From NCBI RefSeq assembly GCF_030064165.1, contig NZ_CP125947.1:4278001-4342000 (forward strand): a stretch of DNA of 64,000 bases. The letters are read 5' to 3'. Numbering within the stretch: the first letter of the stretch is position 1; every line of letters starts with the position of its first letter. The position numbers and the translations under genes are program-made. Origin of the DNA: Comamonas resistens (GTDB lineage Bacteria; Pseudomonadota; Gammaproteobacteria; Burkholderiales; Burkholderiaceae_C). This document shows, one piece after another, positions 1-64,000 of the stretch. Below the pieces are notes generated by a model that worked only from the letters and a program-made list of their open reading frames with translations, ran no database searches and was not told the DNA's origin.

Positions 1-47
1 GCGGCGCGTACCGAGGCATCGTCGTCAATCACATACACGGTTTCCAT
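1..47 (-). CDS. Response regulator, N-terminus only (cut by window edge)
   Basis: Only the first 15 codons are present. They read METVYVIDDDASVRA, which is the start of a receiver domain: a hydrophobic beta strand followed by the acidic Asp cluster that holds Mg2+ next to the phospho-accepting Asp. The start codon lies one base after the stop of the upstream sensor kinase, so the two should be translated together as a cognate pair. FixJ/NarL-like regulators often begin this way, but the output domain is outside the window and cannot be assigned. Confidence 0.85.
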   Translation of the reverse strand, partial: METVYVIDDDASVRA

Positions 48-48
48 C

Positions 49-1251
49 TCAGCCAAACCTGTTTCCTCCTGCTGCAGCATCCCCTGCGGCCACGAAAGCG
101 GCGATGGTGACATGAAATACGACTCCGCTGCGCCCATCCTCACGATCTGTGGCCCAGATACGGCCGCCATTGGCCTCCGCCATATTGCGGCAGATGTTCA
201 GTCCCAGTCCCATGCCGTCGCGCTTGGTCGTCCAGAAGGCATCGAAGAGATGGCTTTTTGCAGACATGGACAGCCCTTCCCCGGCATCCATCACCGTCAG
301 CGCCAGTTGCTGGCCCAGGGACTGCGTGGCTACCGTGATGCGCCGCTGCACGACCGGTGTGTCCTGCATGGCGTCCATGGCATTGAGCAGCAGATTGCCC
401 AGCACCTGCAAAAACTGCACGCGGTCACACCATGCCGGTGCCAGCCCTGCTGCCAGTTGCAAGTCCATGGCAATGGAGCGCTGGTTCAGGTCGGCCCCAG
501 AAAGATGCACCATCTCGCGCACGGCGTCGTTGAGATCGAATTTCTGCTTGCTGGGTGCCTCGCCACGCGCCATGGAACGGATGCGTGCAATGACATCGCT
601 GGCCCGCTGGGCATCCCCGAGGATGCGCTCCAGCGCCTGGCCGGCTTTTTCAAGATTGGGCGGTTGCTGGGCCAGCCAGCGTTGGCAGGCATTGCCGCTG
701 GTGACGATGGCGGCCAATGGCTGGTTGACCTCATGCGCAATCGAGGCAGTCACCTGCCCCAGGCTGGTTGCCTGGGTGATGCGCAGCAACTGGGTCTGCG
801 CCGCATGCGCGGCATTCTGCGCCGCCACCATCTTCAGGCCCAGATAGGCCGTGATGACGATGGCCAGAATGCTGATACCGGTATTGATGAGCCCCGTGCG
901 ATAGGCCCCGGCCGGGGTCAGCGCAAAGCTGGCCAGGGTCAGCGTGATGCACAAGCCCGTGATGGCAATCACCAGGCGCGGGCTGAACCAGCGCACGGCT
1001 ACAAGGATGATGGCCGTGTGAAACACGGCTGCGGCCACCGCATATTCGGTTAGCGTATCCAGCGCAAAGATGACTGCCATGGCCGCAGCCATAGCAAGCA
1101 GGATCAAGGCCCGGCGCAGATGCACAAAGCGTTGCGGTTCGGCGGTCATGGCGTGCAGGGTCGTGCTCAGGGCGTGAAAGATCCACTGATTGTGACTCAT
1201 GACGCGGCGCATGATGCGCGCCCGCCAGCCCTGCTCGCCCGGTTCACCCAT
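49..1251 (-). CDS. Membrane sensor histidine kinase
   Basis: Inner-membrane histidine kinase of about 400 residues. Four hydrophobic segments lie between about residues 48 and 142, followed by a linker and a HisKA domain whose H-box reads ASIAHEVNQPLAA, with the phospho-accepting His near residue 174. The ATPase domain has an N-box (NLLLNAMDAM), a G1 box (DAGEG) and a G2 box (GMGLGLNICR). The HEVNQPL form is typical of FixL/DctB-like kinases paired with FixJ-like regulators. I chose the ATG at 1251, which overlaps the stop of the outer-membrane efflux gene (TGATG); a GTG at 1254 is also possible. Being downstream of the RND efflux genes suggests it senses the exported compound or envelope stress. 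The signal itself is unknown. Confidence 0.85.
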   Translation of the reverse strand: MGEPGEQGWRARIMRRVMSHNQWIFHALSTTLHAMTAEPQRFVHLRRALILLAMAAAMAVIFALDTLTEYAVAAAVFHTAIILVAVRWFSPRLVIAITGLCITLTLASFALTPAGAYRTGLINTGISILAIVITAYLGLKMVAAQNAAHAAQTQLLRITQATSLGQVTASIAHEVNQPLAAIVTSGNACQRWLAQQPPNLEKAGQALERILGDAQRASDVIARIRSMARGEAPSKQKFDLNDAVREMVHLSGADLNQRSIAMDLQLAAGLAPAWCDRVQFLQVLGNLLLNAMDAMQDTPVVQRRITVATQSLGQQLALTVMDAGEGLSMSAKSHLFDAFWTTKRDGMGLGLNICRNMAEANGGRIWATDREDGRSGVVFHVTIAAFVAAGDAAAGGNRFG

Positions 1252-2588
1252 CACAGCGCGGGCCGCTGGCCTATGCTCAGTTGCAGGTCGACCGTGGCCT
1301 TGGCCAGGTCAGCCTCAGCCTGCAGATAGCCAAGATAGGCATCGTCGGCAGAACGCTGTGCCGACAGCAGTTCCAGCAACGAAGCTTCGCCATGACGGTA
1401 GGACAGGCGAATGCTCTCCAGCACGCGCTGCGCATCGGTCAGCACATTGCTGCGATAGCGCTCCACGTTCTCCCTGGCTGCCTCGAAGCGGAAATAGGCC
1501 GAGCGCACGTCGGCCTCGGCTTTGTGCTGCGACTGCTGCAGGCCCAGCATGGCCTGGGTCACGACAGACTCGGCCTGCAGCACCTCGCCACGGTTCAGGC
1601 GCGAGAACGGAATCGGCACGCTGACCGAAACCGACAACATGCGCGAGCGATTGCCTGCGTCAAAGGCCTTGCCTTCGTTGTCGACGCCTGCAGCCGTCGC
1701 TGGTATGGCCGCCACACCCACGGCCAGCGTGGGATTGACCCAGCGGTTGGCCTGGGCCACGCCGGCGTTGTCGCGTGCGTTGTCCAGCGCCGCCTGGGCC
1801 ACGCGCACATCGCTGCGCGCATCAAGCGCCTGAACCACCAAAGCTTCGATGTTCTTGCCGTTGGCAAAGGGCTGGAAATCGCATTGCAGGTCTTCCGAAC
1901 TGAAGACCTCGGACAGCTTGCGCCCCAGCGGCACGCTCAGTGCCAGACGCGAGGTCTGGGCATCGGCTCGAGCCTGCGTGACATCGGCCTGAAACTGGTC
2001 GCGCTCCACACGCGACTGCCGCCATTCCACGGTGCCTATGTCGCCAGCCTTGCGTCGCACCTCGTTGGCCTTGACCACATCGGACAGTGCCTTGAGTGTC
2101 TGCTCCTTGCGCTGCAGCGCCTGCTGGTCGCGGCAGGCCTGGGTGAAATCCTGGGCCGCATCGGAAAACAGCTGGGTGCGAAAGCCCTCGACGCCGGCCT
2201 CGGCCAGCCTCACCTGGCTGCGCGCGGCGCGGATGCGGGCCGAGCGCTTGCCGCCGGTCTCCAGTTCCATGCTGACTTCGTAATTGCGGTTTAGCGGACG
2301 CGGCGTGCCGGTTCTGACCTGCTCGCGCGAGGCCCCCAGCGTCAGCTGCGGATCGGGGCGTATGCCGGCTATGCCGACGCCAGCCTTGGCCGCCACCACG
2401 CTCTGTTGCTGGGACTGCAGCTCCAGGCTGTGCTGCTCGACAGCGCTCAGATAGTCGGCAAAGCTCAGGCCATTGGCTGCCGACAGCGCCGGAGCCTGCG
2501 CGGCGGTCTGCGCCAGCGCCGCACCGCCCAGGCCCAACGCTGCCAGCAGCAGGGTCAGGCACTTGAGGGAAGAGATAGGAAATTGCAT
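1251..2588 (-). CDS. TolC/CzcC-like outer-membrane efflux protein
   Basis: Outer-membrane channel component of a tripartite RND pump. The protein of about 445 residues starts with a signal peptide ending in GGAALAQ, then has two helical OEP repeats rich in Ala, Gln and Arg (for example SYRHGEASLLELLSAQRSADDAYL near the C-terminus), as expected for CzcC/TolC proteins. The open frame extends 19 codons further upstream, but the ATG at 2588 gives the clean signal peptide and lies 28 nt after the stop of the RND gene. It is the third efflux gene of the leftward operon and its stop overlaps the sensor kinase start. Heavy-metal specificity is inferred from the CzcA-like partner. Confidence 0.88.
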   Translation of the reverse strand: MQFPISSLKCLTLLLAALGLGGAALAQTAAQAPALSAANGLSFADYLSAVEQHSLELQSQQQSVVAAKAGVGIAGIRPDPQLTLGASREQVRTGTPRPLNRNYEVSMELETGGKRSARIRAARSQVRLAEAGVEGFRTQLFSDAAQDFTQACRDQQALQRKEQTLKALSDVVKANEVRRKAGDIGTVEWRQSRVERDQFQADVTQARADAQTSRLALSVPLGRKLSEVFSSEDLQCDFQPFANGKNIEALVVQALDARSDVRVAQAALDNARDNAGVAQANRWVNPTLAVGVAAIPATAAGVDNEGKAFDAGNRSRMLSVSVSVPIPFSRLNRGEVLQAESVVTQAMLGLQQSQHKAEADVRSAYFRFEAARENVERYRSNVLTDAQRVLESIRLSYRHGEASLLELLSAQRSADDAYLGYLQAEADLAKATVDLQLSIGQRPAL

Positions 2589-2616
2589 GCTATGTCCAGT
2601 TTGGTCGGCAACCCGC

Positions 2617-5600
2617 TCAGGGAGCCATGCGCTCCGCAGCGGCAACAGTCGTCACCGGGCCTTCGCTTTCATCGTCGAGTTCACCGCGCTCGGCCGCGCG
2701 CCGGCGCTTGCGCTCGGCTGCGCGCTGGGCACGCAGTTCGATCACGTAATAGAGGTTGGGCAGCAGCAGCAAGGTCAGCAAGGTGGCACTGACCAGGCCG
2801 CAGACCACCACTGTGGCCAGGGGCCGCTGCACATCGCTGCCCAGTCCCGTGGCCAGCATGGCCGGCGTGAGGCCGAAAGCGGCCACCGTGGCCGTCATCA
2901 GCACCGGGCGCATACGGCTCGAAGCGCCTTCATGCACCGCTGCACGCAGCTCCAGTCCATCCTCGCGGCGCAACCGGTTGATCTGCGAGACCATTAGCAC
3001 CCCCGACAGCACGGCCACGCCGAACAGCGCGATAAAGCCCACGGCGCTCGAGACATTGAGCGTCATGCCGCGCAGATGCAGGCCTGCAAAGCCGCCAATC
3101 ATGGCCAGCGGCACCACGCCCAGCACCAGCAGCGGCTGGCGCAGATTGCCGAACTCGCCGAACAGCAGCACCAGCATGATGCCCAGCGTCAGCGGCAGGA
3201 TGACCAGCAGCCGCGCCTCGGCACGCTGCAGGTTCTCGAACTGGCCGCCCCACTCGATGTGGATCTTCTGGTGGTCGTACTGGAGCTGGGCGTCGATGGC
3301 GTCGTGCGCATCCTTGAGGAAGCCCGCAAGGTCGCGGTCGCGCACGTTGAGCTTGACCAGGATGTGGCGCTCGCCGCCCTCACGCACGATCACGCTCTGG
3401 CCCACCGTGGTGCTGATGCGCGCCACGTCGGCCAGCGGCACCTGGGCGCCGTTGGCTGCAGCCAGACGCAGCGCACCTATGGCCTCGGGGCTGTTGCGCG
3501 TGCCGGGCGTGAAGCGCACCGTCATGTCGTAGCTGCGTTCACCCACGTAGAGCTGGCCTATGGAGGCCCCGCCCACGCCCGTGGAGATCAGCTGGGCCAC
3601 ATCGGCCGCGTTGATACCGTAGCGCGCCGCAGCCGCGCGGTCCAGGTCGATGCGCAGATTGGGCAGCGGCGGCTCGATGTCCACGGCCACATCGGCCGCG
3701 CCGGGCACCTTGGACAGAATCGCCACCATCTCGTCGGCCACGCGCCGGTCCTCGCTCAGATCCTGGCCGTAGACCTTCACGGTCAGATCGCTGTGCGCGC
3801 CCGAGAGCTTGTCCTGCACGCCGTCGATCATGGGCTGCATGAAGCCCACGGTATAGCCGGGCATCTTCTCGAAGCGCTCGGCCATCTTGGCGATCAGCTG
3901 CTGCTTGGTCAGGCCGGATTTCCACTCGCCATAGGGATGCAGGCCCACGCTGGCCTCGATGTGCGAGGGCGTCCAGTAGTCGGTGCCATCGTCGTTGCGG
4001 CCCGTCTGGGTCACGATATAGGACACCTCGGGAAACTCCAGCGTGGCGCGGCGCAGCTCGTCGGCCATATCGCGTGCCTTGTCCAGCGTGATGCCGGGCG
4101 GCATCTGCACCTGCAGCCAGATCGAGCCCTCGTCCAGATAAGGCAGGAAGTCGCGGCCAATGGTGCCGGCCAGCAGCACCAGAGCCACCAGCGCCGCCAC
4201 CACGGCGCCGACCAGCCAGCGCATCTGGCCCACGGCGACGCCGAGAAAGTGGTCGTAGCGCTCACCCAGCCAATGCAGCACGGGGTTGTGGAAGATCTTG
4301 CGCGGCTTGCGGAACGCCAGCCAGGCCAGAGCCGGCGTGAGCAGCAACGCCACGGCCAAAGCACCTACCAGGGCCGCACCCACGGCGCTGGCCATGGGCG
4401 AGAACAGCTTGTACTCGATGCGCTCGAAACCGAACAGCGGCAGATAGGCGGCCGCGATCACGCACATGCCGAAGAAGATGGGACGCGCCACCTGCAGCGT
4501 GGCCGAGATGGCATCGCGGGGCGTCAGGGTCCGTTCACGCTCGGCCTCGCGCCGCCGCAGAATGTTCTCGACCACCACCACCGAGCCGTCGACCAAAATG
4601 CCGAAGTCGATGGCTCCCAGCGACAGCAGATTGGCCGGGATCTTGGCGTGGTGCATGAAGACGAAGGCCAGCAGCAGCGCCATGGGAATCGTCAGCGCCA
4701 CGATCAGCGCCGCGCGCGGGCTGCCCAGGAACAGCAGCAGCACCAGGGTCACGACGATCATGCCCTCGGCCAGGGTCTTGCCCACGGTATGCGTGGTGCG
4801 CTCGATCAGCGTGGTGCGGTCCAGATAAGGTACGACCTTGACATCGGCAGGCAGCAGCTTTTCATTGAGTTCCTTCACTGCCGCGTGAATGCCTTCCAGT
4901 GCCTGCGAGGGGTTCGCGCCCTTGAGCAGCAGCACAATGCCTTCCAGCGTGTCGGAATTGTCATCCTTGCCCAGAATGCCGCGGCGTTCCACATTGCCAT
5001 AGGTCAGGCGCCCCAGGTCCTTGACCAGGATGGGCGTGCCGTTGTCCGAGGTCTTGACCACCACATTGCCCATATCGTCCAGCGATCTCAGCAGGCCCAC
5101 GCCGCGCACCACATAGGAGACTTCGCCGCGGTCGATGACGCTGCCGCCACCGCTGGCATTGTTGGCATTGATGGCATCGATCACCTGCGACAGCGTCAGC
5201 CCGTACTGCAGCAGACGCGCGGGATCGAGTTCGAGCATGAACTGCGTGGTCAGGCCGCCGAAATTGGTCACGTCCACCACGGACTGGGCTTTCTTGAGGC
5301 GCGGAATCACCACCCATTGCTGGAGCTCCGACAGCTCGCGCAGGCTGTGCGTGGGGCTTTCCAGCGTGTAGCGGTAGACCTCGCCCGTGGGCGAGCTGTA
5401 GGGATCCAGCGTGGCACGTGCGCCATAGGGCAGAGCGACATCGTCCATGCGCTCCTTGAGGCGCTGGCGCGCCCAGTAGCCGTCGACGCCGTCCTCGAAC
5501 ACCACGGTGATCAACGACAGACCGAACAGGCTGCGCGAGCGCAGCACATGCATGCCCGGCGTGGCCAGCAGTGCGCGCTCCAGCGGAATCGTGATCTGCT

Positions 5601-5787
5601 GCTCGATTTCCTCGGCCGCCAGGCCCGGCACCTGGGTGACGATCTGCGAGGTCACGTCGGCGATGTCGGGATAGGCTTCCAGCGGCAGCTGCTTCCAGCT
5701 GAACCCGCCATACAGGGCCGCGAAAATGAAGATCAGCCACACCACGCCGCGGCGGGCGAAACTGAGATTGACGATGCGCTCTATCAT
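2617..5787 (-). CDS. Heavy-metal efflux RND transporter, CzcA family
   Basis: Proton-driven inner-membrane pump of 1056 residues, the normal size for HME-RND proteins. The start MIERIVNLSFARRGVVW is the usual first transmembrane helix. The signature DFGILVDGSVVVVEN, at about residues 392-406, holds the two Asp and one Glu used for proton transfer in CzcA. The large periplasmic loops include DYWTPSHIEASVGL and the PGITLDKA region. CzcA commonly has DG-A-type residues in the signature; here it is DG-S, so the metal (Zn/Co/Cd, Ni or other) cannot be fixed by eye. The start overlaps the stop of the membrane-fusion gene by four bases (ATGA). Family confidence is high, substrate confidence is low. 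Confidence 0.92.
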   Translation of the reverse strand: MIERIVNLSFARRGVVWLIFIFAALYGGFSWKQLPLEAYPDIADVTSQIVTQVPGLAAEEIEQQITIPLERALLATPGMHVLRSRSLFGLSLITVVFEDGVDGYWARQRLKERMDDVALPYGARATLDPYSSPTGEVYRYTLESPTHSLRELSELQQWVVIPRLKKAQSVVDVTNFGGLTTQFMLELDPARLLQYGLTLSQVIDAINANNASGGGSVIDRGEVSYVVRGVGLLRSLDDMGNVVVKTSDNGTPILVKDLGRLTYGNVERRGILGKDDNSDTLEGIVLLLKGANPSQALEGIHAAVKELNEKLLPADVKVVPYLDRTTLIERTTHTVGKTLAEGMIVVTLVLLLFLGSPRAALIVALTIPMALLLAFVFMHHAKIPANLLSLGAIDFGILVDGSVVVVENILRRREAERERTLTPRDAISATLQVARPIFFGMCVIAAAYLPLFGFERIEYKLFSPMASAVGAALVGALAVALLLTPALAWLAFRKPRKIFHNPVLHWLGERYDHFLGVAVGQMRWLVGAVVAALVALVLLAGTIGRDFLPYLDEGSIWLQVQMPPGITLDKARDMADELRRATLEFPEVSYIVTQTGRNDDGTDYWTPSHIEASVGLHPYGEWKSGLTKQQLIAKMAERFEKMPGYTVGFMQPMIDGVQDKLSGAHSDLTVKVYGQDLSEDRRVADEMVAILSKVPGAADVAVDIEPPLPNLRIDLDRAAAARYGINAADVAQLISTGVGGASIGQLYVGERSYDMTVRFTPGTRNSPEAIGALRLAAANGAQVPLADVARISTTVGQSVIVREGGERHILVKLNVRDRDLAGFLKDAHDAIDAQLQYDHQKIHIEWGGQFENLQRAEARLLVILPLTLGIMLVLLFGEFGNLRQPLLVLGVVPLAMIGGFAGLHLRGMTLNVSSAVGFIALFGVAVLSGVLMVSQINRLRREDGLELRAAVHEGASSRMRPVLMTATVAAFGLTPAMLATGLGSDVQRPLATVVVCGLVSATLLTLLLLPNLYYVIELRAQRAAERKRRRAAERGELDDESEGPVTTVAAAERMAP

Positions 5788-6929
5788 TGCAGCAGCACTC
5801 CACCGTTGACGACGATGCGCTCGCCAGCCGCCAGACCCGAGCGGATCTCCACCTTGCCGTCCTGCTGCACGCCGACCTGCACGTCACGCGGCTCGAAGCG
5901 CGCGCCCTTGTCCGTGCGGCCTTTGTCCACGAACACCCGCGTGCTCACATTGCCCTGCAACAGCGCCGTGGTCGGCACCATGAGGGCGTCACGGCCCGGG
6001 CCGTCGAAGCTCACGCGCGCAAACATACCGGGACGCAGCCGCCCTTCGCGGTTGTCCACAGCCACCCGCACCTTGACGCTGCGCGTGGCCGTATCGACGA
6101 TCTCGCCCACGTATTGCACACGGCCTTCGAGCTTGAGGTCTGGATAGGCCGTCAGCGCGATATGCGCTTCCTGGCCCACGTCCACATGGGCCAGATCGCG
6201 CTCGGGCACGCTGGCGCTGAGCCAGACCTTGCTGAGGTCGGCCACGGTCATCACCGAAGCATTCACATCGTTCCAGTAACCGCCTTGCGATCCCGCCATA
6301 TCGACCACGCGCCCGCTGATCGGCGACTTGATCACATAGCTGCCGCGCGAGCTGGCCTGCACATCGGCACCCAGCTGGGCCAGACGATCGGTCGCCGCGC
6401 GCGCATCGGCGCTGGCCGATGCCAGGGACTGCTGGGCGGCCTCGTAATCCTTGCGCGCCGCGATCTCCGCATCAAACAGCAGCTTCTGGCGGTCGAACTC
6501 CTGCTTGGCATGCAGGAGCGCGGACTGGGCCTTGGCATTGTCGGCCCGGGCGCTCGAGATATCGGATGAGTCCATGGTGATCAAGGCCTCGCCGGCCTTG
6601 ACCGGGTCACCCAGTTGCCGATGCAGGCGCACCAGCCGACCCGCGACTGGAGGCGTGATCTTGACCAGTTTTTCGGGCTCCGCCTCGATAGTGGCCGGCG
6701 CGGAGATCAGCGTTTGGACATGCTCCAAAGTGGCTTCGGCCAGCTTCAATTGCGCCAGCACCGGGGACTGAAGCGGCACCAGGACCAGACTGCCCTCGCG
6801 GCGCAAGGCCGTCTGGCTATCGGCATCGGCAGCCGGGGCTTGTTTGTCGCCATTGCAAGCGCTGAGAGCCAGACACAGCAGCAGACACGCGACCCCCACG
6901 GGGTGATGAAAATTCAGAACTGGTTTCAT
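5784..6929 (-). CDS. CzcB-like membrane-fusion lipoprotein
   Basis: Periplasmic adaptor linking the RND pump to the outer-membrane channel. About 381 residues. The signal sequence ends in a lipobox (LALSAC, Cys near residue 25 of this start), so it should be a lipoprotein anchored in the inner membrane. A barrel-sandwich/lipoyl half (PVAGRLVRLHRQLGDPVKAGEALI) is followed by a helical hairpin and a second lipoyl half (SPISGRVVDMAGSQGGYWNDVNASVMTVADLSKVWL). An open frame starts three codons upstream at a TTG; the ATG at 6929 is preferred. First gene of the efflux operon, with a four-base overlap into the CzcA-like gene. The long gap upstream (6930-7280) should hold the promoter. Confidence 0.9.
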   Translation of the reverse strand: MKPVLNFHHPVGVACLLLCLALSACNGDKQAPAADADSQTALRREGSLVLVPLQSPVLAQLKLAEATLEHVQTLISAPATIEAEPEKLVKITPPVAGRLVRLHRQLGDPVKAGEALITMDSSDISSARADNAKAQSALLHAKQEFDRQKLLFDAEIAARKDYEAAQQSLASASADARAATDRLAQLGADVQASSRGSYVIKSPISGRVVDMAGSQGGYWNDVNASVMTVADLSKVWLSASVPERDLAHVDVGQEAHIALTAYPDLKLEGRVQYVGEIVDTATRSVKVRVAVDNREGRLRPGMFARVSFDGPGRDALMVPTTALLQGNVSTRVFVDKGRTDKGARFEPRDVQVGVQQDGKVEIRSGLAAGERIVVNGGVLLQ

Positions 6930-7280
6930 AAGAAGCAAACAGTGGCATCAATATGGTCAGGGCAGATCCCGGCCTGAGAGCCGATGCTGCCCTGCACTCG
7001 CAACTCCTTCATGACAGGAGCTTCCGTGCAGCGAGACAGACATGCGCAAAGACACGGGCAAGACCGTGCTCCATGACGCCATCAAGGAATGAATCCAGCG
7101 GAAACCCCTCCCTTCGATGGACGACAAGGCTGTCGCCTCGGTGGCAGGGTCTGCTGCCCTGCTCCTAGCCTTGAATTATCAAATCCGGCCTGCAACAAAG
7201 CGAGCCTTCCTTGGGAAGGCAGGTCTGTTTTTTGGTTGCCCCAGGCTATACCTTGGTATAGCGAGTTCGTCACAGGCCTG
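6930..7280. other. Gene-free stretch upstream of the efflux operon
   Basis: About 350 bases with no convincing gene. The short frames here have no family features. It presumably carries the leftward promoter of the efflux operon, though I could not point to a clear -35/-10 pair. The two palindromes listed at 7204-7262 are the only strong structure. Confidence 0.5.
7204..7262. promoter_or_regulatory. Two adjacent palindromes, possible operators
   Basis: Palindrome one is GCCTTCC-TTG-GGAAGGC at 7204-7220, followed eight bases later by six T. Palindrome two is the perfect 18-mer GCTATACCTTGGTATAGC at 7245-7262. Both lie between the Bug terminator and the leftward efflux operon, about 300 bases upstream of the first efflux gene. 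The first could act as a rightward terminator, but there is no rightward gene for it. The second has no hairpin-plus-U context and looks more like a dimer binding site. The binding protein is unknown. Confidence 0.4.
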
Positions 7281-7311
7281 AAACAAAACAGGCCACCGTT
7301 GCCGGTAGCCT
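7281..7311 (-). terminator. Intrinsic terminator of the Bug gene
   Basis: On the minus strand the arms AGGCTACCG and CGGTGGCCT pair over nine positions (one G-U) around a GCAA tetraloop. A U-rich run (GTTTTGTTT) follows. It lies about 40 bases after the stop of the Bug-family gene. Confidence 0.85.
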
Positions 7312-7353
7312 GTCAGGACTTCAAGCGTGGGCAACAGCGGCCCTCTGCACTTC

Positions 7354-8349
7354 TCAATCGGCCTTGAGTCCAAGCTGCGCCGTCACGGCCGCATAGCGCT
7401 CCATATCGGCCGCAATGAGCTGGCCGAACTGTTCAGAACTTTGACAAACCAAGGTGTAGCCTTGCGCACGCAAGGACTGCTGCATTGCCGGTTCAGCCAG
7501 AATCTGCGCCAGCTCCTGGTGCAAACGGGCAATCACCGCTTCTGGCGTTGCCGCGGGAGCCAGCAAGCCATGCCACTGCTCCACGGCAAAGCCCGCCACG
7601 CCCTGCTCGGCCAGGGTCGGAATATCCGGCAGAGACGCCACGCGTGTCGGCGCCGTGACGGCAATCGCCCGCACACGCCCGGCTTCAATTAATGGCGCCG
7701 CGCTGCTGGCCGTGACCATGCCAAGCGGTACCTGATCTGCCGCCACGGCGGAGATGGCCGGGCCACAACCCTTGTAAGGCACATGCTGCAAACGCATGTG
7801 CGCCGCCTGGGTCAACATCTCGCCCGCCATATGCTGGGGCGTGCCATTGCCGCAGCTGGCAAAAGCCAGCGGCTTGTCGGCCGAGCTTTGCGCCAGCACA
7901 TCTGCCAGACCATGCACATTGCTGTGCTGAGGCACGACCAGCACCGACGCAATGGTGCCGGCATTGAACACCGCCTTGAAGTCCTTGTGCGGATCAAAAC
8001 CCAGCTCGCGGTACACGCCAGGATTGATGGCAAACGAGCTATTGGCCATCAACAGGGTCGTACCATCGGGCGCGGCTTCGGCCACGGCACGCGCACCGAT
8101 ATTGCCGCTGGCACCCGGCCGGTTTTCCACCACCACGGGCTGGGCTATGCGCTGCTGCAGCTCGGCCCCCAGCTTGCGCGCCAGCAAGTCCGTGCCCCCG
8201 CCCGGCGGAAAGGTCACGACGATGGTGATGGGCTTTTCAAACCGCATGGCCGCAGTCCCTGTACGGGCATGCCACAGGCCCACCGCCGTCACCGCCAGCG
8301 CTGCAGCACCCAGCACCACCCAACTGCGACGCTTTTGAATCAATGACAT
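7354..8349 (-). CDS. Bug-family (TctC-like) solute receptor
   Basis: Periplasmic binding protein of 331 residues from the tripartite tricarboxylate transporter receptor family, which is greatly expanded in Comamonadaceae and Bordetella. An N-terminal signal/anchor helix (VVLGAAALAVTAVGLW) is followed by the typical ITIVVTFPPGGGTDLLAR and VVVENRPGASGNIGARAVAEAAPDG blocks, and later by MQLQHVPYKG-like and DIPTLAEQG blocks. No TctA or TctB membrane gene is nearby, so it is an orphan receptor whose ligand cannot be told from sequence. It lies upstream of no obvious partner and ends at its own terminator. Confidence 0.9.
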   Translation of the reverse strand: MSLIQKRRSWVVLGAAALAVTAVGLWHARTGTAAMRFEKPITIVVTFPPGGGTDLLARKLGAELQQRIAQPVVVENRPGASGNIGARAVAEAAPDGTTLLMANSSFAINPGVYRELGFDPHKDFKAVFNAGTIASVLVVPQHSNVHGLADVLAQSSADKPLAFASCGNGTPQHMAGEMLTQAAHMRLQHVPYKGCGPAISAVAADQVPLGMVTASSAAPLIEAGRVRAIAVTAPTRVASLPDIPTLAEQGVAGFAVEQWHGLLAPAATPEAVIARLHQELAQILAEPAMQQSLRAQGYTLVCQSSEQFGQLIAADMERYAAVTAQLGLKAD

Positions 8350-8393
8350 CTCTTAATCCTTGCCAACGAGCCTGCGCAAGTCCCCGCGCGCGA

Positions 8394-8468
8394 GACAGCA
8401 AGCAAGCGCCGCCGCGCCGCAATGCTGTCGTCCCCCTTGGGGGGAGGCCGCGCAGCGGCTCAAGGGGG
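8394..8468 (-). repeat. 3'-end repeat family 1, copy 1 (after nadC)
   Basis: Read in the nadC sense it starts six bases after the nadC stop. It contains helix 1 (AGCCGC-TGC-GCGGCC), a C5/G5 hairpin (CCCCC..GGGGG) and a closing pair GACAGCA / TGCTGTC that encloses a GC-rich core. The same architecture is found after modC, ffh, nrdA and the 59547 gene, always in the sense of the upstream gene. Confidence 0.8.
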
Positions 8469-8474
8469 CATCAT

Positions 8475-9344
8475 TCATGCATCCAGCCCGATATCCAGCA
8501 CCTTGGCGCTATGCGTGAGCCAGCCCACGGCGATCTGGTCCACGCCCGTGGCGGCCACGGCCGGTGCGGTTTCGGGGCTGATGCGGCCTGAGGCTTCGGT
8601 GATTGCACGGCCCTTGCACATGGCCACGGCCGTGCGCAGATCGTCCAGGCTCATGTTGTCCAGCAGCACCACATCCACACCCAGCTGCAGCGCCACATCC
8701 AACTGGGCCAGCGTGTCCACTTCCAGCTCGATCTTGACCATATGGCCGACACCGGCGCGGGCACGTCCCACGGCCGTGGCCAGATCACCGGCCAGTGCGA
8801 TGTGGTTGTCCTTGATGAGCACGGCATCGTCCAGGCCGAAGCGGTGATTGCTGCCGCCGCCCACGCGCACGGCGTACTTTTGCAGCGAACGCAGGCCGGG
8901 CATGGTCTTGCGCGTGCAGGTCACACGCGTGCCGAAAGGCTTGATGGCTTCGGCAATCGAATGCGTGGCCGAGGCCACGCCGCTCAGATGGCAGAGGTAG
9001 TTGAGTGCCGTGCGCTCCGCCGTAAGAATGGCCCGGCTTTTGCCACGGATGCGCGCGATCTCCGTACCCGGAGCCAGCAAAGTCCCATCGGCGCAGCTGA
9101 CCTCGAACTGCATCTGTCCATCCATCAGCGTGAAAGCCAGACGCGCCAGGTCCAGCCCGGCCAGTACACCGTCCTGGCGCGCCACCAGCCGCAGCTCATC
9201 CGTTGCGTCGGCAGGCACGATGGTGTCCGTGGTCAGGTCTCCGGCGCGGCCCAGGTCTTCCAGCAGGGCCATGCGCACCAGCGGCTCCAGCATCACATCG
9301 GGCAGAGGTGAAACGGGCAAAGCCGCAATCTCATTAATGCTCAT
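8475..9344 (-). CDS. nadC: Nicotinate-nucleotide pyrophosphorylase (carboxylating)
   Basis: Quinolinate phosphoribosyltransferase: quinolinate plus PRPP gives nicotinate mononucleotide, CO2 and PPi, the step of de novo NAD synthesis where the pathway meets salvage. About 289 residues. Recognisable blocks are ALLEDLGRAGDLTTD at the N-terminus, AERTALNYLCHLSGVAS, and TRKTMPGLR with the PRPP/quinolinate-binding Arg and Lys. GGGSNHRFGLDDAVLIKDNH, IELEVDTLAQLD, VLLDNMS and EASGRIS follow. The frame is open back to a GTG at 9404, but the ATG at 9344 lies downstream of the proposed promoter and gives the expected N-terminus. No good Shine-Dalgarno sequence is visible there. Upstream lie two palindromes and a hairpin, next to a NadQ-like regulator. 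nadA and nadB are not in the window. Confidence 0.95.
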   Translation of the reverse strand: MSINEIAALPVSPLPDVMLEPLVRMALLEDLGRAGDLTTDTIVPADATDELRLVARQDGVLAGLDLARLAFTLMDGQMQFEVSCADGTLLAPGTEIARIRGKSRAILTAERTALNYLCHLSGVASATHSIAEAIKPFGTRVTCTRKTMPGLRSLQKYAVRVGGGSNHRFGLDDAVLIKDNHIALAGDLATAVGRARAGVGHMVKIELEVDTLAQLDVALQLGVDVVLLDNMSLDDLRTAVAMCKGRAITEASGRISPETAPAVAATGVDQIAVGWLTHSAKVLDIGLDA

Positions 9345-9353
9345 TTTGAGTAT
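9337..9353 (-). promoter_or_regulatory. Proximal palindrome at the nadC start (candidate NAD-regulator operator)
   Basis: On the minus strand it reads ATACTCAAAATGAGCAT, a 17-bp near-perfect inverted repeat that includes the nadC start codon. It matches the distal site (ATGCTCATGTTTAGCAT) at most non-spacer positions and has the same length, as expected for two sites of one dimeric regulator. Assigning it to the neighbouring NadQ-like protein is inference. Confidence 0.5.
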
Positions 9354-9361
9354 TTGTATAG

Positions 9362-9395
9362 AAATAAAAAGCGCGACGGCTTTGATCAGTCGCGC
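9362..9395 (-). terminator. Terminator-like hairpin in the nadC leader
   Basis: On the minus strand GCGCGAC and GTCGCGC form a perfect 7-bp stem around an 11-base loop, followed directly by TTTTTATTT. It lies downstream of the proposed nadC promoter and 18 bases before the nadC ATG. It could therefore be an attenuator in the nadC leader, or the terminator of the upstream ychF-nadQ-like unit if nadC is transcribed from a later start. Confidence 0.6.
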
Positions 9396-9406
9396 ACAGT
9401 GCACTT

Positions 9407-9435
9407 ATGCTAAACATGAGCATTAGTCAGGTCAA
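9407..9435 (-). promoter_or_regulatory. Candidate nadC promoter with overlapping operator
   Basis: On the minus strand a -35 element TTGACC (9435-9430) is followed by a 17-base spacer and a -10 element TAGCAT (9412-9407). The distal 17-bp palindrome ATGCTCATGTTTAGCAT (9423-9407) covers the end of the spacer and the whole -10, a typical repressor position. Confidence 0.5.
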
Positions 9436-9546
9436 GCATTCATCATTCATTTTTTTGAGACTTCAGTCCTGACTTTTTGCAGCGAATTTCAAGCACTGCC
9501 AATACCGTCTGCCCCGGCATCCAGGCAGGATCACTGCGGCCACTCT

Positions 9547-10488
9547 TCAGTGGCTGCGCGCCAGCGGCAGCTTGTTGCCGACAATGGCCCTCTCCAGCAT
9601 CACATTGCGGCGAAAGCGAAACAGCTTGGCGGGACGGCCTGCACCGGCCATGGTCATCTGTCCGGTTTCCTCGACCAGCGCCTGCTGCTCAATCAGGCGG
9701 CGGAAGTTCTGCTTGTGCAGACTGCGCCCGGCCAGCGCCTCCACCGCTTGCTGCAGTTGCAGCAGTGAAAACTCGTCGGCCATCAGCTCAAACACCACGG
9801 GGCGGTATTTGATCTTGGCGCGCAGCCGTGCCATGCCGGTGGCCAGAATGCGGCGGTGATCATTGCTCATCGCCATGCCCGGCAGCAGCTGACCCGCAGG
9901 AACTGCATCGCCATCGCCCCAGGACTCGGCCACAAAGCCGGCTTCAAACAACAGCTCGTAGCGCTGCAGCACCAGCTCTTCATTCCACTCATGGCCATCC
10001 AGGCCAAAAGTCATGGAAGCCCTTTGCCAGCGCGCGCTTCTAGCTACGCTATCTGCAGCAGCTTCACTCCAGGCAAGCAGCGCAGGGGCGATCTGCTCCT
10101 GCACCACGGCAGGCATGCCTTCACGCCAGTCCTCCCAGGGGAAGTAGCGGTACCAATCCTGCCAGCCCGGCTGGGCCTGCCCCGCCTCATCCAGCTCGCG
10201 CGTCAGTGCCAGATAGCTGATGGAGATGGCACGCATGCCCAGCTCCTGCGAACGGTCGCGATCGGCAAAGGTATAGAGCTGCTCCACAAACCCCAGCGGA
10301 TGATGGGTTTGCGTCTCCACCCAGGCGCGCAGGCTGGCCTGCAGCGAACGGTGATTGCTGGTGAAAGGCCCCGCAGGCAACGCCATCCCCGACCTGGTGG
10401 TCAGTATGCGGGGCTGGCCGCCGGTGACAGCCACGAGGACTGCCACCAGATCAGCCTGCACGGAGTGCTGCTCGGCAAGATTGCTCAA
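9547..10488 (-). CDS. NadQ-like NAD-biosynthesis regulator (COG4111-type)
   Basis: About 313 residues. The N-terminal half looks like a Nudix-derived sensor: ILTTRSGMALPAGPF, then RSLQASLRAWVETQTHHPLGFVEQLYTFADRDR and RAISISYLALTRE. The C-terminal part resembles the winged-helix end of NrtR-type regulators (FELMADEFSLLQLQQAVEALAGRSLHKQNFRRLI, then GRPAKLFRFR). This organisation is known for NrtR and for the NadQ group that controls NAD genes. The position next to nadC and the paired palindromes in front of nadC fit that role. The start is a TTG 13 bases after the ychF stop, so it is probably co-transcribed with ychF. Regulator identity is inferred from architecture and context. Confidence 0.65.
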   Translation of the reverse strand: MSNLAEQHSVQADLVAVLVAVTGGQPRILTTRSGMALPAGPFTSNHRSLQASLRAWVETQTHHPLGFVEQLYTFADRDRSQELGMRAISISYLALTRELDEAGQAQPGWQDWYRYFPWEDWREGMPAVVQEQIAPALLAWSEAAADSVARSARWQRASMTFGLDGHEWNEELVLQRYELLFEAGFVAESWGDGDAVPAGQLLPGMAMSNDHRRILATGMARLRAKIKYRPVVFELMADEFSLLQLQQAVEALAGRSLHKQNFRRLIEQQALVEETGQMTMAGAGRPAKLFRFRRNVMLERAIVGNKLPLARSH

Positions 10489-10501
10489 AGGCTTTCAGGG
10501 C

Positions 10502-11596
10502 TTAGACGTTGAACAGGAAGTTCATCACATCGCCATCCTTGACGATGTATTCCTTGCCTTCGGCGCGCATCTTGCCGGCATCCTTCGCGCCCTGCTCGCC
10601 CTTGAAGGCGATGAAGTCCTCGAAGGCAATGGTCTGGGCACGAATGAAGCCGCGCTCGAAGTCACCGTGAATCACACCGGCAGCCTGAGGAGCGGTGGCA
10701 CCCACGCGCACGGTCCAGGCGCGCACTTCCTTCACCCCAGCGGTGAAGTAGGTCTGCAGGCCCAGCAGCTTGAAGCCGGCACGGATCAGACGGTTCAGGC
10801 CTGGCTCTTCCAGACCCAGCTCTTCCAGGAACATGTCGCGGTCGGCGTCGTCCATCTCGGCCATTTCGGCTTCGATCTTGGCGCAGATGGCGACCACGGG
10901 AGCACCCTGGGCTTCGGCATATTCCTTGAGGCGGTCCAGCAGAGGGTTGTTTTCAAAACCGTCTTCCGAGACGTTGCCTACAAACATGGCGGGCTTGGCG
11001 GTGATCAGGCAGAAAGGCTTGAGCAGGGGCGCATCTTCCTTGGAAACTGGTACCACGCGGGCAGGCTTGCCTTCGTTCAGCGCTTCTTGGATGGGTGTCA
11101 GCAGCGACACCAGCTTGGCGGCTTCCTTGTCGTTGCCCGACTTGGCGGCCTTGCTGTAGCGGCTCAGTGCCTTCTCCACGGTGGCCATATCGGCCAGGCA
11201 CAGCTCGGTCTGGATGACTTCGATGTCGGCGATAGGGTCCACCTTGCCGGCCACGTGAATCACGTTGGGGTCTTCAAAGCAGCGCACCACGTTGACGATG
11301 GCATCGGTTTCGCGGATATGGGCCAGGAACTGGTTGCCCAGGCCTTCGCCCTTGGAAGCGCCAGCCACCAGACCGGCGATGTCCACAAACTCCACGATGG
11401 CGGGAACCACGCGCTCGGGCGAGATGATCTCGGCCAGCTGATCCAGGCGGGGGTCGGGCACCTCCACCACGCCGGTGTTGGGCTCGATCGTGCAGAAGGG
11501 GTAGTTTTCCGCAGCGATGCCGGCTTTGGTCAGGGCGTTGAAGAGAGTGGACTTGCCCACATTGGGCAGGCCCACGATGCCGCACTTGAGGCTCAT
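10502..11596 (-). CDS. ychF: Redox-regulated ATPase YchF (Obg-like, OLA1 family)
   Basis: Cytosolic P-loop protein of 364 residues that hydrolyses ATP rather than GTP and binds the ribosome. The start [26 protein letters not shown] contains the P-loop (GLPNVGKS). [20 protein letters not shown] is the G3-like region and FVGNVSE follows. The NxxE specificity motif replaces NKxD, as usual in YchF. The C-terminal TGS-like part includes [17 protein letters not shown] and DVMNFLFNV sequences. The open frame extends upstream, but the ATG at 11596 has an AAAGGAAA Shine-Dalgarno sequence and the family N-terminus. Confidence 0.96.
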
Positions 11597-11792
11597 GGAA
11601 TTTCCTTTGGTATCAATGCACTTGCCTGGCACCACACCTGCGTGGCCGAAGTGCCCGATCCGCATTGAGGCGAATCTGGTTGTTCTTGAGCGTGCCTCCG
11701 CTGTCACGCGCAGAGGTCACGAAAACCCTTGATTGTAATGAAGCGGCGTTTATCGCAGATGAGCGGCCCCGGATGTACTGGATCCCGGGCAC

Positions 11793-11820
11793 AAAAAAGC
11801 CTGCTGGAAAGCAGGCTTTT
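11793..11820 (-). terminator. Intrinsic terminator of the small Cys-rich gene
   Basis: The arms AAAAGCCTGCT and AGCAGGCTTTT pair perfectly around a four-base loop. The minus-strand product ends in TTTTTT, about 30 bases after the stop of the 11852 gene. It could also work in the other direction. Confidence 0.85.
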
Positions 11821-11851
11821 GACGGGAGGTGCAAAACAGTAACGCATTCGC

Positions 11852-12172
11852 TCAGACAGGCAGCGGTACCTGCACCACAGGCAGCGCATGCGCGAACAAC
11901 GGCGTCAGGCTGGCCGATTTACCCAGATGTTGCAGATGGCATTCCGGGCTGCACAGGTATTTGCTCATGCAGGGCTTATCGCTGCCGCGATGCAGGGTGG
12001 CAACCTTCTGGGCGAACTCCAGCACCCATTCGCCTGAGCAGCATGCAATGTGCGGGCGTCCATCGGGCAGGGCAAAGTCCACCTCGGGCGCCCGGCACAG
12101 CACGCGGGCAATCATTCCCGCATGGGCGCTGTTGGTCGCAAGAACCACGAAGTCTCCAGCTTGCAGTGTCAT
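11852..12172 (-). CDS. Small Cys/His-rich protein of unknown function
   Basis: I do not recognise this protein. The start at 12172 (MTLQAGDFVVL) is preferred because AAGGAGG lies eight bases upstream; longer starts exist at 12190 and 12256. The 106 residues contain six Cys, including CCSGEW and a C-terminal cluster with the pattern C-x5-C-x3-C-H that could bind a metal. There is no signal peptide or membrane segment. It has its own terminator and stands alone between ychF and the MOSC gene. Confidence 0.65.
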   Translation of the reverse strand: MTLQAGDFVVLATNSAHAGMIARVLCRAPEVDFALPDGRPHIACCSGEWVLEFAQKVATLHRGSDKPCMSKYLCSPECHLQHLGKSASLTPLFAHALPVVQVPLPV

Positions 12173-12282
12173 CACAATGCCCTCCTTCATCCGTTGCTCT
12201 TGGCTTGATTGGACCCTGGCTTCACACCACTCAGCGCCTGCCAAGGCCGTCTGCAAATGACAGACAAATACTTACAACCGTG

Positions 12283-13170
12283 TTAGTCGAAACGCAGCTG
12301 CCCACCCAGGCTCTGTCCCAATGTCAGCACAGTTGCAGAGTCCTGCCCTTCGGGTAAGCCCTGGACCACGGCATTCATACCAAAAGTAATAGCACCGCCC
12401 ACTCTCGAATCCTGGCGATAGCCGCGAATCTGGTGACCGACCGAAGTGCCGGGAACCGCCGTATCGGGGTCGATATCGGGGATGGGGCAGCGCGTGCAGG
12501 GCTTGCAGGGCCGCAGGCTCAGGCCGGGCTGGTCCAGCAGCTCCAGCTCTTCCACACGATCCTCGTCATGGGCCTCCATGCCCGAAATCACGATATTAGG
12601 CCGAAAGCGCCGGGCATCGACCACGGCCTCGCCCGCCCGGGCCAGACGTTGGTTGAGTTCATCGACTGCCGCCTGGCTCAGCAGCAACAGCGGATACCCG
12701 TCCGCGAAATGCACGGGGGCCTCACCGGCCTGGACCCAGCGCTCGCTGGCCTGGCGGTCTTGAGCAGGGTCAAAGCGCACCAAACGGCAGTCCGTTCCCA
12801 ATACCTGGCTCAGCCACCAGCGCACGGGCTGGGCCCATTCACCGAGGTCCCATGCCTGCACGGTGTCATCCCAGACCCTGGCTCGACAGGCCTGCCCCTG
12901 GGCCAGCAGCGGAATTTCGATGCTGTCTTGATCTGGCGCATGCAGCACCAGATGCCGGTCAGTGATCTGCGGGCGAATCAGCGCCATGCGCGGGTGGCTG
13001 CGCTGGGTCAGGAAATCACCATCGGCATCCACCACCATCCAGTGACGATCCCACTGCAAACCGTGGCGCAGCAGACGGGCCTGCCTGACGGCAATGCCCG
13101 CGCAGGACTTGATGGGATAGATCCAGAGCTGGTCAATCTGACCCATCACATCGTAGGCAACCTCATTCAT
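12283..13170 (-). CDS. MOSC-domain protein (YcbX/mARC-like)
   Basis: About 295 residues. The N-terminal beta-barrel begins QLWIYPIKSCAGI, the standard MOSC_N start, with RHWMVVDADGDFLTQRSHPRMALI after it. The MOSC domain follows, with DARRFRPNIVISG and LRPCKPCTRCPIPDIDPDTA. The Cys just before the PDIDPDT stretch is the molybdenum-cofactor ligand in YcbX and mARC relatives, which reduce N-hydroxylated compounds. There is no 2Fe-2S domain at the C-terminus, unlike E. coli YcbX, so an external electron donor would be needed. Shine-Dalgarno AAGGAAA precedes the ATG. Divergent from the UbiH-family gene. Confidence 0.88.
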   Translation of the reverse strand: MNEVAYDVMGQIDQLWIYPIKSCAGIAVRQARLLRHGLQWDRHWMVVDADGDFLTQRSHPRMALIRPQITDRHLVLHAPDQDSIEIPLLAQGQACRARVWDDTVQAWDLGEWAQPVRWWLSQVLGTDCRLVRFDPAQDRQASERWVQAGEAPVHFADGYPLLLLSQAAVDELNQRLARAGEAVVDARRFRPNIVISGMEAHDEDRVEELELLDQPGLSLRPCKPCTRCPIPDIDPDTAVPGTSVGHQIRGYRQDSRVGGAITFGMNAVVQGLPEGQDSATVLTLGQSLGGQLRFD

Positions 13171-13337
13171 GGAATTTCCTTGCAGCTTCGGTAATTTGCA
13201 GCCATTTTGCCTTCAAGCCCAAGCAGCACCTGCGCAAGCCGCTATGAACTACAGAGTCTTCTCCTGATATGACTGCCACAGGCACGCGGTTTCCACCATG
13301 GCCGCAGGCCCTGCCCGCGCCTCCTACAATGCCGGGC

Positions 13338-14462
13338 ATGGCGCAAACCTTTGATGTATGTATTCGTGGAGCCGGCATCGTGGGCCGGACCTTGGCTCTT
13401 TTGCTGGCGCGTGAGCGTCTGCGCGTGGCGCTGGTGGCGCCGCCACAGGCCAGATCCCAGCACAAGGATGTGCGTGCCTACGCGCTCAACGCCAGCTCCC
13501 GGGCTGTGCTGCAGTCGCTGCGCTGCTGGCCCGATGACGAAGACGCCACGCCCGTGGTCGGCATGCAGGTGTTTGGCGATCTGGACGGGCAGGTTCAATT
13601 CGACGCCGCATCGCAAGATGTAGCGGCACTGGCCTGGATTGTCGATGTGCCCGCACTGGAACAGCGCCTGGCCGAGGCCGTGCGCTATCAGCCGCAGGTG
13701 GAAATCGTCAAGGAGCCGGTCGAGGCCGCCCTCACCGCCGTCTGCGAAGGCCGCGCCAGCAGCACCCGCACCGAGTTCGGGGTGGACTTTTCCGTCACGC
13801 CCTATTCCCAGCACGCGATTGCCACGCGCCTGCGCTGCGAGCTGCCTCACGGCGGCATTGCCCGCCAATGGTTCACGCCCGAAGGCATTCTGGCTTTTCT
13901 GCCCCTGGGCGGCCCCGAAGGCCAGGAAGTCGCCGTGGTCTGGTCGCTGGAGCGCTCGCTGGTGCCCGACTGGCTGCAAAGCGATGAAGAAAGTTTTACC
14001 ACCCGCCTGCAAGCCATCAGCCAGGATGCTCTGGGCCAGCTGGAACTGACCGCCGAACGCGCCACCTGGCCTCTGCAGCAGGCCGTGGCCGACCGCTGGT
14101 GCGGCCCTCTGTCCCAGAACAGCGCGCAAAGCTGGGTGCTGGCCGGCGATGCGGCCCACAATGTGCACCCGCTGGCAGGCCAGGGCCTGAACCTGGGCCT
14201 GGGCGATGTGCAGGCGCTGGCACGCATTCTGCAAGAGCGCGACTACTGGCGCAGCCCTGCAGATCTCAAGCTGCTGCGCCAGTACGAACGCGAGCGCAAG
14301 GCCTCCCTGGCGCCCATGGGCATGGCCATGGACGGCTTGCAGCAGCTGTTTGCCCGCCCCGAAGTTCCGGTGCAAATGCTGCGTAACTGGGGCATGAAAG
14401 GCTTCGAGCGCAGTGGTCCTCTCAAGTCCTGGATGGCTCGCCAGGCCATGGGCCTGCTGTAA
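13338..14462 (+). CDS. UbiH/UbiF-family FAD hydroxylase
   Basis: Flavoprotein monooxygenase of about 374 residues in the ubiquinone-hydroxylase family. FDVCIRGAGIVGRTLALLLARERL is the N-terminal GxGxxG FAD-binding fold. WVLAGDAAHNVHPLAGQGLNLGLGDVQALARIL is the second FAD motif (GDAAHxxxPxxGQG). The ATG at 13338 gives the normal N-terminus, while an upstream ATG at 13269 would add 23 unlikely residues. It probably hydroxylates the ubiquinone ring, but the ring position is not readable from sequence. It is followed by dsbC about 120 bases later, in the same direction. Confidence 0.88.
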   Translation: MAQTFDVCIRGAGIVGRTLALLLARERLRVALVAPPQARSQHKDVRAYALNASSRAVLQSLRCWPDDEDATPVVGMQVFGDLDGQVQFDAASQDVAALAWIVDVPALEQRLAEAVRYQPQVEIVKEPVEAALTAVCEGRASSTRTEFGVDFSVTPYSQHAIATRLRCELPHGGIARQWFTPEGILAFLPLGGPEGQEVAVVWSLERSLVPDWLQSDEESFTTRLQAISQDALGQLELTAERATWPLQQAVADRWCGPLSQNSAQSWVLAGDAAHNVHPLAGQGLNLGLGDVQALARILQERDYWRSPADLKLLRQYERERKASLAPMGMAMDGLQQLFARPEVPVQMLRNWGMKGFERSGPLKSWMARQAMGLL

Positions 14463-14579
14463 TCAAGGGAACCCCGGGCACTTGCCAGACTCCAAGCCCT
14501 CAGCCCTGCCCCCGGCTCAGCCGGGCTGGCGGAAACCGATAGTCTCACCATGCCGCAGCTGCGGCCTTACAGATTTCCC

Positions 14580-15290
14580 ATGAAACTTGTTGCCTGCGTG
14601 CTGGCTGCTGCCAGCCTGACCTTCGGCCTGAGCGTGCATGCCCAGGATGCCAATCTCAAGAAAACGCTGACAGAGCGCATCCCCCAGCTCGAAAAAATCG
14701 ACGAAGTGCGCTCCACCCCCATGAGCGGCCTGTACGAGGTGCGCGTGGGCACGGATATTTTCTACACCGATGCCAAGGGCAACTATCTGATCCAGGGCGA
14801 GCTGATCGACACCAAGGCCAGGCGCAATCTGACCGAAGACCGCATGACCCAGCTGACGGCAGTGGACTTCAAGCAGCTGCCCATCAAGGACGCCATCACC
14901 ATCGTGCATGGCAAGGGCGAGCGCAAGATGGCCGTGTTCGAAGACCCGAACTGCGGCTACTGCAAGCGCTTTGAAAAAGACCTGCAGAGCGTGGACAACG
15001 TCACCATCTATCTCTTTCTCTACCCCATCCTGAGCCCCGATTCGGCCGAAAAGTCACGCAATATCTGGTGCGCCAAGGATCCGGCCAAGGCCTGGCATGA
15101 GCAGATGCTGAGCAGCAAGAACGCCCCAGCCGCCCAGTGCGACCCCGCCGCCATCCAGCGCAATCTGGCATTTGGCCGCAAGTACAAGATCACCGGCACT
15201 CCGACCATTGTTTTCGCCAACAATGTGCGCGTACCCGGCGCCATCTCGGCCGCCGAGGTTGAAAAACACCTGGCTGCCGCTGCCAAGTAA
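14580..15290 (+). CDS. dsbC: Thiol:disulfide isomerase DsbC
   Basis: Periplasmic disulfide isomerase of about 236 residues. The signal peptide (MKLVACVLAAASLTFGLSVHA) is cleaved before QDANLKK. The N-terminal dimerisation domain runs to about residue 100. The thioredoxin domain has the active site CGYC near residue 125 within VFEDPNCGYCKRFEKDL. The structural Cys pair lies further on (IWCAKDP, AAQCDPA), and the cis-Pro loop is TGTPTIVF. The start at 14580 removes a ten-residue upstream extension that would spoil the signal peptide. Needs DsbD, which is not in the window. Confidence 0.93.
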   Translation: MKLVACVLAAASLTFGLSVHAQDANLKKTLTERIPQLEKIDEVRSTPMSGLYEVRVGTDIFYTDAKGNYLIQGELIDTKARRNLTEDRMTQLTAVDFKQLPIKDAITIVHGKGERKMAVFEDPNCGYCKRFEKDLQSVDNVTIYLFLYPILSPDSAEKSRNIWCAKDPAKAWHEQMLSSKNAPAAQCDPAAIQRNLAFGRKYKITGTPTIVFANNVRVPGAISAAEVEKHLAAAAK

Positions 15291-15389
15291 GCCTCTCGTT
15301 TCATCGCCGGAGCGGCACGTGCCAGATCTGCAGGAACTGGCCGTGCTGCGGCAGATCCGCATGCTCCGGCCCGCATTTTTGGAGCTGTC

Positions 15390-17195
15390 ATGACTGCTGT
15401 TCTCAACACCCCCGGCATTCGCTACACCGTGCAGGCCAGCGCGGTGGAAGCCCATCTTTTTGATATCAGCCTGCATATCGCCCAGCCTGCGGCGCAGCAA
15501 CTGCTGTCGCTGCCGGTGTGGATTCCCGGCAGCTACCTGGTGCGCGAGTTTTCCAAGAACCTGCAGGGCCTGAGCGCGACCCAGAACGGCCAGAGCCTCC
15601 CCGTCAGCCAGCTCAGCAAGAATCAATGGAAAATCGGCTGCAGCGCAGATGCAGCATGCGTTGTCAGCTATCAGGTTTGCGCATACGACACATCCGTGCG
15701 TACGGCCTGGCTGGACCGCCAGCGCGGTTTCTTCAACGGCACCAGCCTGTGCCTGCGCGTGCATGGCCAGGAAGAGCGTCCCCATGCGCTGGAGCTGCTC
15801 GGCAGCCGCGCCACCGAGGACTGGCAGGTGGCCACCGGCCTGACGCCCGCACAAATCGATGCCAACGGCTTCGGCCTCTACACGGCAGCCCATTACGACG
15901 AGCTGGTGGACTGCCCCGTGGAGATGGGCCGGTTTTGGCGCGGCAGCTTTGAGGCCGGCGGCGTACCCCATGAATTTGTGGTCGCCGGTGCCGCGCCCAG
16001 CTTTGATGGCGAGCGCCTGCTGGCCGATACGAAAAAGATCTGCGAGGCCGAGATCGCCTTCTGGCATGCCGACGGCAGCCGCCCGCCCATGGACCGCTAT
16101 GTCTTCATGCTCAACGTGGTGGATGACAACTATGGCGGCCTCGAGCACCGCAACAGCACGGCGCTGATCTGCGGTCGCCGCGATCTGCCGCGCAAGGGCG
16201 AAGCCAAGGCCGGCGAAGGCTACAACACCTTGCTGGGCCTGATCAGCCACGAATACTTTCACACCTGGAACGTCAAGCGCCTGCGACCTGCCGAGCTGGC
16301 CCGCTACGACTACGAGCAGGAGAACTACACCGAGCTGCTGTGGTTCTTCGAGGGCTTTACCAGTTACTACGACGATCTGTTCCTGCGCCGCGCGGGCCTC
16401 ATAGACAACACCCAGTACCTCAAGCTCATCACGCGCACCATCAACCAGGTGCTGCAGACGCCGGGCCGCCATGTCCAGTCCGTGGCCGAAGCCAGCTTCG
16501 ACGCCTGGGTCAAGTACTACCGCCAGGACGAGAACACGGCCAACCACACGGTCAGCTACTACACCAAGGGCTCGCTGGTTGCGCTGTGCCTCGATCTGGC
16601 GCTGCGCGCCCAGGGCAGCAACAGCCTGGACGATGTGATGCGCGGCCTGTGGCGCAAAAGCGCGGGTGGCCCCATCAGCGAAGCCGATGTGCTGGCCGTG
16701 GTCAGCGAAGTGGGCAACCCTGAGATTGCCAGACAGCTGCAAACCTGGGTGCACTCCACCGACGACCTGCCGCTGCGCGAGCTGCTGACCAAGCATGGCA
16801 TCAAGAGCAAGGCCGAGCCCGCACAGCTGGCCCAGAAACTGGGCCTGCGCGTTCAGGAAAATCACAGTGTGCAGATCAAGACCGTGCTGCACGGCGGCCT
16901 GGCCGAACAGGCCGGCATGATGGCCGGCGATGAATGGCTGGCCGTCGAGACCGATGGCCAACGCTGGCGCATTGCCAAACTGGACGATGTGCCGCTGTAT
17001 GCAGGCAGCTCCAATACCGTGACCGCCTGGGTCGTGCGTGACCGGCAGATTCTGGAGCTGACGCTGGCCCTGGACATCGCGCCCGCCAAAGCCGCCAGCG
17101 AGGATGCAAAGCCTGCCACGCCCATCAGCAATCTGGGGCTGGAAATCAGCGACAAGGCCGCCGCAGAGCGCTGGCTGACGGGCCTTGCAGCCTGA
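15390..17195 (+). CDS. M61-family metallopeptidase with PDZ domain
   Basis: About 601 residues. The zinc motif HEYFH (in LGLISHEYFHTWNVKRLRP) is followed by WFFEGFTSYYDDLFLRRAGL, which provides the third ligand Glu. This is the arrangement of glycyl-aminopeptidase-type M61 enzymes. The N-terminal part (FDISLHIAQPAAQQLLSLPVWIPGSYLVREFSKNL) is the M61 beta-sandwich. A PDZ domain lies near residues 480-550 (HGGLAEQAGMMAGDEWLAV). No signal peptide is visible, so a cytosolic site is likely. Shine-Dalgarno GGAG precedes the ATG at 15390. Confidence 0.9.
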   Translation: MTAVLNTPGIRYTVQASAVEAHLFDISLHIAQPAAQQLLSLPVWIPGSYLVREFSKNLQGLSATQNGQSLPVSQLSKNQWKIGCSADAACVVSYQVCAYDTSVRTAWLDRQRGFFNGTSLCLRVHGQEERPHALELLGSRATEDWQVATGLTPAQIDANGFGLYTAAHYDELVDCPVEMGRFWRGSFEAGGVPHEFVVAGAAPSFDGERLLADTKKICEAEIAFWHADGSRPPMDRYVFMLNVVDDNYGGLEHRNSTALICGRRDLPRKGEAKAGEGYNTLLGLISHEYFHTWNVKRLRPAELARYDYEQENYTELLWFFEGFTSYYDDLFLRRAGLIDNTQYLKLITRTINQVLQTPGRHVQSVAEASFDAWVKYYRQDENTANHTVSYYTKGSLVALCLDLALRAQGSNSLDDVMRGLWRKSAGGPISEADVLAVVSEVGNPEIARQLQTWVHSTDDLPLRELLTKHGIKSKAEPAQLAQKLGLRVQENHSVQIKTVLHGGLAEQAGMMAGDEWLAVETDGQRWRIAKLDDVPLYAGSSNTVTAWVVRDRQILELTLALDIAPAKAASEDAKPATPISNLGLEISDKAAAERWLTGLAA

Positions 17196-17291
17196 AGCCG
17201 CCCCCGCAGGGCGGCTGCAACGCGACAGCCGGCAGCCAGGCTCAGCGGTTATTCTTGGCAGCAGAGATTCATTCTTTAGCAGGAGACAAAC

Positions 17292-18071
17292 TTGGCCTAC
17301 GAAACCATAGAAGTCCGCGTGGAAGCGGAAAAAGTCGGCGTCATCACGCTGAACCGTCCCAAGCAGCTCAATGCCCTGAACGACCAGCTCATGGACGAGC
17401 TGGGCGATGCGCTCAGGAAGTTCGATGCCGACAAAAGCATTGGCTGCATGATCATCACCGGCAGCGAGCGTGCCTTCGCCGCCGGTGCCGACATCGGCGC
17501 CATGGCCAAGTACAACTTTGCCGACGCCTATGGCGGCGACTACATCACGCGCAACTGGGAAACCATCCGCAGCATCCGCAAGCCCGTGATCGCCGCCGTC
17601 GGCGGCTTCGCCCTGGGCGGCGGCTGCGAGCTGGCCATGATGTGCGACTTCATCATCGCCGCCGACAACGCCAAGTTCGGCCAGCCCGAAATCAAGCTGG
17701 GCGTGATTCCCGGTGCCGGCGGCACGCAGCGCCTGCCCCGCGCCGTGGGCAAGTCCAAGGCCATGGACATGGCGCTGACGGCCCGCATGATGGACGCCAC
17801 CGAGGCCGAACGTGCCGGTCTGGTCAGCCGCGTCGTGCCTTTTGACAAGCTCATGGAAGAAGCGCTGGGCGCCGCCATCATCATCAGCGGCTTCTCTCAG
17901 CTGGCCGTGATGGCTGCCAAGGAATCCGTGAACCGCGCTTTCGAAAGCGGCCTGTCCGACGGCGTGATGTTCGAGCGCCGCCTGTTCCACGCGCTGTTTG
18001 CCACGCAGGACCAGAAGGAAGGCATGGATGCGTTTGTGAACAAGCGCCCGGCCAACTTCACCCATCAATAA
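17292..18071 (+). CDS. Enoyl-CoA hydratase (crotonase family)
   Basis: Hydrates trans-2-enoyl-CoA in beta-oxidation or a related acyl-CoA pathway. 259 residues, the usual length. The oxyanion-hole motifs are [11 protein letters not shown] and [15 protein letters not shown], and the two catalytic Glu lie in GGGCELA and [19 protein letters not shown]. Both Glu are present, favouring a true hydratase over an isomerase. Translation starts at TTG (17292), with AGGAG seven bases upstream. It follows the M61 gene after about 100 bases and ends just before the tRNA genes. Confidence 0.92.
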
Positions 18072-18138
18072 GTGCCAGCGAACGCGAGATTTTTTCGCAA
18101 GAAATCTCTGAAATCGCATGAGACAGCGATTTTTTGCA

Positions 18139-18144
18139 TATAAT
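18139..18144 (+). promoter_or_regulatory. -10 element of the first tRNA-Met
   Basis: A perfect TATAAT lies ten bases before the tRNA 5' end. No good -35 is visible. The second tRNA also has TATAAT (18338-18343) in front of it, so each gene seems to have its own promoter. Confidence 0.6.
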
Positions 18145-18154
18145 AACTGTCTCT

Positions 18155-18231
18155 GGTCGTGTAGCTCAGTTGGTTAGAGCGCAGCATTCATAATGCTGAT
18201 GTCGCAGGTTCAAGTCCCGCCTCGACCACCA
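18155..18231 (+). tRNA. tRNA-Met (CAT), copy 1
   Basis: A 77-base cloverleaf with encoded CCA. The anticodon stem is CAGCA/TGCTG with loop TTCATAA (anticodon CAT). The D arm is GCTCAGTTGGTTAGAGC and the T loop TTCAAGT. The overall pattern matches elongator tRNA-Met rather than initiator or Ile-lysidine tRNA. The acceptor stem GGTCGTG/CTCGACC has a U-U mismatch at the sixth pair, absent from copy 2. The A-C mismatch in the T stem is shared with E. coli tRNA-Met. Confidence 0.97.
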
Positions 18232-18238
18232 GACAAGG

Positions 18239-18273
18239 AAACCGCAGTGTTTGCAAAAGCACTGCGGTTTTTT
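18239..18273 (+). terminator. Terminator of tRNA-Met copy 1
   Basis: AAACCGCAGTG and CACTGCGGTTT form a perfect 11-bp stem followed by a T run. It starts seven bases after the tRNA, so the two tRNA genes are separate units. Confidence 0.9.
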
Positions 18274-18354
18274 CTTTGTGTCGCACAGTGACCGACACAC
18301 AAAATTCCCAACTCGGCTGACGAGCCAATTTTTCCGATATAATCTCTGGCTGTC

Positions 18355-18431
18355 GGTCGTATAGCTCAGTTGGTTAGAGCGCAGCATTCATAATGCTGAT
18401 GTCGCAGGTTCGAGTCCCGCTACGACCACCA
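18355..18431 (+). tRNA. tRNA-Met (CAT), copy 2
   Basis: Same as copy 1 except for three bases: acceptor GGTCGTA/TACGACC is fully paired, and the T loop is TTCGAGT. CCA is encoded. Preceded by its own TATAAT at 18338-18343. Confidence 0.97.
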
Positions 18432-18436
18432 AATAC

Positions 18437-18468
18437 AAGCCCCAGTTGCTCATGCAGCTGGGGCTTTT
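18437..18468 (+). terminator. Terminator of tRNA-Met copy 2
   Basis: AAGCCCCAG and CTGGGGCTT pair, with further pairing inside, followed by TTTTCGCTTTTT. It begins six bases after the tRNA. Confidence 0.85.
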
Positions 18469-18650
18469 CGCTTTTTACAGAGGCGACATGGCGCCGCACT
18501 GCCCTTTCTGCACCGCAGAAATCAGCGCAGACCGCGCCGCCATGCTCCAGCCGCTCAAACTCCCCTTCAAGGACTTTTTCGTGCCCGTTGCACCTCAAGG
18601 ATGCCGCACGCACGCCGCGTGCCCGCGCGCTGGTCTTGCGCCCAGCGAGG

Positions 18651-18676
18651 GCCGGCTTTTTTCTGCAAAAGCCGGC
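18651..18676 (+). repeat. Perfect inverted repeat before the MFS gene
   Basis: The arms GCCGGCTTTT and AAAAGCCGGC pair over ten bases around a six-base loop (TTCTGC). It lies 41 bases before the GTG start of the MFS transporter. No U run follows the right arm. It could be a leader hairpin or the remains of a terminator. Confidence 0.6.
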
Positions 18677-18717
18677 CTGCAGGCACCCGAAGTCCGTCTT
18701 CGCTCAAGGACTCTCCC

Positions 18718-19974
18718 GTGACCACATCAACCACAGGCGCCGTGGCAGGCACAGCCGCGCCCGCCGCCCCCACAGAAGTCAACGGATACAGCTGGAAAGC
18801 ACTCATGGGCTCGGCCGTCGGCTATGCCATGGACGGCTTTGACCTGCTGATTCTGGGCTTCATGCTCTCGGCCATCTCCAAGGACCTGAACCTCACGCCC
18901 GGCCAGGCCGGCTCTCTTGTGACCTGGACCTTGATCGGCGCCGTCTTCGGCGGCATCGTCTTCGGCATGCTCAGCGACAAATACGGTCGCATCCGCGTGC
19001 TGACCTGGACGATTGTGCTGTTTGCCGTCTTTACCGGCCTGTGCGCTTTTGCCCAGGGCTATTGGGACCTGCTGATCTACCGCACCATCGCCGGCATCGG
19101 TTTGGGCGGTGAGTTCGGCATCGGCATGGCCCTGGCCGCCGAAGCCTGGCCCGCCCGCCACCGTGCCCGCGTGTCCTCCTATGTGGCCCTGGGCTGGCAG
19201 CTCGGCGTGCTGGGCGCAGCCATGCTGACCCCGCTGCTGCTGCCCTCGATAGGCTGGCGTGGCATGTTCCTGATCGGCGTGATTCCCGCCGTCGTGGCCT
19301 GGGTCATCCGCAACAAGCTGCACGAGCCCGAAGTCTTCGTGGCACGCAGCAAGAAGGACCAGCCCTCGGCCATGCAATGCCTGAAGCTGCTGATGAAGGA
19401 CAAGGCCACGCGCAAGATCAGCCTGGGCGTGATCGTGCTGACCTCGGTGCAGAACTTCGGCTACTACGGCATCATGATCTGGATGCCCAGCTTTCTGTCC
19501 AAGCAGATGGGCTTCAGCCTGACCAAGTCGTCCATGTGGACTGCCGTCACCATCATCGGCATGTCGCTGGGTATCTGGGTCTTCGGCCAACTGGCCGACC
19601 GCATCGGCCGCAAGCCCACTTTCCTGATCTTCCAGGTCGGCTCCGTGATCTCGGTGCTGGCCTATTCCCAGCTCACAGATGCCACGGCCATGCTGTGGGT
19701 GGGTGCCATCATGGGCCTGTGCGTCAACGGCATGATGGGCGGCTACGGCGCTGTCATCAGCGAGGCCTACCCCACGGAAGCCCGCGCCACCGCACAGAAC
19801 GTGTTGTTCAATATCGGCCGCGCCGTCGGCGGCCTGGGCCCGGTCGTCATCGGCGCCCTGGCCATGGCCTATTCCTTCCAGGTGGCCATTGCGCTGCTGG
19901 CCGCCATCTATGTGCTGGACATGCTGGCCACGGTCTTTCTGATTCCCGAACTCAAGGGCAAGGAGCTTCAATAA
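18718..19974 (+). CDS. MFS transporter, aromatic acid:H+ symporter type
   Basis: Inner-membrane permease of about 418 residues with 12 predicted helices. The first helix carries GYAMDGFDLLILGFML, the DGxD-type motif of the aromatic acid:H+ symporter group. The loop 2-3 motif is GMLSDKYGRIRVL and the loop 8-9 copy is GQLADRIGRKPT. The GTG at 18718 is preceded by AAGGA and gives a normal N-terminus; the open frame continues upstream without similarity. Location beside benzoylformate decarboxylase and its LysR regulator suggests uptake of mandelate, benzoylformate or another aromatic acid. Confidence 0.88.
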   Translation: MTTSTTGAVAGTAAPAAPTEVNGYSWKALMGSAVGYAMDGFDLLILGFMLSAISKDLNLTPGQAGSLVTWTLIGAVFGGIVFGMLSDKYGRIRVLTWTIVLFAVFTGLCAFAQGYWDLLIYRTIAGIGLGGEFGIGMALAAEAWPARHRARVSSYVALGWQLGVLGAAMLTPLLLPSIGWRGMFLIGVIPAVVAWVIRNKLHEPEVFVARSKKDQPSAMQCLKLLMKDKATRKISLGVIVLTSVQNFGYYGIMIWMPSFLSKQMGFSLTKSSMWTAVTIIGMSLGIWVFGQLADRIGRKPTFLIFQVGSVISVLAYSQLTDATAMLWVGAIMGLCVNGMMGGYGAVISEAYPTEARATAQNVLFNIGRAVGGLGPVVIGALAMAYSFQVAIALLAAIYVLDMLATVFLIPELKGKELQ

Positions 19975-20000
19975 AGATAGCTGCTATCGCATACCCATCA

Positions 20001-20037
20001 AGCGCCAGAGCCTAAAAAGCCTGGCGCTTTTTTATTT
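20001..20037 (+). terminator. Terminator of the MFS gene
   Basis: AGCGCCAG and CTGGCGCT pair around a 12-base loop, followed by TTTTTATTTT. It sits between the convergent MFS and LysR genes and may serve the MFS transcript mainly. Confidence 0.85.
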
Positions 20038-20047
20038 TGCCACCACG

Positions 20048-20953
20048 CTATCTGCGCTGCCGGAACACGTCGCCGACCAATTCCCGCAGCCACTGGTTCG
20101 CCGGCTCCCGGGCAAAACGCCAGCTCCAGTGCAAGGAGACATCGAATGCGCTCTCGGGCAGATCGGCCTGCAGCATCACATAGCCTCCCTGTTCCACAAA
20201 GGTCTCGGCGATCTCGGCAGGCATGATGACGGCCAGATCGGTCTGGCGCACGATGGAGGGCACGGCCATGAAGTGGGCCGCCGACAGCCGCACCTGATTC
20301 TGCAGCTCCAGCTTGCGCAGGATGCGCAGCGTCTCGGAATGCGAGCGCACGACCACATAGTCGAGGCCACGCAAATGTTCGGTATCCAGCCTCTCGGTCT
20401 TCAAATCCCTGAGCACCGGATGCCCCTGGCGCAGCAGCAGCGCGTAGCGATCGGACAGCAGCACCTGCTGCTGCGTGCCCGTCACACCGGGCAGAAAACC
20501 GATGGCAATGTCCAGCGAACCGCGATCGAGCGCATCGGCAATCTCGGCCATGGGCATGGGCAGGGTTTCGAGCTGCACATTCGGAGCCTTCTCACGCAAG
20601 GCCTGCATCAGCGGTGGCAGGAAACGCGCCTCGCCAATATCGCTGAGGTGAATGCGAAAGCACTGATTGGCCTGCAAGGGGTCAAAGCTGTGCGCCTCCG
20701 CCAAGGCAACCTCCAGCGTTGCCAAAGCCGTGCGAACGGCAACTGCCAGACGCTCGGCCCTGGGCGTGGGCCGCACTCCGCCATGCATGCGCTCGAACAG
20801 CGGATCGCCCAGCAATTGCCGCAGCCGCGTCACCGCCTGGCTGGCCGCCGGCTGGGACAGGCCCAGCTCATGCGCCGCACGGCTGACGCTGCCATGGCGA
20901 AACACCGCATCGAAGACACGCAACAGATTGAGATCCAGGCCCGATATATCCAT
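20048..20953 (-). CDS. LysR-family transcriptional regulator
   Basis: 301 residues. The N-terminal winged helix DLNLLRVFDAVFRHGSVSRAAHELGLSQPAASQAVTRLRQLLGDPLF is the classical LysR DNA-binding domain. The effector domain follows, with FRIHLSDIGEARFLPPLM, which resembles the NahR/NodD-like subgroup that responds to aromatic compounds. It is divergent from benzoylformate decarboxylase with a 113-base gap that should hold both promoters. The effector is probably an aromatic or 2-oxo acid, by inference. Confidence 0.92.
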   Translation of the reverse strand: MDISGLDLNLLRVFDAVFRHGSVSRAAHELGLSQPAASQAVTRLRQLLGDPLFERMHGGVRPTPRAERLAVAVRTALATLEVALAEAHSFDPLQANQCFRIHLSDIGEARFLPPLMQALREKAPNVQLETLPMPMAEIADALDRGSLDIAIGFLPGVTGTQQQVLLSDRYALLLRQGHPVLRDLKTERLDTEHLRGLDYVVVRSHSETLRILRKLELQNQVRLSAAHFMAVPSIVRQTDLAVIMPAEIAETFVEQGGYVMLQADLPESAFDVSLHWSWRFAREPANQWLRELVGDVFRQRR

Positions 20954-21066
20954 GACACGAATATCTCTTAGATGATTTATTCAATTGCTGGAAATTATGC
21001 GGCCATGCAAGATCAACCCAGAAGCGCTCCGACCCATGAAGAGTAGCCCGATCAAGGAAACCTACT

Positions 21067-22680
21067 GTGCCAGTCACACCTCAAGTCGCCCCCTCGTCCA
21101 ACAGCTACACCGTCCGCCATGCCGTCATAGCCATGCTGCGCGAACTGGGCATGACCCGCATCTTTGGCAACCCGGGCTCCACCGAGCTGCCGCTGTTTCG
21201 CGACTACCCCGAGGACTTCTCCTATGAGCTGGGCCTGCAGGAAGCCGTGGTCGTGGGCATGGCCGATGGCTATGCCCAGGCCACGCGCAATGCCAGCTTT
21301 GTGAACCTGCACTCCGCTGCCGGCGTCGGTCATGCCATGGCCAATATCTTCACAGCCTTCAAGAACCGCACGCCCATGATCATCACGGCCGGCCAGCAGG
21401 CTCGCTCGCTGCTGCAGTTCGACCCGTTTCTGCACTCGCGCGATGCCGCCGAGCTGCCCAAGCCCTATGTGAAATGGAGTTGCGAGCCCGCCCGCGCCGA
21501 GGACGTGCCCCAGGCCCTGGCACGTGCCTACTACATCGCCATGCAGGAGCCGCGCGGCCCCGTGTTTGTATCCATCCCAGCAGACGACTGGGATGTTCCC
21601 TGCGAGCCCATCACGCTGCGCCATGTGGGCTTCGAGACCCGCCCCAATCCACAGACCCTGACCGCCCTTGGCGACGCACTGGATGCGGCTCGCTCTCCGG
21701 CTTTTGTGGTCGGCGCAGCCGTGGACCGCGGCCAGGCCTGGGATGCCGTCGTGGCCCTGGCCGAGCGCCACCAGGCTCGCGTTTTCGTGGCCCCCATGAG
21801 CGGGCGCTGCAGCTTCCCCGAGGATCACCCGCTGTTCGCCGGTTTTCTGCCTGCCATGCGCGAGCGCATCGTGGAGCTGCTGGGCAGCCATGACAAGATC
21901 TTTGCCCTCGGTGCCGCGGCCTTCACCTATCACGTCGAAGGTGCAGGTCCCTTCATCCCCGCAGGCTCCGAGCTGTTCCAGCTGATTGAAGACCCCGCCA
22001 TCGCGGCCTGGGCCCCCGTGGGAACGGCGGCCGTGGGCAATATCCGCCTGGGAGTGGAAGAACTTCTGGCGCGCCCTCAAGTCACCGAGCGCCCCGCCCC
22101 GGCACGCAAGCCCGCACCGCCCGTTCCCGCCGCCCCTGCGGCTGGCGAGCGCATGTCGGTGGCCTATGCCATGCATACCCTGGCCGGCGCGCGTGACCCG
22201 CAGAGCATCATCGTGGAGGAGGCGCCAAGCTCGCGCCCCACGATTCAGACCTATCTGCCCATCTTCCACAGCGAGACCTTCTTCACCATGTGCAGCGGCG
22301 GCCTGGGCCACAGCATGCCCGCGGCCGTGGGCATCGCCATGGCCAAGCCCGAGAAGAAAGTGATCGCAGTCATCGGCGACGGCTCGGCGATGTACGCAAT
22401 CCAGGCCCTGTGGAGCGCAGCCAATCTGCGCCTGCCCATCACCTTTGTGATCCTCAAGAACCGCCGCTATGCGGCGCTGCAGGATTTCTCCAGGGTCTTT
22501 GGCTACCGCGAAGGTGAAAAGGTCGAAGGCACGGAGCTGCCCGATATCGACTTTGTCGCCATGGCCAAGGGCCATGGCTGCGACGGCGTGCATGTGCAAG
22601 ATGCCGGGCAACTGGCACAGGTGCTCAAAGACGCCATTGCTTACCCTCGCCCCATCCTCGTAGAAGTAGAAGTGGCCTGA
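21067..22680 (+). CDS. mdlC: Benzoylformate decarboxylase
   Basis: ThDP enzyme converting benzoylformate to benzaldehyde and CO2 in mandelate catabolism. 537 residues against 528 in Pseudomonas putida. FGNPGSTELPLF holds the catalytic Ser, ELGLQEAVVVGMADGYAQ the cofactor-activating Glu, NLHSAAGVGHAM the first active-site His and FTYHVEG the second. The ThDP/Mg motif starts GDGSAMYAIQALWSA and ends at LKNRRYAAL. Start is GTG at 21067 with AAGGA upstream. Pyruvate-type relatives lack this Ser/His set, so the call is fairly specific. No mandelate racemase or dehydrogenase is adjacent. Confidence 0.88.
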   Translation: MPVTPQVAPSSNSYTVRHAVIAMLRELGMTRIFGNPGSTELPLFRDYPEDFSYELGLQEAVVVGMADGYAQATRNASFVNLHSAAGVGHAMANIFTAFKNRTPMIITAGQQARSLLQFDPFLHSRDAAELPKPYVKWSCEPARAEDVPQALARAYYIAMQEPRGPVFVSIPADDWDVPCEPITLRHVGFETRPNPQTLTALGDALDAARSPAFVVGAAVDRGQAWDAVVALAERHQARVFVAPMSGRCSFPEDHPLFAGFLPAMRERIVELLGSHDKIFALGAAAFTYHVEGAGPFIPAGSELFQLIEDPAIAAWAPVGTAAVGNIRLGVEELLARPQVTERPAPARKPAPPVPAAPAAGERMSVAYAMHTLAGARDPQSIIVEEAPSSRPTIQTYLPIFHSETFFTMCSGGLGHSMPAAVGIAMAKPEKKVIAVIGDGSAMYAIQALWSAANLRLPITFVILKNRRYAALQDFSRVFGYREGEKVEGTELPDIDFVAMAKGHGCDGVHVQDAGQLAQVLKDAIAYPRPILVEVEVA

Positions 22681-22724
22681 CCCACTCGAGCGCATTCCAT
22701 AAAAAATATCCAAGGAGACAAATC

Positions 22725-23726
22725 ATGGCTCACAAGCCTTGCTTCAACCGCCTGCGCCGTCTTGGCCTGGCAACTATTCCCGCGCTGCTGGCAAGCAGCT
22801 TTGCACTGCCCGCCACGGCAGCCGACAAATGGCCCGATCGCCCCATCCGCCTGATCGTCAACTTCGCGCCCGGTGGCGCTGCCGATGTGATGGGCCGTGC
22901 GATTTCTCCGACCATGAGTCAGGAGCTGGGCCAGTCGGTGGTGGTGGACAACAAGCCCGGCGCCAACGGCAATATCGGTATCGGCGAAACCGTGCGTGCA
23001 CCCAAGGACGGCTACACACTGCTGCTGAGCAGCGGTGGCGGCATCAGCATCAATCCGCTGATCTACAGCAAGCTGCCCTTCAATCCTGAAAAGGACTTGA
23101 TTCCCGTGGCCGCCGTGGCCCGCGTGCATGTGTTCCTGGAAACCAGCCCCAGCCTGCCCGTGAGCAATGTGCAGGACTTCGTCAAATACCTGCAGGCCAA
23201 CCCCGGCAAGCTGTCCTATGGCTCGCCCGGCCCCGGCAGCTCGCCCCATCTGGCCGGCGAGATGTTCAAGCGCGCAGCCAAGGTCGATGCCATTCACGTT
23301 CCCTACAAGGGTGCAGGCCCGGCGCTGACCGATGTGCTCAGCGGCCAGCTCCAGTACTGGTTCGATCCGGGCCCCGGCCTCAAGCAGGTCGAAGCCGGCA
23401 AGCTCAAGCTGCTGGCCATAGGCAGCCCGCACCGCTCGCCGCTCTACCCCAAGGTGCCCACGCTGGCCGAAAGCGGCCTGCCGGGCTTCGATGCCGACAC
23501 CCTGTTCGGCATCTACGCGCCAGCAGGCACGCCCGCCCCCGTGGTGGAAGCCGTGCGCGCCAGCGTGATCAAGGCGCTGGAGCAGAAAAACGTGGTCGAA
23601 GTGATCCAGGGCCTGGGCGCTACGCCCGAGCCGCGCATGAGCCGCCAGGATTTCGTGGACCACCATGCCAAGGAGCGCGCACGTTTTGCACCGCTGATCA
23701 AAGAGATTGGCTTGAAGGTGGACTGA
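22725..23726 (+). CDS. Bug-family solute receptor linked to mdlC
   Basis: Periplasmic receptor of 333 residues. The signal peptide ends in ALPATAA. The blocks IRLIVNFAPGGAADVMGR, VVVDNKPGANGNIGIGETVRAPKDGYTLLL, AIHVPYKGAGPALTDVLSGQ and VPTLAESGLPGF are standard for the family. AAGGAG lies eight bases before the ATG, and the gene starts 44 bases after mdlC, so the two are probably one transcript. The ligand could be the decarboxylase substrate or a precursor. No TctAB permease genes are close by. Confidence 0.92.
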   Translation: MAHKPCFNRLRRLGLATIPALLASSFALPATAADKWPDRPIRLIVNFAPGGAADVMGRAISPTMSQELGQSVVVDNKPGANGNIGIGETVRAPKDGYTLLLSSGGGISINPLIYSKLPFNPEKDLIPVAAVARVHVFLETSPSLPVSNVQDFVKYLQANPGKLSYGSPGPGSSPHLAGEMFKRAAKVDAIHVPYKGAGPALTDVLSGQLQYWFDPGPGLKQVEAGKLKLLAIGSPHRSPLYPKVPTLAESGLPGFDADTLFGIYAPAGTPAPVVEAVRASVIKALEQKNVVEVIQGLGATPEPRMSRQDFVDHHAKERARFAPLIKEIGLKVD

Positions 23727-23775
23727 AGATTCTTTGATTCAACGTGGGAGTCCGGTTGCCCGAAACCTCCCTTTT

Positions 23776-23810
23776 GGCCGCCCATCTGCAAAGACAGGCG
23801 GTCTTTTTTT
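23776..23810 (+). terminator. Terminator of the mdlC-Bug transcript
   Basis: CCGCC and GGCGG pair (extended by a G-U and a G-C) and are followed by TCTTTTTTT, about 50 bases after the Bug stop. Confidence 0.85.
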
Positions 23811-23888
23811 ATTGCCGCCGGGCCGCCCTAAGGCAATAAGTGGCCCCCTTGGGGGGCAGCGGCCACACGAAGTGGGCAAGCGTGGGGG
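23811..23888 (-). repeat. 3'-end repeat family 2, copy B
   Basis: Read on the minus strand it starts CCCCCACGCTTGC, continues with GTGTGGCCGCTG, a CCCCC..GGGGG hairpin and a closing TTGCC / GGCAA pair around GGGCGGCCC. It matches copy A after modB over nearly its whole length. It is in the sense of modE, whose stop lies at 23965, and follows degenerate copy C in tandem. Confidence 0.75.
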
Positions 23889-23895
23889 CTTTTTT

Positions 23896-23956
23896 ATTGC
23901 CGTCGGGCGGCCCCCTGCTGGTAGCAACAGCCACACGCCGCCGGCAAGCGTGGAGG
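23896..23956 (-). repeat. 3'-end repeat family 2, copy C (degenerate, after modE)
   Basis: Shares the CC-CCACGCTTGCC start, GTGTGGC and the GGGCGGCCC-like end with copies A and B but lacks part of the middle. It begins eight bases after the modE stop, in the modE sense. Confidence 0.65.
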
Positions 23957-23964
23957 CTTTTTTC

Positions 23965-25714
<1,750 letters not shown>

Positions 25715-25830
25715 CGCTTGCTCCACACTGGTTTGAGGCGCTTTTGGCCTCAAACCATCTGAATCAACCTTCTGCTCTGCCCTTGGTGCCTCTCGGCTAA
25801 GCTGGGAAACCAGGGGATTTTTTTGACCTC

Positions 25831-26499
25831 ATGCAACTGAACGCCGAAGACTATGCAGCCATCTGGCTCACGCTCAAGCTCGCGAGCGTGACCACGGTGC
25901 TGCTCATGCTGTTGTGCACGCCCCTGGCCTGGTGGCTGGCGCATACGCGCTCGCGCTGGGCCGGCCCCATAGGCGCCGTGGTCGCCCTGCCGCTGGTGCT
26001 GCCACCCACGGTGATCGGCTTTTACCTTCTGGTCACCATGGGCCCCAACGGCCCCATAGGCCAGCTCACGCGGGCCCTGGGCCTTGGCCAGCTACCCTTC
26101 ACCTTTGCGGGCCTGGTCATAGGCTCGCTGATCTATTCCATGCCGTTTACCGTGCAGCCGCTGCAGCGCGCCTTCGAGGCCCTGGGAGCGCGCCCCATGG
26201 AGGCCGCAGCCAGCCTGGGCGCCCGCCCGCTGGACCGCTTTCTCACGGTGGCCGTGCCATTGGCCCGCCCGGGCTTCATCACCGCCGCCGTGCTGACCTT
26301 TGCCCACACCGTGGGGGAATTCGGCGTGGTGCTGATGCTGGGCGGCAATATTGCCGGCGAAACCCGCGTGGTCTCGGTGCAGATCTACGACCATGTGGAG
26401 GCCATGGAGTACAGCCACGCACATTGGCTGGCCGCAGGCATGGTGGTGTTCTCCTTCCTCATTCTTCTCACCTTGAACTGGCTGCAGCCGAAAAAATGA
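25831..26499 (+). CDS. modB: Molybdate ABC transporter permease
   Basis: Inner-membrane permease of 222 residues with about five helices (LASVTTVLLMLLCTPLAWWLA, VVALPLVLPPTVIGFYLLV and others). The cytoplasmic EAA-type loop is EALGARPMEAAASLGARPLDRF, which docks on ModC. Starts 116 bases after modA. Its stop codon directly abuts a family 2 repeat. Confidence 0.94.
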   Translation: MQLNAEDYAAIWLTLKLASVTTVLLMLLCTPLAWWLAHTRSRWAGPIGAVVALPLVLPPTVIGFYLLVTMGPNGPIGQLTRALGLGQLPFTFAGLVIGSLIYSMPFTVQPLQRAFEALGARPMEAAASLGARPLDRFLTVAVPLARPGFITAAVLTFAHTVGEFGVVLMLGGNIAGETRVVSVQIYDHVEAMEYSHAHWLAAGMVVFSFLILLTLNWLQPKK

Positions 26500-26581
26500 C
26501 CCCCACGCTTGCATCACTGGCGTGTAGCCGCTGCCCCCCGAGGGGGCCGTTTTTTGCCTTGGGGCGGCCCGGCGGCAAAAA
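26500..26581 (+). repeat. 3'-end repeat family 2, copy A (modB-modC)
   Basis: Starts at the base after the modB stop with CCCCCACGCTTGC. It has a CCCCC-CGA-GGGGG hairpin and a closing TTGCC / GGCAA pair. Its last A run merges into AGGAG, the Shine-Dalgarno sequence of modC. Confidence 0.8.
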
Positions 26582-26593
26582 GGAGCGCCGCGC

Positions 26594-27673
26594 ATGAACA
26601 GCTTTATCGAAGCTCGCCTGCAGCTGGCACGCGCCGATTTCACTCTCGACGTCGATCTGAAATTGCCGGGCCACGGCGTCACGGCGCTGTTCGGGCCTTC
26701 GGGCTGTGGCAAAACCACCTGCCTGCGCAGCCTGGCGGGCCTGGAGCGAGCCAGGGGCCGGGTCACGGTCAACCAGAAAATCTGGCAGGACGATCAAAGC
26801 AAGCAATGGCTGCCCACACACCAGCGCGCGCTGGGCTATGTGTTTCAGGAAGCCAGCCTGTTTGCGCATCTCTCGGTGCAAAAAAACATAGCCTACGGTT
26901 TGAAGCGCACGCCTGTCGAGCGGCGCCAGGTCTCCAAGGAACGTGCCGTGGAATTGCTGGGCATAGGCCACCTGCTGGAACGCATGCCCGCCACGCTGTC
27001 GGGCGGCGAACGCCAGCGCGTGGCGATTGCGCGCGCCCTGGCCACCAGCCCCGAGGTGCTGCTGATGGACGAACCTCTGGCCGCGCTCGATGCCCAGCGC
27101 AAGGCCGAGGTCCTGCCCTATCTGGAGCAGCTGCAGCGCCAGCTGCAGATTCCCATCGTCTATGTCAGCCACTCCATGGACGAGGTCGCGCGCCTGGCCC
27201 AGCACATGGTGCTGCTGAACGCAGGCCGCGTGCTGGCCCAGGGCTCGGTGACCGAGCTGCTGTCCAACTTGGATCTGCCGCTGGCCCATGGCGATGTCGC
27301 CTCCAGCGTGGTGCATGCCACCGTTCAGAGCCATGACGCGGCCGACCACCTGAGCACGCTGATTTTTGACGGCGGCCAGTTGCAGCTGGTCATGGCCAGG
27401 CCGCGCCAGGTGGGCAGTCAGGTCCAGCTGCGCGTGCAGGCCCGCGATGTCAGCCTGAGCCTGCACCGCCCCGAAGCCAGCAGCATTCTCAACATCCTGC
27501 CCATGCAGGTACTGGGCCTGCGCGAGGACGGGCCGGGTCAGACCATGGTCTCGCTGCAGGCTGGCAACACCCGCCTGCTGGCGCGCATCACCCAGCATTC
27601 GGCCCGGGCGCTGGCGCTGCAGGCAGGCATGCAGGTCTATGCGCAGATCAAGGGCATGGCTTTACTCGACTAA
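26594..27673 (+). CDS. modC: Molybdate ABC transporter ATPase
   Basis: 359 residues. Walker A is GPSGCGKTT, the Q-loop region is VFQEASLFAHLSV, the ABC signature is LSGGERQRVAIARAL, Walker B is VLLMDEPLAALD and the switch His lies in VSHSMDEVARLA. A C-terminal TOBE domain from about residue 290 (VQLRVQARDVSLSL) is typical of ModC and binds molybdate. AGGAG lies eight bases before the ATG. It is immediately followed by a family 1 repeat. Confidence 0.95.
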   Translation: MNSFIEARLQLARADFTLDVDLKLPGHGVTALFGPSGCGKTTCLRSLAGLERARGRVTVNQKIWQDDQSKQWLPTHQRALGYVFQEASLFAHLSVQKNIAYGLKRTPVERRQVSKERAVELLGIGHLLERMPATLSGGERQRVAIARALATSPEVLLMDEPLAALDAQRKAEVLPYLEQLQRQLQIPIVYVSHSMDEVARLAQHMVLLNAGRVLAQGSVTELLSNLDLPLAHGDVASSVVHATVQSHDAADHLSTLIFDGGQLQLVMARPRQVGSQVQLRVQARDVSLSLHRPEASSILNILPMQVLGLREDGPGQTMVSLQAGNTRLLARITQHSARALALQAGMQVYAQIKGMALLD

Positions 27674-27772
27674 CCCCCTGAGCGGCTGCGCCGCTTCCCC
27701 CTCTCTCTACGGGAGGGGGACGACAGCCTCGCTGCGGGGCGGCGCGGCCGGCCCAGGCCCTTGCTTGCTGTC
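27674..27772 (+). repeat. 3'-end repeat family 1, copy 2 (after modC)
   Basis: Begins at the base after the modC stop. Helix 1 is AGCGGC-TGC-GCCGCT, hairpin 2 is CCCCCTC..GAGGGGG and the closing pair is GACAGC / GCTGTC. It is longer than the others, with about 15 extra GC-rich bases in the core. Confidence 0.85.
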
Positions 27773-27863
27773 CCTCGCTTGGAGTGCGCCGGTTTTTGAC
27801 TGGGTATCCGCCGGTTTTAGCCGCGCTGGCACTTTGGATTGGACAGATCACTATCATCAGCCC

Positions 27864-28730
27864 ATGACCGAATCCGCCTGCCCCCTGCCCGCAACCGAAG
27901 CTCTGGCAGCCCTGCAAAGACATGCCGTGACGTTCCACAACGCCGGGCAGGTGCATGCCCAGCAGCGCGTGCTGGCGGCCGAAGTGCCGATTGCGCTGGT
28001 CTTCAACGGCATCTCGCACGCGGTGATGATGGGCTCGCCCGGCGATGTGCAGGACTTTGCGCTGGGCTTTGCGCTGACCGAAGGCATTATCGACAGCGCA
28101 GCCGATTGCTATGGCATCGAATTCCGTCCCGTGGCAGCCGCTGCTGCGGGCTTGCCGGACGGCATGGACGGCATTGAGGTGCAGCTGGAGATTGCCTCGC
28201 GCTGCTTTGCGCGGCTCAAGGACAAGCGCCGCAGCATGACGGGGCGCACGGGCTGCGGTGTCTGCGGTGTGGAAAGCTTTGCCGCGCTGGATCTGAGCTT
28301 CGACGCCCTGCCCGCGCATGACTGGGTGCACCGCGTGGATGCGAGCACCGTGCTCAAGGCCATTGGCGCCCTGCCGCCGCACCAGATTCTGAACGCCGAA
28401 GCCGGCGCCATCCACGCCGCAGGCTGGGCCACGCTGGATGGCGAGATCACCGATGTGCTCGAAGACGTGGGCCGCCATAACGCGCTGGACAAGCTCATCG
28501 GCCGGCTGGCGCGCACCGGGCGCCTGGACCAGCCGGGCTTTGTGCTGCTGTCCAGCCGCGGCAGCCACGAGCTGGTGCGCAAATGCGCCAAGGTCGGCAT
28601 CGCGGCCCTGGCCACGATTTCCGCGCCCACGGCCATGGGCGTGCGCATGGCCGAACTTACGGGCCTGCGCTTCTGGGGCCTGTGCCGCCCACCCAAGGCC
28701 GTGCTGTATGCGACCGGCGGCAAAGCCTGA
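27864..28730 (+). CDS. fdhD: Formate dehydrogenase sulfurtransferase FdhD
   Basis: Transfers sulfur from the cysteine desulfurase to the molybdenum cofactor before insertion into formate dehydrogenase. About 288 residues. The redox/sulfur-carrying motif is GRTGCGVCGVE (C-x2-C). EVPIALVFNGISHAVMMGSPGDVQDFALGFALTEGII is the N-terminal block and EDVGRHNALDKLIG the cofactor-binding block. The open frame runs upstream through the repeat, but the ATG at 27864 gives the family start. It follows modC, linking molybdate uptake to a molybdoenzyme. No formate dehydrogenase gene is in the window. Confidence 0.94.
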   Translation: MTESACPLPATEALAALQRHAVTFHNAGQVHAQQRVLAAEVPIALVFNGISHAVMMGSPGDVQDFALGFALTEGIIDSAADCYGIEFRPVAAAAAGLPDGMDGIEVQLEIASRCFARLKDKRRSMTGRTGCGVCGVESFAALDLSFDALPAHDWVHRVDASTVLKAIGALPPHQILNAEAGAIHAAGWATLDGEITDVLEDVGRHNALDKLIGRLARTGRLDQPGFVLLSSRGSHELVRKCAKVGIAALATISAPTAMGVRMAELTGLRFWGLCRPPKAVLYATGGKA

Positions 28731-28815
28731 GCAAGTCACGCCGCTGACGGCAAGCGACTAAAATCGCGGCTCTCTGGACTTCTTCCAGACCTGAAACAGC
28801 CCCTGGATATACACC

Positions 28816-29220
28816 ATGAACCGCTGCACCACCTCTGTCCTGGACCGCCGACTTTTTGGCTCGGCCCTGCTGGCTGCCGCCGCCAGCGCCAGCCTGCCGG
28901 CCCTGGCCCAGGGCTTGCCGTCCAACGAAACGCGCAACTTTCCGCCCACGGCGTTGTTTGGTGAACTCAGCATCACCAACTTCCCCGAAGTGGCCATCAA
29001 CGGCAGCCCCATCCGCACCACGCCGGGCTTTCGTCTGTTCAGCCAGGAACGCACCATTGTCTTTGCCAGCAACTACGCAGGCCAGAAGATGCTGGTCGGC
29101 TATGTGATCGAGCCCCAGACCCAGGGCCTGCACACGGCCTGGATTCTGACGCCCGCCGAGATCGAGAAATACAAGCCCATCCAGCCGCGCACCCTGCTGC
29201 AGCGCGTCTTCGGCAGCTAA
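28816..29220 (+). CDS. Secreted small protein of unknown function
   Basis: 134 residues. A Tat-like or Sec signal peptide (LDRRLFGSALLAAAASASLPALAQ) has a twin Arg at residues 11-12. The mature part contains SITNFPEVAINGSPIRTTPGFRLFSQERTIVFASNYAGQKMLVGYVIEPQTQG and looks like a compact beta-rich domain. I do not recognise a family with a known function. It stands between fdhD and miaB in the same direction, with its own spacing of about 85 bases from fdhD. Confidence 0.8.
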   Translation: MNRCTTSVLDRRLFGSALLAAAASASLPALAQGLPSNETRNFPPTALFGELSITNFPEVAINGSPIRTTPGFRLFSQERTIVFASNYAGQKMLVGYVIEPQTQGLHTAWILTPAEIEKYKPIQPRTLLQRVFGS

Positions 29221-29257
29221 GTTCTGCTGCTGATTCCGGCGGGGCTGACCGCTATTG

Positions 29258-29295
29258 ATTCCAGAGCTGTTTGCGCTTGACGTGCAAGCAGCTCA
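29258..29295 (+). repeat. Degenerate inverted repeat with AGCTGnTTGCGC half
   Basis: The sequence GAGCTGTTTGCGC is followed by TTGACG and then TGCAAGCAGCTC. The arms pair over most of their length. The half-site AGCTGCTTGCGC recurs in the perfect 20-bp repeat at 38362-38454. Confidence 0.55.
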
Positions 29296-29390
29296 AACCG
29301 TTTACATATTAAAACCAAGTAATGGCGCGCGCCAGCCGCTATGACTTTGCGCTTGCAAGCACTGCAAGCCTCACCCTACAAGAGCGCCCC

Positions 29391-30719
29391 ATGAGCAAGA
29401 AAGTCTTTATCAAAACCTTTGGCTGCCAGATGAACGAGTACGACTCGGACAAGATGGCCGATGTGCTGGGCGCGGCCCAGGGCTACGAGCCCACGCAGGA
29501 CGTGGAGGAAGCCGACCTGATCCTGTTCAACACCTGCTCGGTGCGCGAAAAGGCCCAGGAGAAAGTGTTCAGCGACCTGGGCCGCATCCGCCACCTCAAG
29601 GAAAAAGGCGTGCTCATCGGCGTGGGCGGCTGCGTGGCCAGCCAGGAAGGCGAGGAAATCATCAAGCGCGCACCGTTCGTGGACGTGGTCTTCGGCCCCC
29701 AGACACTGCACCGCCTGCCCGAGCTGCTCAACGCCCGCGCGGCCAAGGCCAAGCCCCAGGTCGATATCTCCTTCCCCGAGATCGAGAAATTCGACCACCT
29801 GCCGCCCGCACGCGTGGAAGGTGCCTCGGCCTTCGTCTCCATCATGGAAGGCTGCTCCAAGTACTGCAGCTACTGCGTGGTCCCCTATACGCGCGGCGAG
29901 GAAGTCAGCCGCCCGTTCGAGGACGTGCTGGTCGAGGTCGCGGGCCTGGCCGACCAGGGCGTGAAGGAAGTCACGCTGCTGGGCCAGAACGTGAACGCCT
30001 ACCTGGGCAAGATGGGCGACACCGCCGAGATGGCCGACTTCGCGCTGCTGCTCGAATATGTGGCCGAGATTCCCGGCATCGAGCGCATACGCTACACCAC
30101 CAGCCACCCCAACGAGTTCACGCCGCGATTGATCGAGGCCTACGCCAAGATCCCCAAGCTGGTCAGCCACCTGCACCTGCCCGTGCAGCACGGCTCGGAC
30201 AAGATCCTGATGGCCATGAAGCGTGGCTACACGGCCATGGAGTACAAGAGCACCATCCGCAAGCTGCGCGCCATCCGGCCCGAGCTGGCCATGAGCAGCG
30301 ACTTCATCGTGGGCTTCCCCGGCGAGACCGAGGAAGACTTCCAGAAGATGATGAAGCTCATTGCCGACGTGCGCTTCGACAACAGCTTCAGCTTCATCTT
30401 CAGCCCACGCCCCGGCACTCCTGCAGCCAATCTGCCCGACGACACGCCGCACGAGGTCAAGCTGCGCCGCCTGCAGGAGCTGCAGGCCGTGATCAACCAC
30501 AACATCAAGGAGATCAGCGAGGAGCGCGTGGGCACGGTGCAGCGCCTGCTGGTCGAGGGCGTCTCCAAGCGCGACGGCAGCGAGCTCATGGGCCGCACCG
30601 AGTGCAACCGCGTGGTGAACTTCCCCGGCAACCAGCGCCTGATCGGCCAGCTCATCGACGTGAAGATCACCGAGGCCAAGGCCTACACCTTGCGCGGTGA
30701 AGTGGTGACACAGGGCTGA
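29391..30719 (+). CDS. miaB: tRNA-2-methylthio-N6-dimethylallyladenosine synthase MiaB
   Basis: Radical-SAM methylthiotransferase that modifies A37 of tRNAs reading U-starting codons. About 442 residues. The N-terminal UPF0004 domain has three cluster Cys ([22 protein letters not shown] and [11 protein letters not shown]). The radical-SAM motif CxxxCxxC is [19 protein letters not shown]-terminal TRAM domain starts near residue 375. The ATG at 29391 replaces a 23-codon upstream extension. Confidence 0.96.
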
Positions 30720-30792
30720 TACAGCCCGGGCCTGGCAGCAGCCCGCAAACCGGGCAGCTGTAGGCCAGTCATTTTCTTGCAAAGATCCAGGT

Positions 30793-31197
30793 TCAAGACT
30801 GTGGCGCGACTCCGTGCACGCGTGCAAAGGTCAGAATCACCTCGCGGATCAGCTTGCGCTGCGGGGGCGGCAGCTGCAAGAACGCATCAAAGGTCTCGCG
30901 CTCCAGATAGCCTATGTCCTGCTCCCAACGCTGGCGGTGCTGCTGCACCGAGTGGCGCACCGCCTCGCCATAGCGCAGCACCTCGGGCTCGATTTTCAGC
31001 ACATTGGCCAGCACCACGAGCTTGTCCTGCGCGGGAATCGCCTCTCCGCGCAGCCAGCGCGATACCGCCTGGAAAGTGACGGAACGGCCCCAGTAATGGG
31101 TATTGAACAGATTCAGCAACACACCGGGCCTGGGGTCCAGACCTGCGGCCACCATGGCCTGGCGCAGCCGCTGCGCGAACTCGAGCTTGTTATCCAT
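30793..31197 (-). CDS. XRE-like helix-turn-helix regulator
   Basis: 134 residues. EFAQRLRQAMVAAGLDPRPGVLLNLFNTHYWGRSVTFQAVSRWLRGEAIPAQDKLVVLANVLKIEPEVLRYG is a lambda-repressor-like fold with the recognition helix at VTFQAVSRWLRGE. The C-terminal part (LPPPQRKLIREVILTFARVHG) is helical. Target unknown; there is no phage context. It converges on miaB and is divergent from the PAS-GGDEF-EAL gene with an AT-rich gap of 177 bases. Confidence 0.82.
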   Translation of the reverse strand: MDNKLEFAQRLRQAMVAAGLDPRPGVLLNLFNTHYWGRSVTFQAVSRWLRGEAIPAQDKLVVLANVLKIEPEVLRYGEAVRHSVQQHRQRWEQDIGYLERETFDAFLQLPPPQRKLIREVILTFARVHGVAPQS

Positions 31198-31374
31198 GCC
31201 CGAACGCTAAATATTCAGATGACCTTTTATTAACTTTCTGTAATATTATTCATTGAATTGTTGATTTAATGATGAACGTAATGAAGGCTTGAGGAAAGAA
31301 TAAATCCAAGGGGAAGCGACAGCAAAAATGCCGGCTGAAATGCCGCCAAAAGAGGAAGATGGGAGGGACACATT

Positions 31375-33153
31375 ATGCGAAACACGCAAGCCGTGAGCAG
31401 TAACTGCAATAGCTCGCAAAAATGTGAGCTATCACTATTGCATCAACAGCTGATCGATGTGCGCCAGGAATTCGATGATCTGAGAACGGCATTGAACGCA
31501 CATGCCATCGTGGCCGTGACCGACGCACGCGGTGTCATCACCCAGGTCAACGAAAAGTTCTGCCAGATTTCCCAATATGCGCAGCATGAGCTGATCGGCC
31601 GCTCCCATCGCATCATCAATTCGGGGCAGCACTCCAGGGCGTTCTTCCTGAACCTGTGGAAAACCATTTCCTCGGGTGAAACCTGGCATGGCGAGATCTG
31701 CAACCGGGCCAAGGACGGTTCGCTGTACTGGGTACATACCACCATCGTGCCCTTCATCGGTGCCAATGGCAGGCCCGAGCAATACATCACCATCCGGACC
31801 GACATCACCCAGCGCAAGCAGGCCGAGCAACAGGCCAGCCATCTGGCGCTGCACGATGCGCTTACGGGACTGCCCAACCGGGTTTTGTTGACCGAGCGCC
31901 TGCAGCAAACCATGGCCGCCATCGGCCGAAACCGCCGCTTCGGGGCGCTCATGCTGCTGGACCTCGACAATTTCAAGGATATCAACGATCGGCTGGGCCA
32001 CAGCCTGGGCGACGAGCTGCTGCGCCAGGTCGCCCATAGGCTGCATCACTGCGTGTGCGCAAGCGATACCGTAGCGCGCGTGGGCGGCGATGAATTCGTC
32101 ATCCTGCTGAACGACCTGGATGCCGCCCCCGGCCAGGCCAGGGTCCGCGCCCACGCCATGGCCGAGCGGATTCAGCAAGCGCTGGCATCCGGCTTCGACC
32201 TCAGCGGCCAACAGGTGCGCACCTCCTCCAGCATCGGACTGCTGCTGATGGACGATGCCGGGCAGGAGCAAGAGGAGCTGATGAGGCTGGCCGACATGGC
32301 CCTCTACAAGGCCAAGGCCCGGGGCCGCAACAATGTCTACGCCTTCGATCCGCGGCTGCAGGCCGAGGTGCAGGATCGCGCCAGCCTGGCCAGCGACCTG
32401 CGCGAGGCCCTGTCGCACGAAGATACCGGCCTGCATCTGCTGTTCCAGCCCGTGGTCGACCTGTTGCTACGGCCGCAAGGCTGGGAGGCGCTGTTGCGCT
32501 GGCAGCACCCTACACGGGGCCGGCTGACCCCCAATGCCTTCATGGAGCTGGCAGAGCAGACTGGTCTGACTCTTCCCCTGGGGCAGTGGGTGCTGCAGGC
32601 CGCCTGCGCGCAACTGGCGCAATGGAGCCATGTTCCCGGCGCGGCGCACTGGAGTCTGGCTGTCAACGTCAGCACGCGGCAGTTCCAGAACCCTCTTTTC
32701 GTCTCCAGCGTGCGCGATGCCATAGCAAGCACAGGTGCCAACCCCCATCTGCTGCGCATTGAGCTGACGGAGAGCATGTTTCTCACCGATATCGAGAACA
32801 GCATCCTCAAGATGCAGGAGTTGCAGGCTCTGGGCGTGCGCTTTGCGCTGGATGATTTAGGCACCGGCTACTCGTCGCTGGCCTGTCTACAGCGACTGCC
32901 ACTGGATCCGCTCAAGGTAGACCACTCCTTTGTCCAGGGCCTGCCGGGCAACCCCGGCAATGCTGCCATCACAACCACCATCCTGGCCCTGGCGCGCACA
33001 ATGAATCTGAAGGTCGTTGCCGAAGGCGTGGAGAACACGGCCCAGCTGGGTTTTCTACGGCAGCAGGGCTGCGATGCCTTTCAGGGCCATCTGTTCGGCA
33101 AGCCCATGCCCGCACAAGAGGCGCAGAGGCATTTCATGCGGCAAAAGGCTTGA
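31375..33153 (+). CDS. PAS-GGDEF-EAL cyclic-di-GMP protein
   Basis: 592 residues, no transmembrane segment, so cytosolic. A PAS domain covers about residues 40-150 ([38 protein letters not shown], then [11 protein letters not shown]). The GGDEF domain has an intact active site ([11 protein letters not shown], about 236-246). The EAL domain has EALLRW (about 370), [23 protein letters not shown] and AEGVE, so the catalytic residues look complete. It may both make and break cyclic-di-GMP, or one domain may be regulatory. AGGGA lies upstream of the ATG. Confidence 0.93.
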
Positions 33154-33163
33154 GCCGGAAGAA

Positions 33164-33200
33164 TTACCTGTTTTGATAGCAATTTTCGCTGTACAGGTAA
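33164..33200 (+). repeat. Inverted repeat after the GGDEF-EAL gene
   Basis: TTACCTGT and ACAGGTAA pair perfectly over eight bases around a 21-base loop containing TGATAGC. It begins 10 bases after the stop. No U run follows, so termination would be weak. Confidence 0.5.
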
Positions 33201-33416
33201 GCCTTGGGGTCTGATATCGCTTGAGGCAATGGCTTGAACCGCATGCCAGATTTACGGGCGAAGAGCGGGCCTTGGCCCGCCAGCAAACCGTTCCGTGCAG
33301 CCGCCCAACCCATCCGCAACCGCTTGCAAAAAACGCGGCCATCCGACAAACAGGCCCGTGCTGCCGCTAGGATGATGGTTTTTCCCAGGGCCACGCCCGC
33401 TTTCTGCCAAAAATCC

Positions 33417-35753
33417 ATGAACTCACCACGCGACGCCGCCGCGTTGCAGGGCGATGCTCTGCATGCTTTTCTGAACCAGGCCCACGAGCTGCTATCGGAC
33501 GACGACTCCAGCACCTCCATCGCCCATGCCGACCGCGTCGCCGCTGCTGTCGAGCTGATGAACCAGCAACAGTTTGCGCCCACCAGCGTGACCGAACTGG
33601 AACGTGTGCATGATTTCTGGCTGCTGCTGGACCAGCCAGCGACCGCCAACGCCTTCTTGCAAACCCACCGCCAGGCCGTGCTTCAGGCCGATCCCCACCA
33701 GTCTGCCGAGGCGGCGGCGCGCATCGCCCTCAGCGATATCCAGAGCCGCCTTGGCTTTGAGCCATCCTCGGCCGTGGCGCTGCTGCTGCCTGCCGCCCAG
33801 ACCCTGGCCGCTCTGCCCGAAGACGTTGATGCCGACGGCTACTGGCATGGCTGGCACTGGATGGCCGACAAGGCCCAGGCCTGGGAGATCGCCGCCCAGG
33901 GCGTGGATTTGCAGCGCGCCCAGGAACGCGCCAACTCCGACAACGAAGACCGCGCGGCCTATCTGGATGCCATGGCCTGCGTGCACAAGGCCGAGCTGGA
34001 CCAACGCCGTGGCGATAGCGGTGCAGCCACGCGCCAGGTGCAGGCCGCGATCGAAGCCCTGCGCAGCGCAGGTGCCGATCAAAGCGTGGACTTTGACCAG
34101 TGGATGGAGTTGGCCAACCGCGCGTTGCCCGTGGCCAGCGCCAGCCTGCCCGCGCTGCTGATGGCCTGCGAGCAGCAACTGGCGCGCACCGAGCAACCCG
34201 CTCCATCGCAAGCCGTGCAAATGCACCGCAAGGTGCGCATCGTGCGCCTGCAGGCCCAGGCCTGCGCCCAGGCCGGCCAGCTGGAAGCCGCCGTGCAACT
34301 GGCGGCCCAAGGCCACTTCGGCCTGACCGATGACGACGGGGATTCCTTTGGCGCCCAGCGCCTGGAATGGCTGGTGCAGGCCGGCCAGCTGGATGAGGCC
34401 GCTGCCGTGGCGCTGGAAAGCGTGCTGCATGCCCGCCCCGGATCGGCCGTGCGCGGCTACCAGCTGGCGCTGCAGCAGTTTGCCCCCGATGCCCCGCACG
34501 CCGACACCTGGGCGCTGATTCTGGCCATGGCCCAGGAAGACGAGGACATGCGCTACCTGCTGGCGCAGGAAACCATGCCACCCCAGCCTGCGGACTATTA
34601 CCTGGATCTGGTGCGTGCACGCGACCCGCACAACGACCTGGTGGCAATGATCGTGGGCCTGCGCCATGCTCGCAAGCGCCAGCTCGACAAGGCCTTGCCG
34701 CTGCTGGAGCAATCCGTGGGCCGCCACCCCGAATGGAGCAACAGCGACGCCCTGTCGCGCCTGTGGGCCGCGCGCTTTGCCGTGCTGCCACTGGAAGAAG
34801 CGCTGGCCCGCCCCTTCCCCGCTGCCCATGGCGGCCACTGGGGCTATGGCGCGGGCGTGGTACTCGACGATGAAGACGATCTGGCACCGCTGATGGGTGG
34901 CAAGAAGAAAGTCCCGTCCGACGAGGTGCGCGAGCCACTGGTGCTGCGCTATTACGAGGAGGCGCTGGCGCGCTTTGAGCATTTCTGGGCCACGGGCCAG
35001 GGCCGCTTCAAGGATGCCGATCTGCATGTGTACTCCATGCTGTGCAACAACCTGGGCATCAAATACCGTTTTCTGGACCGCTACGACGAATCCGAGACGC
35101 TGCACCGCAAGGGCCTGGCCAGCAGCCCGTTTTCCGAGCATCACGAAGGCCTGTGGTGGGCCGCCAATGGGCGCGGCGATGACGCAGGCATCGTGGCCGA
35201 GGCCGAGCAGCTGTGGCATTTTGCTGAGCAGCATGGCTTCAGCCGCCATGAACCGCCGCGATATTTCCCCACCGTGGCACTGGCGCTGTACAAGCTCGAC
35301 CGCGGCGATGAGATCAGCATCTGGCTGGAGCGCCTGGACAGCTGGTATGCCGAGCTTGACGAAGACGAGCAAAAGCAGGAGCGCCGCGACTACCTAGCGG
35401 CCATGATGTCGCTGCTGGACTTCTTCTCGGTCTTCCGCCCCGAGCAGGTGCTGCCGCGCCTGCGCGCCCACCAGGACGAAGTGCGTGCGCTGCAGGACAG
35501 CTACCCGCTGCGCCGCCTGGCCTGCGCGCTGGAAGCCTGGCCCGAGCTGCTGGAAGAATCCGTGGCCCTGCACCGCGAATCGGCTACCTACCTGGGCCAC
35601 CATTCCAAGAAGCGGTTCGCACTGGGCAATGACAACGAGGCAGAGGCCCAAATGTCGGCCGAGGGCCTGGCCTCGGCCGAGCGCAAGCTGGCCGAGCGCG
35701 ATCAGAATGCGGTCGCCGCATCGGGCCGCAAGCCATGGTGGAAATTCTGGTGA
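33417..35753 (+). CDS. Large TPR-like repeat protein, unknown function
   Basis: About 778 residues, no signal peptide or membrane segment. The sequence is Ala/Leu-rich helical throughout, with TPR-like pairs such as ACAQAGQLEAAVQLAAQGHF, LVQAGQLDEAAAVALESVLHARPGSA and LGIKYRFLDRYDESETLHRKGLASSP. It ends in the Trp-rich tail KPWWKFW. The open frame extends 61 codons upstream, but the ATG at 33417 begins the part with normal composition. It overlaps the next gene and so leads a three-gene operon. I do not know its function; a scaffold or partner-binding role is the most that can be inferred. Confidence 0.75.
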   Translation: MNSPRDAAALQGDALHAFLNQAHELLSDDDSSTSIAHADRVAAAVELMNQQQFAPTSVTELERVHDFWLLLDQPATANAFLQTHRQAVLQADPHQSAEAAARIALSDIQSRLGFEPSSAVALLLPAAQTLAALPEDVDADGYWHGWHWMADKAQAWEIAAQGVDLQRAQERANSDNEDRAAYLDAMACVHKAELDQRRGDSGAATRQVQAAIEALRSAGADQSVDFDQWMELANRALPVASASLPALLMACEQQLARTEQPAPSQAVQMHRKVRIVRLQAQACAQAGQLEAAVQLAAQGHFGLTDDDGDSFGAQRLEWLVQAGQLDEAAAVALESVLHARPGSAVRGYQLALQQFAPDAPHADTWALILAMAQEDEDMRYLLAQETMPPQPADYYLDLVRARDPHNDLVAMIVGLRHARKRQLDKALPLLEQSVGRHPEWSNSDALSRLWAARFAVLPLEEALARPFPAAHGGHWGYGAGVVLDDEDDLAPLMGGKKKVPSDEVREPLVLRYYEEALARFEHFWATGQGRFKDADLHVYSMLCNNLGIKYRFLDRYDESETLHRKGLASSPFSEHHEGLWWAANGRGDDAGIVAEAEQLWHFAEQHGFSRHEPPRYFPTVALALYKLDRGDEISIWLERLDSWYAELDEDEQKQERRDYLAAMMSLLDFFSVFRPEQVLPRLRAHQDEVRALQDSYPLRRLACALEAWPELLEESVALHRESATYLGHHSKKRFALGNDNEAEAQMSAEGLASAERKLAERDQNAVAASGRKPWWKFW

Positions 35754-36934
35754 GCGAGCGTCAACCAGCCGGCGCTGCCAGCGCCTACCAGGCGCGCGAC
35801 GTGGTCAATGCGCCGGCCATCAAGCAGGCCATCGCCTCGCGCAGCGCTGCGCGAGGCGATGCACCCGATGTTGCCGCTTGGCTGTCCAATCATTTCTACC
35901 GCCATGTGATCGGCAATCTGCAAGCCGAGCCCCCCGTGGTGCAGACCATTGCCGATGCCCATGAATTGCAGGAGCTGCTGGGCCGCCAGGAAGCCCCTGC
36001 CTGGGCACTGGAGCGCCTCCACAAGAAGGCCGGCGGCTTTGCCCTGCCCGATCTGTGGTGGATTGTTCCCGATGCCCCCGCCGTGCTGGCGCTGGAGAAC
36101 CGGCTGGTGGAGTTTCTCTCCACCCGCAAAGGCACCTCGCTGGAAGGCAAGCTGCAGCGCGTCAATGCGCCGCAGGCTCTGGCCCGCTGGACGCTGGAGC
36201 ATCTGTCCTTCGAGAAAAGGCAGAACAGCGGCCGCGTCGAACATTCCAGGGATGCCGTGCGCGGGCTGCTGCCCGGCCAGCAGGGCATCTTCTTCGAGTT
36301 CGAGAACAAGAGTGCCAATATGCGCCGCGAGATGGCCTATGAGAGCCAGATGATGGGCCACTGCGTGGGCCAGTTTGCCGACCGCAAGCAATTCAAGGGC
36401 GGCTATGGCGAGCACTATGCGAGCGGCCTGGAATCCGGCCAGATGCGGCTGTTCAGCTACCGTACCGGCTCGGCCCAGCCACGCATCACCGTCAATGCCT
36501 TTGTGCAGAAAGACGGTTCGCTGCAGATCGAGCAGATCAAGGGCAAGCAGAACCGCCCGCCTGTTGCCCGCTATGCGCCCGATGTGGTGGCCTTGCTCAA
36601 CCATCTGCCCCTGAATGAAGAGGTGCCCCAGGATGCCATCGCCATGGGCGTGCTGCGCCGCCCGTCCCATCTGCTGCAAGCCAATCCACAGCTGTCCCCC
36701 TGGTGCTCGGTGCAGGAGCTGACCAGCGATGCCGAACAGCTGTGGCTGATGCAGCAATACCCCGAATTGCTGGTGCACCTGGATCTGCAATCCCCGCTGA
36801 TGCAGTGGATGGTGGCGGCACGCAAGGACTCCGTGGACAACGAGGTGCTGGAACGCATGCCCAAGTCCGCTGCGCTGAAAACTGCGCTGCAACTGGCCAG
36901 AAAGCGCCCTGCCCGTAACGGGGGCCGGATATGA
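35735..36934 (+). CDS. PcfJ-like domain protein
   Basis: 399 residues from the ATG at 35735, which overlaps the upstream stop by 19 bases; a GTG at 35750 (GTGA overlap, with GGTGGA before it) is an equally good start. The key block is QMMGHCVGQFADRKQF, followed by YASGLESGQMRLFSYRTG, PRITVNAFVQKDGSLQIEQIKGKQNRPP and a short ending helix. This HCVG...QIKGKQN pattern resembles PcfJ-like proteins found on plasmids, phages and bacterial chromosomes, whose biochemistry is unknown. No signal peptide. The family call is by eye and moderate. Confidence 0.6.
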   Translation: MVEILVSERQPAGAASAYQARDVVNAPAIKQAIASRSAARGDAPDVAAWLSNHFYRHVIGNLQAEPPVVQTIADAHELQELLGRQEAPAWALERLHKKAGGFALPDLWWIVPDAPAVLALENRLVEFLSTRKGTSLEGKLQRVNAPQALARWTLEHLSFEKRQNSGRVEHSRDAVRGLLPGQQGIFFEFENKSANMRREMAYESQMMGHCVGQFADRKQFKGGYGEHYASGLESGQMRLFSYRTGSAQPRITVNAFVQKDGSLQIEQIKGKQNRPPVARYAPDVVALLNHLPLNEEVPQDAIAMGVLRRPSHLLQANPQLSPWCSVQELTSDAEQLWLMQQYPELLVHLDLQSPLMQWMVAARKDSVDNEVLERMPKSAALKTALQLARKRPARNGGRI

Positions 36935-37650
36935 GCGGCTGGATGTATCTGCTGATCACCGTCGCCGTGGTGTACTGGGTCTTTCGCGGTGGCTTCAGGC
37001 GCCTCAACGCCGCCAAGGCCCGTGGCGACATGATCAGCTACCAGGCCGGCAGCCCCGAACGCAACTGGGCGCTGGCCCTGGCCCACCCCACGGCCTATCA
37101 CGCCATGCAAGGCGGCTTTGCCTGCGACCTGGGCGGCGCGGACGAGGCCCTGGCCAAGCAACTGCGCCCCATGATCCTGCACCACCTGGGGCTGCGCACC
37201 GACCTTGGCGAGGAACAGGTGCGCCAGCAACTGCCGGGTGCCCTGCGCCAGCGCTGGTTCACGCTGGATCTGCAACGCCTGCAGCGCAGCGACGAGCCGC
37301 GCGCCGCCATGGCTTTTGCCTGTGCACGCGTCGCCTTTTTTGTGCGCTGCGCCCGGCTGCTGGACTGGATTGACGAAGCGGCGCAATGGCAGGTGCTGAT
37401 GCTCAACGCCCAGCGCGCCCAGCAATGCTTTGGCAGCTGGCTGGAGTTCGGCCAAGCCTATGCACAGGGCCGCGCGCAATGGGTGGCACAAGGCCGCAGC
37501 GATGTGCTGGGCAAGGTGGTGAGCACCGAAGAGGTTGCCACCTGGGTGACCGAAGAGCAGCACCCCTGGCATTGCATGGACTGGAAGCTGCCACTGGATG
37601 AGACAGAAGTCGAGCACACCAATTCAGCATCAGGCACGGCAGCAGCCTAA
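36931..37650 (+). CDS. DUF1266-like protein with N-terminal membrane helix
   Basis: 239 residues. One membrane helix at the start (WMYLLITVAVVYWVFRGGF), then a cytoplasmic domain. RAAMAFACARVAFFVRCARLLDWIDEAAQWQVLMLNAQRAQQCFGSWLEFGQAYAQGRAQW matches the DUF1266 pattern (aromatic helix, W of 'AW', then SWxEFGxxYxxGRxxW). E. coli members (YbeR, YbeU) sit beside Sel1-repeat and DnaJ-like genes, which parallels the repeat protein here. The start overlaps the PcfJ-like stop (ATGA). Function unknown. Confidence 0.7.
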   Translation: MSGWMYLLITVAVVYWVFRGGFRRLNAAKARGDMISYQAGSPERNWALALAHPTAYHAMQGGFACDLGGADEALAKQLRPMILHHLGLRTDLGEEQVRQQLPGALRQRWFTLDLQRLQRSDEPRAAMAFACARVAFFVRCARLLDWIDEAAQWQVLMLNAQRAQQCFGSWLEFGQAYAQGRAQWVAQGRSDVLGKVVSTEEVATWVTEEQHPWHCMDWKLPLDETEVEHTNSASGTAAA

Positions 37651-37680
37651 GAAAATCAGGCGCTAGCCACTATCAAAAAC

Positions 37681-37706
37681 AAAGGGACTGCATGCAGTCC
37701 CTTTTT
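37681..37706 (+). terminator. Bidirectional terminator after the three-gene operon
   Basis: AAAGGGACTGCATGCAGTCC with CTTTTT completes a perfect palindromic hairpin with A and T runs on both sides. It lies between the DUF1266-like gene and the convergent NlpC/P60 gene and can serve both. Confidence 0.92.
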
Positions 37707-37721
37707 CAATGTCGTTCTCGG

Positions 37722-38279
37722 TCAGGCAAAAATACTGCGCGCCTCGGTAAAGCGCTTGGCAAAGTACACGTTGTCCATGCGCACGCGCTGCACGGTACCG
37801 CCGCTGGAAGGTGCATGCACGAACTGCCCGTTGCCCACAAAGATGCCCATATGCGAATAGCGTCCGCCCAGGGTATTGAAAAAGACAAAGTCACCACGCA
37901 GCAGATCGCGGCCCGAAACCGGATTGCTGGACTGCGCCCACTGCGCCGTGGTGCGCGGCAGTCTGCGCTCGGTGATGCCGGCCACGGCCCACTGGATCAG
38001 GCCGCTGCAGTCAAAGCCACCTTCCGGTGAATTGCCGCCATAGGTATAGGGCGTGTTGACCACCAACATGGTGCGCGCCAGCATGCCTTCGCGCAATTCG
38101 TCGGACAGATTGAGGGGATTGACCGCCTTGGCGCCTCCCCCGCTGCTGCTGATTTGCGCAGCCTGGGTAGGCCTGGTCGATGGCCTGGTCGAGCAACCAG
38201 CCAACAGTGCCAGCAGCGAACCCGTACCCAGCAACAGCGCGGCGCGACGTCCCGCATCCCCGGGCAATGGCTCATCCAT
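37722..38279 (-). CDS. NlpC/P60 lipoprotein (cell-wall peptidase)
   Basis: About 185 residues. The signal sequence ends in the lipobox LLALLAGC, so it should be a lipoprotein. The NlpC/P60 domain has the catalytic Cys in FDCSGLIQW, the His in GRYSHMGIFVGNG and a second His in QFVHAPSSGG. It is expected to cut D-Glu-mDAP bonds in peptidoglycan stems. The longer frame upstream (to 38414) has no signal logic; the ATG at 38279 is chosen. Confidence 0.9.
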   Translation of the reverse strand: MDEPLPGDAGRRAALLLGTGSLLALLAGCSTRPSTRPTQAAQISSSGGGAKAVNPLNLSDELREGMLARTMLVVNTPYTYGGNSPEGGFDCSGLIQWAVAGITERRLPRTTAQWAQSSNPVSGRDLLRGDFVFFNTLGGRYSHMGIFVGNGQFVHAPSSGGTVQRVRMDNVYFAKRFTEARSIFA

Positions 38280-38361
38280 GGAAGTCCAAGCTTGTACTTT
38301 CATAGCGCGCATGTTCTCAGAAAGCAGCGCCCAGCTCCAGTCATAACCCCTGAGTGCACAT

Positions 38362-38454
38362 AAAAAGTGAGCTGCTTGCGCACGCCAGATCATGAAAAAA
38401 CGATGAAAAGCCATCGAATTTCACAACCCGTCAAGCGCAAGCAGCTCACTTTTT
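38362..38454. repeat. Perfect 20-bp inverted repeat
   Basis: The arms AAAAAGTGAGCTGCTTGCGC (38362-38381) and GCGCAAGCAGCTCACTTTTT (38435-38454) match at all 20 positions, with 53 bases between them. It lies between the divergent-facing 5' end of the NlpC gene and the 3' end of ffh. The half-site AGCTGCTTGCGC also appears at 29258-29295. Confidence 0.85.
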
Positions 38455-38493
38455 AGAAGCAACCCATCTCAAATCAGGCATGCCCCAACCAGG

Positions 38494-38583
38494 GGCGCCA
38501 AGCAAGAGCCGCCTCGCAGCGAAGGCGCCGTCCCCCTCCCGCGCAGCGAGAAAGGGGGAAGCCGCGCAGCGGCTCAGGGGGGG
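38494..38583 (-). repeat. 3'-end repeat family 1, copy 3 (after ffh)
   Basis: In the ffh sense it starts nine bases after the ffh stop. Helix 1 is AGCCGC-TGC-GCGGCT, hairpin 2 is CCCCC...GGGGG and the closing pair is GGCGCC / GGCGCC, in place of GACAGC / GCTGTC in other copies. Confidence 0.8.
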
Positions 38584-38592
38584 TGACTCCGA

Positions 38593-39981
38593 TCAAAACG
38601 GCAGCTTGGGCATGCCGCCGCCCATCATGCCTTTCATGGCCTTCATGCCGCCCATCTTCTTCATCATCTTCATCAGACCGCCGCCCTTGAACTTCTTCAT
38701 CATGGTCTGCATCTGCTCGAACTCCTTGAGCAGGCGGTTGACTTCCTGCACCTGAACACCGGCACCGTCGGCAATGCGTTTCTTGCGCGTGGCCTTGATC
38801 AGGGCGGGGTTCTTGCGCTCCTTGAACGTCATGGAGCAGATGATGCCTTCCTTGCGCTTGATCTCGCGCTCGGCCTTGTCCATGTCGACCGATCCGGCCT
38901 TGCCTGCGAGTTCGGCGGGTAGCTTGTCCATCAGCGTGGACAGGCCGCCCATCTGCTTCATCTGCTGCAGCTGGGCCAGAAAGTCGTTGAGGTCGAAGCC
39001 GTCGCCGCTCTTGAGCTTCTCGGCCATCTTCTGCGCGGCTTCCATGTCCACGCCCTTGGTGACCTGCTCGACCAGGGCCACGATGTCGCCCATGCCCAGC
39101 ACGCGCTGTGCGTGGCGGTCGGCATCGAAGACTTCCAGACCGTCGATCTTTTCCGAGACACCGGCGAACTTGATGGGCGCGCCCGTGATCTGGCGCACCG
39201 ACAGCGCCGCACCGCCGCGCGAGTCACCGTCGAGCTTGGTCAGCACGATGCCGGTCAGCGGCAGCGCTTCCTTGAAGGCCTTGGCGGTGTTGATCGCATC
39301 CTGACCCTGCATGGCATCGACCACGAACAGGGTTTCGACAGGCTTGATGGTCGCGTGCAAGTCCTTGATCTCGGCCATCAGCAACTCGTCGATGGCCAGG
39401 CGGCCGGCCGTATCGACCAGCAGCACGTCGAAGAAATGCCTTTTCGCATAGTCCAGCGCAGCCACGGCGATGTCGTGCGGCTTCTGGTCCGGCGTGGACG
39501 GGAACCACTCGGCGCCGGCCTGGGCCGTCACGGTCTTGAGCTGCTCAATGGCCGCAGGGCGGTACACGTCGCCCGAGACCGTGAGCACCTTCTTCTTGCG
39601 CTTCTCGATCAGATGCTTGGCCAGCTTGGCCGTGGTCGTGGTTTTGCCGGCGCCTTGCAGGCCGGCCATCAAAATGACGGCGGGCGGTTGGGCATTGAGG
39701 TTGATGTCTGCCACGCCTTCGCCCATGGTCGCCGCCAACTCCTTGTTGACGATGGACACCAGCACCTGGCCGGGCTGCAGTGAGCTGACGACTTCCTGGC
39801 CCAGCGCTTTTTCCTTGACGCGGGCAATGAAGTCGCGCACCACGGGCAGGGCCACGTCAGCCTCGAGCAAGGCCATGCGCACTTCGCGCAGCATGTCCTG
39901 GACATTGGATTCGGTGATGCGGGCCTGGCCGCGCATCTCCTTGACGAGGCGCGAGAGTTTATCGGTCAGTGCGGAGGCCAT
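38593..39981 (-). CDS. ffh: Signal recognition particle protein Ffh
   Basis: GTPase of about 462 residues that binds 4.5S RNA and signal sequences of nascent membrane proteins. The N domain is followed by the G domain with P-loop LMAGLQGAGKTTTTAKLAKHL, then DVYRPAAIEQLK, VLLVDTAGRLAIDE and TKLDGDSRGGAALS. The M domain is Met-rich and ends in KMMKKMGGMKAMKGMMGGGMPKLPF. The ATG at 39981 starts MASALTDKLSRLVKEM, the usual N-terminus. Divergent from ccsA, the same neighbourhood as in other proteobacteria. Confidence 0.97.
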   Translation of the reverse strand: MASALTDKLSRLVKEMRGQARITESNVQDMLREVRMALLEADVALPVVRDFIARVKEKALGQEVVSSLQPGQVLVSIVNKELAATMGEGVADINLNAQPPAVILMAGLQGAGKTTTTAKLAKHLIEKRKKKVLTVSGDVYRPAAIEQLKTVTAQAGAEWFPSTPDQKPHDIAVAALDYAKRHFFDVLLVDTAGRLAIDELLMAEIKDLHATIKPVETLFVVDAMQGQDAINTAKAFKEALPLTGIVLTKLDGDSRGGAALSVRQITGAPIKFAGVSEKIDGLEVFDADRHAQRVLGMGDIVALVEQVTKGVDMEAAQKMAEKLKSGDGFDLNDFLAQLQQMKQMGGLSTLMDKLPAELAGKAGSVDMDKAEREIKRKEGIICSMTFKERKNPALIKATRKKRIADGAGVQVQEVNRLLKEFEQMQTMMKKFKGGGLMKMMKKMGGMKAMKGMMGGGMPKLPF

Positions 39982-40300
39982 AAGCAAAAAGCATTCGAAA
40001 GAGGTGGACAGACAGAGGGCCTTGCCGCCGAAAATACCGGCAAGCCGCCCGCTGCAAGAAGCCGCAAGGCTGGTGATCACCCATTTTACCCGCTCCCCCC
40101 TGCCAGGCGCCTGGCTGGTGTCATGCCTTGCGCGCCAAGCAAGCGTGAGTGTTCGCTCATGCCGGCTATCCAGATGGCGTGGCAGGCACCGAGGCAACTG
40201 GCCATGGGTGCCTGGTCATCAGCGCATTCAGGCCGTCATCCATCTGCAGGATTGACACAACAAAAGGCGAGTGACGGCCGGCGGCACTATCATTGAAAGC

Positions 40301-41107
40301 ATGCTCTCCCACCCGCTTACCGCAGCCAGCCCCATCAGCTGGATTCTGGCCATCGCGGCAGCCATTGCCTATGCCCTGCCCGCTCTTGCAACGCAACGTC
40401 TGCAGGAAAAAGGCGCACGCCGCTGCCTGGGCCTTGCCTGGGCCTTGCATGCACTGACACTGGGCTGGGGCCTTCTGGGCGGGCTTTCACGCTTTGGCTT
40501 TGCCCCGGCACTGTCCATCACCGCCTGGCTGGTGCTGACGGTCTATGTGGTCGAGCAGCAGCTTTATCCACAACTGCGCTCGCGCTGGCCGCTGTCCATC
40601 ATGGGCAGCGTGGCCGTGCTGCTGGCCGTGATCTTTCCCGGCACGCCCCTGCATGTCAACGCATCGGCCTGGCTGCCACTGCACTTGGCCTTGGGCATTG
40701 CGTCCTACGGACTGTTTGCCGCGGCCGTGGTTCATGCAGCGCTGATGGGCCATGCCGAGCGCCAGATGCGCCTGGGGGCCGACCATGATGGCGGCTTGCC
40801 ACTGCTGACACTGGAGCGATTGACGTTCCGCTTCGTGGGCGCGGGCTTTTTGCTGCTCACGGCCACACTGGCTGCAGGCTGGCTGTTCGGTGAACAGCTC
40901 TACGGTCGCAGCTGGGTGTGGAACCACAAGTCCGTGTTCTCTCTGCTGTCCTGGATCACGTTTGCCGTGCTGCTGTTTGGCCGCAAGCGCTTTGGCTGGC
41001 GTGGCCAGAGCGCGGTACGCGTGCTCTACATAGGGGCTGCTTTGCTGCTGCTGGCGTATGTGGGGTCGCGCTTTGTCGTGGAAGTCCTGCTGGGGCGCAC
41101 GGCATGA
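40301..41107 (+). CDS. Cytochrome c assembly family membrane protein (CcsA/YpjD-like)
   Basis: About 268 residues with eight hydrophobic segments. The motif WNHKSVFSLLSW near residue 220 carries the conserved His of CcsA/YpjD proteins, and LHLALGIASYGLFAAAVVHA is a typical family helix. The ATG at 40301 is used; a GTG at 40271 would add ten residues. Start of a chain of closely packed genes: it overlaps the PP0621-like gene by four bases. A haem-related role is family inference only. Confidence 0.85.
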   Translation: MLSHPLTAASPISWILAIAAAIAYALPALATQRLQEKGARRCLGLAWALHALTLGWGLLGGLSRFGFAPALSITAWLVLTVYVVEQQLYPQLRSRWPLSIMGSVAVLLAVIFPGTPLHVNASAWLPLHLALGIASYGLFAAAVVHAALMGHAERQMRLGADHDGGLPLLTLERLTFRFVGAGFLLLTATLAAGWLFGEQLYGRSWVWNHKSVFSLLSWITFAVLLFGRKRFGWRGQSAVRVLYIGAALLLLAYVGSRFVVEVLLGRTA

Positions 41108-41355
41108 AGTATTTGCTGGTAATGCTGGTCGTGGCGATTGCCATAGGCATCTGGCGCAAAAAGCGCCGTGTGCATGGCTCTTCCACCACCTCCACCAACC
41201 CTTCCACCGCACTCAGCAAGCCGCAATCCATGGTGGAGTGCACATACTGCGGCCTGCACCTGCCCCAAACAGATACAGTGGCCGATGCCCAGGGCCGGCT
41301 CTACTGCAGCGCGGAGCATCGCCATCTGGCCGCCCAAGACCCCAACAGCCGTTGA
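41104..41355 (+). CDS. PP0621-like zinc-ribbon membrane protein
   Basis: 83 residues. One N-terminal membrane helix (YLLVMLVVAIAIGIW), a basic stretch KKRRVHG and a C-terminal Cys motif: ECTYCGLHLPQ ... YCSAEH, a C-x2-C and C-x3-H type zinc site. This matches the small PP0621-like family next to pilS. Its start overlaps the ccsA stop (ATGA) and pilS begins three bases after its stop. Confidence 0.85.
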   Translation: MKYLLVMLVVAIAIGIWRKKRRVHGSSTTSTNPSTALSKPQSMVECTYCGLHLPQTDTVADAQGRLYCSAEHRHLAAQDPNSR

Positions 41356-41358
41356 CAC

Positions 41359-43149
41359 ATGGCAGAGCCCTCCTCCGACTGGCAACACACGCTGATTCCG
41401 CTGGAATCGGCCATCAACCGTCAGGCAGACGCCAATCTGAAAGCGCCGTTTGTCCGTCTCTGGCAGGCTTTTCTGAGCGGGCGCGTGCTGTTGGCAGTCG
41501 CCCTGCTGCTGCTGCAGACCCTACATCTGCAGTTGCAGAAAATCAGCTCTCCCCTGGTCTGGCTGGTCTGCATCACTTATCTGGCACTGACGCTGATCAT
41601 GCGCCTGATGGCGGGACGCCACCTTCCCGCGCCAAGCGCAGGCATGCAATGGCTTCCCGTCATCGGCGTGGACATTGTCGTGATCTTTCTGCTGCAGCTT
41701 TTGCAGGCGGGCTCGCTGAACTACACGGCCTTGCTGGCCATTCCGATTCTGATTTCCTCCGCCCTGGGCGGACTGATGCTGGCCTTTGGCACGACGGCTG
41801 CCGTGACGCTGTTGATGCTGGGCTATACCTTCTGGCAGCAGTCCCACGGTTTCAGCGACACCGCTCAGGCCTACTATCAGACGGCGTTTTCCTGCGCTGG
41901 CTATTTCTGCGTGGCCTATCTCACACACGAGCTGGCCAAGCGGGTGCGACGCGAGCGTGCGGCAGCGCTCTACAACCAGGTACGCACCAAGACCCAGGAG
42001 CAGGTCAACACCCTGGTCATCAACCACCTCTCGGATGGTGTGCTGGTGGTGGATTCCAGCCTGCAGGTCGTGCAAGCCAACCCCGCAGCACTGCGCTTGC
42101 TGGGCTTGCCGGAGCTGCATGCGCAGAACTTCTCTCTGCAGACACAGCCGTGGTGGCAGCCGCTGACCGAGGTTGTTCAAACCACTTTCTCCCATGCGCG
42201 CCCCCTGTCTGTCACCGTTCATCTGCAAGCCAATGAACAGGGCACCACCACGGGCCTGGATGTACGCGCCCGGGTGACCGAGGTCGAGACCTCTTACCTG
42301 AACAGCCCCCCCGGCCCATCGGTCAGCCATTCACTGTGCGTGATGTTTCTGCACGATCTGCGCGAGATGGAAGCCCAGATGCGCACCGAAAAACTGGCCT
42401 CCATGGGGCGCATGTCGGCCGCCGTGGCCCATGAAATCCGCAACCCTCTGGCGGCCATCACCCAGGCCAATGCGCTGCTGGCCGAAGACCTGAGCAGCCA
42501 ACCCACCCAGCAGCAGCTGTGCCGCATCGTGGGCCAGAACGCAGACAGACTGGCCCGCATTGCCGAGGAGATTCTCAACATTGCCCGCGTGCAACAGGGT
42601 AGCGACACAAGCCCCGCGCAAGCACTGGCTCTGGACACCCAGCTGGCCCTCAGCAGCCAGGAGTGGCAAAGCCAGACTTCGCCACATCGCCAACTGTTGC
42701 TGCAGCTCAATGCTCCTGCCCGCCATATCGTCTTTGACGAGGAACACCTGCGCCGCGTGCTCATCAACTTGCTGGACAATGCCCAGCGGCACCGCAGCAA
42801 TGCCAGCCATCCGGCCAGCCTGCAACTGGTCAGCGGCCATGGCTGCGATGAGCTGCAGACCCAATATGCACCGCTGCAGGACAGCAGCTGGTTCATGGTC
42901 TGGAGCGATGGCGCGCCGCTGGAGCCCAGCGTGCAACGCCATCTGTTCGAGCCGTTTTTTTCATCGCAAAGTCGCTCCAGCGGCCTGGGCCTGTATATCT
43001 GCCGTGAACTGTGCCAGCGCTACGGCGCCAGCATCAGCTATCAGCGCCTGAGCCGCAACGGAGTCGCTGGCAATGCATTCATCGTCAGCCTGCGCAGCGG
43101 CCCGGCCGAACCCACCAACCGCCCTCTGTTTGATTCGATCATGGTGTAA
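41359..43149 (+). CDS. pilS: Sensor histidine kinase PilS
   Basis: 596 residues. Six hydrophobic segments fill about residues 40-190, as in PilS, followed by a PAS-like region (HLSDGVLVVDSSLQVVQANPAALRLLG). The HisKA H-box is AAVAHEIRNPLAAITQANALL. The ATPase domain has NLLDNAQRH, FEPFFSSQ and GLGLYICRELCQRYGA. PilS phosphorylates PilR to control type IV pilin transcription; pilR is the next gene, six bases downstream. Confidence 0.92.
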   Translation: MAEPSSDWQHTLIPLESAINRQADANLKAPFVRLWQAFLSGRVLLAVALLLLQTLHLQLQKISSPLVWLVCITYLALTLIMRLMAGRHLPAPSAGMQWLPVIGVDIVVIFLLQLLQAGSLNYTALLAIPILISSALGGLMLAFGTTAAVTLLMLGYTFWQQSHGFSDTAQAYYQTAFSCAGYFCVAYLTHELAKRVRRERAAALYNQVRTKTQEQVNTLVINHLSDGVLVVDSSLQVVQANPAALRLLGLPELHAQNFSLQTQPWWQPLTEVVQTTFSHARPLSVTVHLQANEQGTTTGLDVRARVTEVETSYLNSPPGPSVSHSLCVMFLHDLREMEAQMRTEKLASMGRMSAAVAHEIRNPLAAITQANALLAEDLSSQPTQQQLCRIVGQNADRLARIAEEILNIARVQQGSDTSPAQALALDTQLALSSQEWQSQTSPHRQLLLQLNAPARHIVFDEEHLRRVLINLLDNAQRHRSNASHPASLQLVSGHGCDELQTQYAPLQDSSWFMVWSDGAPLEPSVQRHLFEPFFSSQSRSSGLGLYICRELCQRYGASISYQRLSRNGVAGNAFIVSLRSGPAEPTNRPLFDSIMV

Positions 43150-43154
43150 GCCTC

Positions 43155-44651
43155 GTGAATTCCTTGCCCACACCCCCTACCTCCGCCAGCATCCTGGTCG
43201 TGGACGACGAGCCCGATCTGCGCACGCTCTATGAGCTGACCCTGCTGCGCGAGGGTTATCGCGTGGAAACGGCAGGCTCGGTACAGGACGCGGCGCAGTT
43301 GCTGCTGAGCAGGCGCTTTGACGTGATGATCAGCGATATGCGCCTGCCCGATGGCACCGGTATGGAGCTGCTGCTGCAGCTGCGCGAGCAGGCCCGGCCC
43401 GAACGCTGCATCGTCATGACCGCCTACGGTTCTGCCGAGAACGCGGTCGATGCTCTGCGTGCCGGGGCTTTTGATTACCTGACCAAGCCTGTGGATCTGC
43501 GACAGTTCCGCCAGGTGGTCGCTTCCGCCATTCAGGGTATAGGCGCCGTTCCCACACCCGGTGTCGCACCTAGCATGGCAGTGGATGCCGCAAACAGCCG
43601 CCCCTTGCAGGGCGATGCGGCCTTGAAGGCTCTGGTCGGCGAATCCCCTGCCATGCAAGGCGTCAAGCAGCGCATTGCCAAGGTTGCCAAGGGCATGGCA
43701 CCTGTGCTGGTCCACGGCGAATCGGGTACAGGCAAGGAACTGGTAGCCCGTGCGCTGCACGCCTGCAGCCAGCGCGCCGATGGGCCTCTGGTTGCCGTCA
43801 ACTGCGGCGCCATTCCCGAGAACCTGCTCGAAGCCGAATTCTTCGGTGCACGCAAGGGCTCGTACACCGGCGCCACTCAGGACAGGCCCGGCTATTTCCA
43901 GGCCGCCCAGGGCGGCACCTTGTTTCTGGACGAGATCGGTGATCTGCCGCTGGCCATGCAGGCCAAGCTGCTGCGCGCGATTCAGGAACGCAAGATCCGC
44001 TCCCTGGGCAGCACGCAGGAGGAGGCCGTCGATGTGCGCATCGTCAGTGCCACCCACCGCGACCTGGCTGCGCAGGTTCAGGCCGGACAGTTCCGCCAGG
44101 ACCTGTTCTATCGCCTCAATGTGATCGAGATCGCCCTGCCGGCCCTGCGCGAGCGTCGCGGCGACCTGCCCGACCTCTGCCGCGCGCTGCTGGCCAAGCT
44201 GGCCCATGAATCAGGCCTGCACACCCCCGAGCTCGACGAAACCAGCCTGGCCCAGATTGCCCAGCTGGAGCTGCCGGGCAATGTGCGCGAGCTGGAAAAC
44301 GTGCTGCATCGCGCCATTGCCTTGGGTGACGAAGGGCCGCTGCGCCTGCCGCCGTCCATGGAGTCGTGCGAGGCAACACTCTCCAACCAGCCCTCGTCAT
44401 CCACGCTTGCGCCAAAACCACCGCAAGCCGCAACGGCCGACACACCAGCCGAGCTGCCCCAGGACCTGCAGGCCTGGCTCGATGAAAAAGAGCGCAACAT
44501 TCTGGTGCAGGCCCTGCAAGACAACGGCTTCAACCGCACCGCCACCGCCACCCGCCTGGGCATAAGCCTGCGCCAGATTCGCTACCGCATTGAACGCCTA
44601 GGCATCGACCTGCCCTCGGAAGGAAACAAGCACCATGGCGACAATGCCTGA
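43155..44651 (+). CDS. pilR: Sigma-54-dependent response regulator PilR
   Basis: 498 residues from a GTG. The receiver domain has ILVVDDEPDLRTLYEL and the phospho-Asp in VMISDMRLPDGTG. The AAA+ domain has Walker A VHGESGTGKELVARALH, the sigma-54 contact loop KGSYTGA (GAFTGA-type, as is common in PilR) and Walker B GGTLFLDEIGDLP. The C-terminal Fis-type helix-turn-helix is NGFNRTATATRLGISLRQIRYRIERLGI. It should activate pilA from a sigma-54 promoter. Its end overlaps ampD by 17 bases. Confidence 0.95.
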   Translation: MNSLPTPPTSASILVVDDEPDLRTLYELTLLREGYRVETAGSVQDAAQLLLSRRFDVMISDMRLPDGTGMELLLQLREQARPERCIVMTAYGSAENAVDALRAGAFDYLTKPVDLRQFRQVVASAIQGIGAVPTPGVAPSMAVDAANSRPLQGDAALKALVGESPAMQGVKQRIAKVAKGMAPVLVHGESGTGKELVARALHACSQRADGPLVAVNCGAIPENLLEAEFFGARKGSYTGATQDRPGYFQAAQGGTLFLDEIGDLPLAMQAKLLRAIQERKIRSLGSTQEEAVDVRIVSATHRDLAAQVQAGQFRQDLFYRLNVIEIALPALRERRGDLPDLCRALLAKLAHESGLHTPELDETSLAQIAQLELPGNVRELENVLHRAIALGDEGPLRLPPSMESCEATLSNQPSSSTLAPKPPQAATADTPAELPQDLQAWLDEKERNILVQALQDNGFNRTATATRLGISLRQIRYRIERLGIDLPSEGNKHHGDNA

Positions 44652-45246
44652 GCCATCCGGCAGCCAGACGGCATGGCAAGCCGGTTGGTGGCAACCCGCG
44701 CAGCAGTTGCCCTCGCCCAATTTCGGCCTACGCCCGCAAGGCGCGGTCATCGATCTGGTGGTCATCCACTCCATCAGCCTGCCCCCGGGCCAATACGGCA
44801 CAGGCGCCGTTCAGCAGCTGTTCACCAATCAACTGGACTGGGATGCCCATCCCTACTACCAGGGCATTCGCGGCCTGGAAGTTTCCTCACATTTTTTCAT
44901 CACGCGCCAGGGCGAGATCTGGCAGTTCGTCAGCTGCGACGATCGCGCCTGGCATGCGGGCGTGAGCCAGTGGCGGGGACGCGATCGCTGCAACGATGAC
45001 TCCATCGGCATCGAGCTGGAAGGCCTGGAGGGACTGCGCTTTGAAGCGCCGCAATACCAGGCCCTGCAACGGCTCTGCGAAGCCATAGCCGCCGAGTACC
45101 CGGTGCACTACATTGCCGGGCACGAGCACATTGCCCCAGGACGCAAGCAGGACCCCGGCCCCGGCTTTGACTGGCCCAGGCTGCAGCAGCAACTGGGCGG
45201 TGCCCCAGGCACCCGGACCTGGGAACTTCCTGCGCCTGCGGTCTGA
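44635..45246 (+). CDS. ampD: 1,6-anhydro-N-acetylmuramyl-L-alanine amidase AmpD
   Basis: Cytosolic zinc amidase of 203 residues that removes the peptide from anhydromuropeptides during wall recycling. The zinc ligands are expected at the His of LVVIHSISLPPG, the His of AGHEHIAPGRKQDPGPGFDW and the Asp of that same block. VSSHFFITRQGEIWQFV and RCNDDSIGIELEG are further AmpD blocks. It overlaps pilR by 17 bases, so it is translated from the same transcript. Confidence 0.95.
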   Translation: MATMPEPSGSQTAWQAGWWQPAQQLPSPNFGLRPQGAVIDLVVIHSISLPPGQYGTGAVQQLFTNQLDWDAHPYYQGIRGLEVSSHFFITRQGEIWQFVSCDDRAWHAGVSQWRGRDRCNDDSIGIELEGLEGLRFEAPQYQALQRLCEAIAAEYPVHYIAGHEHIAPGRKQDPGPGFDWPRLQQQLGGAPGTRTWELPAPAV

Positions 45247-45584
45247 AGTTTTCATAGCGTCTTCCGCAACTCAACCAGCGGCCCCAACGCCAATACTTGC
45301 TACAGCCGGCTGCAGACTGGCGCCCCAAGCTCACATTTTGAGAGCATCATGACCGCCACTTCATAACCCAAGCCCCGCGCCCGCATGTCAATGCGCACCT
45401 GCAACAACTGTCGCCTGCATCAAACACGCAAATTTTTTACATATTTCCCGTGCGGAATCAGCTGCTTCGCAACCCCGCCACAAGCCTTTATTCATGCGGG
45501 ATGAGGTCATTTCCGAAGCTGTCAAGCGGCTGCAGAAATGTCCGTTTCAGTAGTTTCATCAGGTCGGCCAGATTGAAGAGCGAT
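45247..45584. other. Gene-free stretch between ampD and the nrdA control region
   Basis: About 340 bases with no convincing gene, terminator or repeat. A short AT-rich patch (AATTTTTTACATATTT near 45430) is the only compositional feature. It may contain additional nrdA control sites, but I could not define one. Confidence 0.4.
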
Positions 45585-45600
45585 ACACTACCGGTAGTGT
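45585..45600 (+). promoter_or_regulatory. NrdR box 1 upstream of nrdA
   Basis: ACACTACCGGTAGTGT is a perfect 16-bp palindrome fitting the NrdR consensus (ACACwAtATaTwGTGT). Its centre is 31 bp, three helical turns, from box 2. Confidence 0.85.
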
Positions 45601-45615
45601 TTTAGAGCGCCTCAG

Positions 45616-45631
45616 ACCCCACATATAGTGT
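45616..45631 (+). promoter_or_regulatory. NrdR box 2 upstream of nrdA
   Basis: ACCCCACATATAGTGT matches 13 of 16 positions of the NrdR consensus. Tandem NrdR boxes with about 31-bp centre spacing are the classical arrangement for repression of ribonucleotide reductase genes. Just downstream are three TGTGCA-containing repeats (45638-45670) whose role is unclear. Confidence 0.8.
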
Positions 45632-45753
45632 TTACAAGTTGTGCACACCCTGTGCAAACTGTGTGCAAACCCGGCGCCGAATCGTTTGTTTGCTGGCCTG
45701 CTTAGCGTGCAGGCCTTTGTCTGCCTATCCACCATTTGAACCAGAGGAAACTT

Positions 45754-48666
45754 ATGCAAGAAGCGTTGAACCCACTGTCTTCTGCCGCGCCCGACAGCGC
45801 AGCCAATTCTTCCTCCCAGTCCGACAGCTACCAGGTCATCCGCCGCAGCGGTGACGTGGTTTCCTTCGCCCCCCAGAAAATCGCCGTGGCCCTGACCAAG
45901 GCATTTCTGGCTGTGCGCGGCGCACAGGGTGCAGCCTCCGCCAGCGTGCGCGATACCGTCAACGAATTGACCGAAGGCGTGGTTCGCGCTCTGCAGCGCT
46001 CGCGCCCCAACGGCGGTACCTTCCACATCGAGGACATCCAGGACCAGGTCGAGCTGGGCCTGATGCGCGGCGGCCACCAGGACGTGGCCCGTGCCTATGT
46101 GCTGTACCGCGAGGCCCGCAACCAGGAGCGTGCCGAGCAGAAAAAGGCCGCCGTGGCCGCTGCCGCAGCAGCCGCTGCCAAGCCCGCCCTGCAGGTGACC
46201 GATAACGGCCAGCGCGTGCCCCTGGATCAGGAACGCCTGCAGTCGCTGATAGCATCGGCCTGCCGCAATCTGAATGCCGACATCCAGTCCGCGCCCATCG
46301 TGACCGAGACGCTGCGCAATCTGTATGACGGCGTGCCTATCGAAGAAGTGTTCAAGGCTTCCATCCTGGCGGCCCGCACGCTGATCGAAAAAGATCCCGA
46401 CTACACCTATGTCACGGCCCGTCTGCTGCTGCACACCATCGTGCGCGAAGTCATGGGCCGCGATGTGGCACCTGCCGAAATGCAGGCCGCCTATGCCAAC
46501 TACTTCCCCGGCTTCATCCAGAAGGGCGTGGACAACGAGCTGCTCAACCCCGAGCTGCTGAACTACGACCTGCCCCGTCTGGCCAAGGCCCTGAAGGCCG
46601 ACCGCGACCAGCAGTTCGACTACCTGGGTCTGCAGACCCTGTACGACCGCTACTTCCTCCATGTGCGCAAGACGCGCATCGAACTGCCCCAGTCCTTCTT
46701 CATGCGCGTGGCCATGGGCCTGGCGCTGCAGGAGCAGGACCGCAATGCCCGCGCCATCGAGTTCTACGAGCTGCTGTCTTCGTTCGACTTCATGTCGTCC
46801 ACCCCCACGCTGTTCAACAGCGGCACGCTGCGTTCGCAGCTGTCTTCCTGCTACCTGACCACCGTGCCCGACGACCTGGACGGCATCTACGAATCCATCA
46901 AGGAAAACGCGCTGCTGTCCAAGTTTGCTGGCGGCCTGGGCAACGACTGGACCCGTGTGCGCGCCCTGGGCTCGCGCATCAAGGGCACGAACGGCGAATC
47001 GCAAGGCGTGGTTCCCTTCCTCAAGGTGGTCAACGACACGGCCGTGGCCGTGAACCAGGGCGGCAAGCGCAAGGGCGCGGTCTGCACCTACCTGGAATCC
47101 TGGCACCTGGACATCGAGGAATTCCTCGAGCTGCGCAAGAACACCGGCGACGATCGCCGCCGCACCCACGACATGAACACGGCGAACTGGATTCCCGACC
47201 TGTTCATGAAGCGCGTGATGGAAAAGGGTGACTGGACGCTGTTCTCACCCGCCGACACTCCCGACCTGCACGATCTGTACGGCGAAGCCTTCGAAAAGGC
47301 CTACACCGCCTACGAAGCCAAGGCCGACAAGGGCGAGCTCAAGCTGTTCAAGCGCGTGCCTGCCGTGGATCTGTGGCGCAAGATGCTCTCGATGCTGTTC
47401 GAGACCGGCCATCCCTGGATCACCTTCAAGGATCCTTGCAACATCCGTTCGCCCCAGCAGCATGTGGGCGTGGTGCACTCGTCCAATCTGTGCACCGAAA
47501 TCACGCTGAACACCAGCGACACCGAAACCGCGGTCTGCAACCTGGGCTCGGTCAATCTGTCGCGCCACATCAAGGACGGCCAGATCGACCACGACAAGCT
47601 GCGCAAGACCGTGAACACGGCCATGCGCATGCTGGACAACGTGATCGACATCAACTACTACGCCGTGCAAAAGGCCAAGGACTCCAATCTGCGCCACCGC
47701 CCCGTGGGCATGGGCCTGATGGGCTTCCAGGACGCGCTCTATGAAATGCGCACGGCCTACGCCAGCCAGGGCGCCGTGGAATTCGCCGACGAATCCATGG
47801 AAGCCATCTGCTACTACGCCTACTGGGCTTCGACCGAGCTGGCCAAGGAGCGCGGCACCTACTCCACCTTCAAGGGCTCGCTGTGGGATCAGGGCATCCT
47901 GCCCCCCGACACCCTGAAGCTGCTGGAAAAGGCCCGCGGCGGTTATGTGGAAGTGGACCGCTCCGCCAAGCTGGACTGGGATGCCCTGCGCGCCAAGATC
48001 GCCAAGGACGGCATGCGCAACAGCAACTGCGTGGCCATTGCGCCCACCGCCACCATCTCCAACATCGTGGGCGTGGATGCCTCGATCGAACCTTCGTTCG
48101 GCAACCTGTCCGTGAAGTCCAATCTGTCGGGCGAATTCACCGTCATCAACCAGTACCTGGTGCGCGACCTGAAGCGCCTGGGCCTGTGGGACGACGTGAT
48201 GGTCATGGATCTCAAGCATTTCGACGGCTCGCTGCGTGCCATCGACCGCGTGCCGCAAGAGATCAAGAATCTTTACGCCACGGCGTTCGAAGTCGCGCCC
48301 GAATGGCTGGTGGAAGCCGCCTCGCGCCGCCAGAAGTGGATCGACCAGGCCCAGAGCCTGAACATCTACATGGCCGGTGCCTCGGGCAAGAAGCTGCACG
48401 ACACCTATATGCTGGCCTGGCTGCGCGGTCTGAAGACCACCTACTACCTGCGCACCACCAGCGCCACCAATATCGAGAAGTCCACCGTGCAAAGCCGTGT
48501 GCTGAACGCCGTGTCCTCCGGTGCTCCTGCCGCTTCGGTAGCCCCTGCGGCCAAGCCTGCAGTGAGCGCACTGGAAGCCGCTGCCGCCGCTGCCCGTGCC
48601 CAGGCACCCGCCACGGACATCAAGTTCTGCGCGATCGACGATCCTGGTTGCGAGGCTTGCCAATAA
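45754..48666 (+). CDS. nrdA: Class Ia ribonucleotide reductase, alpha subunit
   Basis: Reduces ribonucleoside diphosphates to deoxyribonucleotides; about 970 residues, larger than E. coli NrdA (761). An N-terminal ATP-cone (YQVIRRSGDVVSFAPQKIAVALTKAFLAV) gives dATP feedback control. A Pro/Ala-rich linker and a second cone-like segment (RVPLDQERLQSLIASAC) account for some of the extra length. Catalytic residues: SSCYLTTVPDDL, NLCTEI with the thiyl Cys, VCNLGSVNLS and YYLRTTSATNIEKS with the radical-transfer Tyr pair. The tail has the shuttle Cys pair (CAIDDPGCEACQ). Start at the ATG with AGAGGAAA before it. Confidence 0.96.
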   Translation: MQEALNPLSSAAPDSAANSSSQSDSYQVIRRSGDVVSFAPQKIAVALTKAFLAVRGAQGAASASVRDTVNELTEGVVRALQRSRPNGGTFHIEDIQDQVELGLMRGGHQDVARAYVLYREARNQERAEQKKAAVAAAAAAAAKPALQVTDNGQRVPLDQERLQSLIASACRNLNADIQSAPIVTETLRNLYDGVPIEEVFKASILAARTLIEKDPDYTYVTARLLLHTIVREVMGRDVAPAEMQAAYANYFPGFIQKGVDNELLNPELLNYDLPRLAKALKADRDQQFDYLGLQTLYDRYFLHVRKTRIELPQSFFMRVAMGLALQEQDRNARAIEFYELLSSFDFMSSTPTLFNSGTLRSQLSSCYLTTVPDDLDGIYESIKENALLSKFAGGLGNDWTRVRALGSRIKGTNGESQGVVPFLKVVNDTAVAVNQGGKRKGAVCTYLESWHLDIEEFLELRKNTGDDRRRTHDMNTANWIPDLFMKRVMEKGDWTLFSPADTPDLHDLYGEAFEKAYTAYEAKADKGELKLFKRVPAVDLWRKMLSMLFETGHPWITFKDPCNIRSPQQHVGVVHSSNLCTEITLNTSDTETAVCNLGSVNLSRHIKDGQIDHDKLRKTVNTAMRMLDNVIDINYYAVQKAKDSNLRHRPVGMGLMGFQDALYEMRTAYASQGAVEFADESMEAICYYAYWASTELAKERGTYSTFKGSLWDQGILPPDTLKLLEKARGGYVEVDRSAKLDWDALRAKIAKDGMRNSNCVAIAPTATISNIVGVDASIEPSFGNLSVKSNLSGEFTVINQYLVRDLKRLGLWDDVMVMDLKHFDGSLRAIDRVPQEIKNLYATAFEVAPEWLVEAASRRQKWIDQAQSLNIYMAGASGKKLHDTYMLAWLRGLKTTYYLRTTSATNIEKSTVQSRVLNAVSSGAPAASVAPAAKPAVSALEAAAAAARAQAPATDIKFCAIDDPGCEACQ

Positions 48667-48676
48667 TTGGCAAACA

Positions 48677-48760
48677 CCCCCTGAGGCGCTTTGCGCCTTC
48701 CCCCTCTCTCTACGGGAGGGGGACGACATCCTCGCTGCGGGGCGGCCCTTGCTCGATGTC
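48677..48760 (+). repeat. 3'-end repeat family 1, copy 4 (nrdA-nrdB)
   Basis: Begins ten bases after the nrdA stop. Helix 1 is AGGCGC-TTT-GCGCCT, hairpin 2 CCCCCTC..GAGGGGG, and the closing pair GACATC / GATGTC. Both helix 1 and the closing pair differ from the other copies at matching positions, keeping the pairing. Confidence 0.85.
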
Positions 48761-48866
48761 TCTCGCGTGGGCCACGCCAGTTTTCACTGGCATTGACTAA
48801 ATAGATAAATCAGAAGGCTGGATGTTGATTTCAATGCACCCAGCTTTTCCCTTAAAGGAATAACTC

Positions 48867-49958
48867 ATGCTGAGCTTTGACGACGACACTTTTGCGCCTT
48901 CCGCCCCCAGCAGCGAAGCCGCTGCGTCCACCAGCACGCACAAGCGCGTGAATGCTGCCGACAAGCGCATCATCAACGCCAAGACCGACGTGAACCAGCT
49001 GGTTCCGTTCAAGTACAAGTGGGCCTGGGAAAAGTATCTGGCCACCTGCGCCAACCACTGGATGCCGCAGGAAGTGAACATGACGCGCGACATCGCGCTG
49101 TGGAAGGACCCCAACGGTCTGACCGAAGACGAGCGCCGCATCGTCAAGCGCAATCTCGGCTTCTTCGTGACGGCCGACTCCCTGGCCGCCAACAACATCG
49201 TGCTGGGCACCTACCGCCACATCACAGCGCCCGAGTGCCGCCAGTTCCTGCTGCGCCAGGCATTTGAAGAAGCCATCCACACCCATGCCTACCAGTACAT
49301 CGTGGAATCGCTGGGCCTGGACGAATCAGAAATCTTCAACGCCTATAACGAAGTCCAATCCATCCGCGACAAGGACGAGTTCCTGATCCCCTTCATCGAA
49401 GCGATCATGGACCCCAACTTCAAGACCGGCACGCACGAAACCGACCAGACTCTGCTCAAGTCGCTGATCGTCTTTGCCTGCCTGATGGAAGGTCTGTTCT
49501 TCTACGTGGGCTTCACGCAGATCCTGGCCCTGGGCCGCCAGAACAAGATGACGGGCGCTGCCGAGCAGTACCAGTACATCCTGCGCGACGAGTCCATGCA
49601 CTGCAACTTCGGCATCGACCTGATCAACCAGCTCAAGCTCGAAAATCCCGGTTTGTGGACTGCCGAGTTCAAGCAGGAAATCACCGCTCTGTTCCAGAAG
49701 GCCGTGGAGCTGGAATACCGCTATGCCGAAGACACCATGCCACGCGGCGTGCTGGGCATGAACGCATCGATGTTCAAGGGTTATCTGCGCTACATCGCCA
49801 ACCGCCGCGCCACACAGATCGGTCTGGAAGAGCTTTTCCCCGGTGAAGAAAATCCCTTCCCCTGGATGAGCGAAATGATCGATTTGAAGAAAGAACGTAA
49901 CTTCTTTGAGACACGAGTGATCGAGTATCAGACCGGAGGCGCACTTTCTTGGGATTAA
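48867..49958 (+). CDS. nrdB: Class Ia ribonucleotide reductase, beta subunit
   Basis: Di-iron/tyrosyl-radical subunit of 363 residues. [44 protein letters not shown] contains the E-x2-H iron ligands and the Tyr four residues after the His that carries the radical. A second ligand set appears in [14 protein letters not shown] and [21 protein letters not shown] lies seven bases before the ATG. Separated from nrdA by 200 bases containing repeat copy 4, which may cut or modulate the upstream transcript. Confidence 0.96.
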
Positions 49959-49991
49959 TTGCTTCTAAGCAGGCACAATGCGAGTCATGAC

Positions 49992-50104
49992 TTGCTTCAC
50001 TTCATTGCTACAAAAAACGAGATTTGGCGTGAAGCAAATTTGTGTTCCTAGCGATGCGTAACTCCACATCGCTTTGAATCGTCCGGCACTGCAAAGAGCC
50101 GGAC
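49992..50104 (+). promoter_or_regulatory. Structured leader of the H1-like gene
   Basis: Three inverted repeats in 113 bases: TTGCTTCAC (49992-50000) with GTGAAGCAA (50029-50037), AGCGAT (50050-50055) with ATCGCT (50068-50073), and GTCCGGC (50081-50087) with GCCGGAC (50098-50104). All are perfect. The last ends 30 bases before the start codon. Such spacing suggests a folded 5' leader or operator pairs. Confidence 0.5.
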
Positions 50105-50134
50105 GTCTTATGCAAATCAACGAAGGAGAAAATG

Positions 50135-51079
50135 ATGGCAACTGCGAAGAAGACGGCCGCCAAGGCCACAACCGAGAAAAAAACACCTGCCAAGAAGGCG
50201 GCCGCGCCCAAGGCTGAAGCTGTGAAGAAGGCAGCGACAACCAAGACCGCAAGCTCCAAGGCAGCTGCGCCAGCAAAGGCCGCTGCTCCCAAGAAGGCTG
50301 CAACTGCTGCCAAGGCCGCTCCCGCCAAGAAGGCTGCAACGGCTGCCAAGGCCGCTCCTGCCAAGAAGGCTGCAACGGCTGCCAAGGCCGCTCCCGCCAA
50401 GAAGGCTGCAACTGCTGCCAAGGCCGCTCCCGCCAAGAAGGCTGCAACTGCTGCCAAGGCCGCTCCTGCCAAGAAGGCTGCAACTGCTGCCAAGGCTGCG
50501 CCCGCCAAGAAGGCTGCAACTGCTGCCAAGGCTGCTCCCGCCAAGAAGGCTGCAACGGCTGCCAAGGCCGCTCCTGCCAAGAAGGCTGCAACGGCTGCCA
50601 AGGCCGCTCCTGCCAAGAAGGCTGCAACGGCTGCCAAGGCCGCTCCCGCCAAGAAGGCTGCAACAACTGCTGCCAAGGCCGCTCCCGCCAAGAAGGCTGC
50701 AACGGCTGCCAAGGCCGCCCCCGCCAAGAAGGCTGCAACGGCTGCCAAGGCCGCCCCCGCCAAGAAGGCTGCAACGGCTGCCAAGGCCGCTCCCGCCAAG
50801 AAGGCTGCAACTGCTGCCAAGGCCGCTCCTGCCAAGAAGGCTGCAACTGCTGCCAAGGCCGCTCCTGCCAAGAAGGCTGCAACTGCTGCCAAGGCCGCTC
50901 CTGCCAAGAAGGCTGCAACTGCTGCCAAGGCCGCTCCTGCAAAAGCTGCAACCAAGAAGGCTGCCAGCAAGAAGGCCGCAGCTCCTGCACCAGCCGCTGT
51001 TGAAGCTGCCGCACCTGTCGCTCAGACTCGCCTGGCACCTCAGGCTGCATGGCCCTTCCCTACTGGCAACAAGCCCTGA
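50135..51079 (+). CDS. Histone-H1-like Lys/Ala-repeat nucleoid protein
   Basis: About 314 residues of very low complexity: Ala, Lys, Pro and Thr make up almost the whole chain. An N-terminal non-repeat part (MATAKKTAAKATTEKKTPAKKAAAPKAEA) is followed by 18 units of KKAATAAKAAPA and a short tail ending WPFPTGNKP. It is strongly basic and resembles bacterial histone-H1-like proteins (Bordetella BpH1, AlgP/AlgR3) that bind DNA. GAAGGAG precedes ATGATG; the second ATG (50135) has better spacing. Follows nrdB but has its own leader and terminator. Confidence 0.85.
   Translation: MATAKKTAAKATTEKKTPAKKAAAPKAEAVKKAATTKTASSKAAAPAKAAAPKKAATAAKAAPAKKAATAAKAAPAKKAATAAKAAPAKKAATAAKAAPAKKAATAAKAAPAKKAATAAKAAPAKKAATAAKAAPAKKAATAAKAAPAKKAATAAKAAPAKKAATAAKAAPAKKAATTAAKAAPAKKAATAAKAAPAKKAATAAKAAPAKKAATAAKAAPAKKAATAAKAAPAKKAATAAKAAPAKKAATAAKAAPAKKAATAAKAAPAKAATKKAASKKAAAPAPAAVEAAAPVAQTRLAPQAAWPFPTGNKP
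50291..50941 (+). repeat. 36-bp tandem repeat array, 18 units
   Basis: Units begin with AAGAAGGCTGCAAC and are 36 bp each, except unit 11, which carries an extra ACA codon (39 bp, giving ATTAAK). Differences between units are almost all at third codon positions (GCT/GCC, CCC/CCT, ACT/ACG), so selection acts on the protein. The array is a likely site of unit gain and loss. Confidence 0.95.
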
Positions 51080-51103
51080 GCGATCTACTGATCAACTCGC
51101 CAT

Positions 51104-51144
51104 AAAAAAAGCCCGATCTCTCTACCGAGAGATCGGGCTTTTTT
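51104..51144. terminator. Bidirectional terminator, H1-like gene and PfkB kinase
   Basis: GCCCGATCTCTC and GAGAGATCGGGC form a perfect 12-bp stem with a four-base loop, flanked by seven A and six T. Placed between convergent genes. Confidence 0.95.
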
Positions 51145-51188
51145 CTGCTGGCCCCCGGTTCAAGGCCCGGGATGCAAGCGGATTCTCA

Positions 51189-52088
51189 TCAAGGCTGGAA
51201 GTCCAGCTGATAGTTCTGCGGGCCACGGTGGGCAATCTTCAGCGCACCCATGCGGTTACCCAGCTCGGCGCAGCGCACCAGATCCCAGCCACGCTCCAGG
51301 CCAAACAAAAAGGCTCCGCGCCAGGCGTCGCCACAGCCTGTGGGGTCCACCACCGCAGCAGGCTTGACGGATGCAACCAGGCTCTTCTTGCCTTGCTCCC
51401 AGACTTCGCAGCCCTCAGCGCCCAATGTGACTATGAGACCTTTGACCTGATGCGAAATCTGCTCGAAGCTCAGGCCCGTGCGCTCGCTCAGCATCTTGCC
51501 TTCATAGTCGTTCACCGCAACCCAGTCCGCCTGTTCGATAAAGGCCTTCAGTTCGTCGCCATTGAACATGGGCAGCCCCTGGCCCGGATCGAAGACAAAC
51601 GGAATACCCGCAGCCTTGAACTGAGCCGCATGCTCGATCATGGCCTGGCGACCATCGGGAGCCACGATGCCGACCTTGATCTCGGCAGCCATCTCGGCCG
51701 TGATCCGGTTTTCGTGTGCCTGCATCATTGCGCCAGGGTGGAAGGCCGTGATCTGGTTGTTGTCACGGTCCGTCATGATCATGCATTGCGCCGTGTGCGT
51801 GCTCTGCAGCTGGCCCACATGGCGTGTCTCGATGCCCAGATCCTTGAAGCGCTGCACATAGTCGGCGCCATCGCTGCCCACCATGGCCATGGGCTGGGCA
51901 TCGCCGCCCAGCAGCCTCAGGCTGTAGGCGATGTTGCCGGCGCAGCCGCCGAAGTCGCGGCGCAGCGTGGGCACCAGAAATGACACGTTGAGGATATGCA
52001 GCTGGTCAGGCAGGATCTGGTCCGCAAAACGACCTTCAAAGGTCATGATGTTGTCAAACGCCAGCGATCCGCAGATCAAAGCAGCCAT
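51189..52088 (-). CDS. PfkB-family carbohydrate/nucleoside kinase
   Basis: 299 residues. FGGCAGNIAYSLRLLGG is the N-terminal PfkB signature region and VDPTGCGDAWRGAFLFGLERG the C-terminal one, with the catalytic Asp in the anion-hole motif TGCGDA. FEGRFADQILPDQLHILNVSFLVP at the start resembles the adenosine-kinase-like branch of betaproteobacteria. Substrate is uncertain (sugar or nucleoside). Last gene of the leftward prmA-DUF3426-PfkB unit, 25 bases after the DUF3426 gene. Confidence 0.88.
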   Translation of the reverse strand: MAALICGSLAFDNIMTFEGRFADQILPDQLHILNVSFLVPTLRRDFGGCAGNIAYSLRLLGGDAQPMAMVGSDGADYVQRFKDLGIETRHVGQLQSTHTAQCMIMTDRDNNQITAFHPGAMMQAHENRITAEMAAEIKVGIVAPDGRQAMIEHAAQFKAAGIPFVFDPGQGLPMFNGDELKAFIEQADWVAVNDYEGKMLSERTGLSFEQISHQVKGLIVTLGAEGCEVWEQGKKSLVASVKPAAVVDPTGCGDAWRGAFLFGLERGWDLVRCAELGNRMGALKIAHRGPQNYQLDFQP

Positions 52089-52113
52089 GGTGTTGTTCTC
52101 TTTCTATGAGGAA

Positions 52114-53355
52114 TTAAGGGTAGAAGACCAGTGCTCGGTAACCGGCCACAGATGCAGACAAGTCCTGCACCCGCACTGGCACATTCACACTCCACTCCTG
52201 ACGGGGCTGCAGCTGCTCCGGAGCACCCAGAGACTTGAGGTCCACAACGCGCCGCAGCAAGGGCTTGTCCTGTGCATCCGTGAGCGTCAGCTCGGCCACG
52301 GGTGTGGCCACCGGCGTATCGGAGCGATTTTCCAGCGTCAGGCTCCACTGATATTGATGAGCATCCGCCAGTTGCTTGAAGCCCGAGCCACTGATCACCA
52401 CATCGCCAATCTCGCGCCTGGCATGCAACTCGCAACCAGCAGCCTGGCAGGCTTTGGCCAGCACCGGGGCCAAAGCGGGATACTCTGCCGCCAGCGCATC
52501 GCGCTGCTGCCACGCATACTGCGCAGCCATGCCGCCAGCGGCCAGCACACTGCCCAGCACCAGAGCCACACGCATGCCGCGGGAATGCCAAAAGGCCTGG
52601 CGTCGGGCCTGGCGTACAAAATCAGGCTCATCCAGAGCTGCGGTGGAGCTTGCGGCTGCAGCTTCATCATCGGCTGGCTGTGCGGCATCGACCTCGCGCC
52701 GCACCTGATCCACATCGGGTGACGGCAGTACGGAAACCGCCTGCGCATGAGCATCGACATCCGGTGGGTCGGCCTGCTCCGGCACAGACTCCGGCGCTGT
52801 CTCGATTGAAGCTTCAACGGACTTGCCTGCCGCGTCCGGCGCCTGCTCAGCCTGCGCGAGCACAGAGGCCTCTGTGCTTTCAACCGCCTCCAGCACAGCC
52901 TCAGGCTCGTCCAGCAAAGGCCTGGCATGGTCGATAAACGATGACTCGGGCGGCTCCGGCTCCAGTCCTGCAGCCACTGGCGCAACCTCGGGCTCAGGCT
53001 CGGCTTGCAGGTCTGCAGGAACCGACTGCACCACAGCGCCAGCCTCGTCGGCGGGTACAGAGGAATTCAAGTCGAAACGGCTTTCAGCCCTTTCCTGACT
53101 TGCGCCATCAGCTTCCAAAGAAGGAGCATCCGGTTCCTCGGGCTGCACCTGTGCCGAGGACTTCGATGCTTCGGCGGCCTGGGCCTGCTCCACGGCCGAC
53201 TGCAGCACCTCGTCCGGTACGGACTGCAAATCCTCGGAGGCATCGAACACGCTCTGGCACATCCCGCAGCGCACCCAGCCTTGCGAAATACGCAATTGGT
53301 CGGCAACCACTTTGAAGCGGGTTCCACAAGAGGGGCAACGGGTGACTTGGCTCAT
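52114..53355 (-). CDS. Zinc-ribbon/DUF3426 membrane protein
   Basis: About 413 residues. The N-terminal MJ0042-type zinc ribbon is RCPSCGTRFKVVADQLRISQGWVRCGMCQSVFDA (two C-x2-C pairs). A long acidic Glu/Ala/Pro-rich linker (about 45-240) follows, then one transmembrane helix (VALVLGSVLAAGGMAAQYAW) and a DUF3426 domain at the C-terminus (ISGSGFKQLADAHQYQWSLTLENRSDTPVATPVAELTLTD). The ATG at 53355 starts MSQVTRCPSCG. It directly follows prmA. Function is not established for the family. Confidence 0.88.
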   Translation of the reverse strand: MSQVTRCPSCGTRFKVVADQLRISQGWVRCGMCQSVFDASEDLQSVPDEVLQSAVEQAQAAEASKSSAQVQPEEPDAPSLEADGASQERAESRFDLNSSVPADEAGAVVQSVPADLQAEPEPEVAPVAAGLEPEPPESSFIDHARPLLDEPEAVLEAVESTEASVLAQAEQAPDAAGKSVEASIETAPESVPEQADPPDVDAHAQAVSVLPSPDVDQVRREVDAAQPADDEAAAASSTAALDEPDFVRQARRQAFWHSRGMRVALVLGSVLAAGGMAAQYAWQQRDALAAEYPALAPVLAKACQAAGCELHARREIGDVVISGSGFKQLADAHQYQWSLTLENRSDTPVATPVAELTLTDAQDKPLLRRVVDLKSLGAPEQLQPRQEWSVNVPVRVQDLSASVAGYRALVFYP

Positions 53356-53416
53356 CGGTTTGCAATTGTAGGCAGCAACCACCGGCTCACCTGGCGGAGC
53401 ACGGATGGTGTCGCAA

Positions 53417-54307
53417 TCAGGCGGCTCGCTGGGCTGTCATCAGGATCCAGCCATCTTCGCTGTCGGCAACTTCCAGCTTGACATAGGGCGCATAAGCTTC
53501 TTTGAGCTCGTCCGCCTGACGCTCCAGAATACCGGCCAGCACCAGATGGCCGCCAGCCTGTACACGGCCGCACAGCAACGGCGCCAGCACCTTGAGCGGC
53601 GTCGCCAGAATATTGGCCAGCACGGTCTGGTACTCACCACCGGCTGCCTCGGGCAGGCCAGCCTTGACTTCCACATGGTTGGCGCTGGTGTTGTAGTTGG
53701 TGGACTCCACCGCTGCGGGGTCGATATCCACGGCATCAATGTCGGAGGCACCGAACTTGGCAGCACCAATGGCCAAGATGCCCGAGCCACAGCCATAGTC
53801 CAGCGTACGACCCAGCGAGCCCTTGGGCTGACGCGCAATCCAGCGCAGGCACATGCGGGTGGTGGGGTGAGTGCCCGTGCCAAAGGCCAGACCGGGATCC
53901 AGACGGATGCTGACCTTGGCCTGCTCTGGCAGTTCATGCCAGGTGGGCACGATCCAGAACTCGGGTGTGATCTCCACGGGCTCGAACTGCGATTGCGTCA
54001 GACGCACCCAGTCCTGCTCGGGCACAGGCTTGACGGCCAAAATCTTGCAGCCTTCAAAGAAGTCCTGCGGCAGCAGCAGATCGCGCGCTTCGGTGGCGGC
54101 TGCTTCATCGGGATACAGGGCAATCACGCGGCTGCGATTCCAGCCTTCCTTGGGCGCAGGCATGCCAGGCTCGCCAAACAGCGCCTGCTCGGCATCAGTC
54201 TGTGCGTCGGCATCTTCCACGGACACGCTCAGCGCATCGAGGGCATCGAGCGCATCGCTAATCGTCTCGACCCGGTCCTCCGGGCACAACAGGCTCAGCT
54301 CGTACAT
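53417..54307 (-). CDS. prmA: Ribosomal protein L11 methyltransferase
   Basis: S-adenosylmethionine-dependent enzyme of about 296 residues that trimethylates L11. LAFGTGTHPTTRMCLRW is a diagnostic PrmA motif, and TLDYGCGSGILAIGAAKFGASDIDAVDIDPAAVE is the SAM-binding fold (motif I and acidic loop). VLANILATPLKVLAPLL is the NPxY-like region. The ATG at 54307 (MYELSLLCPEDRVE) is the family start. Upstream, an accC terminator separates it from accBC. Confidence 0.95.
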   Translation of the reverse strand: MYELSLLCPEDRVETISDALDALDALSVSVEDADAQTDAEQALFGEPGMPAPKEGWNRSRVIALYPDEAAATEARDLLLPQDFFEGCKILAVKPVPEQDWVRLTQSQFEPVEITPEFWIVPTWHELPEQAKVSIRLDPGLAFGTGTHPTTRMCLRWIARQPKGSLGRTLDYGCGSGILAIGAAKFGASDIDAVDIDPAAVESTNYNTSANHVEVKAGLPEAAGGEYQTVLANILATPLKVLAPLLCGRVQAGGHLVLAGILERQADELKEAYAPYVKLEVADSEDGWILMTAQRAA

Positions 54308-54370
54308 GGCCAATCCTTTCCTGGGCCTGCCGCTACGCACGGGTGCGCTGCTGCAGGCCGTTTATTCCTG

Positions 54371-54410
54371 AAAAACGAAAATGCTGGCCTCCGTTGCCAG
54401 AGGCCAGCAT
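54371..54410 (-). terminator. Terminator of accBC
   Basis: On the minus strand ATGCTGGCCTC and GAGGCCAGCAT form a perfect 11-bp stem with an eight-base loop, followed by TTTCGTTTTT. It lies 27 bases after the accC stop. Confidence 0.92.
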
Positions 54411-54436
54411 GAGAAGTCAAAGCGGCAAATGCCAGC

Positions 54437-55795
54437 TCATCGCTTGGTGGGATTGCGGCGTGTCAGCCACTCTTCCAGATAGTGGATATTGGTGCCGCCT
54501 TCGAGGAACTTCGCATCCACCATCAGATCCTGGTGCAGCGGAATATTCGTGCTGATGCCTTCCACCACGGTCTCCAGCAAGGCGGTGCGCATGCGGGCAA
54601 TCGCCTGCTCGCGGGTGTCGCCATACGTGATGACCTTGCCAATCATCGAGTCATAGTTGGGCGGCACAAAGTAATTGTTGTACACATGCGAGTCCACGCG
54701 CACACCGGGGCCACCTGGGGCATGCCACATGGTGATGCGGCCAGGCGAGGGCGTGAACTTGTAGGGGTCTTCAGCGTTCACACGGCATTCAATGGCATGG
54801 CCCTTGAACTCGATCTGACGCTGGGTGAACGGCAGCTTTTCGCCGGCGGCCACCATGATCTGGGTGCGCACGATGTCCACACCGGTGATCAACTCGGAGA
54901 TCGGGTGTTCCACCTGCACGCGGGTGTTCATCTCGATGAAGTAGAACTCGCCGTTCTCGTAGAGGAACTCGAAGGTACCCGCACCGCGATAACCGATCTT
55001 CTTGCAAGCGGCCACGCAGCGGTCACCGATGCGCTCGATCAGCTTACGTGGAATGCCGGGAGCCGGCGCTTCCTCAATCACCTTCTGGTGGCGACGCTGC
55101 ATGGAGCAGTCGCGCTCGCCCAGGTAGACGGCATTCTTGAAGGTATCGGCAATCACCTGAATTTCCACGTGACGTGGGTTCTGCAGGTACTTTTCCATGT
55201 ACACGGCAGGATTGCCAAACGCGGCAGCCGCCTCGGCCTTGGTCATCTGCACGGCATTGATCAGCGCGGCTTCGGTATGCACCACGCGCATGCCGCGGCC
55301 ACCGCCACCGCCAGAGGCCTTGATGATCACAGGATAGCCAATGGTCTTGGCAATGCGCTTGATCAGCGCAGGATCGTCGGGCAACTCGCCGTCCGAGCCC
55401 GGCACGCAGGGCACGCCGGCCTTGATCATGGCCTGCTTGGCAGACACCTTGTCGCCCATGATGCGGATGTTTTCGGGAGTCGGGCCAATGAAGGTGAACC
55501 CGCTCTTTTCCACGCGTTCGGCAAAGTCGGCGTTCTCCGCCAGGAAGCCGTAACCGGGGTGAATGGCTTCCGCATCCGTCACCTCGGCGGCCGAGATGAT
55601 GGCCGGCATGTTCAGGTAGGACAGCGGAGATGGAGCCGGGCCGATACACACGGCTTCGTCGGCCAGCTTGACGTACTTGGCATCGCGGTCGGCTTCGGAA
55701 TACACCATCACCGCCTTGATACCCAGCTCACGGCAAGCGCGCTGGATGCGCAGGGCGATCTCGCCCCGATTGGCAACCAAAATTTTCTTAAACAT
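54437..55795 (-). CDS. accC: Acetyl-CoA carboxylase, biotin carboxylase subunit
   Basis: ATP-grasp enzyme that carboxylates the biotin on AccB with bicarbonate, first step of fatty acid synthesis. About 452 residues. [25 protein letters not shown] is the standard start. The Gly-rich ATP loop is [15 protein letters not shown], and catalytic residues lie in [22 protein letters not shown] (Glu, Asn, Arg, Val-Glu-His). ALEGH-type sequence ([23 protein letters not shown]) follows. The ATG at 55795 replaces an upstream extension of the frame. Follows accB after about 120 bases. Confidence 0.97.
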
Positions 55796-55919
55796 GAAGT
55801 TCCTCGCAGCTTGGTGCCCGCGCCTCAGCGCAGGCCACTGCCAATGACCCAGTCGCGCAGCCAGTGGCTTGCGCACCTCGGCGCTGCAATGCCAGCCGCA
55901 TGCAACGCCTCATGATCTA

Positions 55920-56381
55920 TCACTCGATCACGAACAGAGGCTGGCCGTATTCCACAGCCTGGCCGTTTTCGCCCAGAACGCGAACAATGGTGCCGCTCTT
56001 GTCGGCTTCGATCTCGTTGAGAATCTTCATGGCTTCAACGATGCAGATGGTGTCGCCTTCCTTGACCTGGCTGCCCACATCGACAAAAGGCTTGGCGCCT
56101 GGGCTGGAAGCACGGTAGAAAGTGCCGACCATGGGCGACTTGACCACATGACCTTCGACAGCAGCAGCAGCCGGTGCAGCAGCGGGGGCTGCGGTCACAG
56201 GAGCGGCAGCTACGGGTGCAGCCATCACAGGGGCTGCCTGCACGGGAGCAGCGACGAACTGCTGCACCACACCTTCGCTCTTGACGATACGGACCTTGCC
56301 CTCTGCTTCGGTGATCTCCAGTTCCGACACATTCGATTCGGACACGAGATCAATAAGGGTCTTGAGTTTTCGCAAATCCAT
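55920..56381 (-). CDS. accB: Acetyl-CoA carboxylase, biotin carboxyl carrier protein
   Basis: 153 residues. The N-terminal helix ([32 protein letters not shown]) is followed by an Ala/Pro-rich flexible linker (about 50-85) and the biotinyl domain with [13 protein letters not shown], where the Lys near residue 119 carries biotin. [33 protein letters not shown] is typical. GGAG lies before the ATG. A hairpin precedes it in the leader. Confidence 0.97.
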
Positions 56382-56409
56382 GGGAGCTCCAGCGACGTAA
56401 TTCTAAACA

Positions 56410-56436
56410 GGGCGCGAATTTACCTCAAATTCGCCC
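56410..56436 (-). promoter_or_regulatory. Hairpin in the accB leader
   Basis: On the minus strand GGGCGAATTT and AAATTCGCGCCC pair across a five-base loop with a two-base bulge. It lies 29 bases before the accB start. No U run follows. It could be an operator palindrome or a leader structure. Confidence 0.4.
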
Positions 56437-56528
56437 TTCTGCGTGCATTGGCGCATATTTTTCAGTAACGTCACCATGGAATTCAGTTACCTACACTTTT
56501 CTGACGACAACAGCAAGGCTCATTCGCT

Positions 56529-57083
56529 CTACTTGCTCCAATTCGCCAGATCTTCACTGGAAAGCTCGCCTATTTTACGCTGCCGTACCTGCCCCTTGGC
56601 ATCGAAAAGCACCGAAAAAGGCAGTCCCCCTTGAAGGTTACCCAGAGCCCGTGATAGGCCTAATCCCCCTTGCATCGCCAGGGCAACTGGAAATTGCACA
56701 GGTTGACGCTGCAAAAAGCGCAGCACCGCCTCCGGCTTGTCCACCGCCAGCCCCACGACCTGAATACCGCCCGCGCCCTGCTTGGCAGCGAATTCGCTGA
56801 GCATGGGCAGCTCCTTGACACAAGGTGGGCACCAGGTAGCCCAGAAGTTGACCAATAAAGGCTTGCCCTTGAGGTCCGCCATGCCAAAAGACTGACCATC
56901 GGGGGTCGTGAATACCTGACTCCAGAGCTGCGCCTCGGCACTGGGGCCCATGGCCTGGGGCTGACTGCGCCACCAGGCGACACCAGCACCCGCCGCCGCC
57001 GCTGCGGCCGCCACAGCCCCGGTCAGCCACAGCCGGCGCGAGCCGCCTTGCGGCTTGGCATCAGTGCTTGGTACCTCAGTCAT
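56529..57083 (-). CDS. TlpA/ResA-like thioredoxin-fold protein
   Basis: About 184 residues. A membrane anchor (LWLTGAVAAAAAAAGAGVAWW) is followed by a periplasmic thioredoxin domain with active site WCPPC in LLVNFWATWCPPCVKELPMLSEFA and the cis-Pro region GLPFSVLFDAKG. Such proteins reduce disulfides, for example of apocytochromes c. The start MTEVPSTDAK (57083) overlaps the previous stop by eight bases, so the two genes form a unit. Confidence 0.9.
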   Translation of the reverse strand: MTEVPSTDAKPQGGSRRLWLTGAVAAAAAAAGAGVAWWRSQPQAMGPSAEAQLWSQVFTTPDGQSFGMADLKGKPLLVNFWATWCPPCVKELPMLSEFAAKQGAGGIQVVGLAVDKPEAVLRFLQRQPVQFPVALAMQGGLGLSRALGNLQGGLPFSVLFDAKGQVRQRKIGELSSEDLANWSK

Positions 57084-57678
57084 CGCTTTCCTCCTCCAGC
57101 AGTTTGCGCAGCGCCTTGGCATCGCCACGCGGACTGCGCCCGCCGGAGTCCGGCTTCATCGCTCCACGCATATCGTCACGGTCATAAATCATCAGATGCA
57201 CGCCCACGGTTTCACCGAGTGGTTGGCACAGCGCATGAATGGATAGCGCCTCTACAGGCTTGCCCTGAAAGCCCGTCACCGTGCTGGGTTCGTACTGCAC
57301 ATGGTTGTTGATCAGCGCAATCTCGGCAGACTTTGGATCATCGCAAAACAGTTGCAGATATATATCTGACAAACGTGTAGCGGTACCGCGCCAGACCGCT
57401 CCCGCCAGATATGGGCGGAACTCCTGCAGCCTGTCCATCCATACCAATGCCAGCTCGCGCAAGGCATGCAGCTCCTGTGGCTGGGTGTCGCCACAGAACA
57501 ACTCTATATATTCACGGATCGCCGCTTCCAGCTGGTCGTTGTCTGGCAAGGCTGTGCGAGCGGGCAGGCCCAGCTGCCTCACGGCACGCTGCTTGGCGGG
57601 GCCCCATTCCAGACCCTCCTCCACCACCATGCGGGCCGCCGTCTGGGCAATTTCAGCAGTCACATCATCCAAACTCAT
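57076..57678 (-). CDS. Conserved protein of unknown function beside mpl
   Basis: About 200 residues, soluble. DDVTAEIAQTAARMVVEEGLEWGPAKQRAVRQLG is helical. LAGAVWRGTATRLSDIYLQLFCDDPKSAEIALINNHVQYE has a GxxxxG...S..D pattern faintly like nucleotidyltransferases, then GKPVEALSIHALCQPLGETVGVHLMIYDRDDMRGAMKP. It ends in an acidic tail (LLEEESDD). The ATG at 57678 has GGAAG upstream. It overlaps the TlpA-like gene and is divergent from mpl. Function not assigned. Confidence 0.8.
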   Translation of the reverse strand: MSLDDVTAEIAQTAARMVVEEGLEWGPAKQRAVRQLGLPARTALPDNDQLEAAIREYIELFCGDTQPQELHALRELALVWMDRLQEFRPYLAGAVWRGTATRLSDIYLQLFCDDPKSAEIALINNHVQYEPSTVTGFQGKPVEALSIHALCQPLGETVGVHLMIYDRDDMRGAMKPDSGGRSPRGDAKALRKLLEEESDD

Positions 57679-57962
57679 AGCGCACTTCCATTGGGCCGGC
57701 GCAGTATGCGCCATGGGCCGAGCAGCCATTGTGACTCAGATGGCTGCAGGTCTTTTTCCCATTCCGCACAGGTCAGGCAGGCAGTCTGCATTTTTCATAG
57801 CTGCTACCGTAGAAAGAGTCTCATCCTTCAATTCATAACATCTTGGAAAACATGACAAACAAGCGCATGCAGCTATCAATTTGATAAGAAAGGTTACTGC
57901 CAGCGCCATACCAGCCCACAGCTTGCTTCCAGGTCATGCCCGCAACCGTAGAATCCCCGACC

Positions 57963-59381
57963 ATGCACATACATATTCTGGGCATTTGCGGCACCTTCAT
58001 GGGAGGTCTGGCCGCCTTGGCACGTGAAGCCGGCCACAAAGTCACCGGTTGCGATGCGGGCGTTTACCCGCCGATGAGCGATCAGCTGCGTCAACTGGGC
58101 ATAGAGCTGATCGAGGGCTACGGCGCCGACCAGATCGCCCTGCAGCCCGATATGTATGTGATCGGCAATGTGGTCAGTCGCAAGCGCCTTCCCGACGGCT
58201 CGCCCAAGTTTCCGCTGATGGAAGCGATTCTGGATACAGGCGCGGCCTACACCAGCGGCCCGCAATGGCTGGCCGAGCATGTCTTGCGCGGCCGCCATGT
58301 GCTGGCCGTGGCTGGCACGCATGGCAAGACAACCACCACCTCCATGCTGACCTGGGTACTGGAATGCGCAGGCCTGCAGCCTGGCTTTCTGGTCGGCGGC
58401 GTACCGCTGGACTTTGGCGTCTCGGCCCGCCTCGGTGCGGCCAGGCGCCCCGCCCGCGGCCCCGGCCCTGTGGGCGATGAACCGGTGTTTGTGATCGAAG
58501 CCGATGAATACGACACGGCCTTCTTCGACAAGCGCAGCAAGTTCGTGCACTACCGCCCCCGCACGGCCGTGCTCAACAATCTCGAATTCGATCACGCCGA
58601 CATCTTTGATGATCTGGCAGCCATCGAGCGCCAGTTCCACCACCTGATCCGCACTGTGCCTTCGACCGGCCGTGTTGTCACCAATGGCCTGGAAGAAAGC
58701 CTGACCCGCGTGCTGAGCCAAGGCTGCTGGAGCGAAGTGCGCAATTTCGGCTCTGCCGTCAGCGACTTCAGCGCCGAAGGCGACCCCAGCGACTTTGCAG
58801 TGCTGCACCATGGCAAAAAAGTTGGCCAGCTGACCTGGTCGCTGACCGGCGTGCACAACCAGCTCAATGCCCTGGCGGCCATTGCGGCAGCCGATCACCT
58901 GGGCGTGAGTGCCGAAGTGGCCTGCGAAGCCCTGTCGCGCTTTCAGAACGTCAAGCGCCGCATGGAACTGCGCGGCACGGTGAACGGCATCGAGGTCTAT
59001 GACGACTTTGCCCACCACCCCACGGCCATCCGCACCACGCTGGACGGCCTGCGCCGCAAACTGGGCCCCGATGCCCGCATCCTCGCCGTCTTCGAGCCCC
59101 GCAGCAACACCATGAAGCTGGGCACCATGAAGAGTCAACTGCCCTGGTCGCTTGAAAATGCCGACCTGGTTTTCTGTCACACCGCAGGTCTGGACTGGGA
59201 TGCCGCCGAAGCACTGGAGTCCATGGGCGTAGGCCCCGGCCAGCGCGCCCAGGTAGCAGGCGACATCGCCACGCTGATCGAGCAGATTACCGCCGTGGCC
59301 CGCCCCGGCGACCATATCGTCTGCATGAGCAACGGCGGCTTTGGCGGCATACACGCCAAGCTGCTGCAAGCGCTGAAATAA
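57963..59381 (+). CDS. mpl: Murein peptide ligase Mpl
   Basis: Joins the recycled tripeptide L-Ala-D-Glu-mDAP to UDP-MurNAc, bypassing MurC-E. About 472 residues. MHIHILGICGTFMGGLAALAREAGHKVTGCD is the Mpl/MurC start. The ATP loop is VAGTHGKTTTTSMLTW, then VIEADEYDTAFFDKRSKFVHYRP and DDFAHHPTAIRTTLDGLR. Together with ampD elsewhere in the window it belongs to the recycling pathway. The ATG at 57963 is used. Confidence 0.95.
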   Translation: MHIHILGICGTFMGGLAALAREAGHKVTGCDAGVYPPMSDQLRQLGIELIEGYGADQIALQPDMYVIGNVVSRKRLPDGSPKFPLMEAILDTGAAYTSGPQWLAEHVLRGRHVLAVAGTHGKTTTTSMLTWVLECAGLQPGFLVGGVPLDFGVSARLGAARRPARGPGPVGDEPVFVIEADEYDTAFFDKRSKFVHYRPRTAVLNNLEFDHADIFDDLAAIERQFHHLIRTVPSTGRVVTNGLEESLTRVLSQGCWSEVRNFGSAVSDFSAEGDPSDFAVLHHGKKVGQLTWSLTGVHNQLNALAAIAAADHLGVSAEVACEALSRFQNVKRRMELRGTVNGIEVYDDFAHHPTAIRTTLDGLRRKLGPDARILAVFEPRSNTMKLGTMKSQLPWSLENADLVFCHTAGLDWDAAEALESMGVGPGQRAQVAGDIATLIEQITAVARPGDHIVCMSNGGFGGIHAKLLQALK

Positions 59382-59396
59382 GCCCCGATAAAAGCA

Positions 59397-59423
59397 AATG
59401 CCCGCTCTACGCGGGCATTTTTC
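59397..59423 (+). terminator. Terminator of mpl
   Basis: AAATGCCCGC and GCGGGCATTT pair around a five-base loop and are followed by TTC. About 15 bases after the mpl stop. Confidence 0.88.
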
Positions 59424-59460
59424 ATTAGCGATCTTCAAAACTGGCATGCTTCCACATGGG

Positions 59461-59544
59461 GACAGCAAGCAAGAGCCGTCTCGCAGCGAGGCTGTCGCCC
59501 CCTCCGCGAAGCAGAGAGGGGGAAGCCGCGCAGTGGCTCAGGGG
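59461..59544 (-). repeat. 3'-end repeat family 1, copy 5 (after the 59547 gene)
   Basis: In the gene sense it starts two bases after the stop. Helix 1 is AGCCAC-TGC-GCGGCT (one mismatch), hairpin 2 CCCCCTC...GAGGGGG and the closing pair GACAGC / GCTGTC. Confidence 0.8.
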
Positions 59545-59546
59545 TG

Positions 59547-59864
59547 TCAATAACTAATCGACATCGCCGGCACATCCACCCGGATCAATGGTTTGGACAA
59601 CACGGCCTGGGCGGCTACAGCATAGGTGTTGCGCCAGTCTTCGTTGTCAAACAGCTCGGGACGGTTGCGAGCTTCACGCGCTACCACAACCAATTTGTCG
59701 GCCAGCAACACCTTGCCTGTGGCGCGCAAAGGTTCACAGTCCAAAGAGACAAACTGCTGATCCAGCCAGCGGCGGCCTTCGTCCGAGCTCACAGGTGTCA
59801 GCGCCTGGGTATCCACCCGGTATTCATGATCACCATCCAGAATCACAATTACTTCACTACGCAT
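59547..59864 (-). CDS. Small conserved protein of unknown function
   Basis: About 105 residues from MRSEVIVILDGDHEYRV. It is soluble and has a mixed alpha/beta pattern: VIVILDGDHEYRVDTQALTPVSSDEGRRWLDQQFVSL, then VLLADKLVVVAREARNRPELFDNEDWRNTY. I do not recognise it. The upstream frame start at 59888 lacks support. Transcribed toward mpl, ending in repeat copy 5. Confidence 0.75.
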   Translation of the reverse strand: MRSEVIVILDGDHEYRVDTQALTPVSSDEGRRWLDQQFVSLDCEPLRATGKVLLADKLVVVAREARNRPELFDNEDWRNTYAVAAQAVLSKPLIRVDVPAMSISY

Positions 59865-60242
59865 AGATCTCCTCTCACTTCCTGACACATCTGGCGCCAG
59901 TCATTGTCATGACCACAGCTTAATGGCGGCCGCATGGACTGAAGACGCCGCAAGCTGACTGCATGCACACTGCCTTGATCGCAATACAGGGCATGATCGA
60001 CTCACTAGACATCACAGCAGTTACATAAGAATAGTCAATCAGAGAGCATGAATTCCTCAATATTCATAGCATCCATCACATGATTGATAACAATATATGG
60101 GCGCTCTCATGTATTTCAAGTGCTGTTGAAGAGAAGTAACTCCCTCGTTATCGAGACAAGGCCACGGACTTGAAATCCGTACGAGAGGGCTTACATACTT
60201 GGCAACATATTTGTGCCAAGCACAGCCTCGGAGCCCATCACC
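59865..60242. other. Gene-free stretch upstream of the YqcC-like gene
   Basis: About 380 bases without a convincing gene. It includes an AT-rich part (60020-60110) and a tRNA-Ser-like fragment at 60144-60185. No clear promoter or repeat otherwise. Confidence 0.45.
60144..60185 (+). other. tRNA-Ser(TGA)-like fragment
   Basis: ACGGA-CTTGAAA-TCCGT (60164-60180) is a perfect five-bp anticodon arm with anticodon TGA. The preceding TCGAGACAAGGCC resembles a shortened Ser D arm. An outer pair CTCGT/ACGAG closes it. No T arm, long variable arm or acceptor is present, so it is not a functional tRNA gene. Confidence 0.35.
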
Positions 60243-60614
60243 ATGACCACCCCAAACATCCACAACGAACTGCGCGAGCAACTGCAGCAACTGCAGGCTG
60301 AGCTGCAGCTGCAAAAGCTGTGGTCATCCGTGGCGCCTGACCCCAAGGCGCTGGAGTCCACCGTCCCTTTCATGTATGACACGCTCAAGATCCATGAATG
60401 GCTGCAGTGGGTCTATATCCCGCGCCTGCATGCGCTGATCGATGCCGATGGCGTTCTGCCACATCAAAGCCATGTCTTCCCCCTGGCCGAGCATGAGTGG
60501 GAAAAGCGCACCGACTTTGACAAACAGCATCTGCTGCGCCTCATCAACCGCATCGATGCCACACTCAACGGCTGCGCAATGACACCAGACCTGCCGCAAG
60601 AATCCCAGGGCTGA
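60243..60614 (+). CDS. YqcC-family protein (DUF446)
   Basis: About 123 residues. LREQLQQLQAELQLQKLWSSVAPDPKALESTVPFMYDTLKIHEWLQWVYIPRLHALIDADGVLPHQSHVFPLAEHEW carries the DUF446 pattern: paired helices, 'PF..DTL...EWLQWVFIPRM'. E. coli YqcC lies beside the pseudouridine synthase TruC, but no such gene is nearby here. The ATG at 60243 is chosen. Function unknown. Confidence 0.88.
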   Translation: MTTPNIHNELREQLQQLQAELQLQKLWSSVAPDPKALESTVPFMYDTLKIHEWLQWVYIPRLHALIDADGVLPHQSHVFPLAEHEWEKRTDFDKQHLLRLINRIDATLNGCAMTPDLPQESQG

Positions 60615-60643
60615 CCCTCTTCTGCAGAAGGCATACCCAATAG

Positions 60644-60683
60644 AAACAGGCCACGGAGCAAATCGCTCAGTGGCCTGTTTTTA
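60644..60683 (+). terminator. Terminator between the YqcC-like gene and the DAHP synthase
   Basis: AAACAGGCCAC and GTGGCCTGTTT form a perfect 11-bp stem followed by TTATT. Placed between convergent genes and able to work both ways. Confidence 0.9.
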
Positions 60684-60705
60684 TTCATACGACTCGCTTC
60701 TCGCT

Positions 60706-61866
60706 TCAGGCAGCGACTGCCGCTTCCTTCTTGCTGACCGCTGCCGCCTCACGGCGTTGCAGCACGGCTTGTGACAGCTCTTCCAGCGTGGACAGAGAGT
60801 CGTCCCAGCCCAGGCATGCGTCGGTAATGCTCTGACCATAGGTCAGATTGCAGACCTCATCCTTGCCCGGGGTGAACTTCTGGGCGCCGCCGACCAGATG
60901 GCCTTCGATCATCACGCCGAACACGCTGCTCGAGCCACCAGCAATCTGGCCGGCGATATCGCGCGCAACATCCTTCTGGCGTTCATGCTGCTTGTTGCTG
61001 TTGGCATGGCTGCAGTCCACCATCAGCGAAGGCGTCAGACCCGCAGCCTCCAGGTCTCTGCAGGCGGCTGCCACATGCTCGGCGTCATAGTTGGGGGTCT
61101 TGCCGCCGCGCAGAATCACGTGGCAGTCCTGATTGCCGCCCGTGTGCACGATGGCGACCTGGCCGTTCTTGTGCACCGACAGGAAGTGGTGACCGCGGCT
61201 GGCCGACTGAATCGCATCGGTGGCAATGCGGATATTGCCGTCCGTGCCGTTCTTGAAACCTATCGGCGCCGAGATGCCCGAAGCCAGCTCGCGGTGCACC
61301 TGGCTTTCGGTGGTGCGGGCACCGATCGCGCCCCAGCTGATCAGGTCGCCAATGTACTGGGGCGAGATCACGTCCAGGAATTCGCTGGCCGCAGGCACAC
61401 CCAGGCGGTTGATGTCGATCAGCAGTTGGCGCGCGATGCGCAGGCCTTCGTCAATGCGGTAGCTCTGATCCAGGTAGGGATCGTTGATCAGCCCCTTCCA
61501 GCCCACGGTGGTACGGGGCTTTTCGAAGTAGACACGCATCACCACTTCCAGCGTGTCCTTGTACTGCTCGCGCACCACGGCCAGTCGGCGTGCGTAGTCC
61601 AGAGCCGCAGCGGGATCGTGAATCGAGCAAGGGCCGACGATGACCAGCAGACGGTCATCCTGCGCACGCATGATGTTGTGGATGCTGCGGCGGGTATCGC
61701 CGATCAGAGTCTCGACGGCCGTACCGCGAATCGGGAAGAAGCGAATGAGGTGCTCTGGAGGGGGTAACACTGTGATGTCCTTGATACGTGCGTCGTCGGT
61801 CTGGCCTGTCTTGGGAGAACCGGTGCGATACCAGGAATCGGTAGAGGAAGTGTTCAGAGCAGTCAT
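60706..61866 (-). CDS. aroG: 3-deoxy-7-phosphoheptulonate (DAHP) synthase
   Basis: First enzyme of the shikimate pathway: phosphoenolpyruvate plus erythrose-4-phosphate gives DAHP. 386 residues, class I (AroFGH) type. LLVIVGPCSIHDPAAALDYA, MRVYFEKPRTTVGWKGLINDP, ISWGAIGARTTESQVHRELASG, GFKNGTDGNIRIATDAI and LMVDCSHANSNKQ are the active-site blocks, with metal-binding Cys (PCSI) and His (CSHAN). The Tyr-, Phe- or Trp-sensitive subtype cannot be read by eye, so the symbol could be aroF or aroH. Its leader carries an aromatic attenuator (61925-62052). No other shikimate gene is adjacent. Confidence 0.93.
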   Translation of the reverse strand: MTALNTSSTDSWYRTGSPKTGQTDDARIKDITVLPPPEHLIRFFPIRGTAVETLIGDTRRSIHNIMRAQDDRLLVIVGPCSIHDPAAALDYARRLAVVREQYKDTLEVVMRVYFEKPRTTVGWKGLINDPYLDQSYRIDEGLRIARQLLIDINRLGVPAASEFLDVISPQYIGDLISWGAIGARTTESQVHRELASGISAPIGFKNGTDGNIRIATDAIQSASRGHHFLSVHKNGQVAIVHTGGNQDCHVILRGGKTPNYDAEHVAAACRDLEAAGLTPSLMVDCSHANSNKQHERQKDVARDIAGQIAGGSSSVFGVMIEGHLVGGAQKFTPGKDEVCNLTYGQSITDACLGWDDSLSTLEELSQAVLQRREAAAVSKKEAAVAA

Positions 61867-61924
61867 GGCAATCTTTCGTGAGGTGTTTGATCGTTGAAAA
61901 CCGGGGGTGCTGAAACGTAGGGTG

Positions 61925-61959
61925 AAAAAAAACCGCCGGGCTTTGCAGCTTCGGCGGTT
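61925..61959 (-). terminator. Attenuator terminator in the DAHP synthase leader
   Basis: On the minus strand AACCGCCG and CGGCGGTT form a perfect 8-bp stem around a 13-base loop and are followed by a U run (T8 counting the last two stem bases). It lies 58 bases before the DAHP synthase start and 30 bases after the leader-peptide stop. CGGCGG in the leader-peptide codons (62001-62006) can pair with the left arm CCGCCG, giving the competing antiterminator. Confidence 0.9.
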
Positions 61960-61989
61960 CTTTGGGAGGTGTTTGCAGGGTGCGCGCTC

Positions 61990-62052
61990 TTACCTCTCAG
62001 CCGCCGGGGGCGAGAACCAAAAGTAAAAGAAATAGGCGCGTTGCGTTTGCAT
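61990..62052 (-). CDS. Leader peptide with seven aromatic codons
   Basis: A 20-codon frame reads MQTQRAYFFYFWFSPPAAER and ends in TAA. The codons at positions 7-13 are Tyr-Phe-Phe-Tyr-Phe-Trp-Phe, which is far beyond chance and typical of attenuator leader peptides. It is followed by the terminator hairpin and then the DAHP synthase. Scarcity of charged Tyr, Phe or Trp tRNA should stall the ribosome here and allow the CCGGCGG stretch to block the terminator. The Shine-Dalgarno sequence is weak (GAAAG close to the ATG); an in-frame TTG nine bases upstream is an alternative start. Too short for ordinary gene callers. Confidence 0.88.
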   Translation of the reverse strand: MQTQRAYFFYFWFSPPAAER

Positions 62053-62385
62053 GTCTTTCAATGTAGCACAGCTCTTTTGCATTGCAACATCCGCCACCCG
62101 CGCCACTGTCCTGTCAAAAATTGCTTCCTCCTCTGAAATAGTGCATTTTTCAAAATTTCTTACATTGCAGTATTTTTGTGTTTTTTCTTATTTTTTAGAA
62201 TTTTATTGAAATCAATTCTTTAAATACAAGAATTTATGCAATTTTCCATCAAACCAACAATATTCACGCTCGAACCCCACAAAGCCCTCAAAAAACCCTG
62301 CGGGTAGGCGATCTACTGCAGTTTTCCGCAGACGTTTTGGCCGCAAACGGTGTTTAGCGAATGGTCCTTGCAGCACTTTGAAATG
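62053..62385 (-). promoter_or_regulatory. AT-rich promoter region of the DAHP synthase leader
   Basis: About 330 bases with no gene. Near the leader peptide the minus strand has TTGCAA, 16 bases, and an extended -10 TGCTACATT, which would start the message just before the ATG. TTGACA at 62117-62112 is a second -35 candidate without a clear -10. The part at 62150-62230 is strongly AT-rich and could act as an UP element. Confidence 0.45.
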
Positions 62386-62419
62386 AAAAAACCCCGCTCT
62401 GCCATGCAAAGCGGGGTTT
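62386..62419 (-). terminator. Terminator of tldD
   Basis: On the minus strand AAACCCCGCT and AGCGGGGTTT form a perfect 10-bp stem and are followed by TTT. It begins about 37 bases after the tldD stop. Confidence 0.9.
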
Positions 62420-62455
62420 GGTGCTCACAGCGGGCAGACCCGCCTGAAACCTCTA

Positions 62456-63916
62456 TCAGGCCGTTCCGCCGACGGTCAGGCCGTCAATGCGCAGCGTAGG
62501 CTGGCCCACGCCCACAGGCACGCTCTGGCCTTCCTTGCCGCAGGTGCCCACGCCCGAGTCCAGGCGCATGTCGTTGCCTATCATGCTGATGTGCTTGAGC
62601 GACTCCGGGCCGCTTCCGATGATGGTAGCGCCCTTGACGGGGTACTGGATCTGGCCGTTCTCCACCCAGTAGGCTTCGCTGGCGGAGAACACGAACTTGC
62701 CGCTGGTGATGTCCACCTGGCCGCCGCCGAAATTGGTGGCGTACAGGCCTTTCTTGATGGAGCCGATGATTTCCTGCGGGTCCTTGTCGCCACCCAGCAT
62801 ATAGGTGTTGGTCATGCGCGGCATGGGGATATGGGCATAGCTTTCGCGGCGGCCGTTGCCCGTGGGTTTGACGCCCATCAGGCGGGCATTCATCGAGTCC
62901 TGGATATAGCCTTTGAGGATACCGTCCTCGATCAGCACATTGCTCTGGCTGGCATGGCCTTCATCGTCCACATTGAGCGAGCCACGACGATCGGCAATCG
63001 TGCCGTCATCCAGCACCGTGACGCCCTTGGCCGCCACACGCTGACCGATGCGACCGCTGAAAGCGCTGGAGCCCTTGCGGTTGAAGTCGCCTTCCAGGCC
63101 ATGCCCCACGGCCTCGTGGAACAGCACGCCGGGCCAGCCCGGGCCCAATACCACCGTCATCACACCGGCGGGGGCAGGTCGTGAATCCAGGTTCACCAGC
63201 GCTGCATGCACGGCTTCGTCTACATACTGGCTGATCTGCTCGTCGCTGAAATACGCCAGGCCGAAACGTCCGCCACCGCCCGAGGAACCCACCTCGCGGC
63301 GGCCCTTTTGCTCGGCGATCACGGTCACGGACAAACGCACCAACGGGCGCACGTCAGCGGCCAGCGTGCCGTCTGCACGCGCCACCAGCACTACATCGTA
63401 TTCGCTGGCAAGACCTGCCATGACCTGCACCACGCGCGGATCCTTGGCGCGGGCCAGCTTTTCCACCTTGCCCAGCAGCTCGACCTTGGCCGTGCTGTCC
63501 AGAGTGCCGATGGGGTCCAGGCTTGGATACAGCGAGCGGCTTTGCGCAATCTTGGACGCACCGGCCTTGACGCGGCGGGCCTGAGACGCGGCAGAGATGG
63601 AGCGCACGGTACGCGCTGCATCCAGCAACGAGGCCTCGGAAATATCGTCGGAATAGGCAAAAGCCGTCTTCTCGCCGCTCACGGCGCGCACGCCCACACC
63701 TTGATCGATGGAGAAGGAACCGGTCTTGACAATGCCCTCTTCGAGGCTCCAGCCTTCAGCGCGCGTGTACTGGAAGTACAGGTCGGCATCATCCACCTGG
63801 TGCGAGCGGATTTCAGCCAATGCACGGGAGAGATGGGTCTCGTCCAGGCCAAAGGGCTCAAGCAACAGTTGACGGGCCGTGGCCAGACGTTCGATGGGGG
63901 GTTCGCGGGAGATCAT
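62456..63916 (-). CDS. tldD: Metalloprotease TldD
   Basis: Zinc protease of about 486 residues that works with TldE/PmbA on peptides, for example during microcin maturation and CcdA degradation. The zinc motif [12 protein letters not shown] (HExxxH) lies near residue 268, preceded by [37 protein letters not shown] is the N-terminal region and [38 protein letters not shown] the U62 signature. The ATG at 63916 is chosen over an upstream extension. pmbA is not visible within the window. Confidence 0.95.
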
Positions 63917-64000
63917 GGATGCATTGTAGGCAGGCTTGCATGTCCTCGCGGCTGGCAGGCCGCAGACCGCGCCACCCGGTTTACGCAAACAGACCCAGGC
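63917..64000. other. Window end, no gene recognised
   Basis: The last 84 bases show no gene start, terminator or repeat that I can support. They probably hold the upstream region of tldD. Confidence 0.4.

Follow-up and report, generated by a model that had tools for sequence, protein, structure and literature searches.

The E. coli operons ilvGMEDA and thrABC each have an attenuator whose leader reads several end products that share a pathway. The leader considered here would be multivalent in the same sense, but those of ilvGMEDA and thrABC carry branched-chain or Thr/Ile codons. An attenuator acting on a DAHP synthase gene, aroR-aroF of C. glutamicum, was reportedly described by Neshat et al. 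in 2014. In this published system, aroR with its Phe-Tyr-Phe motif precedes aroF (PMC11802643, PMC4046766), and one account describes the attenuator as responding when Phe is limiting but as unaffected by Tyr, even though Tyr occurs in the leader (PMC11802643). The E. coli leaders trpL, pheL (pheA) and pheST likewise combine leader codons with termination before a pathway gene, but read one amino acid each, and the E. coli DAHP synthase genes named in the same source are controlled by TyrR and TrpR, with no attenuation (PMC11802643). For S. meliloti trpL (rnTrpL/peTrpL), an RNA is described that begins at the leader ATG and is released as a small leaderless mRNA; this system reads Trp, and its RNA and peptide have reported roles in trans (PMC7298713).

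Here we analysed a putative attenuator of Comamonas resistens (GCF_030064165.1, NZ_CP125947.1, positions 4,278,001 to 4,342,000); the 64,000-nt stretch is referred to as the window. An earlier note on this DNA had held that classical attenuators read mainly one amino acid, which applies to trpL, pheL and pheST and fails for the multivalent ilvGMEDA and thrABC. It had also known of no described DAHP synthase example in this group. With aroR/aroF as a precedent, neither this class of mechanism nor its target gene is new; for Burkholderiales, searches of an open-licence library (most subscription papers lie outside it) turned up no description of a DAHP synthase attenuator. The present leader did not come up in term searches of PMC4603805, PMC2965389, PMC1262725, PMC3521395, PMC4035088 and PMC6337395, and for B. 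cenocepacia 82 short attenuated or processed 5'UTRs are listed in PMC5688073. Likened by description, aroR-aroF and the present locus share an aromatic leader peptide before a DAHP synthase gene and, as proposed here, ribosome-mediated attenuation; aroR-aroF differs in that it reportedly lacks Trp, belongs to Actinobacteria and is reported to show no Tyr response. The present locus is set apart by its Trp-containing run, its bacterial group, how widely it is conserved and the probable leaderless design.

Results and discussion

Organization of the locus

The leader, the terminator and the DAHP synthase gene all lie on the minus strand, as do the other elements described here unless stated otherwise. 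Read in this direction, tldD (63916 to 62456, NCBIfam equivalog TldD) is followed by its own terminator-like hairpin of 14 pairs (62389–62419), an AT-rich spacer, a promoter-like element, the leader ORF, the leader terminator and the DAHP synthase gene. Since tldD possesses a separate hairpin, the leader hairpin need not serve as its terminator. The AT-rich part of this spacer (62130–62260) might act as an upstream element of the leader promoter, or as a site for binding. The leader ORF (61990–62052) runs from an ATG at 62052–62050 through 20 codons to a TAA at 61992–61990 and encodes MQTQRAYFFYFWFSPPAAER, in which codons 7–13 (62014–62034), the putative regulatory codons, translate to Tyr Phe Phe Tyr Phe Trp Phe. 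The terminator consists of AACCGCCG (61959–61952), a 13-nt loop, CGGCGGTT (61938–61931) and a T8 run (61932–61925), and the ATG of the DAHP synthase gene (60706–61866) begins at 61866, 58 nt past T8. The earlier note had drawn this order of 20-codon peptide, 8-bp hairpin with T8 and DAHP synthase gene at the right coordinates, with all three aromatic residues inside a seven-codon run, and had left out the strand. On the plus strand, a convergent 133-aa ORF without an NCBIfam match at E 0.001 lies downstream of the DAHP synthase gene (60213–60614).

The 386-aa product belongs to the AroFGH family (TIGR00034, 528 bits, cut-off 173). Its best NCBIfam model was AroG, with a score just under the cut-off (550 versus 568 bits), while the AroH subfamily model scored over its own (500 versus 463 bits), so that the allosteric type is not assignable from these scores; solved relatives include Phe-regulated enzymes. 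Among the best 80 of 573 matches, the closest named relatives were Comamonas (98% identity to a Comamonas MAG, 95% to C. testosteroni), and 79 of these 80 loci carry an aromatic ORF before the DAHP synthase gene, the 80th being cut by a contig end. A second DAHP synthase gene in the genome (L002, G000:C1:4937402-4938532), 54% identical, lacks an aromatic leader. Upstream regions of such paralogues served as a negative control, and only one of 30 (including one cut by a contig end, L331) contained an aromatic short ORF (L304), without the core seen in the family.

Conservation of the aromatic leader

The family sample comprised 150 genomes of the GTDB family, covering 141 genera, and yielded 142 upstream regions of the main orthologue; of the remaining eight genomes, seven had only a weaker or fragment match and one had none. 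A member of a tandem pair with 59% identity (L224), which has the leader, was counted as an orthologue, and three regions without a leader were excluded, namely its tandem partner (L222, 64%), a second copy in G098 (L221, 64%) and a short sequence (L225, 59%). In total, 231 upstream regions minus nine paralogue or extra copies and two contig-cut sequences left 220, of which 214 were distinct. The leader ORF was present in 141 of the 142 family orthologue upstreams, and in 139 it contained at least five aromatic codons in eight. Two degenerate leaders (L163, L213) showed four aromatic codons in eight together with the same tail and terminator, and the last region (L218) was contig-cut with the terminator still visible.

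A run of this kind is rare by composition. Among 1,036 short ORFs of the window (8–45 aa, both strands), at least six aromatic codons in eight were found in the leader ORF only, and when 107 of the 214 upstream regions were each shuffled five times with dinucleotides preserved, none of the 535 products exceeded five, whereas 205 of the 214 real regions had at least six. To judge from these comparisons, the arrangement of leader and DAHP synthase gene is not due to chance. T-rich sequence does readily encode Phe, and an ordinary terminator with an incidental aromatic ORF, the DAHP synthase gene being regulated otherwise, would leave room for those Ralstonia measurements (see below) that attenuation does not explain. 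The shuffles, the separate tldD hairpin, the conservation, the covariation described below and the paralogue control all argue against this explanation, which we consider very unlikely.

All 214 leaders contain Phe, 211 contain Tyr and 204 contain Trp. The three occur together in 201, so that the three-residue run noted for the window leader is widespread and not universal. On average, a leader holds 4.35 Phe, 1.62 Tyr and 1.01 Trp codons, with Trp mostly present as one codon. The predominance of Phe, the insensitivity of C. glutamicum aroF to Tyr and the Phe effect in Ralstonia mutants would fit a variant of the attenuation reading in which mainly Phe is sensed and the Tyr and Trp codons are minor. 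Sensing of Phe alone, however, need not preserve Tyr and Trp at the frequencies just given, nor the TGG seen at the core position of 180 leaders among 201 (these were anchored by a pattern to which TGG itself partly belongs). We regard the variant as possible rather than probable, although its odds overlap with those of the reading of which it is a part. That Phe, Tyr and Trp are all sensed is the version we moderately favour.

At a given position of the run, one relative may have Phe where another has Tyr or Trp, the number and spacing of aromatic codons vary, and synonymous codons are used freely (TTT 597, TTC 334, TAC 227, TAT 119). This interchange points to selection on the residues. In the tail, a GGCGG-type motif is read in frame 0 in 164 leaders, in frame 2 in 37 and in frame 1 in two (not located in 11), and conservation of the nucleotides despite the differing frame points to selection on the RNA. 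A peptide function of the conserved tail (PGGREA, HRTGGGEA) was considered and rejected in view of this variation in frame. Residue selection in the run combined with RNA selection in the tail is what an attenuator predicts, and the codon patterns suggest that the leader ORF is translated. In one relative (L169), two aromatic-rich short ORFs precede the DAHP synthase gene.

Another reading is a nascent-chain arrest peptide of the TnaC type, sensing a free amino acid instead of tRNA charging. In its favour, the core YFWF is strongly conserved, and Ser follows the aromatic run in 155 of 201 leaders. Arrest peptides have fixed critical residues, whereas the aromatic positions here swap among Phe, Tyr and Trp and differ in number and spacing; moreover, the Ser codon sits in a stem of the RNA (1:2, see below) and is explicable by pairing. 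An arrest mechanism thus appears highly improbable to us.

Alternative RNA folds

Four segments can be drawn that would form a protector (1:2), an antiterminator (2:3) and a terminator (3:4). Segment 1 (TTCTCGCC, 62009–62016), placed by the fold of this leader and by its relatives, pairs with segment 2 (CGGCGG CT GAGAGG T, 61992–62006), which lies in the ORF tail and can pair with segment 1 or 3. Segment 3 (ACCTC..AACCGCCG, 61952–61970) is both the antiterminator partner and the left arm of the terminator, and segment 4 with the T-run (61925–61938) supplies the right arm. The protector hairpin had not been part of the earlier note, which had pointed to the complementarity between CGGCGG and the CCGCCG of the terminator left arm as a mutually exclusive fold; the relatives support this reading. 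The CGGCGG (62006–62001) falls in codons Pro16-Ala17-Ala18.

A terminator, defined as a hairpin with at least five G–C pairs and a T-run, was found within 150 nt after the leader in 214 of 214 regions versus 5 of 214 shuffled ones. The alignment across relatives suggested in the earlier note thus reveals aromatic codons and hairpin conserved far beyond close relatives. Folding energy on its own is weak (146 nt folded alone, z –1.75, with 10 of 200 shuffles as stable), and the case for an attenuator therefore rests on comparison. When the RNA was folded starting 12 nt past a stall in the middle of the run and ending with the left arm, this arm paired with the ORF tail over at least five bases in 212 of 214 leaders (a count without a shuffle baseline); in the other two (L174, L208) the antiterminator pairing was not found by MFE.

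Covariation was examined in an alignment (A1) of 126 rows, similarity-thinned from 135. In the 2:3 helix, GC changes to AU at columns 70/150 in eight rows and at columns 69/151 in two, and the eight rows may represent one clade. The covariation score was 0.076 versus 0.056 in shuffled alignments and was reached in 0 of 500 shuffles; for one other measure, 118 of 500 shuffles did as well. Sliding the helix by +2 and +3 gave 16 and 22 double-change cells versus 13 unshifted, while paired cells fell to 31% and 59% versus 87.5% unshifted. Where column 150 carries U, the right arm of the terminator keeps G (UG in 10 rows), indicating that the change follows 2:3 and not 3:4. A comparable exchange separates families, CCGGCGG/CCGCCGG (ORF/arm) of the own family becoming CTGGCGG/CCGCCAG in 10 of 26 loci, and at least five ORF:arm pairs were present in 25 of 26 other-family loci, two of which (L246, L261) are doubtful. 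The outer four pairs of the protector, TCTC:GAGA, were formed in 95–96% of the 126 rows. Taken together, the comparative evidence, with a mixed slide control, supports an antiterminator that would exclude the terminator.

A structured and conserved 5' leader would also be expected of a riboswitch or T-box-like RNA that has no translated leader. Rfam searches of the window region and 20 relatives (21 sources) gave no match at the gathering score, the weak matches in the window all stayed below half of it, and the aromatic run, where residues are under selection, speaks against an untranslated element; we thus attach hardly any probability to this possibility.

The spacing between codons and pairing segments also fits a stalled ribosome. 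The gap between the Trp codon and CGGCGG is 10 nt in the window, and 198 of 202 relatives have the motif starting 11–18 nt past their last Trp codon (by a loose pattern, with an uncertainty of 1–2 nt). As a ribosome covers about 10–11 nt beyond the A-site codon, stalls on codons 7–12 would free segment 2, and a ribosome at the stop codon would cover it.

Start of the leader transcript

The putative leader promoter (62060–62087) consists of TTGCAA (62087–62082), a 16-nt spacer and TACATT (62065–62060) with an extended –10 TG at 62068–62067. A generic promoter scan reported no minus-strand promoter, and the assignment hence rests on comparison. A TAnnnT box starting 11–15 nt before the leader ATG was found in 200 of 214 distinct relatives versus 10 of 642 control windows, and the per-position information of the 214 leaders showed a single strong block upstream of the ATG, TGCTACATT at –16 to –8; positions –2 and –1 were pyrimidines, and a purine-rich site for the ribosome was lacking. 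A Shine-Dalgarno-like 4-mer preceded only one of the 214 leader ATGs versus 94 of 131 placeable DAHP synthase starts. The E. coli trpL, pheL and pheST leaders start from a Shine-Dalgarno site. The conserved promoter-like box directly precedes the leader ATG and thus lies upstream of the hairpin. From the position of the –10 box, we infer that the RNA starts at the AUG or within a few bases of it. The leader mRNA, in a feature beyond the earlier note, is therefore probably leaderless, with its 5' end at the AUG. Leaderless transcripts are reported for B. cenocepacia (PMC4603805).

Distribution of the leader

A covariance model matched 37 of 150 order-wide genomes at E 0.01, four in the own family, 30 in twelve other families and three weakly in three more, and a DAHP synthase gene followed the match in all 29 loci inspected. 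Among further upstream regions, the leader was present in 13 of 28 taken from the best DAHP synthase matches of 100 order genomes and in 0 of 20 lower-ranked ones; as the latter were picked from genomes without a model match, the two fractions should not be read as an order-wide frequency. Outside the order, at class level, one of 40 upstreams (picked from 84 genomes with a match) had a leader. The leader is thus found almost throughout the family, has a patchy distribution across the order and is rare among the regions sampled outside it. The sole leader-like ORF among the 40 out-of-order regions (L279 in G308) ends in RFYRWYYFPKPPAEEGVRAF and possibly reflects transfer or a misplaced lineage. 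No second leader copy was found in the own genome at E 1, and a distant DNA search gave no copies on plasmids.

Proposed mechanism

We propose an attenuator of the trp/his type that would jointly read the charging of tRNA-Phe, tRNA-Tyr and tRNA-Trp. Transcription would start at the A of the leader AUG or right beside it, and a ribosome would load directly on the 5' end. With plentiful aromatic aminoacyl-tRNAs, it would reach the stop codon and cover segment 2, leaving the 3:4 terminator to form. If one of the three were short, it would stall on codons 7–12 with segment 1 covered and segment 2 free; the 2:3 antiterminator would then form and RNA polymerase would continue into the DAHP synthase gene. 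When no ribosome is present, 1:2 would form and transcription would terminate.

Expression data from R. solanacearum bear on this model. According to PMC6379268, aroG1-lacZ and aroG2-lacZ rose from about 50 to 500–1,070 units (about 10- to 20-fold) on deletion of the other DAHP synthase gene, and 1 mM Phe lowered aroG-lacZ 2- to 3-fold in these mutants, while Phe changed the wild-type fusion little (47 to 40 units). Both fusions were also raised in the double mutant (409–743 units). Self-deletion in rich medium gave 58 versus 47 units for aroG1-lacZ and 84 versus 49 for aroG2-lacZ (PMC6379268). A simple sensor of the aromatic pool would predict a rise on self-deletion, and these values count against it. 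The fusions held the promoter region, and expression was measured with Phe as the only amino acid (PMC6379268). The data agree with an attenuator only in part and prove nothing, and either of the two aroG genes may be the one that bears the leader. Because of the self-deletion values we lowered our confidence, and still consider it very probable that ribosome-mediated transcription attenuation by the aromatic leader controls the DAHP synthase gene.

The terminated leader RNA of about 130 nt would be a small leaderless mRNA. By analogy with the roles reported for rnTrpL and peTrpL, this RNA or its peptide might act in trans on further genes of aromatic metabolism or translation, and one leader would then sense the whole aromatic pool across the order, an extension that we consider speculative and rather improbable.

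Conclusions

Through this leader, many beta-proteobacteria most likely induce the first enzyme of aromatic amino acid synthesis when Phe, Tyr and Trp become scarce. If the model is true, Burkholderiales would gain a defined control of shikimate entry, in which a single run of codons would integrate three end products where their pathways begin in common. The attenuator may account for part of the aroG expression changes in Ralstonia, and with 214 distinct natural variants, leaderless initiation and attenuation would be open to joint study.
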